DNA of 41,452 nt from Deltaproteobacteria bacterium (lineage in GTDB: Bacteria > Desulfobacterota > Syntrophia > Syntrophales > JAIPED01): NCBI GenBank assembly GCA_021737325.1, contig JAIPED010000010.1, forward strand, positions 1-41,452, read 5' to 3'. Below, one piece after another: positions 1 through 41,452 of the stretch; the first letter of the stretch is position 1, and every line of letters begins with the position of its first letter. The translations under genes and the position numbers were made by a program. The notes beneath the pieces are model-generated. The model saw only the letters and a list, made by a program, of their open reading frames with translations. It ran no database searches and was not told the origin of the DNA.

Positions 1-1332
1 GAGCAGCAGTCAACGGGAAAAGCGCTTGTTTTTGAGCTACCGGACGCTCCTTCGCGCACCGCTTTTGACTACGCGATTCGCGAAGGTTTTCCCGATTTAG
101 TTATTGCTTCCTCTGCCGTGATTGGGGGAAGGGATGTCGTGAAGTTGCAGTTTTCCGACAAACGCTCCGCAGAACTGGCTAAAATGGCGGTGGAGCAATC
201 ATTAGAGACAATCCGTAATAGGATAGACCAATTTGGAGTTACCGAACCTGAAATAATTCCCGAGGCGGCAAACCGCATTGTTTTGCAACTTCCTGGCATT
301 AAAGAACCCGCCCGTGCCAAAGCAATCATCGGCAAAACGGCACTTTTAGAATTCAAGATTGTGGACGATTCTCAATTCCCTGAGGAAGCCCTACGGGGAT
401 CCATTCCACAGGGTAGTTACATCGCCTATTCGCGCAAACTAGATCGCTCTAGTGGTAGGATGACGGAAACACCGTTTCTGTTAAAAGAAAGGGCTTTAAT
501 GACTGGCGAAACATTGGAAAGCGCCGGAGTTAAGCTGGGAGGACAATATGGCGATCCCTACATTGAGTTAGTGTTCAACGACCATGGCGCTAGAGAGTTT
601 GAGAGGGTTACCGGAGATAATGTGCATAAAAGAATGGCTATTGTTCTCGATGGCGTTGTCCATTCCGCTCCCGAAATTAGAGAACGCATTGCCGGTGGAC
701 AGGCAATTATTGAAGGTAGTTTTACCATGGATGACGCAAGGGATCTGGCGATAATTTTGCACGCAGGTGCGCTTCCCGCTCCCGTAAACATTTTGGAAGA
801 AAGGTCGGTCGGCCCTTCTTTAGGGCAGGATTCCATCGAACAGGGCATCACTGCTTGTCTTTTGGGTGGCTTTATCGTCATTATTTTCATGGGTGTGTAT
901 TATCGCTTCTCTGGTTTGATCGCAAATTCCGCACTGTTATTGAACATTATCATCCTACTAGGGACGCTTGCGGCCTTTAAGGCAACACTCACACTTCCCG
1001 GTATCGCGGGGATCGTACTTACCCTCGGCATGGCAGTTGATGCCAATGTAATAATATTTGAAAGGATTCGTGAAGAGCTTCGCGCAGGCAAGTCGGCGGC
1101 ACTAGCCGTTCAACAAGGTTATAGCCGCGCTTTCTTAACAATCCTTGATGCCAATGTAACCACGCTGATCGCCGCACTCTTTCTTTTTGGATTTGGCACA
1201 GGACCAATAAAAGGCTTTGCGGTAACGCTTAGTATCGGCATCTTGGCCAGTATGTTCACGGCAATCTTTGTTACTCGTATCGTTCTTGATTACTTGGTCA
1301 TCAACAAGCGAGTTTCATCGCTAAGTATATAA
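1..1332 (+). CDS. secD: Protein translocase subunit SecD, C-terminal part (5' end outside window)
   Basis: Frame is open from base 1 (EQQSTGKALVFELPD...). Contains 'GMAVDANVIIFERIREELRAGKS', typical of SecD; secF follows immediately. Confidence 0.95.
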   Translation, partial: EQQSTGKALVFELPDAPSRTAFDYAIREGFPDLVIASSAVIGGRDVVKLQFSDKRSAELAKMAVEQSLETIRNRIDQFGVTEPEIIPEAANRIVLQLPGIKEPARAKAIIGKTALLEFKIVDDSQFPEEALRGSIPQGSYIAYSRKLDRSSGRMTETPFLLKERALMTGETLESAGVKLGGQYGDPYIELVFNDHGAREFERVTGDNVHKRMAIVLDGVVHSAPEIRERIAGGQAIIEGSFTMDDARDLAIILHAGALPAPVNILEERSVGPSLGQDSIEQGITACLLGGFIVIIFMGVYYRFSGLIANSALLLNIIILLGTLAAFKATLTLPGIAGIVLTLGMAVDANVIIFERIREELRAGKSAALAVQQGYSRAFLTILDANVTTLIAALFLFGFGTGPIKGFAVTLSIGILASMFTAIFVTRIVLDYLVINKRVSSLSI

Positions 1333-1348
1333 TCTAGTAGGAGCTATT

Positions 1349-2257
1349 ATGCACTTTCAATTGATAAAAGGAACCAATATTGATTTCGTTAAGTCCATGA
1401 AATACTCGCTACTAGCGTCTTGTATCGCGATTCTGCTTAGCGTTGCCTCAATAGTTTGGCATGGCGGATTAAATCTGGGGATTGATTTTGCGGGTGGCAC
1501 CCTCATGCAGGTACAGTTTCACAAAGAGGTCAGCGTTAATGATGTCCGCTCCGCATTAAAGCCCATTGGTTATGAACATTCCACAATCCAACAGTTCGGC
1601 GATAAAAATGAATTTATCATTCGGATTACCGAATCGACATCCGATATCAAGGGATTATCCGATAAAATTACAGAGGCGTTGCAAACATCGCTCGGTGCTG
1701 ATTCTTTAGAAGTAAGACGAGTGGAAATTGTGGGACCCAAGGTCGGTGAAGCGTTAGTCAAAAAAGCTCTATGGGCTATCGTTCTTGCATGGTTGGGCAT
1801 TCTTATTTATGTTGCTTTCCGCTTCCAGTTCCGCTTCGGAGTTGGGGGTATCATTGCCTTAATCCACGATACCATTATTTCCATCGGCGTTCTGTCGCTG
1901 CTTAATAGAGAGTTTGACCTCACAGTTGTTGCCGCCATTCTGACGATGATTGGTTATTCTATCAACGACACTATCATCGTTTGCGATAGGATTAGAGAGA
2001 ATATGACAAAGTATGAAGGCAAACCGTTGGCGGAAATTATCAATAGAAGCATCAACGAAACCCTAGCCCGCACGGTCATAGTATCTTTAACTGTACTGCT
2101 AGTTTTGTTACCGCTATTCTTTTTCGGCGGAACCGTTATCAACAATTTTGCTCTTTTGCTCATTGTTGGCGTTGTTGTTGGCACCTACTCTTCCATTTTT
2201 GTTGCTAGTCCTGTTGTTTTATTCTGGGAAAAGTTTGTTCACAAACGGGGTAAATAA
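1349..2257 (+). CDS. secF: Protein translocase subunit SecF
   Basis: 302 aa; 'GLNLGIDFAGGTLMQV' and 'TMIGYSINDTIIVCDRIREN' motifs; directly downstream of secD. Confidence 0.96.
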   Translation: MHFQLIKGTNIDFVKSMKYSLLASCIAILLSVASIVWHGGLNLGIDFAGGTLMQVQFHKEVSVNDVRSALKPIGYEHSTIQQFGDKNEFIIRITESTSDIKGLSDKITEALQTSLGADSLEVRRVEIVGPKVGEALVKKALWAIVLAWLGILIYVAFRFQFRFGVGGIIALIHDTIISIGVLSLLNREFDLTVVAAILTMIGYSINDTIIVCDRIRENMTKYEGKPLAEIINRSINETLARTVIVSLTVLLVLLPLFFFGGTVINNFALLLIVGVVVGTYSSIFVASPVVLFWEKFVHKRGK

Positions 2258-2262
2258 AAAGG

Positions 2263-2775
2263 GTGTATTCTCCTCTACTAACTCTTGCCGTTATTTTGCT
2301 TTTTGTCGGCATTGCTCTGACGGTGCTTAATTTACATGGAATGATCCTGATTTTTTTGGTGGTATTGGTGCTGGCGCTTTTCAGTGGGTTTAGCTTGGTC
2401 AGTAAGCAGTTGCTCGCTATGGCAACGGTCTTCGCATTGTTCTCCGAGGGAATAAAACTACAACAGGCAAGAACATCACGCGATTTCTGGTTTGCCAAGG
2501 CCGATATTAGATTAGCGATAATCGCTACCGCCATTGCCTCCCTTCTTCTGGTCTGCCTGCTTACACCTGTCCTTTATGGCCTAGGGGTTGTCTTGGGTAT
2601 ATTTAGCGGATCTTTGTTAGGGGTTATTTATGAGGCCCGACAACGCAGGCGCAAAGGCGGCTATAATAGCCGAGTAGAAAAAAAGATCATCGCCGCACAT
2701 GTATCATGGATGGCGGCACACGGCTTGTTAAGCGTTGTAGTTGTTATTGCCACACTGGTGGGATTATATTCCTAA
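2263..2775 (+). CDS. Small multi-pass membrane protein of unknown function
   Basis: 170 aa, several hydrophobic segments, glycine-rich 'GLGVVLGIFSGSLLGVIYEAR'; packed between secF and lepB. Confidence 0.7.
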   Translation: MYSPLLTLAVILLFVGIALTVLNLHGMILIFLVVLVLALFSGFSLVSKQLLAMATVFALFSEGIKLQQARTSRDFWFAKADIRLAIIATAIASLLLVCLLTPVLYGLGVVLGIFSGSLLGVIYEARQRRRKGGYNSRVEKKIIAAHVSWMAAHGLLSVVVVIATLVGLYS

Positions 2776-2789
2776 GGAAAGGATACAAA

Positions 2790-3395
2790 GTGAATAAGCA
2801 AAAAATCCGTGAATATGCAGAAGTTATTTTTTTCGCCCTATTGATAGCCTTTTTTGTGAGAACCTTTATCGTGCAGGCATTTACTATACCCTCAGGATCC
2901 ATGAAGCCTTCGCTACAAATTGGCGATTTCCTGCTCACCAACAAGCTGGCTTATGGAATAAGGGTTCCGCTAATCGACAAATTCATCCTGCGCTTTGCCC
3001 CCCCCGAGCAAGGGGACATGCTGGTATTCCAGTTTCCCTTGGATCGCTCGAAGGATTTTATCAAGCGAGTTATCGCTGTACCTGGAGACTCCGTGGAAAT
3101 TAAGAACAAGCAACTCTTTGTAAACGAAATTTTACAAGAACACGAATTTGCCGTTTTCGCTGATGAAAATATTCTTCCTGCGGGTATCTCCACAAGGGAT
3201 AATCTGCCCCGTTTCATCGTCCCCGAAGATTCCTTTTTTGTCATGGGGGATAACCGTGATCAAAGCCATGATAGTCGCTTTTGGGGATTTGTGAAGAGAG
3301 ACGATATTCTGGGTGAAGCGTTGATAATCTATTGGTCTTGGGATTCTGAAAACTTTACACCCCGCTGGAAACGAATTGGTAAAATTTTGCATTAG
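2790..3395 (+). CDS. lepB: Signal peptidase I
   Basis: 'FTIPSGSMKPSLQIGD', 'DFIKRVIAVPGD' and 'VMGDNRDQSHDSRFWG' boxes. GTG start at 2790 with AAGGAAAGG upstream preferred over the 2706 ORF start. Confidence 0.96.
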   Translation: MNKQKIREYAEVIFFALLIAFFVRTFIVQAFTIPSGSMKPSLQIGDFLLTNKLAYGIRVPLIDKFILRFAPPEQGDMLVFQFPLDRSKDFIKRVIAVPGDSVEIKNKQLFVNEILQEHEFAVFADENILPAGISTRDNLPRFIVPEDSFFVMGDNRDQSHDSRFWGFVKRDDILGEALIIYWSWDSENFTPRWKRIGKILH

Positions 3396-3409
3396 GAAGG
3401 GATTGTGTT

Positions 3410-4165
3410 GTGGAGCACAATGTAACTTTGAGATTGAAAGTAAAAGCCATGTTGCGGTCAATCGGTGTATTGTTTGCCGCTACGGTAATTACTGGTTTTT
3501 TTTCCGTTTGTGCGATAATTTTTGATCTAGTCTCACCCAATCAAACCCGCATACATCGCATTGCCCAGCTCTGGGCGGATGAACTGCTGCGGCTATTTGG
3601 AGCAAAAATAGTAGTCTTGGGACGCGATAACATCATCGTTAATAGTCCCGTCATTTTCATGTCCAACCATCAAGGACTCTTTGATATCCTGGCGCTTTAT
3701 CGTGCGGTACCGGTACAATTTCGCTGGATAATTAAAAAGGAACTGTTTGCAATTCCTCTTTTTGGCAGGGCGATCAAAAATGCCGGATATATAAAACTTG
3801 ACCGAAAAAACAGGGAGAACGCCATCAAGGATGTTGAAATTGCCGCGCAAAAAATCCGTGGCGGAACCAGCATTATGACCTTTCCCGAGGGAACGAGATG
3901 CGTTGATGGTAGGATTGGAGAGTTCAAGAGGGGGATGTTTCACCTTGCCCTACAAACGGGCGTACCGATAATACCAATTACCATTGTCGGCGCTTTTGAA
4001 ATCCTTAACAGACTAACGGCAGGGGTAGGGGAAGGAAGGGTGGTTACGGTAATCATCGGAGAACCCATAGAAACCGCTAGCTATTCCACAGAAATGAGTG
4101 GAGAGCTAATCGCACGGGTGCGTCAAGCAGTAGTCGCAAACTACGATAAATACACCCACTACTAG
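3410..4165 (+). CDS. plsC: 1-acyl-sn-glycerol-3-phosphate acyltransferase
   Basis: 'SNHQGLFDI' (NHxxxxD) and 'TFPEGTR' acyltransferase motifs. Confidence 0.93.
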   Translation: MEHNVTLRLKVKAMLRSIGVLFAATVITGFFSVCAIIFDLVSPNQTRIHRIAQLWADELLRLFGAKIVVLGRDNIIVNSPVIFMSNHQGLFDILALYRAVPVQFRWIIKKELFAIPLFGRAIKNAGYIKLDRKNRENAIKDVEIAAQKIRGGTSIMTFPEGTRCVDGRIGEFKRGMFHLALQTGVPIIPITIVGAFEILNRLTAGVGEGRVVTVIIGEPIETASYSTEMSGELIARVRQAVVANYDKYTHY

Positions 4166-4258
4166 CGGCTACCAAAGCGGGCATTGCCTGAGAACAAAAC
4201 AGTGGCATTGTACTTATGTTCGCCTCGAGCCGCTGAATAGCCTACCGAAACTTTGCTT

Positions 4259-6391
4259 ATGCGTGAAAAAGGGAGATTAAAAGGAGAATTGTTCTCAATA
4301 GCCTTATTGGGGCTAACGCTATTGTTGTTCCTCTCTCTTCTTTCATATTCATCCAGCGACCCCTCCTTTACCCACTATCGCCCATCTTCCGATGTGGATA
4401 ATATTTTTGGAGTTTTTGGTTCCCATCTCGCGAATTGCTTGCGATTGGGATTAGGATACACGGCATATTTACTCCCCATGCTCACTTTTTTGTGTGCGCT
4501 ATACTTGCTGTTAAACAAACAAAATTGGCTTGGTTGGGCATTCTATACTGGTTGCTTGGGAGTGTTATTTTCTTTGCCGTATTTTTTCCACTTTATTGCT
4601 TTACACACAGCGGACAGTTTTCACTATATTAACGGTGGCGGCTTACTGGGAGACTTAATTGCCACTGTCATGACCCCCGTTTTTAACAACGCGGGAACGC
4701 TTATCATTACCACCGTGGTTTTTTTATTGTCCGTTGTCATGCTTTTTAATTTTTCTTTACTAGCCTTTTGCAAAAATTCCCTTCGCCTAATAGTAAGGCT
4801 ATTCTATTTGTTACAACGCCGCTGGGAGATTTTGCGGCGCCATAACAACAAAAAACAACAGGTAGTTGAACCTGCTGTTAACATCAAACCTAGCACGAAT
4901 CCTTCCCCACCATCATCAACTCCACCGCCGCAAGAACGCTTCGATTTTTATTATGCCAGTGGTTCCTATCTTCTTCCCGACCTGAGATTGCTTGATGCTG
5001 TTCCCAAGCGTGATGAAAGGGTGAAAAAAGACCTACTCATCATGAATTCTAAAATACTGGAAACAAAACTGGCGGATTTTGATGTCGAGGCCAAGGTAAC
5101 AGAAGTGCGACCAGGCCCGGTGGTTACGACCTATGAGGTACAGCTTGCTTCGGGTGTAAAAATCAGCAAGATAACGGCGTTAAATAGCGATCTTGGCCTT
5201 GCTTTGCGCGCCGCCAGTATCCGCATTGCTCCGATAGCCGGTAAAGGAACCATCGGCATCGAAATTCCCAATCAGTCTCGAGAAATGGTCTGTCTAAAAT
5301 CTCTCTTAGAGAGCGAGGCTTTTACAGGCTCCTCCTCCAAACTCTCCATTGCTCTAGGAGCGGACATTGTGGGAATGCCCATAGTGTCTAACCTCGAAAA
5401 AATGCCGCACCTTCTGATTGCAGGAACAACAGGCTCGGGTAAAAGCGTAGCCTTGAACGCCATGATCTGCAGTATCCTCTACAAGTCAACCCCCGATGAA
5501 GTGAAATTTTTAATGATAGATCCTAAGAGGATTGAATTATCCTTCTACGAGGGTATTCCCCACTTGCTTCACCCTGTGGTTGTCGATCCGAAGGAGGCGG
5601 CAAGTGTTTTGCGCTGGGCGGTCGAAGAGATGGAGCGCCGTTATACCGTTATCGGTGATGCTGGGGTAAGAAGTATTGAAAGCTACAATAAGGGGGTATT
5701 AAACTCCAAAACACTGGATAAGCTATCCCTTGACGACGCTAACAAGGCAAGTATCTTGCCTTACATTGTAATAGTCCTTGATGAGCTTGCAGACTTAATG
5801 ATGGTCGCACAAAGAAATGTGGAAACATTCTTGGCACGCTTAGCGCAAAAAGCCCGTGCCGCAGGCATTCATATAATCGTTGCCACTCAAAGACCTTCCG
5901 TTGATGTAATTACGGGGGTAATTAAGGCCAACTTTCCTACCCGAATCTCCTTCCATGTTTCTTCAAAAGTCGATTCCCGCACGGTATTGGATCAGCAGGG
6001 TGCGGAAGATTTGCTAGGCGCGGGTGATATGTTATTTATGTCTTCTGGTAGCGTGGAGTTAAGAAGGATTCATGGTGCGTTTGTTTCCGAAAAAGAGATT
6101 GAACGGGTTGTCGAACACATCAAGAAGCAACGCGCACCTGTTTATGATACCTCCATCTCCGAAAAAGTGGCCACTCCTCTAGAGGCGGAAGAGGAGCGAA
6201 AAGATACGGATGAACACTACCAAAACGCCTTGGCAATTGTTCAGCAGCGGGGCGAAATATCCATTTCCTTCCTGCAAAGACAGTTAAACATCGGGTACAA
6301 TAGAGCGGCTAAATTGGTTGAACGCATGGAAAATGAGGGGATCGTTGGTCCTGCAGATGGCTCTAAAATGCGTAAAGTGATCCGAAGGTGA
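4259..6391 (+). CDS. ftsK: DNA translocase FtsK
   Basis: N-terminal TM segments, Walker A 'IAGTTGSGKSVALNAM', 'IVVATQRPSVDVITG', C-terminal gamma winged helix 'ISISFLQRQLNIGYNRAAKLVERMENEGIVGP'. ATG at 4259 (track gives 4253). Confidence 0.96.
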   Translation: MREKGRLKGELFSIALLGLTLLLFLSLLSYSSSDPSFTHYRPSSDVDNIFGVFGSHLANCLRLGLGYTAYLLPMLTFLCALYLLLNKQNWLGWAFYTGCLGVLFSLPYFFHFIALHTADSFHYINGGGLLGDLIATVMTPVFNNAGTLIITTVVFLLSVVMLFNFSLLAFCKNSLRLIVRLFYLLQRRWEILRRHNNKKQQVVEPAVNIKPSTNPSPPSSTPPPQERFDFYYASGSYLLPDLRLLDAVPKRDERVKKDLLIMNSKILETKLADFDVEAKVTEVRPGPVVTTYEVQLASGVKISKITALNSDLGLALRAASIRIAPIAGKGTIGIEIPNQSREMVCLKSLLESEAFTGSSSKLSIALGADIVGMPIVSNLEKMPHLLIAGTTGSGKSVALNAMICSILYKSTPDEVKFLMIDPKRIELSFYEGIPHLLHPVVVDPKEAASVLRWAVEEMERRYTVIGDAGVRSIESYNKGVLNSKTLDKLSLDDANKASILPYIVIVLDELADLMMVAQRNVETFLARLAQKARAAGIHIIVATQRPSVDVITGVIKANFPTRISFHVSSKVDSRTVLDQQGAEDLLGAGDMLFMSSGSVELRRIHGAFVSEKEIERVVEHIKKQRAPVYDTSISEKVATPLEAEEERKDTDEHYQNALAIVQQRGEISISFLQRQLNIGYNRAAKLVERMENEGIVGPADGSKMRKVIRR

Positions 6392-6407
6392 TAACTTTTA
6401 TGAAATA

Positions 6408-6441
6408 GTATGGCGGGAGATGTTGTTTTCTCCCGCCATAC
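6408..6441. terminator. Bidirectional terminator between convergent ftsK and gctB
   Basis: Perfect 13-bp stem GTATGGCGGGAGA / TCTCCCGCCATAC with 8-nt loop between two converging genes. Confidence 0.8.
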
Positions 6442-6454
6442 CAAGTAAAACCAC

Positions 6455-7225
6455 TTAACGACCTATCACATAGCGATAAGGGTCAATTTTTTCTCGGAGA
6501 ATGCTTAACTCGTCTGCCGTGGGTGGCTTATTCTCTTCAATCTTGGATGCCTTGAGTAATTCAAAACCACAGTTATCTTGTACATCCTTTTCCGAATAAC
6601 CAGGATTAATGGCGATTATGCGCATTCTTTTACTGGTCTCTTCAAAATCCATAACTGCCATGTTGGTAATTATTCTGTAAGGACCTGCTCCTAAAGGAAG
6701 TCCCGAGCGGGCACGCGAATCTCCGCCTTGCAGCCAGCCAGGAGTGGTTATGTAGTTGATCTTTTCGGCAAAGCGACGAGGATCTTGAGGAGTCATCACC
6801 ATCATCCGCCAGCAAAAAGAGGCAAAATCGTTCGCCCCACCTGACCCGGGAAACCTCACCTTTGGTTTTTGATGGTCGCTACCCATTCTGGTGGAATTGA
6901 GATTGCCAAACATATCAATCTGTGCCCCCCCTAAAAAGGTATAGTCTAGCATTCCTCTGCATGCGGTTTCCATGATCTCGCACATTCCACTTGCCATTAA
7001 TGCTTTGTAAGTCGTGCGGGAATCACCAACGGATATCGGCATTTCCGGAATCAATGGCGCCGCTCCACCGGCCTCAAAGAAGATTACCAGGTTAGGAGCT
7101 CCCGTTTTTTGTGCCAGCATCGCTGCCGCGCAGGGAGCGCCAGTCCCAACGCCCACCGAAGCCCCGTCCTCTAATTCCCGTGCTGCGGTACATATCATTA
7201 ACTCCATTGTATTGTAGTCAGCCAT
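6455..7225 (-). CDS. gctB: Glutaconate CoA-transferase-type subunit B (family I CoA-transferase beta subunit)
   Basis: 256 aa; 'VGVGTGAPCAAAMLAQKTGAPNL', 'GAQIDMFGNLNSTRMG', 'RFPGSGGANDFAS'; paired with the alpha subunit. Confidence 0.85.
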   Translation of the reverse strand: MADYNTMELMICTAARELEDGASVGVGTGAPCAAAMLAQKTGAPNLVIFFEAGGAAPLIPEMPISVGDSRTTYKALMASGMCEIMETACRGMLDYTFLGGAQIDMFGNLNSTRMGSDHQKPKVRFPGSGGANDFASFCWRMMVMTPQDPRRFAEKINYITTPGWLQGGDSRARSGLPLGAGPYRIITNMAVMDFEETSKRMRIIAINPGYSEKDVQDNCGFELLKASKIEENKPPTADELSILREKIDPYRYVIGR

Positions 7226-7237
7226 TGCTCTTCCCCC

Positions 7238-8236
7238 CTATTCCCTTGCTTTGATAAAGAGGAATTCTTTGTTGCGTAGCGCCTGCATTTTCCGAATTCC
7301 ACCATTCTTTTCTATGTATTCTATGTGATCACCACAACTGTAGATGTTGTATTCTAAGAACTTTGTTAGCTCTTCCACATCTTCCTCCGCTTTTAGCCAG
7401 CCACGAAGATGTTCCTCGTCAGAAAAATATTCGCCGTACATGTTGCCGGGATAGCTACCGAAAGGAACTTCACAGACAGCATCGACCAACCAATAAGGGA
7501 TGGATGTAAAACTGGGATCGCGGCGAATTTCTTCGGTTGGTATTAAGCGTTCACAGGTAATTATTAAGCGCTTGGAGGCCCGTGCCAGATCCAAATCAGA
7601 GACTGTTATGCCGCGTAAGCGACAATTACCGTAGATATCCGCCTCGTGAACATGAATGGCGGATACATCAGGAAATATTGCGGGCATTGCAGCGTACTTC
7701 ACCCCGGTAAAGGGGCACTCAATAACCTTGGCACCGCTGTAATGAAAGGTATCAGTCCCCATGATGTTACGGGAGGGATAGAATGAAACACCCGCTGCTG
7801 CGGCTTTGAAGCGAACCGAAAGTGAATAATTAGTCCACTCACTTATCTCAACCTTGCCACTCTCCATGTAGCGGCGAGCGTTAGGAGAAAGACCACGAGC
7901 CTCCAAACCAACTACATATGCCACATCCAGCTTGTCAAAAACTTCCCCAGCGCAGAGTATCTGAAAATCATGGGTGGAGGTATGTCCGGCAAAGCCCATA
8001 TTCTTCTTCCCTTGACGGACAATCTCGTGTGCAACGGCTGTCGGAATTCTGTTAGCACCAAAACCTCCTAGGGCCAGATAGTCACCGTTTTTGACAAACT
8101 TGGTAACGGCATCCTTGACTGACATTACCTTTGGTTCCAGTTTTCTGTTTTTTTTGCGGAAAAACTCCCGCGCCTTGTCCGCGTTGGGATCGGTAAAGAT
8201 CCTGCCAATTCCCTGTTGGATAACTTCCACTGACAT
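7238..8236 (-). CDS. gctA: Glutaconate CoA-transferase-type subunit A (family I CoA-transferase alpha subunit)
   Basis: 332 aa; 'LALGGFGANRIPTAVAHEIVRQGKKNM' and 'AIHVHEADIYGNCRLRGITVSDLDLARASKRLIITCE'. Confidence 0.85.
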   Translation of the reverse strand: MSVEVIQQGIGRIFTDPNADKAREFFRKKNRKLEPKVMSVKDAVTKFVKNGDYLALGGFGANRIPTAVAHEIVRQGKKNMGFAGHTSTHDFQILCAGEVFDKLDVAYVVGLEARGLSPNARRYMESGKVEISEWTNYSLSVRFKAAAAGVSFYPSRNIMGTDTFHYSGAKVIECPFTGVKYAAMPAIFPDVSAIHVHEADIYGNCRLRGITVSDLDLARASKRLIITCERLIPTEEIRRDPSFTSIPYWLVDAVCEVPFGSYPGNMYGEYFSDEEHLRGWLKAEEDVEELTKFLEYNIYSCGDHIEYIEKNGGIRKMQALRNKEFLFIKARE

Positions 8237-8312
8237 GTTCCTCCTTTTTTATTGTATCGCGGATTTGCCCGCGTTATACTCCCCCCGTGCCCCTACCGAT
8301 AAGGACTCCTTG

Positions 8313-8768
8313 TTATGTCTTTTTCTTTTTTTCCAAAGCCACCTTTAATCGCTGGGCAAACAGCCCTGAAGCATCGCCTTCATCGCTAAAAAAAATTCTC
8401 TCCTCCTTCTCCACGGTTTTAAGCGGGGCCAGATAGTCGCCAAGAATTTCCCGCGAATGTTCCGCTTCGTGGCAGTATGCACAAAGGTTTTCCCAGTTGC
8501 TTCCATCGGGAGGATTGTTATGGTGATTGCCATCTTTGTGATGAACCGTAAGCAAATGGCGATTCTGCGGTGTAAATTCTCGGGCACATTTGGCGCAAAC
8601 AAAGCCATGGATGGCCAATGAACGCTCCCGATAACTGTTCGTATCGGCTTGCTTGCCTTCACGAATTGCTTGTATGGTATCTGCAACGGGCTTATCGTTG
8701 ACAGAACGAGGTTGAACACCACCAACAGCAACCGTTCTCCCCATCCGTGCTGTGAATGTTCTTTTCAT
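8313..8768 (-). CDS. YajD-type HNH nuclease family protein
   Basis: 'CAKCAREFTPQNRHLLTVHHKDGNHHNNPPDGSNWENLCAYCHEAEHS': paired Cys motifs plus an HH..N..H HNH core. Confidence 0.85.
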   Translation of the reverse strand: MKRTFTARMGRTVAVGGVQPRSVNDKPVADTIQAIREGKQADTNSYRERSLAIHGFVCAKCAREFTPQNRHLLTVHHKDGNHHNNPPDGSNWENLCAYCHEAEHSREILGDYLAPLKTVEKEERIFFSDEGDASGLFAQRLKVALEKKKKT

Positions 8769-8798
8769 GGCTCCTCCAGCAGATAAATACCGATATCG

Positions 8799-11063
8799 CT
8801 ATCCTTTAAGCCTGTAAATACGAGCAAAGGGATACTTATCAACAACAAGTTCGAAATGTTCGGCAAAGTTTCGCGGATTTTCCACTAGCATCCGATACAT
8901 CATGGAACGGTATATCACATCATCGGAGATATACAGCTCACCAGTAAGATCGTTTTTAATCATGTTCAGTCCTTCCCTGTTAGGGAACGACTTTCTTGCG
9001 ACTCCATTATGTCCAATAACATCAATATTTTTTATTCTCACTTGCCTGTTGTTGATGACAATGATTCCATTTAGTTGATCAAAATTATACACCCCTTGCG
9101 CTAGCTTGTTAAAAACATGCTGTGGAGAAACAAGATTCCGGGTGTCCCATTTGCCAAAATAAGCCACCCACTGCGCAAAGCGCATGTTATCCCAGGTAAG
9201 AGCCAGATACTGACCAGACAAAGCTTGGGGTTTTTCGGGAATTTGCGCAAGGATTCGCTGTAGGGTTTTATCAAGAAATTTCGCATCATGAAGATGATGA
9301 ATGGGCATCAGTGGATCAAACATGTTGTAGCCAAATGTTCCATAGCGAATGTTGAAATCTTTGTCATAAAGTTTCCGCTCGCGGTTGTTTATCGCATTTA
9401 TTGCCTGGGTAGTTGATGCATAGCGGATAACACTCGCTGCGTTATGGGGTGTTTCTGCCATATAAACAACCGCCATTATATAGCATCCCAGCTCGTTAAT
9501 CCCTCCGTCAACAAAAGGGAGCACACGCGCATAATAGGTAATGGGATGCCCCCAATCCCACCATGCCCATAATTGTGAACCTTTTTCCGCCTTTCCACGA
9601 ACCTCGCAAAGCGCCTCGGCAAAGGGTTTGCTTAATATTGGAGGAAACCCCATATTTGACTTTAGCGTGAGGAAACAAACCAGCAGGGCAAGAACCGCGT
9701 AGGTGAGGATCGGGATTATTTTTTTCTTGATCACACGAGATAACAGCTCGGCTAACAAATAGCTAAAACCAATGGCAAAAATAAGACAGCCGAAAATAGC
9801 AAATCTTACCCCTAAAAACTGGGTGCCTATTCCCAATATAAAAATTGGGAAAAAAGACATGGCGTTAGGGCGCATGACAAACATTAGGGTTGCTCCTATA
9901 GCCCCCGCCACAAAGAAAACCGCATGGTAAGCGGTCATCTCCATAACCTCCGCAAAGGGGACCCTTTGGATCTCGGAAACGCTAACGGAAAAAGAAGGAA
10001 CAGGAATCGCCGTGCGCACCGAAGCAATACCCTCCCCCCCTGCACCAAAAAAAGCCAGCCTCACTGCGATTTTTTCCCAGATTGGTTCCAGATGACCGCC
10101 GACGATCAAGGCCAAAACAAAAAATCCCAACAAATAATAGCCGATTTTACGCTCTTCGCAATCCCGAGGTTTAAAATAAGCTATGGCTATAGCTAACAAA
10201 GCGAACGGCAATGAAAAGTATAGCGGCAATGTGAAAATCATCAACACTATCGCCATGGAACCGGCAAAACGCAACCTCTCCCCCTGGCGCACCACAAAAA
10301 AACCGACGACGGTGCTAAAACAGGCCATCACAAAAGGAACGGGCATACGCGCCGGGTAGCACCACAGATATGCCGCCGCAACAATACCAGCAAACAAGGC
10401 ATATCCCCATAGCTTATGCGTAGCTATTGCAGGACTATCGGTGTTGACGACCGCCTTGCCACCCCTCTTCCACCATTTATCGCGAAGCACATGCGATAAA
10501 ACCACCATCAGCGCCGCACCAAAAGCAATGGGGAAAAAGAGGTCAAACATATCGTTGTCGTAGTATCCAGGAATGCTACGACCAAAAAAGCTGGGTGCAT
10601 TAAGCATGAACACCGAAGCAAAAACGCCAGCAAAAGGGTGCCCCATTAAGAAAAATAACCAGCAAATGGGGATAGCTATTAGCGGAACAAGAATAACGGG
10701 TAACCAAATCCCCAACACCCCGTAATTAACTCCTGAAATTTCATGAAAAAAGCGGGTAAGTGTGGAAAAGTTTTCGAAAATTCCCCGGCCAAATCCATCG
10801 GCACCAGCAAGAAAAAGGAAAGCGTCGTTGGTTATCTGTGCCGGCTCACCGCAGTGCTCAATCGCGGGATTATCCCACCACGGGAGCAGAATGTACCTCC
10901 CTAGAAAAACTAAAATGTACGAAATGATAATTGCCGCCACGGTAAGCAACAGCGGATTTTTTAAAAAAGGAGGTAAGTCCTGCGTAGCTTGACCGTCTTT
11001 AAGCTCCGTGGAAGACAGGTTCTCGGGTTTCCTCTTTTGTTTTAGTTGCTCCTTTGCCTTCAT
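8799..11063 (-). CDS. STT3/PglB-like oligosaccharyltransferase, multi-pass membrane protein
   Basis: Many TM segments, 'NDAFLFLAGADGFGRG' and 'GYYDNDMFD' acidic loops, and 'LWAWWDWGHPITYYA' (WWDxG). ATG at 11063 (MKAKEQLKQ...) preferred over the 11126 extension. Confidence 0.85.
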   Translation of the reverse strand: MKAKEQLKQKRKPENLSSTELKDGQATQDLPPFLKNPLLLTVAAIIISYILVFLGRYILLPWWDNPAIEHCGEPAQITNDAFLFLAGADGFGRGIFENFSTLTRFFHEISGVNYGVLGIWLPVILVPLIAIPICWLFFLMGHPFAGVFASVFMLNAPSFFGRSIPGYYDNDMFDLFFPIAFGAALMVVLSHVLRDKWWKRGGKAVVNTDSPAIATHKLWGYALFAGIVAAAYLWCYPARMPVPFVMACFSTVVGFFVVRQGERLRFAGSMAIVLMIFTLPLYFSLPFALLAIAIAYFKPRDCEERKIGYYLLGFFVLALIVGGHLEPIWEKIAVRLAFFGAGGEGIASVRTAIPVPSFSVSVSEIQRVPFAEVMEMTAYHAVFFVAGAIGATLMFVMRPNAMSFFPIFILGIGTQFLGVRFAIFGCLIFAIGFSYLLAELLSRVIKKKIIPILTYAVLALLVCFLTLKSNMGFPPILSKPFAEALCEVRGKAEKGSQLWAWWDWGHPITYYARVLPFVDGGINELGCYIMAVVYMAETPHNAASVIRYASTTQAINAINNRERKLYDKDFNIRYGTFGYNMFDPLMPIHHLHDAKFLDKTLQRILAQIPEKPQALSGQYLALTWDNMRFAQWVAYFGKWDTRNLVSPQHVFNKLAQGVYNFDQLNGIIVINNRQVRIKNIDVIGHNGVARKSFPNREGLNMIKNDLTGELYISDDVIYRSMMYRMLVENPRNFAEHFELVVDKYPFARIYRLKG

Positions 11064-11164
11064 TGACCACCTTTTCTTATCGTGGGTACATGCGTTCTGC
11101 CTAATAACCAAAAGCGGGCGTGGCAAACCGCCAGCGCCCTCTTTTGGTACTACCTAAACACCCT

Positions 11165-11857
11165 CTAGTGGTGTTCTTCCATCGCCCCTGCGATATACAT
11201 CATTGACAGAAGCATAAAGACAAAAGCCTGCACCGCCGCGATGAAAACTTTCAGAGCCAGCATTGGCGAAACAAAGAAGGGAACCAACGCCAGTAGAATG
11301 CCAACCACAATATGACCTCCTTGGATATTGCCGAAGAGTCGCATAGACAGAGAAAGCGGACGCACAAGATGGGATATTATCTCGACCGGAAGCATTAGCG
11401 GTGTGAGCCACCAAACAGGCCCCATGAATTGTTTGAGATATTTGATTCCATGCTCCTTAATACCAACTACATGCGTCGTGATGAAAACTAACAGAGACAA
11501 GGAAACGGTGATACTAAGACTCGCCGTCGGAGATTCGAAGGCGGGAACTAAGCCAACCATATTAGAAACAAAGATAAAAAGACCAATGCTCGCTATCAAA
11601 GGGAAAAACTTCTTTCCTTTTTCTCCCATGGTGTTGGTGGAAAAGGTATCCAACCCTGAAACAATAACTTCGCAAACATTCTGCACGGTGCTAGGAATCG
11701 CTGATAGCCTTCGCGTTGCCATAGCCCCAAGAACAATCAGGCAAAACATTACAAACCAAGAATAAACAACAATGGTAAGATTGATACCGTAAAGCTTATG
11801 GATCTCGTCAAAGACATGTGGGTGGAACAACAAAAAAGTTTCCTTCATATTCGTCAA
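11165..11857 (-). CDS. atpB: F0F1 ATP synthase subunit a
   Basis: '[29 protein letters not shown]' carries the conserved arginine helix of subunit a. Confidence 0.96.
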
Positions 11858-12258
11858 GCCTCCTTAAAGCTGTTTCTTTTTAAGCCAAGCCATACGGCTG
11901 TAATAATCAAGTTGAAAACGACCACGGAAAGGCCAACGGCAACCCCGATAGGGTTTGCTGGTGTGGTGGTAAACAGAAGATAGAGAATAATCCCCGTAAC
12001 ACAAAGCCTGAGGAAAAAACCAAACACCGCTGAAGCTGGTTTCGGAGGGGGGGCTCCTGGGGTTAAATGACCGAACATTTTAAATATATCGCGGTTAAGC
12101 CAATGGAAATTAACAATACTAATAAAACCACCTAACAGTACGCCTAAGGTAAACTCCCCAGAAGCGAGCATCGCGCTGAGAACAACTAGAACAGTGAGCA
12201 CGAGCCAATTACTGATTTCAATTCTTGTTTGGAGCGGGTCTTTTTCTATGCGCTTCAC
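11854..12258 (-). CDS. atpI: ATP synthase subunit I-like membrane protein
   Basis: 134 aa, four hydrophobic helices, '[19 protein letters not shown]'; overlaps the atpB start. Confidence 0.75.
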
Positions 12259-12508
12259 TTCTTACACTCTTTATTATTTCAATTTCATCGCGGAAGTGCT
12301 TTTTGATCATCATATACATGTTGTAAAAGCTGGCAACTAAACCAAGGAACACAAACACCAACGAAAAAACATTCCCCGTGCCTAGTTTCTTATCCAGCAG
12401 TCCGCCAATGAACAGGCTCGTAAGAACAACAACAATAAAAATCATACCAACGGTGCTGGCATATGCCATCGGAGCGAGAGAACCCATGGCACTTTTGCTT
12501 TTCTTCAT
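12218..12508 (-). CDS. AtpZ/AtpI-family F0 accessory protein
   Basis: 'MAYASTVGMIFIVVVLTSLFIGGLLDKKLGTGNVFSLVFVFLGLVASFYNMYMMIKK'. ATG at 12508 (MKKSKSAMG...). Confidence 0.75.
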   Translation of the reverse strand: MKKSKSAMGSLAPMAYASTVGMIFIVVVLTSLFIGGLLDKKLGTGNVFSLVFVFLGLVASFYNMYMMIKKHFRDEIEIIKSVRSEAHRKRPAPNKN

Positions 12509-12969
12509 GGTTCGGGCGGGTAACACGAAGAAACAAGCCAAGTCAACTTGAAAACCCTCTCAGCTATCGCAGTAACAGCTTAATTTTCTTATTTAAGATA
12601 CTTGAAAGGCTCTCGCTCGAAGTACCCGCATCACAGCTATAGCGACAACGACGCCACAAAGAAATTTAATTGTTCGATTTTTTAAGACTTTTCGTTTTTG
12701 CTTGCCACCGTGGCGAGGAACAATAATAAAAATCTGAGGCAAGAACCTTTGTTTCTGCCATGATTTTCAGGCATCTTGCTACCCAATAAAACAAACCATA
12801 TGTCATTCAAAACCTTCTGCACAAACGAATGATTTGTCCCTTCATTGTTGGTTAACGCACGGGTTGTGCAAAGGACAAACATACAATGTCTTTGATGGAT
12901 AGAACCCCTTCCATAGCCAGCGTTGTGTTACGGGCTATCTTGTGGTCAATGGATGATTCACTGAACAAG

Positions 12970-13056
12970 ACAATCATTACAAAATCTTCTGGATTACCGC
13001 TTTCTCGGGAATGACGGTCGGAAGCAAAGAGGTACAGTTGTGCAAGAGTCTTTGAT
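12970..13056 (+). repeat. Palindromic repeat family R1, copy a (degenerate)
   Basis: TCTGGATTACCGCTTTCTCGGGAATGACGGTCGGAAGCAAAGAGGTACAGTTGTGCAAGAGTCTTTG, matching copies at 40653-40746 (inverted) and 41070-41165. Confidence 0.8.
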
Positions 13057-13094
13057 ATAAAAATATCCTCGTTTGTTGCGATTTTTGCTCGCAT

Positions 13095-13123
13095 AAAAAA
13101 GACGGGTGCAGAGCGCACCCGTC
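13095..13123 (-). terminator. Rho-independent terminator of the Fe-S oxidoreductase gene
   Basis: Minus strand GACGGGTGC-GCTCT-GCACCCGTC followed by TTTTTT. Confidence 0.85.
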
Positions 13124-13152
13124 CAAAACTAACAACAATGAATTGCTATTTT

Positions 13153-15282
13153 TTACTCCAGCCCCATCGACTTAACCACGATCTCGGCAATATCCATAGA
13201 AGCTATCTGTCCTTCCATCTCTTTGTCTTTCAAGCCGTCGAATAGCATGGTCAAACAGAAGGGACAACCAACCGCAACACCACTAGCACCAGTGGCAATC
13301 GCTTGTTCGGCACGCATCACATTGATCCTTGTGCCCTCCTCTTCCATCCACATTCTGGCTCCGCCAGCACCACAACAGAAGCTCTTATTAAAAGATCTTT
13401 CCATTTCCACCAGCTTCATTCCCGGCACCGCCTTCAAGACACTGCGGGGTTGTTCATACACATCATTGTAGCGTCCCAAGAAGCAAGAATCGTGGAAGGT
13501 GTATGTCCCTTCAACTGGAACGGTTAGCTTGATTTTCCCCTCCGCGAGGAGTTTGGCAATGATCTCAGAATGATGATAAACCTCAAAATCGCCCCCAAAA
13601 TGCGGATAATCCTTTTTGAACGCGTTGTAGCCATGTGGACAGGTACAGATAACCTTCTTCACTCCATAAGCTTTCAGCGCCTCGACATTAGCCTGAGCCA
13701 GAGTTTGATAGAGGTATTCGTTGCCCGCTCTCATCGCCGAATCGCCACAGCAAGATTCCTCCGTGCCCAAAATACCAAAGCTAACACCAGCCGCCTGCAG
13801 TATCTTCGCTAAAGCGGCTGAAACCTTCTTACCTCTATCGTCAAACGAACCCGCGCAACCGACATAGAAAGCGTATTCGACATTCGCGTCCTCGGCAAGG
13901 GTTTTCACCCCCACTTCCTTCGCCCATTCAGCGCGAAGGTGCGCACCAACGCCCCAAGGATTGGAGTTATTCTCAATATTACGGCATGTTAGCTGTAGCT
14001 CTGGCGCAAAATCCGCCTCCATCAACACCTTATACTGCCGCATTTGGATGATCTTGGGCACATGCTCAATCGCTGCCGAACAGTGCTCCATACAGTACAT
14101 ACAGTTGGTACAATCCCAAAGTGCATGCAGATTGATCGCGCCGCCAATTAGCGTCTTTTCCTCGCCCGTTTCGGTAGAGGCGCTAGCGCAATCGCCGCCT
14201 TCTGAACAGCAAGATTTCTTCAACGCCTTGGGAGCTTCTTCCAGCCAATAAGTTTTCAAATCCTGAATAAGTTGCTTCGGTGAGAGGTGCTTGCCTGATA
14301 AATATGCAGGGCAACCATCCTGGCATCGTCCGCAACGGGTGCAGGCATCCGCATCAAAAATCTGCTTCCAGGAAAACTCTTCTAACTTACCAACTCCAAA
14401 AGATTCCGCATTTTCAAAATCTTTAATCGGCTCAATGGTGCCCTTGGGATTTAAATCTTGGAAGAAAAAGTTTGCCGGAGTAGTGATAATATGGAGCATT
14501 TTGGAATACGGAATGTAGGCAATAAAACCCAAAGAAATGAAGGTGTGCGTCCACCACATGATTTGGTGCCAAAGCTTTGCCGTATTAAAATCAAGCGTGG
14601 CAAAAAGTTTGGCGACATTCCAACCAACAAACGACCAAACCTCCCAAACGGGCGGGCTTAAGAATGTTTCTGGATAGCTCTGCCAATCTTGAAGTGTAAC
14701 ATGGATTCTTAAAGCTTCGATAACGAAACCCGTAACGATGATACACAAAATAAAAAGTAGCGCCCAGAGATCATCGGGACGATTATCCATCTTCCCCCGA
14801 AAGCCAAGACGATCTGGTTTAATGACATAGCGGCGATAGAGAGCCATTAAAACGCCCGCGAGTACGAGAAAGCCAAAAAGATCCATCGTGAAAGAGAAGA
14901 GAATGTAAACCCACCCTCTCAAAAAAGCGACTCCCAAAGGCTCGGCAATGTGAAACTCCGTTGCGTCAAAAGCAGCGCCAAAGATCAGGACAAAGAAGCC
15001 GAAAAAGATCAGCGCGTGCATAATGCCCGCATAAGGATCGGAAAAGGTTTTTACCTGGAAAAATCCATCAACAATGAGGTTTTTTATTCGCTTTCCCACT
15101 TCGTTGACTCTGATTTCCGGACTGCCCATTGCCTTCCACAACTGCCAACGGCGATAAACGCCGTAGCCAAAAATAGCCAGCGCCACCGCCGTAAACACAA
15201 AGAGCAAAACCTCAAAATGCTCGGCGTTCCAAAACACCAGCCTACCCTCGTTACCTGTGTCGAAAGTGTGCAAACTCTCCAT
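13153..15282 (-). CDS. Membrane-anchored Fe-S oxidoreductase (NarI-like domain, two 4Fe-4S motifs, two HdrD-type CCG domains); EMO-like ETF:quinone oxidoreductase candidate
   Basis: 'CTRCGRCQDGCPAYLSGK', 'CTNCMYCMEHCSAAIEH', 'ESCCGDSAMRAGNE', 'SFCCGAGGARMWMEE'; hydrophobic N-terminal half; next to etfAB. Confidence 0.85.
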   Translation of the reverse strand: MESLHTFDTGNEGRLVFWNAEHFEVLLFVFTAVALAIFGYGVYRRWQLWKAMGSPEIRVNEVGKRIKNLIVDGFFQVKTFSDPYAGIMHALIFFGFFVLIFGAAFDATEFHIAEPLGVAFLRGWVYILFSFTMDLFGFLVLAGVLMALYRRYVIKPDRLGFRGKMDNRPDDLWALLFILCIIVTGFVIEALRIHVTLQDWQSYPETFLSPPVWEVWSFVGWNVAKLFATLDFNTAKLWHQIMWWTHTFISLGFIAYIPYSKMLHIITTPANFFFQDLNPKGTIEPIKDFENAESFGVGKLEEFSWKQIFDADACTRCGRCQDGCPAYLSGKHLSPKQLIQDLKTYWLEEAPKALKKSCCSEGGDCASASTETGEEKTLIGGAINLHALWDCTNCMYCMEHCSAAIEHVPKIIQMRQYKVLMEADFAPELQLTCRNIENNSNPWGVGAHLRAEWAKEVGVKTLAEDANVEYAFYVGCAGSFDDRGKKVSAALAKILQAAGVSFGILGTEESCCGDSAMRAGNEYLYQTLAQANVEALKAYGVKKVICTCPHGYNAFKKDYPHFGGDFEVYHHSEIIAKLLAEGKIKLTVPVEGTYTFHDSCFLGRYNDVYEQPRSVLKAVPGMKLVEMERSFNKSFCCGAGGARMWMEEEGTRINVMRAEQAIATGASGVAVGCPFCLTMLFDGLKDKEMEGQIASMDIAEIVVKSMGLE

Positions 15283-15527
15283 TCAATATCTCCTTCCCTA
15301 ATTAAAAGGTTATTTCTACAACTGCCACAAAGGGTAAAATGCCATATCTTCCTTGGAGATATAAATCATTTCCTAAAAAATATATTGCAAAATACAGCAA
15401 TATCCCAGCCATTGCCATCATCTGTCCGTAACCGTGCTTCAAGCATCCCATCATTCCATTTCTGCAACAACTTCAGCATAACGCGGATTTTTTTGGGAGG
15501 TCAACTTCTTATTAGGCACCAGCCACC

Positions 15528-15578
15528 AAAAAAATAGGCAGGAAATGGCCGCCACGCCAGTGGCATCGTTCCCTGCCC
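15528..15578 (-). terminator. Probable terminator after etfA
   Basis: Minus strand GGCAGGGAA...TTTCCTGCC followed by TATTTTTTT. Confidence 0.65.
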
Positions 15579-15599
15579 TTAACTTTGCAATTGTAATTG

Positions 15600-16571
15600 C
15601 TATCCTACCAACTTCTTACATTCTGCCGTTAATGCGGGAACTACCTTGAAAAGATCATCAACAATCCCGTAGTCGGCTCGTGCGAAAATGGGAGCTTCCG
15701 CATCCTTGTTTACCGCAACGATGTATTTGGAAGAGCTCATGCCTGCCAAATGCTGAATCGCACCGGAAATGCCGCAAGCGATGTACAGATTAGGGGAAAC
15801 CACTTTACCCGTCTGTCCAACTTGGTCAGACTGCGCCCGCCAACCAGCATCAACTGCCGCACGCGAAGCACCAACCGCACCACCAAGAACACCTGCCAAT
15901 TCTTCTAAAACAGCAAAACCCGCAGCGTCCTTCATGCCACGACCGCCGGAAACAATAACATTGGCTTCGGTAACATCAACCTTACCCGAAGCTTCTTTAA
16001 CGACCTCCAGAACCTTGACCTTGCCGGGTTCTATTGCAACATTTACACTTGTTACCGCACCAGCCTTACCGCTTTCAACCGCAGTGAAAACATTGGGACG
16101 CAAAGAAGCCATCTGCGGGGAACCAGCAATAACCACTTCGCCAAAACACTTTCCTGAATACATCGGGCGAGTGGCCACCAGCTTGCCGCCGTCTATCCTA
16201 ACCTCTGTGCAGTCAGAAGCCATGCCCGTTGCTAACTTACCAACCAAACGAGCGGAAAGATCTTTACCTTGGGCGGAAGCCGCAAGTAACAGTATCACCG
16301 CACCGTTATCCTTTGCTACTGTTGCCACCGCTTGCGTATGGGCGGAAGTCGTATAAGGTTCTAAAGCCGCATTATCCACCACAAAAACTTTATCCGCACC
16401 GTATTTTCCCAAATCTGCCGCGAGTCCAGAAACACCAGAACCACAAATAATGCCACAAGCCTCAACCCCTAAAGCATCGGCGAGTTTTCGCGCTGTACTT
16501 GCCAACTCAAAGGAAACCTTACGCAAAGCCCCGTCCCTTTGCTCAGCTACAAAAAAAACTCCATTTCCCAT
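15600..16571 (-). CDS. etfA: Electron transfer flavoprotein subunit alpha
   Basis: 'GRGMKDAAGFAVLEELAGVLGGAVGASRAAVDAGWR' and 'KVVSPNLYIACGISGAIQHLAGM'. ATG at 16571 with a GGAGGG SD preferred. Confidence 0.95.
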   Translation of the reverse strand: MGNGVFFVAEQRDGALRKVSFELASTARKLADALGVEACGIICGSGVSGLAADLGKYGADKVFVVDNAALEPYTTSAHTQAVATVAKDNGAVILLLAASAQGKDLSARLVGKLATGMASDCTEVRIDGGKLVATRPMYSGKCFGEVVIAGSPQMASLRPNVFTAVESGKAGAVTSVNVAIEPGKVKVLEVVKEASGKVDVTEANVIVSGGRGMKDAAGFAVLEELAGVLGGAVGASRAAVDAGWRAQSDQVGQTGKVVSPNLYIACGISGAIQHLAGMSSSKYIVAVNKDAEAPIFARADYGIVDDLFKVVPALTAECKKLVG

Positions 16572-16600
16572 CTTAATACCCTCCAATATTTTTTCGCTGG

Positions 16601-17374
16601 TTATATGACCTTCGCTTCTTCTCTCAAGGCCTTGGCCAACTCAGCCGCCTTACCTTCTGGCGTATCGTCCGCTTTCAACACCTTTCCAGGGGGCCTTGCA
16701 GGTGGGGGAAGAACCTTCACAACCTGCGCCTTTAGCTCCGCACTAACACCAAAATCCGCTCCGGTTTTAACATCAACGGGTTTTTTCTTCGCTTTCATAA
16801 TGCCTGGTAGAGAGGCATAACGGGGTTCGTTTAAACCCTTGGTAGTCGTAATAACGCAGGGAAGCTGCACTTCCATAACCACTTGCGCACCTTCAATGGA
16901 TTTCGTTACCTTCGCCACATTATCTGCAAGCTCCATCTTGGTCGCCATCGTTACCTGCGGAACTCCCAAAAGCTCGGCCAAAATGGCACCGACCTGACCG
17001 GAGTCATCATCAATGGCACGCTGACCACAAAAAACAACATCGCAAGAGAGGCTTTTGACAGCCGCACACAAAGCAGAGGCAACGGTAAAAGCATCGGCGT
17101 TGTTCAGAGCGGCATCATCAATGTGGATCCCTTTATCCGCCCCCATCGCCAAGGCCGTTCTGATGGTCTCCATCGCCCTCGCCGGACCAACGCTAACTAC
17201 CGTAACTTCACCGCCCAACTTTTCTTTAAGTTTTAAGGCTTCTTCAACACCATACTCATCATAGGGGTTCATAACCCACTTGATCCCACCTTCTTCAATA
17301 CCCGTGCCATCAGCTTTCACTTTGATTTGGGCTTCGGTATCAGGAACTTGTTTTACACACGCAACTATATTCAC
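16601..17374 (-). CDS. etfB: Electron transfer flavoprotein subunit beta
   Basis: 'NIVACVKQVPDTEAQIKVK', 'CGQRAIDDDSGQVG', 'LNEPRYASLPGIMKAKKKP'. GTG at 17374 after AAGGAGGATGCA. Confidence 0.95.
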   Translation of the reverse strand: MNIVACVKQVPDTEAQIKVKADGTGIEEGGIKWVMNPYDEYGVEEALKLKEKLGGEVTVVSVGPARAMETIRTALAMGADKGIHIDDAALNNADAFTVASALCAAVKSLSCDVVFCGQRAIDDDSGQVGAILAELLGVPQVTMATKMELADNVAKVTKSIEGAQVVMEVQLPCVITTTKGLNEPRYASLPGIMKAKKKPVDVKTGADFGVSAELKAQVVKVLPPPARPPGKVLKADDTPEGKAAELAKALREEAKVI

Positions 17375-17451
17375 TGCATCCTCCTTCTCAGGCGCAAGCA
17401 CCTATGATTTTTCTCTATTAGCAAAGGGCAACAACACAAATCTTCACCGTT

Positions 17452-17490
17452 AAAAAAAGGCGAACGCCTCAATATTGAGGCGCTCGCCTA
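17452..17490 (-). terminator. Rho-independent terminator of acsA
   Basis: Minus strand AGGCGAGCGCCTCAAT-ATTGAGGCGTTCGCCT followed by a T run; near-perfect 16-bp stem. Confidence 0.85.
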
Positions 17491-17495
17491 GCTAT

Positions 17496-19466
17496 TTATA
17501 ACCTACCATTAACGATGAATTCAACGACCGAAGGATCGGCCAATGTTGAGATATCTCCGAGGTTGCTAACATCGTTAGCCGCAACCTTCTTTAATATTCT
17601 CCTCATTATCTTTCCGCTTCGGGTCTTGGGGAGGCCATCGGTAAATTGGATCTTTTCTGGGGTGGCAATTGGGCCGATGAGCGTCCGCACATGGGCAACC
17701 AGTTCCTTTTTCAGTTCTTCGCTCTTTTCCACACCCGTCTTGAGGGTAACAAAGGCGTAGATAGATTGCCCTTTGAGATCATGGGGATAACCAACAACCG
17801 CCGATTCGGCAACCTTGCTGTGGGCAACTAAGGCGCTTTCCACCTCGGCCGTTCCCATTCTGTGCCCGGAAACATTAATAACATCATCAATGCGTCCTGT
17901 GATCTGATAGTAACCATCGGCATCTCTACGGGATCCGTCACCAGCCGTATAGTAACCAGGGAACTGCTGGAAGTATGTCTCCGCAAAGCGCTTCGGATCA
18001 CCATAAACGCCACGCATAATTCCCGGCCAAGGGAGCTTAATCGCCAGTGCACCAGAAGCGACTGTCTCTTCCATCTCCTTGCCTTCATCTGTAAGAAGGA
18101 CGGGCCAAACACCAAAGAACGGAGTTGTCGCCATACCAGGCTTTGTTGCTGTAGCACCAGGTAGCGGAGTAATGAGAACACCACCTGTTTCTGTCTGCCA
18201 CCAGGTGTCAACTATCGGGCACTTCCCTTTACCGATTACATTATAATACCAATTCCAAGCTTCGGGATTGATCGGCTCACCAACCGTTCCCAGAATTCTC
18301 AGCGTGGAAATATCCGCCTTCTTAACCCAATCGTCACCTTCCTTCATGATCGCACGAATTGCGGTGGGCGCGGTGTAGAAAATGTTAACTTTATACTTTT
18401 CGACAACCTGCCAGAAGCGACTGATATCAGGATAATTCGGAACACCTTCAAACATGACCGAAGTAGCGCCATTGCAAAGAGGACCATAAACGATATAGCT
18501 GTGCCCAGTAACCCAGCCAATGTCCGCCGTACACCAATAAATCTCGCCTTCCTTGTAATCAAAGACAATCTTATGGGTGTAAGATACATACACCAGATAT
18601 CCGGCCGTCGTGTGCATAACTCCCTTGGGCTTTCCGGTGGAACCGGAAGTATAAAGGATGAAGAGTGGATCCTCAGCATCCATCCATTCAGGCTCACAAA
18701 CATTGCTCGCAGTGGCCATTGCTTCGTGCCACCAAACATCCTTAGCTGCGTTCCAATTACACTTGATCTTGTCGCCAACTCTCTGAACCACCACCATTTT
18801 CTCAACGGAAGGACAGTCCTTTAATGCTCCATCAGCACCGTCCTTTTGAGGAACGGCCTTAGCACCGCGGAAGGTCCCATCGCAAGTTACGAGAAGTTTT
18901 GCGGCACAATCCTGGATTCTATCTCGCAATGAATCCGCCGAAAATCCGCCGAAAACGATGCTATGAATCGCCCCGATACGGGTACAAGCTAACATGGCAA
19001 TGGCCAATTCGGGAACCATCGGAAGATAAAGACAGACCCTATCACCCTTTTTGATTCCAAGCTTCTTCATGACATTGGCAAACTTACAAACATCTCCCAG
19101 AAGCTCTTTGTATGTGAACTTACGCATTTCGGAGGGCTCGTTGCCTTCCCAGAGAATGGCTGTCTTGTCGCCCTTACCTGCTTTAACATTCTTATCCAAA
19201 CAGTTGTAGGAAACATTCAACTTTGCGCCGTCGAACCATTTGACATAGATATCGCCCTTGTTGATGTCAAAGTTGTAATCCAAGACCTTGTCCCATTTTT
19301 TGAAGAACTCCACTTGCTGCGTGGCGACCTCCGACCAAAAACCTTCCGGGTTGCTTATGGACTTTTTGTAAAGGGCCTCATAAGCCTCCTTGCCGCTGAC
19401 ATACGCACCCGCCTTCACCGATTCAGGAATCGGGTACACCTCTTTTAATTCAAACTTCTCCGCCAT
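17496..19466 (-). CDS. acsA: Acetyl-CoA synthetase
   Basis: '[18 protein letters not shown]', 'WWQTETGG', '[18 protein letters not shown]' with the conserved catalytic lysine. Confidence 0.96.
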
Positions 19467-19784
19467 AATTACCTTTACACCTCCCTAAAGTTGTTTTGCT
19501 AACAAAGTATTGACAGCGCTTAAAACCTGTTGCCAAATTCTAACCGCCAGCCAAATCAGCTTTCCTCTCCCTCGCCATAAACGCTGGAAATCATTAGATA
19601 AATTTACCGAAAATTTCTTTGAAAACACCTCAGTCTCTTGCCGCGTCTATATGAGAGCCCATACCGTGTCAAGCGTATTTTTCCCCGGAAAAGCTATTAG
19701 GGAGGCACCTTGTACGGGATTTCGCTCTACTGATGCACAAAAAAGGATGCTCTTTCGGTTTGCCTGAGAGTCTCTAATAAGTCT

Positions 19785-21014
19785 TTATAATTGTGCAGCA
19801 GCATCAATCACAGCTAAAGCCTCCCGGGTTTCTAAAACATCGTGGGCGCGAATGATTCTCGCACCATTTAAAACCGCCAAACAGTGTGCGGCAACCGAAC
19901 CCAAAATCCTCTTTTGCGGATCTTCTTGGGCGGTGAGCCAACCGATAAACGCCTTGCGGGAAGCTCCTACGAGTAGCGGAAGCCCCAGGTGATTCAACTC
20001 TCGCAATTTCTTCAGTATCATGAGGTTGTCTTGCCAGCGCTTGCCAAAACCTATACCGGGGTCTATCACGATGCTACTTTTAGCAACTCCTTCCCCAATG
20101 GCAAAACTGACCCGCTCCCACAAAAACTCCCCAATTTCTCCCATGATATCGTCGTAGTGAATCTCCACTTCCTGCATGAGCCGAGGATGACCCTTCATGT
20201 GCATGAGAACCAAGCCTGCCTGATTGTCTGCAACGACCTTCGCCATTCCCGCATCAAAGCGCATTGCACTGATATCATTTACTATTCTTGCACCACAATC
20301 CAGGGCTCGCCGAGCAATTTCCGCCTTTGTCGTATCGATCGATATAGATAGTTCCGTTTGCTTCCCTAATTTTGTTAAAACTGGATTAAGCCGTCCCCAC
20401 TCTTCTTCCACGCTCACGGGAAGCGCTCCGGGGCGTGAAGATTCCGCTCCGATATCAATGATATCCGCTCCCGCCTCTGCCAACGCCCATGCCCTGGCGA
20501 TACCAATATCTGCCCCCTGAAAGGTGCCTCCATCGGAAAAGGAGTCGGGAGTCAAATTCAAAATGCCCATTATCAGCGTTTTGCTACCTAACGGAATTTC
20601 ACGATCTCTAATGCGCCACTGGCTTCCCCTTGGCTCAAGATTAGCCAACATCATTTCAAGCTCTTGGGCAAGCTGAGGAAGCCCAAAGGGTTGCAGGCGA
20701 AGTTTTTTGCAAACCAACAATATTTGTTTTTTTGTGCCCATCAAGATAACATCGCTATGATTGATGCTACAATCAACAACCCCACGAGCAACCGCCGCAT
20801 CACCACCCACGGAAAGCATTTCCTGCTTAAGAATATTGGCTATCCTACATTCCTGCTTCCTAATTACAATGTTATGATGGGATGTTTTCGAAAACATTTT
20901 TTCCACTCCCTGTTGTTCAACACCCAACAGGGTAAGCCTTTGCCTTGCTTCTTGCTCTGTGGAAAAAAACAACGGCCGAGGCAGGAATTGTGCTTTTGGG
21001 TTCTTCATACTCAT
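19785..21014 (-). CDS. folP: Dihydropteroate synthase with N-terminal extension
   Basis: 'MGILNLTPDSFSDGG', 'GADIIDIGAESSRPGA', 'SIDTTKAEIARRALDCGARIVNDIS', 'GIGFGKRWQDNLMIL'. An extra ~140 aa precede the catalytic domain. Confidence 0.94.
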   Translation of the reverse strand: MSMKNPKAQFLPRPLFFSTEQEARQRLTLLGVEQQGVEKMFSKTSHHNIVIRKQECRIANILKQEMLSVGGDAAVARGVVDCSINHSDVILMGTKKQILLVCKKLRLQPFGLPQLAQELEMMLANLEPRGSQWRIRDREIPLGSKTLIMGILNLTPDSFSDGGTFQGADIGIARAWALAEAGADIIDIGAESSRPGALPVSVEEEWGRLNPVLTKLGKQTELSISIDTTKAEIARRALDCGARIVNDISAMRFDAGMAKVVADNQAGLVLMHMKGHPRLMQEVEIHYDDIMGEIGEFLWERVSFAIGEGVAKSSIVIDPGIGFGKRWQDNLMILKKLRELNHLGLPLLVGASRKAFIGWLTAQEDPQKRILGSVAAHCLAVLNGARIIRAHDVLETREALAVIDAAAQL

Positions 21015-21144
21015 TACTCAGGGGGGATTTTTTGCAATGCACCTACTGCTGATGCCGTAGAGGTCGCCTCTTGGCAGAAGATGGATTTTCCAAACCCCAA
21101 AAATAATCTCTGCCAAGCCAGGCGTTTTGTTGCCCATCCATTTT

Positions 21145-22962
21145 TTATGTGGATGCCCGCTGTGGCAGTTTTAACAGCTCATCTATTTCTATCGCACCGA
21201 GGGTCTCTTTTTCCAGCAATGCCCCGGCAAGACGATGAAGGCTATCAATATTTGCTACAATTATGTTGCGCGCCTTTTTATAGCAATCCATAACAATACG
21301 CTCTACTTCCTGATCTATCCTTTGAGCCGTTGACTCGGAGTAATTCTTGTGTGTGGCCAATTCCTTACCCAAAAATACCTGCTCTTCCTTTTTTCCATAA
21401 CTAAGGGGACCAAGGGGGCTCATCCCCCATTCACACACCATTTTCCTGGCAAGCGTCGTTGCCCTCTCAATGTCGTTGCCCGCGCCAGAGGTCATCGCCT
21501 TGTTGACAATCTCGTCAGCAACACGACCAGCAAGTAAAATGCTGATACTGTTGAGCAGATAGTTTTTCTCATAGGTGTGCTTTTCATCAATGGGTAGTAA
21601 CTGCGTGAGCCCGAGGGCTCTGCCACGGGGAATAATGGTAACCTTGTGAATGGGATCCGCCCCTGGAAGAAGTTTTGCCACCAGAGTATGTCCTGATTCG
21701 TGGTAGGCGGTGTTTCTTTTTTCCTCCTCGCTGATAACCATCGTCCGCCGCTCCGCCCCCATCATTACTTTATCCTTGGCGTATTCGAAATCTGCCATGG
21801 AAACGGTCTCGCGATCACCCCTTGCGGCAAAAAGAGCCGCCTCATTCACCAGATTGGCGATATCGGCTCCAGAAAAACCGGGAGTGCCACGAGCAATGAC
21901 ATCAAATGAAACATCAGCGGCAAGCGGAACTTTGATAGCATGAACCGCGAGTATCTGTTCGCGCCCCTTAACATCGGGAAGAGACACGACCACCTGCCGA
22001 TCAAACCTGCCGGGACGCAACAGCGCGGGGTCCAAAACATCGGGGCGATTGGTCGCCGCCACCATAATAACCCCATCGTTGGATTCAAACCCATCCATCT
22101 CTACAAGAAGCTGATTTAGCGTTTGCTCCCTCTCGTCATGCCCTCCGCCAAGACCAGCGCCACGGTGACGACCAACCGCATCTATCTCATCCACAAAGAT
22201 AATACACGGAGCATGCTTTTTCCCTTGCTCAAATAAATCTCTCACCCTAGAGGCGCCAACTCCAACAAACATCTCCACAAAGTCGGAACCGCTGATAGAA
22301 AGGAACGGAACACCCGCTTCCCCTGCAATTGCTCGCGCCAACAGGGTTTTGCCGGTCCCAGGAGAGCCGACAAGCAATACACCTTTAGGAATTTTGCCGC
22401 CTAAACGGGTAAATTTTTTAGGATCGCGAAGAAAATCGATGACCTCTTCTAATTCCGCTTTTGCCTCGGCAATGCCCGCAACATCCGCAAATGTTACCTT
22501 GTTCCCCTTGCTGGAATCGATGAGACGCGCCTTACTTTTGCCAAAGCTCATCGCTTTGCCTCCACCGCCTTGCATTTGGCGCATGAAAAAGAGCCATACC
22601 CCTATCAAGAGAATGATGGGAAACCAGGAAATTAGGACCGTCATATACCAAGGGGAATCATCCACAGGCTTTGCCGCAATACGAACCCCATTTTTTTGCA
22701 ACAGTTCAACAAGCCCTGCGTCTCGCTCTGGTGCATAGGTTTTAAAGGTGTTTTTCCCTTCGCGGTACTTCCCTTCAATGGCATCGCCTTGCATCGTAAC
22801 TTCCACAACATTCCCCGATTTAACATGATCGATAAACTGGGAATAAATTATATTCTCCTGCTTACTCTTCGTTTGTTGTGGTTGTGCAAAAAGATGATAC
22901 AACGACACAACTATCAGGCAAATGACTAACCAAAGTGCTATGTTCCTCGAAACTGGTTTCAA
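21145..22962 (-). CDS. ftsH: ATP-dependent zinc metalloprotease FtsH
   Basis: Walker A '[19 protein letters not shown]', SRH '[20 protein letters not shown]', '[29 protein letters not shown]'. TTG at 22962 after GGAAAGGATACAC is a plausible start; the ORF extends to 23010. Confidence 0.95.
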
Positions 22963-23092
22963 AAATGTGTATCCTTTCCGTAAAATTTTCTTGCACCTAT
23001 AACGAAGCAAGTCTTGTTTTCAAACCATTTCTGCACCACTAATAGCTATTCATTCGCAACCCCCTTGGCAAGGGCCATAGAATAATAACCTG

Positions 23093-24208
23093 CTATTCCT
23101 GCAAGGAAAACCTCCTCATACTGACGGAAAGCAACACCCCGACACAAATGAAAACAACTAACAAAGAGGATCCGCCGTAGCTCATAAACGGTAGCGGAAT
23201 TCCCACCACGGGCAATAACCCTAGGACCATGCCGATGTTGATAACGCTTTCCCAAAAAATTATTGCCGTTGCCCCCATGGCTAAAAGTGAGCCCAAATAG
23301 TCCCTAGAGGCATAGGTGATTTTTATCCCTGAGAGAATTATGTGCAATAGTAGCAACAGCAACAAGATAGCCCCGAGGAAACCCCACTCCTCGGCAAACA
23401 CCGAAAAAACAAAATCGGTATGTTGCTCGGGCAAAAACTGAAGCTTAGTTTGGGAACCCTCCATGAAGCCCTTTCCCAAAATTTGTCCCGATCCAGCGGC
23501 AATGATTGATTGAGTAATGTGATACCCCGATCCAAAGGGATCGCGCGAGGGGTCTAAAAAAGTCATTATCCTGATTTTCTGGTAGTCTTTTAGTAGAAAC
23601 CACAAAAAAGGCATGGCGCAAACGGAAAGCAAGGAAAAAATGATCGTTTCCTTTTTCTTAAGGCCAACAACAATCAACATTGAGAGAAAAATTAGCAGAA
23701 TCATAATTGCTGTCCCCAGATCTGGTTGTTTTAACACCAGCCAGAAGGGAATCATCAAAAGCAAGAGCGGCTTAATAAGCTCCTTAAAACCATACCCTCC
23801 CTTTTGCTTATTATCAGAGACATACTTCGCCAAAACAAAAACCATGGCAATTTTCATAAACTCCGATGGTTGTATCGAAACACCAAAAAAATTGAGCCAG
23901 CGTTGTGAACCCCTGGATTCATGACCAACGAAGTCCACCATTGCCAACAGAATAATTGCCAGTACATAGATGAGGTATGAGTAACGACCAATGGTACGAT
24001 AGTCAATGCTAATTAGAATGATTAGCAAGATAAAAGCTATTCCTGCCCATCTTAATTGTTTTAGATAGAAGGGGGTCTGTTCCACCCCCGGAGCGATGAC
24101 CCCCGTGGAAAAAATATTAACCACTCCAATTATCGTGCAGAGCAGGGTTACAAACAGTAATGACCAGTTAAGATCCGTAAAGAGTCTTCTATCTATTTTG
24201 ATTGCCAT
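23093..24208 (-). CDS. rodA: Rod shape-determining protein RodA (SEDS glycosyltransferase)
   Basis: 'GHESRGSQRWLNFFGVSIQPSEFMKIAMV', 'GIPLPFMSYGGSSLL'; in mre/mrd cluster. Confidence 0.95.
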   Translation of the reverse strand: MAIKIDRRLFTDLNWSLLFVTLLCTIIGVVNIFSTGVIAPGVEQTPFYLKQLRWAGIAFILLIILISIDYRTIGRYSYLIYVLAIILLAMVDFVGHESRGSQRWLNFFGVSIQPSEFMKIAMVFVLAKYVSDNKQKGGYGFKELIKPLLLLMIPFWLVLKQPDLGTAIMILLIFLSMLIVVGLKKKETIIFSLLSVCAMPFLWFLLKDYQKIRIMTFLDPSRDPFGSGYHITQSIIAAGSGQILGKGFMEGSQTKLQFLPEQHTDFVFSVFAEEWGFLGAILLLLLLLHIILSGIKITYASRDYLGSLLAMGATAIIFWESVINIGMVLGLLPVVGIPLPFMSYGGSSLLVVFICVGVLLSVSMRRFSLQE

Positions 24209-24240
24209 GGGCGTTCCTCCTCGGCGAACGGTAAAACATG

Positions 24241-26064
24241 CTATTGCAGTTGCACTTTTTTGCGCTCAATATACGATTCGATAATGTTGCGGACAAGCGG
24301 AGCAGCAACCGCGCCACCATGACCTGCATTTTCCATAATCACCACTGCAACAATTTCGGGATTTTGACATGGTGCATACGCGGCAAACAAGGCGTGATCT
24401 TCAACTATATAACGCGCCTTTTTCTCCCCTCTGGGCATACTTACCACCTGCGCCGTTCCCGTTTTGCCACACACTTCTACTGTGGACATCTTGGCAAGTG
24501 CGCCCGTGCCACCAAGATCGTTTACTACACCCCATAGGCCCATACGAATAGCCGCCATGGTCTCGTTGCTTATACCAGTTTCACCCATCTTTTTTGGGGG
24601 AAATTCAGTAATGATATCGCCGCTTAACGAGGTTATCTTTTTGACAATTTGAGGCATCCACAGCGTTCCACCATTAGCGATGGCAGCGTAGGCAACGGCC
24701 AGTTGGAGCGGTGTCACCGTATTGTAGCCTTGCCCAATAGTAACGGAAACGGTGTCTCCCACAACCCACGAGCGACGGAACCGTGTAAACTTCCACTCCC
24801 TTGTAGGAACTATGCCTTTTCTTTCTCCCTCTATATCCACACCCGTCAAAGATCCAAACCCGTATCTTTGGGCATATTTTGCTATCGCGTCCACAGTAAG
24901 GCTTTTAGCGAGGCTGTAAAAATAAACATCACACGATTCCACGATGGCACGATGGAGATCCACCCTACCGTGTCCTTCTTTTTTCCAACACCGAAAAACA
25001 TTATCCCCTATTTCCAGTGAGCCGCGACAGTAAACTGAGGTGTTAGTTTCTACAATTTTTTCCTCTAAAGCCGCTGTGGCGATGAAAGGCTTATACAACG
25101 ATGCGGGAGGATAAAGACCCGCAACAGCGCGGTTGTTGAGTGGGTTTCCCGAAGAAGATAGCAGTTTCTTCCATTCTTTTTCGGAAATTCCCGTGATGAA
25201 TTTATTAGGATCGAATGATGGGCTATTTACCATAGCAATGATTGCTCCGTTGTTCACATCCATGACTATGGCAACACCTCTCCGATAGCGAAAGGCTTCA
25301 TAGATTTCCGCTTGCAAATCAGCATCAATATTAAGGACAACATTATGCCCCGCAACGGGAGGAACCGTTCCTAGAATCCTCGTCCCTTTTCCCTTTACAT
25401 TAACTTCTATCTGCTCCGCACCATCGCGCCCTTTCAAGATCAAATCCCGGTATTTTTCTATCCCCTTTTTCCCAACGATGCTCCCCATCCTGTATCCGTA
25501 ATAATTATCTCCAGACATCTCCTCACGACTGATTTCTCCCAAATAACCAACTATATGCGCCATTGCCTCGCCGTATTGATAAACCCGTGTGGGGGCAACT
25601 TCTATGGAAACTCCAGGAAGCTCATTCGACATCGCTTCGATCCTCCCGATATGTAGTCGGGAGATATTTTTTACCAGCCGTACAGGTTCATTGCCACGAC
25701 CTTCTTGCGTTAAATCCTCCAAGGAAAAGGGTGGTTGTTCGGGAGCAAATATATCCTTAAAAATTTGCCATGTCTTTTCCTTATCGGTTCCCGCAACGGG
25801 AAAATAGACAAGGTTATAAGCTGGCCGGTTAATCGCAATGGGCCTGCTATGAACATCCAGAATAATCCCCCTAACAGCCAGTAGGCTTCGCTCACGAACA
25901 GCATTGGTCAGAGATTTTTCCAGAAACTCGTTACCCTGTATAATTTGCAAAAACACCAATCTGAGAAAAATAATAGAAAAGGCGACAATGATCAAAACTA
26001 TGGTGTAGCGTTTTTCCCTTCTATAGGCGGAAGGGTCGTGGTCTCTTACTTCACTGCGGCGCAC
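24241..26064 (-). CDS. mrdA: Penicillin-binding protein 2
   Basis: Transpeptidase motifs 'PPASLYKPF' (SxxK), 'SCD' and 'GKTGTAQ'. GTG at 26064 preferred over the 26091 extension. Confidence 0.94.
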   Translation of the reverse strand: MRRSEVRDHDPSAYRREKRYTIVLIIVAFSIIFLRLVFLQIIQGNEFLEKSLTNAVRERSLLAVRGIILDVHSRPIAINRPAYNLVYFPVAGTDKEKTWQIFKDIFAPEQPPFSLEDLTQEGRGNEPVRLVKNISRLHIGRIEAMSNELPGVSIEVAPTRVYQYGEAMAHIVGYLGEISREEMSGDNYYGYRMGSIVGKKGIEKYRDLILKGRDGAEQIEVNVKGKGTRILGTVPPVAGHNVVLNIDADLQAEIYEAFRYRRGVAIVMDVNNGAIIAMVNSPSFDPNKFITGISEKEWKKLLSSSGNPLNNRAVAGLYPPASLYKPFIATAALEEKIVETNTSVYCRGSLEIGDNVFRCWKKEGHGRVDLHRAIVESCDVYFYSLAKSLTVDAIAKYAQRYGFGSLTGVDIEGERKGIVPTREWKFTRFRRSWVVGDTVSVTIGQGYNTVTPLQLAVAYAAIANGGTLWMPQIVKKITSLSGDIITEFPPKKMGETGISNETMAAIRMGLWGVVNDLGGTGALAKMSTVEVCGKTGTAQVVSMPRGEKKARYIVEDHALFAAYAPCQNPEIVAVVIMENAGHGGAVAAPLVRNIIESYIERKKVQLQ

Positions 26065-26542
26065 TGTGTAACCTCTTTTCCACACCTGCAATTAAGCGGA
26101 AAAATGGTGTTACTACCAGACAGAGAATCAGCGCCTGTAACCCATAGACAATAAGAGTAGATAAAACCTCAGCTGTCGTAAAAATCTCTAGACATAGCAG
26201 TGCCATGATTGCTGTTTTGAGCATAATCGCAAGCAAGACCAGATAATACTTGCCATAGGCGTGGTCGCTTAAAACTACTTCCAGCGCGATAGCCACAAGA
26301 AAAATGGATAAATAGGTAACACTGTAAAGCCCATAAAATGGGGAGTAGATCCAATCAACAAAAATGCCGAGAATCAGCGCCAGGAACATGCCACGAACAT
26401 TCTCCCACTGCCAACTCGCGTAGAGCACCAATAAAAGAGGCAAATCCAAGGGTAGGGGATAGGGAATGAGTCGCTCTAAAAAAATATTCTGTAATAAAAC
26501 AAATAAAAACGAAAAAATGAGAATTACAACATACGGAACCAT
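26051..26542 (-). CDS. mreD: Rod shape-determining protein MreD
   Basis: 163-aa multi-pass protein between mreC and mrdA; 'FLALILGIFVDWIYSPFYGLYSVTYL'. Confidence 0.88.
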   Translation of the reverse strand: MVPYVVILIFSFLFVLLQNIFLERLIPYPLPLDLPLLLVLYASWQWENVRGMFLALILGIFVDWIYSPFYGLYSVTYLSIFLVAIALEVVLSDHAYGKYYLVLLAIMLKTAIMALLCLEIFTTAEVLSTLIVYGLQALILCLVVTPFFRLIAGVEKRLHSAPQ

Positions 26543-26547
26543 TCTGA

Positions 26548-27366
26548 TTATTCCCCTGTAAGAACAATAATTTCTTCCAACTTGGAAAAATCCACAGCGG
26601 GGCGCAAGACAACGCGCAGGGAAAGCGCGCTATCTTGCCTTTCCACTGTAGCGACACTTCCGAGAACAAGTCCTTTAGGAAACACTCTATCAAGACCAGA
26701 AGAGAGCACCAACTCTCCTTCAATGACGCTATCTTCCAAGGAGACATATTTTATGCGGCACTTTTGGGGTGATATCCCTTGAACCACTCCTGTGGTGCGG
26801 CTATCCTGCAACACAACATCCACATTGCTACGAAAATCGGTGATTAACAGTACCTGGGAAGAATGCCATGAGGTTTCAATAACCCTACCGACGAGACCTT
26901 CAACACTAATAACGGGCATTCCGTTATCAACTCCCGCCTTGATTCCCTTGTCTATTGTTATTGTCCTGGCAGTGGGAGTGATTGTCCTGGCGATTACCCT
27001 CGCTCCTGTATACTCTCGTCCCCTTAACTCTTTCAGTGCCAGCAGTCTTTGTAGCCGCTGTAACTCCTTCTCCTTTTCTCGGGCCAAGACTATCTGATTT
27101 TTAAACTCGGAATTTTCCCTTTGAAGACGCTCATTTTCTGCGGTGAGCCCCACCAGAAAGATGTAGCGCTCCCAAACATTATTAGTTGCCTCAAAAACGG
27201 ACTGGACACCTCTTTTGCAAGGAAAAGCGGCTTCGTTAAGAATAAAACTAAAAAGACCTTCTTTTTTATTGATGGGGGCAAGCACAGCCGCAAGGAAAAC
27301 CACCACTAACAATGTGGTGGCAATTACCCAAAAACCGAACTTCCCGCGGTTGCGTAAGCGCATCAC
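26548..27366 (-). CDS. mreC: Rod shape-determining protein MreC
   Basis: Single N-terminal TM then coiled coil; 'GLVGRVIETSWHSSQVLLITDFRSNVDV'. Confidence 0.93.
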   Translation of the reverse strand: MMRLRNRGKFGFWVIATTLLVVVFLAAVLAPINKKEGLFSFILNEAAFPCKRGVQSVFEATNNVWERYIFLVGLTAENERLQRENSEFKNQIVLAREKEKELQRLQRLLALKELRGREYTGARVIARTITPTARTITIDKGIKAGVDNGMPVISVEGLVGRVIETSWHSSQVLLITDFRSNVDVVLQDSRTTGVVQGISPQKCRIKYVSLEDSVIEGELVLSSGLDRVFPKGLVLGSVATVERQDSALSLRVVLRPAVDFSKLEEIIVLTGE

Positions 27367-27391
27367 CCTTCCATTAGTTAGCCGTATCCAG

Positions 27392-28453
<1,062 letters not shown>

Positions 28454-28577
28454 TTAGTTGTAACAATTAAAAGCAAGCACTGTTCTTGCGCCGTAGCGGA
28501 CAAGCACCCGTTGCCCCTACCAGAGAGCGGAGCGACGGCATCGGCTATGTTGCCCCCAACGGTGTTGCTGGCAAGCG

Positions 28578-28976
28578 TTAACCTATGCCCATTTCTTCCA
28601 TGAGGAACTCGTTGTACTCTTCCGCAGTTAAAAGCTCCGACAGCTCGCCCTTATCCTTCATCTCAATGACTACTATCCAACCTGCCTCGTGAGGATCACT
28701 GTTCAAAATGCCGATATCATCAAAGAGGTCTTCGTTGACGCTCACTATTTCACCTGTTACGGGCGCGACGAGATCAACAACACCACGAGCATTTTCCAAA
28801 GAGCCAAAAGCCTCATCTCTCTCGATGCTAAATCCAACATCCATCATGTCAATACCTAGAACCTCTCCAATCTGTCCCTGGGCGTAATCAGTGATGCCGA
28901 TTGTGGCAATATCATCTTCAACGCTAACCCACATGTGCTCCCGCGAAAAAAACATATTCTCCGAGAATGTTCCCAT
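28578..28976 (-). CDS. Glycine cleavage H-like protein lacking the lipoylation lysine
   Basis: 'FSREHMWVSVEDDIATIGITDYAQGQIGEVLGIDMMDVG...LENARGVVDLVAPVTGEIVSVN...GWIVVIEMKD'. GcvH fold throughout, but the usual ESVKA lysine is Arg (codon CGT). Confidence 0.88.
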   Translation of the reverse strand: MGTFSENMFFSREHMWVSVEDDIATIGITDYAQGQIGEVLGIDMMDVGFSIERDEAFGSLENARGVVDLVAPVTGEIVSVNEDLFDDIGILNSDPHEAGWIVVIEMKDKGELSELLTAEEYNEFLMEEMGIG

Positions 28977-28979
28977 TTT

Positions 28980-30083
28980 TTAATCTCCGATATTAATTAT
29001 GGTGGGTATCTTTGGTATGTTTGTCAGAATTTCGCAACCATTTTCTTTCACCAGTACGGTTTCTTCAATCCTAATCCCAAACTCCCCTGGCAGATAGACC
29101 CCCGGCTCAACCGTAACCACCATCCCCGCTAGCAAAACGGACTCCGAAATACTCGCAAGGCGAGGCTCCTCATGAATCGCCAAGCCCACTCCATGGCCCG
29201 TTGAATGGGTAAAGAACTCCTCCAGTTTATAAATAGCTAACACCTGACGAGCGGTGCGATCTATCTTCCGCGCCGTTACCCCCGCCTTTATCTCTTGGAT
29301 AGCCGCTTCTTGCGCCTGTTTTACCGCTTGATAGACCAATTTTTGTTTCTCCGTTATTCTATCAATAAAGAAAACAACCGTTTCATCCGAAGCATAGCCT
29401 CCTAACACCGCTCCGCAATCAATTAGTAACACATCCCCGTTGGATAACACGCGGTTGGTAGGTTGTGCGTGTGGCAGTGCGGAATTTTCTCCCGAGGCAA
29501 CGATGGTCGCAAAAGCCATCGCCTCTGCTCCTGCAAGCCTTGTCCGATAATCAATCTCCGCCGCCAAATCTTGCTCTGTAGCATTACGCGGGAGGGAAGC
29601 CATGATTCCCGTAACCGCTTGGGCAACGATTTTTGCTGCCTGTCTGATACAAGAAAGTTCGTACTCGTCCTTAATGGCCCTGATAGCATCCAGCTCTCCC
29701 AGCGGAGAGAGCTGGATGCCATTATCTACCCTTTGTCTTACCCTCGCTAGCAGGGAAAAACTGCAATACTCCGCCTCAAACCCCACATGCTGATAACCCT
29801 TTTCACCTATGATCCGCGCAATCCCCTCGCTTTTTTCGCGGTATTCCGCAGTGGCAATACCAGTAACCTCCCGCTTTACCTGATTGGTATAGCGACCATC
29901 AAAAAGCAAAATCATCTCCGTCTCAGAGACCAACAACGCTCCGTCTGAACCTGAAAAACCAGTCAAATAGCGAATATTTTTCATGTTTATTACAATAATA
30001 GCATCCTGCCGCGCCGCCATTAAGCGAAGCTTGATCCTTTGGTACCGGAGGGAATAGTCTATAGATAAAGAATTGTGCGGCAT
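28980..30083 (-). CDS. M24-family Xaa-Pro aminopeptidase/dipeptidase
   Basis: 'LLIDCGAVLGGYASDETVVFF', 'HSTGHGVGLAIHEEP', 'VVTVEPGVYLPGEFGIRIEE' metal ligands. Confidence 0.92.
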   Translation of the reverse strand: MPHNSLSIDYSLRYQRIKLRLMAARQDAIIVINMKNIRYLTGFSGSDGALLVSETEMILLFDGRYTNQVKREVTGIATAEYREKSEGIARIIGEKGYQHVGFEAEYCSFSLLARVRQRVDNGIQLSPLGELDAIRAIKDEYELSCIRQAAKIVAQAVTGIMASLPRNATEQDLAAEIDYRTRLAGAEAMAFATIVASGENSALPHAQPTNRVLSNGDVLLIDCGAVLGGYASDETVVFFIDRITEKQKLVYQAVKQAQEAAIQEIKAGVTARKIDRTARQVLAIYKLEEFFTHSTGHGVGLAIHEEPRLASISESVLLAGMVVTVEPGVYLPGEFGIRIEETVLVKENGCEILTNIPKIPTIINIGD

Positions 30084-30670
30084 TAAGAAGTAGTTCCCTT
30101 CCTCTCCAATTGGGAAAGGAAGATGTTTAACCTCCCTATCTGGCTGGCGCGTTGCGAGGAAGCGCGAGGGAGTGATGCTAACATCGCTTGTGCCTCTTTG
30201 TTGTTGGCATCACTGTCTATGATTTTTTGGAGAATCTCGGAACAAGTATCCAGGTGCCCCTGCTCTAAAAACAATCTGGCGATTGTCGTGGTTAAAAATT
30301 CTGGCGGTAGCCCTTCTTTGGTATCGTCCTCCATTACGATATCTTCCGAAGTGTCGGTACATTTAAGAGGACTAGCAACACCCCCTTCTCGCATGGGCTG
30401 GGCCGAAGGCTCTCCACCCTTTGGGGTATCAACCTTGCTTTTCCCCTCTGCAATTGTTTGCCCCATCACCGCTGCAACATCGCCGTTGCGGGATGCGAGA
30501 TCCTGCCGAATCCTGGCAGCGACTTCTTTTTGGCATAGTTGGCTAAGGGCGCAGGAGAACGCAAAACGGACAATGATATCGTGGGGATCTTGTAAAAGAC
30601 GCCTGTGGGCAAGTGAAAGAACTTCCGCACACAGGGCTTCATCCAGTAGCTGGTCATTACCATCCATCAT
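30083..30670 (-). CDS. TPR-like protein of unknown function
   Basis: 195 aa; 'PEFLTTTIARLFLEQGHLDTCSEILQKIIDSDANNKEAQAML' resembles a TPR pair; overlaps the peptidase start. Confidence 0.6.
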   Translation of the reverse strand: MMDGNDQLLDEALCAEVLSLAHRRLLQDPHDIIVRFAFSCALSQLCQKEVAARIRQDLASRNGDVAAVMGQTIAEGKSKVDTPKGGEPSAQPMREGGVASPLKCTDTSEDIVMEDDTKEGLPPEFLTTTIARLFLEQGHLDTCSEILQKIIDSDANNKEAQAMLASLPRASSQRASQIGRLNIFLSQLERKGTTS

Positions 30671-30757
30671 CCTTCTCCACGCTCAGCAAATTAGCATGGA
30701 GCTAATGCCCTGTCAACCAGCTCTCCGTGAACGAAGCCCTCTATTAGAATAAAAATG

Positions 30758-31723
30758 TTAACTTTTCAGAAATCTTTGGGCAATCCTTTCGGCAAGGGAG
30801 TAGGGGTCGCTTGTCTTCGCCATCAACTCCTCAACCATGGCATCAATGGTGCCTTCTGTTATAAGCTTATCCATTATCGGTTCATAGACGGTGTTGCGAA
30901 TTGCTTCACTTAATTCCACCGCCGCTTTTCTCCTCTCGCGTGAAACCATCAATTCGCTGGCAAGCAGATGCTGATGATGCTCTTCTATCTTTTGGGTAAG
31001 CTCCGCGACGGAGTTGTTAAACGATTCGGGAACAAAAGAATTTTCCACCTTAACTATCGGCGGTCTCCAACCAGAGGCAAAAGCCGAGGCAGGGGCCATA
31101 TCTAAAAGGGACACTAACTCCCGATATAGCTTTGAACCGCCATCACGATCAGCCTTGTTAATGACAAAAATATCGGCGATCTCCATAATCCCCGCTTTTA
31201 TCGCCTGAATTTCATCGCCCATACCAGGAATAAGCACCACCAGCACCGTGTGGGAATGGTTAATTATATCAACTTCTTGCTGGCCAGTACCCACAGTTTC
31301 CACCAAAATAACTTCCTTGCCCATGACATCCATGATGTGGATGGCATCACCAACGGCCTTTGCCAACCCACCAAGAGCACAACGAGTGGCAAGCGAGCGG
31401 ACAAAAACACCTTCATCCTCCGCATGCTTTTGCATCCGTACACGGTCACCAAGGATCGCCCCGCCAGTAAAGGGGCTGGTAGGATCGACCGCCAGCACCC
31501 CAACCTTCTTCTGCTTTTGGCGAAGCTGGGTAACAATGCCATCAACAAGGGTTGATTTTCCCGCACCGGGCGGCCCTGTAATGCCCACAATGTGGGCATT
31601 ACCCGTGAGCGGAAAAAGCTTTTTTATGGTCGAACGCGCCTCCAGAACTCCATCCTCAATGCGGCGAATGAGGCGCGACGCCGTCCTTACATCACCTTCT
31701 TGTATTTTCTTTACCGTTTCCAC
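30758..31723 (-). CDS. meaB: Methylmalonyl-CoA mutase-associated GTPase MeaB/ArgK
   Basis: 'IVGITGPPGAGKSTLVDGI', 'GVLAVDPTSPFTGGAILGDRVRM', 'ETVGTGQQEVDI', 'VINKADRDG'. Confidence 0.95.
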   Translation of the reverse strand: METVKKIQEGDVRTASRLIRRIEDGVLEARSTIKKLFPLTGNAHIVGITGPPGAGKSTLVDGIVTQLRQKQKKVGVLAVDPTSPFTGGAILGDRVRMQKHAEDEGVFVRSLATRCALGGLAKAVGDAIHIMDVMGKEVILVETVGTGQQEVDIINHSHTVLVVLIPGMGDEIQAIKAGIMEIADIFVINKADRDGGSKLYRELVSLLDMAPASAFASGWRPPIVKVENSFVPESFNNSVAELTQKIEEHHQHLLASELMVSRERRKAAVELSEAIRNTVYEPIMDKLITEGTIDAMVEELMAKTSDPYSLAERIAQRFLKS

Positions 31724-31726
31724 CGT

Positions 31727-32131
31727 CTATTCTCTCACCATTACATTTTTGCGTACCCATTCTACGATGCCATCCAGCGTCGCCCCAGGGGTGAAGATCT
31801 CCTTTATGCCAGAATCATAGAGCATCTTAAAATCCTGTTCAGGAATAATCCCGCCGCCGATAACACAGATATCCTCCGCTTTTCTTTCCTTCAGCGCGGT
31901 AACAACGGCAGGGAAAAGATAGCGATGCGCCCCTGATAAACAGCTAAGCCCAACCAAATCAACATCCTCTTGCACCGCCGCAGCGGCAATTTGCTCGGGC
32001 GTTTGATGACAACCCGTATATATGACCTCAAAACCAGCATCGCGAAAACACCGTGCTAACACCCGTGCTCCGCGGTCATGACCATCAAGCCCTGGCTTTG
32101 CCACCATTACCCGCAATGTTCTCTTCGCCAT
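31727..32131 (-). CDS. Methylmalonyl-CoA mutase, cobalamin-binding subunit
   Basis: 'RVMVAKPGLDGHDRGARVLARCFRDAGFEVIYTG' (DxHxxG) and 'GGGIIPEQD'. ATG at 32131. Confidence 0.93.
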   Translation of the reverse strand: MAKRTLRVMVAKPGLDGHDRGARVLARCFRDAGFEVIYTGCHQTPEQIAAAAVQEDVDLVGLSCLSGAHRYLFPAVVTALKERKAEDICVIGGGIIPEQDFKMLYDSGIKEIFTPGATLDGIVEWVRKNVMVRE

Positions 32132-32147
32132 TTTTACCCTTTCCTCC

Positions 32148-33836
32148 TTAGAATAGCCCTGGGTCTCGGTATTCCCCATAGGCCTCTCGATAAATGTCAC
32201 AAATTTCTTGTACGCTTGCCATATTTTTAACGGCTTCAATGCAAAAAGGCATTACATTTTCTCCCTTCTTGCAGGCGTTCTTCAGGTTGTCCAAGGCTGA
32301 TTTTACCGCCTTGCCATCGCGCCTACGGCGGACCGATGCGAGGCTGGCAATTTGCTGTTTTTCCACTTCGTCATCAATTTCCACAAGTGGAATAGGCACC
32401 TCTTCCGTGGTTAAATACTTGTTAATCCCGATCATTATTTTTTCGCCCGCATCTATTTGCCGCTGGTACTTATAGGCGGCATCGGCTATTTCCATCTGGG
32501 GGTAACCCTTTTCAATCGCCGCTACCATTCCGCCCATTTCATCAATCTTGTGAATGTACTCCCAAGCCTGCCTTTCCATCTCATTGGTTAGGGACTCAAC
32601 AAAGTAAGAACCGGCCAGGGGGTCAATTGTATTGGCCACCCCCGTCTCCTCCGCAATGATTTGTTGGGTGCGTAACGCTATTTGTACGGCGTGGTCAGAA
32701 GGAAGGCACAGAACCTCGTCAAGAGAGTTGGTATGCAAAGACTGCGTTCCTCCCAGCACCGCAGACAAGGCTTCGGTGGCAGTGCGGATTACATTGTTGT
32801 ATGGTTGTTGAGCGGTTAGCGAGCAACCCGCCGTTTGTGTGTGAAAGCGCATCCACCAGGAGCGGGGATCCTTTGCTTTATAGCGGTCGCGCATCGCCCG
32901 CGCCCAAATGCGGCGAGCAGCACGGAACTTGGCTATTTCCTCAAAAAAATCAATATGAGCGTTGAAGAAGAAAGATAACCTCGGCGCGAATTCATCGACA
33001 TCCATCTGCTTGCGGCGTAGCACATCCTCAACATATTCCATGCCATCACGCAGGGTAAAAGCCAGCTCCTGCGCCGCCGTCGAACCCGCCTCCCGTATAT
33101 GATAACCGCTAATACTAATGGTGTTCCAACGAGGCACATACTTGGTGCCAAACTCAACGGTATCGGAGACCAGCTTGACAGAGGGTTCTGGCGGGCACAT
33201 GAATGTCTTTTGCGCGATAAACTCCTTGAGCATATCGTTTTGTATCGTTCCGCCAATCTTGGAAAGGGGAATGCCTTTAATCTCCGCCGCCGCGCAATAC
33301 ATTGCCCAAAGAACCGTCGCGGGGGGGTTGATGGTCATGGAGGTTGTAACTTGATCCATGGGGATGCCATCAACCAACTGTAAAAAGTCGTCCAAGGTGT
33401 CAATGGCAACTCCGCATTTGCCGCATTCGCCTCTGGCCTTGGGAGAATCGGTGTCGTAACCCATCAGCGTTGGATAATCAAAGGCGGTGGAAAGACCAGT
33501 TTGCCCTTCACGAAGCAACATATGCCACCGTTCGTTGGTCGTTTTGGCGCTACCCATTCCCGAAAACATGCGGAATGTCCAATACTTGCCTCTATACCCG
33601 GTTGCCTGATTGCCTCGGGTAAAAGGAAACTGCCCAGGAGCAGACAGATCGTTAGCAAAATCAAGATCCTTGATGTCTTCTGGCGTGTATAGCCGTTTTA
33701 TAGGAAGGCTAGAGACCGTTGACCAGTGGGCTTCAGGCTTCTGATCTGCCTGCTTGGCCACCGCCCTTTTTACCTCGTCTTCCCATTTTTTCCGTGTTTC
33801 ACTGGATTGTTCTAATACCTCTTTTACAAAATACAC
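32148..33836 (-). CDS. Methylmalonyl-CoA mutase, large catalytic subunit
   Basis: 'FDYPTLMGYDTDSPKARGECGKCGVAIDTL', 'GGTIQNDMLKEF', 'SISGYHIREAGSTAAQELAFTL', 'CSLTAQQPYNNVIRTA'. Confidence 0.93.
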   Translation of the reverse strand: MYFVKEVLEQSSETRKKWEDEVKRAVAKQADQKPEAHWSTVSSLPIKRLYTPEDIKDLDFANDLSAPGQFPFTRGNQATGYRGKYWTFRMFSGMGSAKTTNERWHMLLREGQTGLSTAFDYPTLMGYDTDSPKARGECGKCGVAIDTLDDFLQLVDGIPMDQVTTSMTINPPATVLWAMYCAAAEIKGIPLSKIGGTIQNDMLKEFIAQKTFMCPPEPSVKLVSDTVEFGTKYVPRWNTISISGYHIREAGSTAAQELAFTLRDGMEYVEDVLRRKQMDVDEFAPRLSFFFNAHIDFFEEIAKFRAARRIWARAMRDRYKAKDPRSWWMRFHTQTAGCSLTAQQPYNNVIRTATEALSAVLGGTQSLHTNSLDEVLCLPSDHAVQIALRTQQIIAEETGVANTIDPLAGSYFVESLTNEMERQAWEYIHKIDEMGGMVAAIEKGYPQMEIADAAYKYQRQIDAGEKIMIGINKYLTTEEVPIPLVEIDDEVEKQQIASLASVRRRRDGKAVKSALDNLKNACKKGENVMPFCIEAVKNMASVQEICDIYREAYGEYRDPGLF

Positions 33837-33988
33837 ATTAATTCCCCCTTTCCCTTATAATCTCTCTATTTTGCTGGAATTTAACAAGCACCCCCCTCGC
33901 CCGCTAAACCCTTTATCGCACATAGGCAATTACAACCTTTTTGTTATTCACCACCCCGTCACATTACTCCCCCAGACATCATAGCAGG

Positions 33989-35122
33989 CTATTTGCCGCG
34001 GATAATCTCTCCTGCTTGAATGACCTTCATTATTTCCACTGTTCCCGTGGCGGGAAACAACTCCATCGCATCGTTAAGCAATCCTGCCAGGCGATATTCA
34101 GGGCTAACCCCGTATCCCCCCAAAATCTGTATTGCTTTCTTCGTAACATCAAAGCCAACTTCCGCTCCCACAGCCTTTGCCCTGGCGGAATACTTGGCTA
34201 TCTCTTTGGCGTTGGCCCCCGCATCCAGCATGGCGGCGGGTTGATAAATAACCCAACGGGCCTTTTCTATTTCTGTTTCCATCTCTGCCAATAAAAACTG
34301 GATATTTTGGAGCTTGCTGATCGGACTCCCGTACAGCACCCGCTCTTGGGCATACTTCAGGGCAATGGCAAAAGCGCCTGCGGCTATTCCCAAACCAATG
34401 GCGCCGATGGAGGGCCGCGTCAGGGTAAAAGCTCCCATCGCCAGAGGTAAACCGTTGCCCTTACCACCAACTATGTTGGCGTCGGAAACATAACAGTTAT
34501 CAAAAACCAGCTCACTCACATCGCTCGATTTAAAACCCATTTGTTTTTCGCGACGAGCAACAATAAATCCTGGGGTTCCTTTTTCCACAAGTAGAATGCT
34601 GGCTTTCTCTCCCGTTTTTGCCAGCACCAAACAAACATCGGCAATGCCACCGCTGGTGATATAAACCTTGCGACCCGCAATGCTGTAACCTCCCTCTTGG
34701 GGGGTAGCGATGGTGCCGATATTGGCGAGATCCGAGCCACCTGTGGGTTCCGTTGCTGCAATACAGGCAAACTTCTCCCCCGCGATAATAGGTTTAAGAT
34801 AGCGTGCGCGTTGTTCGTCGGTGCCATGCTGACCTAGAAGATGGATGGAAACCTGCGCCACCTCCATGAAAAAAGCCAACGAAGGATAAACCTTCGCAAT
34901 CTCTTCAATAGCGAACAAGCCCGCCAAAAATCCTGCCCCTGCACCGCCGTTTTCGGGTTTAACATTCAGCCCCAGAAAACCTTGTTGCCCGAGCTGGCGG
35001 GCCAGGGAAAAAGGGAAATCGCCGCTTTCCTCATACTTTTGATAATCATTGAGAAGATAGATCTTGGCAAAATCCGCCGCCATTTCGCGGATCATTTTCT
35101 GCTCTTTAGCTAGCTGAAACAT
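33989..35122 (-). CDS. Acyl-CoA dehydrogenase
   Basis: 'FACIAATEPTGGSDLANIGT', 'RVLYGSPISKLQNIQFLLAEM', 'IQILGGYGVSPEYRL'. Confidence 0.92.
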   Translation of the reverse strand: MFQLAKEQKMIREMAADFAKIYLLNDYQKYEESGDFPFSLARQLGQQGFLGLNVKPENGGAGAGFLAGLFAIEEIAKVYPSLAFFMEVAQVSIHLLGQHGTDEQRARYLKPIIAGEKFACIAATEPTGGSDLANIGTIATPQEGGYSIAGRKVYITSGGIADVCLVLAKTGEKASILLVEKGTPGFIVARREKQMGFKSSDVSELVFDNCYVSDANIVGGKGNGLPLAMGAFTLTRPSIGAIGLGIAAGAFAIALKYAQERVLYGSPISKLQNIQFLLAEMETEIEKARWVIYQPAAMLDAGANAKEIAKYSARAKAVGAEVGFDVTKKAIQILGGYGVSPEYRLAGLLNDAMELFPATGTVEIMKVIQAGEIIRGK

Positions 35123-35212
35123 CGCCCCCCCCTTTTTGTGATGTTAATACAAACAGCCGCCCCGCCAATGCCACCGCTATGGATGGCTCCCCCTTGGCCA
35201 ATTAGTTAAAAG

Positions 35213-36910
35213 CTACTCCTTCATGGAATACAAACCGTTTAAGGAATAGACATCATCCCGCCACACTTTTTCTAACCTCGCCAAATTAGCATCGGGTTTG
35301 CGAATCATCTTCAAGAAAATCTCCATCTGCTTGGGCGTGGAGCTGGTTTTGCTGTAGAGTTGCAGGGCAAATTTCGAAAAATCGTGGACCATAAAGTCAA
35401 AAATCTGGTCCACCAGATAATCTGCCACGGAATAGATCTTCGCGTTTTCAATAACGAGTTGCCCATAAGCGACGAGGGTGAACAATTCACCAACGGAAAG
35501 GAGAAAATCGATATCTTGGCTTTGTTCCTTGTCGGGTGTCGCATTGAGCATAAACTCTCGGAAAGTCTCAATCTGCGATTTGAAGATCTCCACATTGGGA
35601 GTGCTAATGCTGTTGTAGGCAACTTGGTAATCGTGGAATTGGATCTTGCCCAATCCTTTAGTCGGCCCTTGATTAAACAAGAAGTCATCGTTTGCCGCTT
35701 CGCTTCGTTGGTCAATGGTGGGGAATGTTCCTGGATTGAAGAAGTAGTTGGGCATGAATTTTACAATTAACGCCATGTTAACATGTACTGTACCTTCTAA
35801 TTTCGGCAAGGCGCGGATATCACGAGCCGCCATTTCAAAGAAGGTGTCCTTTTCAAAACCCTTCGCCGCGATAACATCCCACAGAAGATTCATCACCTCT
35901 TCGCCTTGTGTGGTAACCTTCATCTTCATAATGGGGTTGAATAGCAGATACCTTCTATCTGCAACTCCCGCCGCCCGCATATAATCAGCCGCCCGCAAAC
36001 CAAAAAGGCGCATAGCCAGCAAACGGGCATAGGCATCGGTGAATAGTAGTTTGATATGGGGAAAATCCGTAACATACTTGCCAAAGAGATTTCGCCGAGA
36101 GGCGTGGTTAATCGCTTCATAGAGGGAGTGAGTGCACATACCAATAGACGCCCAGCCCAGGTTATACTTGCCCACATTAATGGTGTTCAGCGCCGCGTCC
36201 CAGGCTTCGGTCCCCGTTGCCAACATATCCTCGGGGGCGAGGGGATAATCATGCAGGGCGAAATTCGCCACATAGTTTTGGCTATCAACAACATTCTTCT
36301 TTAGCTCGTATTGCTTATGCTCAAAGTTAGAAACAAAAAAGGCGTATTCATTCGTATCTGCAAACCTGCCGAAGGTAGAAACCATCTTCGCTTCGTTGCC
36401 ATTGCCGATGTAGTATTTTTCTCCGTTGGCCAGCCAGCCGCCGTTGCCTTGTGGGGTTAAGACCATATCGGTGGAATAGATATCGGCTCCATGCTCGCGC
36501 TCAGAAAGGCCAAAAGCAAAAATCTCACCTTCCCGCAGATATTTTGCCGCCCGCGCCCGTAGCGCATCATTCTTGCTCATCCAGATAGGCCCTAGCCCCA
36601 GGATGGAAACCTGCCAGGTGTACCAATAGGCCAATCCATAAAAACCCAAAACCTCGCTGAGGCCGCAGTTGCGCCAGGTATCCCAGCGGGTGGAGCCATC
36701 ACCTTCCTTGGCGGGGGTGAGGAAGTTAGCAAAAAGTTTCTCGCGCTTCTGAAAATCAAGAAAATCACGATACCAAACTCGCTTGGAATCATCTTCTTTA
36801 ATGCGTCGCTTGCCCTTTTGCTCAAAGAAGGAAATTGTCTTGTGGATGAGCTCCGCAGAGGTGTTGTCGGGATAGTAACGATCGTAATTCTTGGGATTAA
36901 AAAGGTGCAT
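35213..36910 (-). CDS. Long acyl-CoA dehydrogenase-family protein (565 aa)
   Basis: 'FAFGLSEREHGADIYSTDMVLTP', 'HASRRNLFGKYVTDFPHIKLLFTDAYARL', 'RDIRALPKLEGTVHVNMALI'. Confidence 0.82.
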   Translation of the reverse strand: MHLFNPKNYDRYYPDNTSAELIHKTISFFEQKGKRRIKEDDSKRVWYRDFLDFQKREKLFANFLTPAKEGDGSTRWDTWRNCGLSEVLGFYGLAYWYTWQVSILGLGPIWMSKNDALRARAAKYLREGEIFAFGLSEREHGADIYSTDMVLTPQGNGGWLANGEKYYIGNGNEAKMVSTFGRFADTNEYAFFVSNFEHKQYELKKNVVDSQNYVANFALHDYPLAPEDMLATGTEAWDAALNTINVGKYNLGWASIGMCTHSLYEAINHASRRNLFGKYVTDFPHIKLLFTDAYARLLAMRLFGLRAADYMRAAGVADRRYLLFNPIMKMKVTTQGEEVMNLLWDVIAAKGFEKDTFFEMAARDIRALPKLEGTVHVNMALIVKFMPNYFFNPGTFPTIDQRSEAANDDFLFNQGPTKGLGKIQFHDYQVAYNSISTPNVEIFKSQIETFREFMLNATPDKEQSQDIDFLLSVGELFTLVAYGQLVIENAKIYSVADYLVDQIFDFMVHDFSKFALQLYSKTSSTPKQMEIFLKMIRKPDANLARLEKVWRDDVYSLNGLYSMKE

Positions 36911-37157
36911 TATGCCTCTCCTCGCTGCTGTTGTTTCTTCCGTTTAACGCCTCGTGGTGGGTAGCACATGAGGAAAAGAAAAACAAAGAAAAACAGCCCC
37001 GCATTCCCGTAGGGTGTGGTGTCGCAACCTAGGGCATAAACGCCGTCCTAAAGCTGCCCCGCGTGGGCGGGATATTTACCCCCCCCGCTTTTGACTTTTC
37101 CCCGCTAAGCGGGTATGCGCGTCCGCCATACCATCGCCCTGAAGGAGTGTTTTATCA

Positions 37158-37745
37158 ATGAAAACAATTAAATTGGTGCTGATTGTGTGTTTGTTGGTTG
37201 TTCCCACCGCCTTGGCGGAAGCGAGATATAATTCAAAGGAGATAGGCGAGATGCAAAATTCTATTGCGGTAATCGAAACCCAGTTTGGTAACATGGAAAT
37301 TAGTTTTAAGCCGGAAGTAGCCCCCAATCATGTGCGCCAGTTTATCAAGCTGGCAAAATCAGGTTTTTATGATGGAACCTCGTTTCACCGTGTCATTCCT
37401 GGGTTTATGATCCAAGGGGGTTGTCCCCATTCTAAAAAAGAAGATCGCTCGTTGCACGGAACGGGTGGACCTGGATACAACATTGCGGCGGAGTTTAATG
37501 CAACACCCCACAAGCGGGGCATTGTCTCCATGGCGCGAGCACAAAATCCCGATAGCGCGGGAAGCCAATTTTTTATCTGTGTTGCCAATGCCCCCTCGCT
37601 GGATGGGCAGTACACGGTGTTTGGTGAGGTCATCGTAGGGATGGATGTTGCCGATAGAATCGTGGCGCAATCCCGCGACCGCAACGATAACCCCTTGGCC
37701 AAAATCGAGATGAAGGTGAAAATCATCGAGGCGCAGGATAAATAA
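37158..37745 (+). CDS. Exported cyclophilin-type peptidyl-prolyl cis-trans isomerase
   Basis: Signal peptide MKTIKLVLIVCLLVVPTALA; 'DGTSFHRVIPGFMIQGG', 'GIVSMARAQNPDSAGSQFFICVANAPSLDGQYTVFGEVI'. Confidence 0.95.
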   Translation: MKTIKLVLIVCLLVVPTALAEARYNSKEIGEMQNSIAVIETQFGNMEISFKPEVAPNHVRQFIKLAKSGFYDGTSFHRVIPGFMIQGGCPHSKKEDRSLHGTGGPGYNIAAEFNATPHKRGIVSMARAQNPDSAGSQFFICVANAPSLDGQYTVFGEVIVGMDVADRIVAQSRDRNDNPLAKIEMKVKIIEAQDK

Positions 37746-37850
37746 AGCCCCCGAAAACTACGAGGTATGGTTTTTGCTATTAGTCCTGCCATGACGGATA
37801 ACCGCGAAAGGAACCTTCTGGTGATAAGACGAGCCATGCAAAACAGAAGG

Positions 37851-37905
37851 AGACCTTCGCACAACCGCACGAGCTAGCCTCTCGGTGTTACTCCCATACC
37901 CGTCG
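37851..37905. repeat. Repeat family R2 (paired with 40913-40960)
   Basis: GCACAACCGCACGAGCTAGCCTCTCGGTGTTACTCCCATACCCG resembles GCACAACTGCACAATATAGCCTCCTGATGTTACTCCCGCACCCG. Confidence 0.7.
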
Positions 37906-37944
37906 GAGTTTACACCCGCGCAGATGGGCGCGGGGATAAACTGC

Positions 37945-38053
37945 GGCGGGAGTCCGTCTTGACTGCCTGGTTCTTCGCCCGAGCAGAGCGAGGGCGACAG
38001 GCAGTCATCGCTTACCGCCGAGATTCTTCCCCGAGCGGAGCGAGGGGAAGAAC
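37945..38053 (-). repeat. Cassette leader repeat, copy C (truncated at one end)
   Basis: GGCGGGAGTCCGTCTTGACTGCCTGGTTCTTCGCCC...TTCTTCCCCGAGCGGAGCGAGGGGAAGAAC; matches 39019-39152. Confidence 0.9.
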
Positions 38054-38108
38054 ATTGTGATAACCGGCCCGCGCTGTTTGCGGGTCCGTGTTTATTAGCT
38101 GGTTATGA
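38047..38108 (-). other. attC-like integron recombination site 3
   Basis: Minus strand TCATAACCAGCTAATAAACACGGACCCGC-AAACAGC-GCGGGCCGGTTATCACAATGTTCTTC: AAC...GTT ends with an imperfect folded stem (CGGACCCGC/GCGGGCCG, TAATAA/TTATCA). Confidence 0.7.
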
Positions 38109-38115
38109 AAATCAT

Positions 38116-39012
38116 TCATAGAGCGGCCTGTATTCCACTCTTCTTCTTTTTACCCATCAGGTTCCTTTCGGGTAAAAACTCTTTGTACACTTGTATTTTT
38201 GTATCTAGGATATTCTTTGTTGATTTTATACTATTGCGATTGAACCCAAGAAAACTAAGAGAATTTGAATATTGATTGAGGGCTGGTAAAACAACATGTA
38301 ATGCAAACCATATTGCTCTATCATTCTCATGCTTTACAGAGAATAGATTATTAAGATATGTTTCTAAAATCTCAGTTTGTTTTGAAGCATCATGTTTTAC
38401 AAAAGCGGATTCACTGTGTAAATTTACAGTTGCGTGAGTATTTAGCTGCTCTGATTTTGTTTTTAAACCAAAGAAATAGAGCATTGCCTCAAATGCTTGG
38501 ATTAATTTTATATTATCACAACCTATTAACACTTTATGTTCCTCAGGTAAAAGGCTGAAATTGAGGCTATTATCAGTCAGTATTTTAAAATCATCCGATT
38601 CAAACAAAGCATGTACAAATTTAGCCTCCCCTTCAAACGCACGCTCTATCGCTCCGATATGTGGGAGAATAGTGTGCTTTTTTAAAATAAGATTTGCTTC
38701 AATGACACGAAGAGAGACATCATACATGTAGCTGATAGCAAATATCTTCTTTTTCTTTTCAGATACGTATCGGCTAACGAACTGAAAGATTAATACTGTT
38801 AATGTTGCACCCAATGTAGAAAAGAAAGGAAATAGAAACTTTTCGTTCTGGAAAAAGGCTTTTATTGAACTTGAAAGGCCAAACCATTCTGTAAGAGTTA
38901 CAAATAGCTTGATTGGTACAAGACTACAAACCACCATTGCTGTAATAAAACCAATGGCGAAAAGTAACCCATGCCCAAAGCCTGATTCGTAGTAGCTATT
39001 CTTGTTTTTCAT
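38116..39012 (-). CDS. Cassette-borne membrane protein of unknown function (298 aa)
   Basis: ATG at 39012 (MKNKNSYYESGFGHG...). Two N-terminal TM segments, then a long soluble part. The 39186 ORF start translates the leader repeat and is rejected. Confidence 0.75.
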   Translation of the reverse strand: MKNKNSYYESGFGHGLLFAIGFITAMVVCSLVPIKLFVTLTEWFGLSSSIKAFFQNEKFLFPFFSTLGATLTVLIFQFVSRYVSEKKKKIFAISYMYDVSLRVIEANLILKKHTILPHIGAIERAFEGEAKFVHALFESDDFKILTDNSLNFSLLPEEHKVLIGCDNIKLIQAFEAMLYFFGLKTKSEQLNTHATVNLHSESAFVKHDASKQTEILETYLNNLFSVKHENDRAIWFALHVVLPALNQYSNSLSFLGFNRNSIKSTKNILDTKIQVYKEFLPERNLMGKKKKSGIQAAL

Positions 39013-39018
39013 CTCATA

Positions 39019-39152
39019 ATCTCGGCGGTAAGCGGCCCCGCGTAGCGGGAGTCCGTCTTGACTGCATGGTTCTTCGCCCGAGCAGAGCGAGGGCGACAGG
39101 CAGTCATCGCTTACCGCCAAGATTCTTCCCCGAGCGGAGCGAGGGGAAGAAC
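39019..39152 (-). repeat. Cassette leader repeat, copy A (full length, structured)
   Basis: In sense: hairpin TTCTTCCCC/GGGGAAGAA; closing stem GGCGGTAAGCG/CGCTTACCGCC enclosing TGACTGCCTG/CATGCAGTCA and CCCGC/GCGGG arms. Confidence 0.9.
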
Positions 39153-39210
39153 ATTCCGGCTGAGTGGTTGCGCGTAGTTTGCGCAATCCAACTCAAGCCG
39201 GTTGTTATGC
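39146..39210 (-). other. attC-like integron recombination site 2
   Basis: Minus strand GCATAACAACCGGCTTGAGTTGGATTGCGC-AAACTAC-GCGCAACCACTCAGCCGGAATGTTCTTC: AAC/GTT ends, CCGGCT/AGCCGG, GAGT/ACTC, TTGCGC/GCGCAA with unpaired bases. Confidence 0.85.
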
Positions 39211-39219
39211 CATCCCAGT

Positions 39220-39348
39220 TTATTTCTTTGGTTTCTTTGGAGGCGTTTTGATGGTTTCAACTACCGATCCTTTCTTGTCTTTCTGCGCGTCTTTTACTGG
39301 CTTGAATTTTCCGGTCTCTGCATCGCGTCCGATTTTTTTTGTTCCCAT
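39220..39348 (-). CDS. 42-aa basic small protein MGTKKIGRDAETGKFKPVKDAQKDKKGSVVETIKTPPKKPKK
   Basis: Absent from the ORF track. AAGGAG SD 8 nt before ATG; ends TAA just before attC site 2. Confidence 0.75.
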   Translation of the reverse strand: MGTKKIGRDAETGKFKPVKDAQKDKKGSVVETIKTPPKKPKK

Positions 39349-39372
39349 TTCTGCTTCTCCTTGTGCTGGATT

Positions 39373-39699
39373 ATGAAAATACCAAACAAGTTCAAATTGT
39401 TCGGCCAGACAATAACGGTTTCGTTTTGTCCTGATACATTTACCGACTTAGACGGTCATTATGGTTTTGCCTGTTATCGCAAAAACGAGATTCAACTTCG
39501 GCCTCCAACGGCAACGATTCCGTTGTCTGATGAGCAAATTGCACAAACTTTCTATCATGAGTTGATCCATTTTGTCCTTTATCATGCTGGTGCGGCATAT
39601 TCTGGAAAAAGTGATTATATGCACCAGGATGAAGGGTTTGTTGATCTTGTAGGCAGTCTTTTGCATCAGGCTATCAGTACTTTTGAGTTTGAAAAATAA
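39373..39699 (+). CDS. Small HExxH putative metalloprotein (108 aa)
   Basis: MKIPNKFKLFGQTITVSF...'FYHELIHFVLYHAG' zinc-metalloprotease-like motif. ATG at 39373 preferred over 39202, which would overlap the 42-aa gene and attC 2. Confidence 0.7.
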   Translation: MKIPNKFKLFGQTITVSFCPDTFTDLDGHYGFACYRKNEIQLRPPTATIPLSDEQIAQTFYHELIHFVLYHAGAAYSGKSDYMHQDEGFVDLVGSLLHQAISTFEFEK

Positions 39700-39760
39700 C
39701 GCTTCGCTTCAGCAGCGACGGCGCGTTAGCGCCGACGTCGGCTGGAAGCGATTGTTCGAC
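39694..39760 (-). other. attC-like integron recombination site 1
   Basis: Minus strand GTCGAACAATCGCTTCCAGCCGACGTCGGCGCTAACGCGCCGTCGCTGCTGAAGCGAAGCGTTATTT: AAC/GTT, TCGCTTC/GAAGCGA, AGC/GCT, CGAC..GGCGC/GCGCCGTCG, with an extrahelical base. Confidence 0.85.
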
Positions 39761-39768
39761 GACATGGG

Positions 39769-40266
39769 TTACTTTCCTCGAATTGCCGACGCAATTGCCC
39801 TAGCCGCATACTTCGTAAAATCCTCGTCGTCCTTAAAAGTGGCGTTTCTATCTCCGTTGGTGATTTTTAATCTCGCAAGCGTTTCACCTTGTTGATCTAC
39901 AAGGGTAATCGTTAACAGCTTAAACCCTCCGCCCAAAAAGTGAATTGGGTGGATTAGAATTCTTCCGTTGGCATCCCCCAGATTCTTTGTCAGAGGAATA
40001 GCGTATTCATCTTTTAACATAAAAAAGAGGTCATCTCGCAACTGGAGGTCACTTGGCAACTGCCCGGTGCTTACTACTTTTACTTCGGAATCACCTGTGC
40101 TCTTTTTTAGTTGTTCAACTGCTCCTGATTCGTATGCAAACTCAAGAGTCCACGCACTCACTGTTTGTACCTTGTTTCCGGCGTATATCTTCGAATCCAC
40201 GGATGCACAGGCCGATAACACAAAAGCAATAAGTGAGGTCAAAAAAACCACCACAAACCGATTCAT
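39769..40266 (-). CDS. Cassette-borne lipoprotein of unknown function (165 aa)
   Basis: MNRFVVVFLTSLIAFVLSACAS with LSAC lipobox; SD AAAGGAG upstream of ATG 40266. The 40371 ORF start translates the leader repeat. Confidence 0.8.
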   Translation of the reverse strand: MNRFVVVFLTSLIAFVLSACASVDSKIYAGNKVQTVSAWTLEFAYESGAVEQLKKSTGDSEVKVVSTGQLPSDLQLRDDLFFMLKDEYAIPLTKNLGDANGRILIHPIHFLGGGFKLLTITLVDQQGETLARLKITNGDRNATFKDDEDFTKYAARAIASAIRGK

Positions 40267-40287
40267 TTTCTTCTCCTTTGTCGTCGA

Positions 40288-40369
40288 ATCTCGGCGGTAA
40301 GCGGCCCCGCGTAGCGGGAGTCCGTCTTGACTGCCTGGTTCTTCGCCCGAGCGGAGCGAGGGGAAGAAC
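40288..40369 (-). repeat. Cassette leader repeat, copy B (internal 52-bp deletion)
   Basis: Same ends as copy A (ATCTCGGCGGTAAGCGGCCCC...GGGGAAGAAC), but joined within CCCGAGCrGAGCGAGGG; 82 versus 134 bp. Confidence 0.9.
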
Positions 40370-40433
40370 AAGCAATTAAGCGGTTATCCGCATATCATTC
40401 ATTTCAGTTTAATATTCATCTTTGGATATCATT
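40363..40433 (-). other. Candidate attI region
   Basis: Lies between the integrase start and the first cassette. Contains GTTCTTC (minus), the same core as attC 2 and attC 3; no attC-like fold with a second arm was seen. Confidence 0.55.
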
Positions 40434-40669
40434 ATGGAAAAAATACCTCAACAATTATTACATCAATTTGATGCATGTTTAATAAAAAAAGAGGTTTTGG
40501 AACAAAATCATAATCTCTTCAGAAGTTGATCTGATTATCTTAAAACTCAAGTATCCCTATGATCTTATTGTAAAATTGCTATATGGCTGTGGTCTCAGGT
40601 TATTTGAATGCATGAACATAAGAATGAACAGTTTGAATTTTGATGCCCGGATTAAGACTCTTGCTCAAC
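40434..40669 (+). pseudogene. Integron integrase (IntI-type tyrosine recombinase), internally deleted and truncated
   Basis: Frame 40434: MEKIPQQLLHQFDACLIKKEVLEQNHNLFRS*; shifted frame from 40522: EVDLIILKLKYPYDLIVKLLYGCGLRLFECMNIRMNSLNFDARI, the box I region. Truncated at repeat R1. Confidence 0.85.
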
Positions 40670-40746
40670 CGCACTGCCTTGTTTCCGACCGTCATTCCCG
40701 CGAAAGCGGGAATCCAGATGTGTCTGAAGTAACTTGGTTATTTTCG
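40653..40746 (-). repeat. Palindromic repeat family R1, copy b
   Basis: Contains ATTCCCGC-GAAA-GCGGGAAT and AAGACTCTTGCTCAACCGCAC; inverted relative to 41070-41165. Confidence 0.85.
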
Positions 40747-40788
40747 AAGCAAAGAAGATTCTGCTTCCGTTACTGTTTGGAAGAATAG

Positions 40789-40924
40789 GTTGTGCAGTGG
40801 TCTTCTTTGTCATTTCGACCGAAGGGAGAAATCCCTTGGATGTTCTTAGCCAGAACGCTCGTTGTTGATGTTTAAGGGATTCGCGTTCGGAATGACAGAA
40901 AAAGACTCTTGCACAACTGCACAA
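40789..40924. repeat. MITE-like element with long imperfect terminal inverted repeats
   Basis: Left TTGTGCAGTGGTCTTCTTTGTCATTTCGACCGAAGGGAGAAATCCCTT; right (rc) TTGTGCAAGAGTCTTTTTCTGTCATTCCGAACGCGAATCCCTT. Confidence 0.7.
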
Positions 40925-41069
40925 TATAGCCTCCTGATGTTACTCCCGCACCCGTTTTCACGAGTGCAGGCTCCAGCGAAAGTCCAGAGGTGTTTGAAAT
41001 ATTTCAGTTATTAAGACCCTTGCACAGCCTATTCGTCAAAGCAGTAACGAAAGAAGGGTGTGTATGCTT

Positions 41070-41165
41070 ACGAAAATAATCAAATTATTCCAAACATATC
41101 TGGATTCCCGCTTTCGCGGGAATGACGGTCGAAAACAAGGCTGTGCAGTTGTGCAAGAGTCTTTT
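41070..41165 (+). repeat. Palindromic repeat family R1, copy c
   Basis: CTGGATTCCCGCTTTCGCGGGAATGACGGTCGAAAACAAGGCTGTGCAGTTGTGCAAGAGTCTT. Confidence 0.85.
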
Positions 41166-41315
41166 ATTTTCTTCAATCGCGGAGCTTCCGTTGGTGTCTG
41201 CTGAACGAGTTTCGCAAGGGTCTTCCTTATTGAAAAAGTTGCCATGCAGGCCACCCCGCCGCTTTACGCTACCACACCTTGTCAGGGGGGAGCGCAAACA
41301 TCTTCTTTTGCTTGC

Positions 41316-41450
41316 CTACCGCTTGGCCACGAGGCTGGCAGTAAGGTCATACTCCGTTGCCTGTTCAACCCTGCCGAGCACGAAATCACCAGCGTGCAGT
41401 GCGCTTTGGTGGGGGAGGCGCGTAATCCCAACAATCTCGGGAGCCTGTCT
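41316..41450 (-). CDS. C-terminal TRAM region of a RimO/MiaB-type methylthiotransferase (partial; 5' end outside window)
   Basis: Minus frame RQAPEIVGITRLPHQSALHAGDFVLGRVEQATEYDLTASLVAKR*; 'APEI.G', 'GDFV' and 'EYDL' are typical of the RimO TRAM domain. Confidence 0.7.
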   Translation of the reverse strand, partial: RQAPEIVGITRLPHQSALHAGDFVLGRVEQATEYDLTASLVAKR

Positions 41451-41452
41451 GC

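Follow-up and report, generated by a model that had tools for sequence, protein, structure and literature searches.

The 41,452-nt stretch of DNA analyzed here (the window) carries at positions 37946-40662 a decayed chromosomal integron whose integrase gene, intI, has been destroyed, and one strongly folded mini-cassette without an ORF makes up three units of its array. The whole is quite probably what remains of a chromosomal integron that had an F-type IntI and carried non-autonomous mini-cassettes moved by it. At the level of sequence, the analysis establishes the decayed integron, its attC sites and the mini-cassette family with its precise boundaries, conserved fold and core covariation. 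An integron had already been predicted from the sequence; this reading was supported but incomplete, since the repeated, structured, non-coding mini-cassette had been overlooked.

The integron and its integrase relic

From intI outward, the array consists of attI, mini-cassette A, gene cassettes 1 and 2, mini-cassette B, gene cassette 3 and the cut mini-cassette C (Table 1). As in chromosomal integrons generally, an integron-type tyrosine recombinase gene, here a relic, is accompanied by two or more attC sites that share one orientation, here three on the minus strand. The array abuts the 5' end of intI and the cassettes read away from it, which is the geometry that had been predicted.

Table 1. 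Features of the integron in the window, with scores from the covariance models R1, R2 (attC) and R3 (mini-cassette).
Feature	Position	Strand	Details
mini-cassette C	37946..38052	-	3' end lost at 37946; R3 107.6 bits
attC3	38047..38108	-	weakest site; R2 23.0 bits, window-wide E 0.0018; missed by the nine-seed R1
gene cassette 3	38053..39019	-	bounds from mini-cassette B and attC3; ORF 38116-39012, 298 aa, membrane protein
mini-cassette B	39020..39151	-	full-length, 132 nt; R'' GAAGAAT, circle R' ATTCTTC; R3 144.1 bits (one of the 15 training rows)
attC2	39146..39210	-	R2 28.7 bits, E 6.6e-5
gene cassette 2	39152..39699	-	bounds from attC1 and attC2; without a mini-cassette in front
gene cassette 2, ORF	39220-39348	-	42 aa
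gene cassette 2, ORF	39373-39699	+	SprT-like, 108 aa
attC1	39694..39760	-	canonical AAC...GTT; R2 35.1 bits, E 1.6e-6; R1 39.7 bits, E 2.7e-9
gene cassette 1	39700..40288	-	bounded by mini-cassette A and attC1; ORF 39769-40266, 165 aa, lipoprotein-like by signal sequence
mini-cassette A	40289..40368	-	short variant of 80 nt with a deletion inside it, between two CCCTCGCTCCGCTCGGG copies; terminates in A|TT at 40289; R3 61.8 bits
putative attI region	40369..40433		crossover G 40369; between the intI start and the first unit; layout as in intact integrons with an intI-adjacent mini-cassette
intI relic, F-type (motif KLLYGCGLRLFEC)	40434..40662	+	codons ~1-30 (40434-40523), frameshift, ~215-codon deletion, conserved block 40486-40662

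The attC sites were searched with two covariance models, R1 built from nine seeds and R2 from 66 attCs, none of them from the host genome or from the Nitrospirae MAG described below. The seeds of R1 were chosen with a hand-written attC finder and included one aadA-type seed. As evidence in its own right this finder was rejected, being too noisy and strand-symmetric, and it was used for seed choice only. Over the whole 41-kb window, R2 gave five matches with E < 10, none of them on the plus strand. The top three are attC1 to attC3, the very sites of the original prediction, and the remaining two, at 40344-40283 (E 0.052) and 39075-39014 (E 0.093), are the 3' ends of mini-cassettes A and B; the E-values of these locally calibrated models, here and in Table 1, are rough. 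The three gene-cassette attCs have a canonical core (AAC/GTT), and the approximate cassette bounds given beforehand turned out to be exact to the base, with the R' G at 39700, 39152 and 38053. Two further elements of the prediction held only in part. A GTTCTTC junction regarded as attI-like is present but not attI-specific, as it represents the first bases of the mini-cassette and is found again at 39152 and 38053. The supposed fourth cassette is indeed truncated, at 37946, but it turned out to be the third copy of the mini-cassette, with no gene left.

The ORFs of gene cassettes 1 and 3 (165 and 298 aa) matched no Pfam or PADLOC family. The SprT-like (HELIH) 108-aa ORF of gene cassette 2, which lies on the strand opposite to the array, matched PF10263 with 24.7 bits (E 2.2e-5), below the cut-off of 25.6.

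A broken integrase gene was indeed present on the plus strand, and its extent was corrected from 40434-40669 to 40434-40662. The relic is truncated before the catalytic residues, and the catalytic C-terminus is absent. Its conserved block matched the integron integrase profile TIGR02249 (E 4.1e-7; at genome level E 2.9e-8, profile positions 96-148) better than XerC (1.2e-4), which identifies it as IntI and not XerC/XerD, as had been proposed. The best tblastn score was 73.2 bits to F-type IntIs versus 43.9 to other IntIs, and the N-terminus resembles those of F-type IntIs (E 3e-4 to 1e-3, from a very small search space). Together with attC sites recognized by a model trained on outside sequences, this IntI-type relic confirms the decayed chromosomal integron.

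No intact integron integrase was found in the host genome, which is 89% complete, and the mini-cassette is therefore regarded as immobile there. Two intact integrases, at C71:12602 and C40:2818, were rejected as IntI since they lie far below the TIGR02249 cut-off and are XerC/XerD-like. A second broken intI, at C71:28571-29471 (L018:2571-3471), belongs to the other IntI subtype and contains stop codons and a frameshift; its C-terminal half is up to 58% identical to intact IntIs. The same genome also holds attCs without a nearby integrase (CALIN-like) on contigs C65 (L119:8886-8957, 11214-11297 and 12949-13020) and C40 (L019:9821-9878). IntI matches were found in 114 of 247 relatives of the host.

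In other genomes, intact IntIs of the relic's subtype adjoin the same mini-cassette. Wherever the integrase beside an attI-adjacent mini-cassette could be typed, it was of the KLLYGCGLRLFEC subtype, and among loci fetched for IntI alone the mini-cassette was adjacent in two of seven F-type cases. This association of F-type IntI with the mini-cassette is suggestive only, because most of the typed loci were picked for carrying the mini-cassette.

Both eroded edges of the array carry dispersed palindromic repeats of the TTCCCGCGAAAGCGGGAA type (37843-37903, 40654-40804, 40895-40955 and 41013-41163), which also occur near cassettes on three other contigs (L014, L013 and L016). These repeats are possible mediators of the truncations that affected intI and mini-cassette C.

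Distribution, fold and boundaries of the mini-cassette

Within the window, mini-cassettes C and B are 98% identical over 108 nt, after which the similarity stops. Further copies lie before other genes on host contigs C34, C51 and C23, with a degraded copy on C72; those on C34 and C51 are 94-99% identical to mini-cassette A. An exact-stretch pattern scan of 85,462 genomes returned one match, in a Nitrospirae (Nitrospirota) MAG, where a full-length mini-cassette nearly identical to mini-cassette B has an intact intI directly on one side and the array on the other. By BLAST, the mini-cassette was detected in 25 of 299 relatives of this MAG. Plain BLAST of the host relatives found essentially nothing outside the host and so suggested a host-private repeat, a view that was overturned by R3, a covariance model of 15 full-length aligned copies. 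With R3, the mini-cassette was found in 51 of the 299 relatives of the Nitrospirae MAG and in 26 of 396 host relatives (77 genomes), the two samples having no genome in common. The carriers thus appear to span two different phyla.

These results bear on the simplest explanation, namely a plain decayed integron in which the repeats are ordinary attI or 5'-UTR sequence with chance similarity. The integron itself is fully supported, and the original prediction saw nothing beyond it. Recurrence of the repeat on other host contigs, in another MAG and, by the model, in 77 genomes with compensatory changes nevertheless refutes this explanation, which we regard as extremely improbable.

No match to the mini-cassette was found in plasmids, and the one short match in phages is probably due to chance. 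In IMG/VR, four putatively viral contigs (L251, L252, L253 and L254) match a mini-cassette pattern. Rfam gave nothing significant for the whole window at gathering thresholds, and for four mini-cassette loci it gave no family, only one sub-threshold match.

The mini-cassette has a median size of 133.5 nt, and the longest ATG ORF in 42 copies is 47 aa. There is no conserved ORF, and sequence changes track base pairing. Among the 15 aligned copies, both-sided changes occur in 16 of 30 predicted pairs and 91.6% of cells are paired; the copies share descent, and these and the following counts do not represent independent events. The covariation score of the fold is 0.377, compared with 0.174 for shuffled and at most 0.09 for slid partners. 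The inner, attC-like fold, in which an unpaired A serves as the extrahelical base, covaries too in its L''-L' pairing, and six L' bases therefore keep two mutually exclusive partners.

The 5' boundary was examined in 38 copies. In 20 of them, the R' G of an attC is base 1 of the mini-cassette, with an offset of 0 in 20/20. A divergent intI was detectable at a distance of 50-219 nt from at least five others, and several more start at an attI-like motif, for example TAATAACTG|GTT. At the 3' boundary, the conserved sequence stops at [A/G]|TT, and in many copies R2 recognized an attC ending there. Copies within a single genome (3-8 each) have median identities of 0.84-0.98, while the 130-nt flanks on either side are unrelated. 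Head-to-tail pairs were not seen among the listed copies. At one locus (L185, G574:C2:67306-67726), a pair of closely spaced mini-cassettes occupies opposite strands, an arrangement unexpected of a one-directional array.

A repeated, palindromic and precisely targeted unit could also be something other than a cassette, namely a site-specific transposon-like or retro-element (a MITE or a relative of group II introns) with the G|TT of attI or attC as its target. Insertion into attC sites is known for some insertion sequences. Group IIC introns likewise target these sites (PMC7923331). We consider such an element very unlikely, as no Rfam family was identified in the four loci searched (one sub-threshold match) and no target duplication was seen, while the 3' end is recognized by the outside-trained attC model and its R'' is complementary to the circle R', which is a property of cassettes.

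The A|TT core and the movement of the mini-cassette

The circle R' is the box that circularization would form from the last base and the first six bases of the mini-cassette. It pairs with R'' at seven of seven positions in 84% of 51 copies, the mean of 6.75/7 exceeding the maximum of 5.90 obtained in 2000 permutations. The crossover base covaries with its partner: A is always found with T (46/46) and G with C (5/5, the G copies coming from five genomes). Instead of the canonical AAC/GTT, the core is AAT/A|TT in 46 of the 51 copies. Since the gene-cassette attCs immediately upstream of mini-cassettes retain AAC (20/20) and G (18/20), the A|TT core belongs to the mini-cassette and not to the arrays generally. 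An inner AAC box was also considered as R'' and rejected, as comparison with the circle R' favored the outer box. The outer stem is devoid of the usual unpaired spacer and extrahelical base, whereas the inner attC-like fold has both and pairs worse with the circle R'. At L156:1501 and L150:1604, the upstream gene-cassette attCs have A|TT in R' but retain AAC in R'', which looks like an exchange of the crossover base with the A of the mini-cassette.

The mini-cassette has the attributes of an ORF-less cassette, as it lies between two att crossovers, contains its own attC with an R'' complementary to the circle R', and has no conserved ORF. The best reading is that of a self-contained, non-coding and non-autonomous cassette moved by one IntI subtype. 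An intact IntI would excise it as a circle via its own folded attC with the core A|TT, and the circle would insert at the G|TT of attI or of a resident attC. After strand exchange, the 5' boundary would carry the G of the partner site and the 3' boundary the A of the mini-cassette itself, as observed in most copies. We infer this movement, including the action of IntI on the A|TT core, from the boundaries and the dispersal.

The deviating core can also be interpreted differently. AAC and GTT are the only conserved bases of attC sites, and in the L boxes of attI a missing G/C is tied to blocked exchange (PMC2727003); by the same reasoning, an A core could be inactive. The mini-cassette might then be a fixed 5' leader (regulatory RNA or insulator) that is welded to certain gene cassettes, has a dead A|TT junction and moves together with the gene via the gene's attC. 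It does lie directly before the next cassette, with a start codon within ~60 nt in most loci, and its fold is strongly conserved, including hairpins outside the attC arms. A slight surplus of G-T over A-C pairs on the top strand (34 vs 16) would be compatible with RNA, although much of it falls in one hairpin and the structure was derived from RNA energies. Near-identical copies, however, precede unrelated genes in the same genome, so that the joint must have formed many times, nearly always at A|TT, and the partner box of R'' exists only in the circular form. A welded leader is therefore unlikely, though less so than a transposon-like element.

A promoter scan remained at or below chance, with no sigma-70-like signal in 42 mini-cassette copies; a section of a study on Vibrio reports that promoters of gene-less cassettes were not identifiable in silico (PMC11014356). 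The conserved fold before genes allows a role as RNA. On balance, we favor the view that the mini-cassettes are a non-coding family with a conserved, possibly switchable fold and an A|TT core, which spreads through integrons of at least two phyla as a MITE equivalent or a portable regulatory leader, and that some IntIs accept a core other than G|TT.

Significance and relation to known systems

In the literature, where subscription papers were thinly covered, we found neither an A|TT core nor a conserved family of structured mini-cassettes described. A large natural AAT/A|TT family with a perfectly compensating partner base would test the purpose of the core base. Positioned before many unrelated genes and with a recognizable 5' boundary, the mini-cassette is a natural tracer of strand-exchange sites. 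It also bears on the expression of cassette genes distant from the integron promoter, and cassettes in these lineages can be overlooked or wrongly divided when integrons are annotated from ORFs.

The locus resembles sedentary chromosomal integrons and CALINs (IntegronFinder 2.0, PMC9024848) in its divergent intI, in attC-bounded cassettes without assigned function and in the decay of intI. It differs from them in having three gene cassettes only, a destroyed intI and three units that are one structured mini-cassette. Cassettes without ORFs or genes, some with promoter activity, have been described in Treponema (PMC6557892) and Vibrio (PMC11014356). Like the mini-cassette, these are non-coding, att-bounded, sometimes in first position and upstream of gene cassettes. 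Those papers deal with individual cassettes, whereas here a single folded family has its size, fold and A|TT core conserved across genera.

Canonical attC sites have an unpaired spacer and extrahelical bases (PMC2727003). The mini-cassette shares with them a 3' end recognized by the attC model, a long imperfect palindrome and an R'' complementary to the circle R'. Its R boxes are RRRGAAT / ATTCYYY in contrast to RYYYAAC / GTTRRRY, and it has two mutually exclusive covarying folds. In delta-attI-type cassettes of mobile integrons, attI fragments lie downstream of resistance genes and the sites are still functional (PMC12901181). Both are non-standard recombination sites inside cassette arrays, but the mini-cassette is an independent structured unit.
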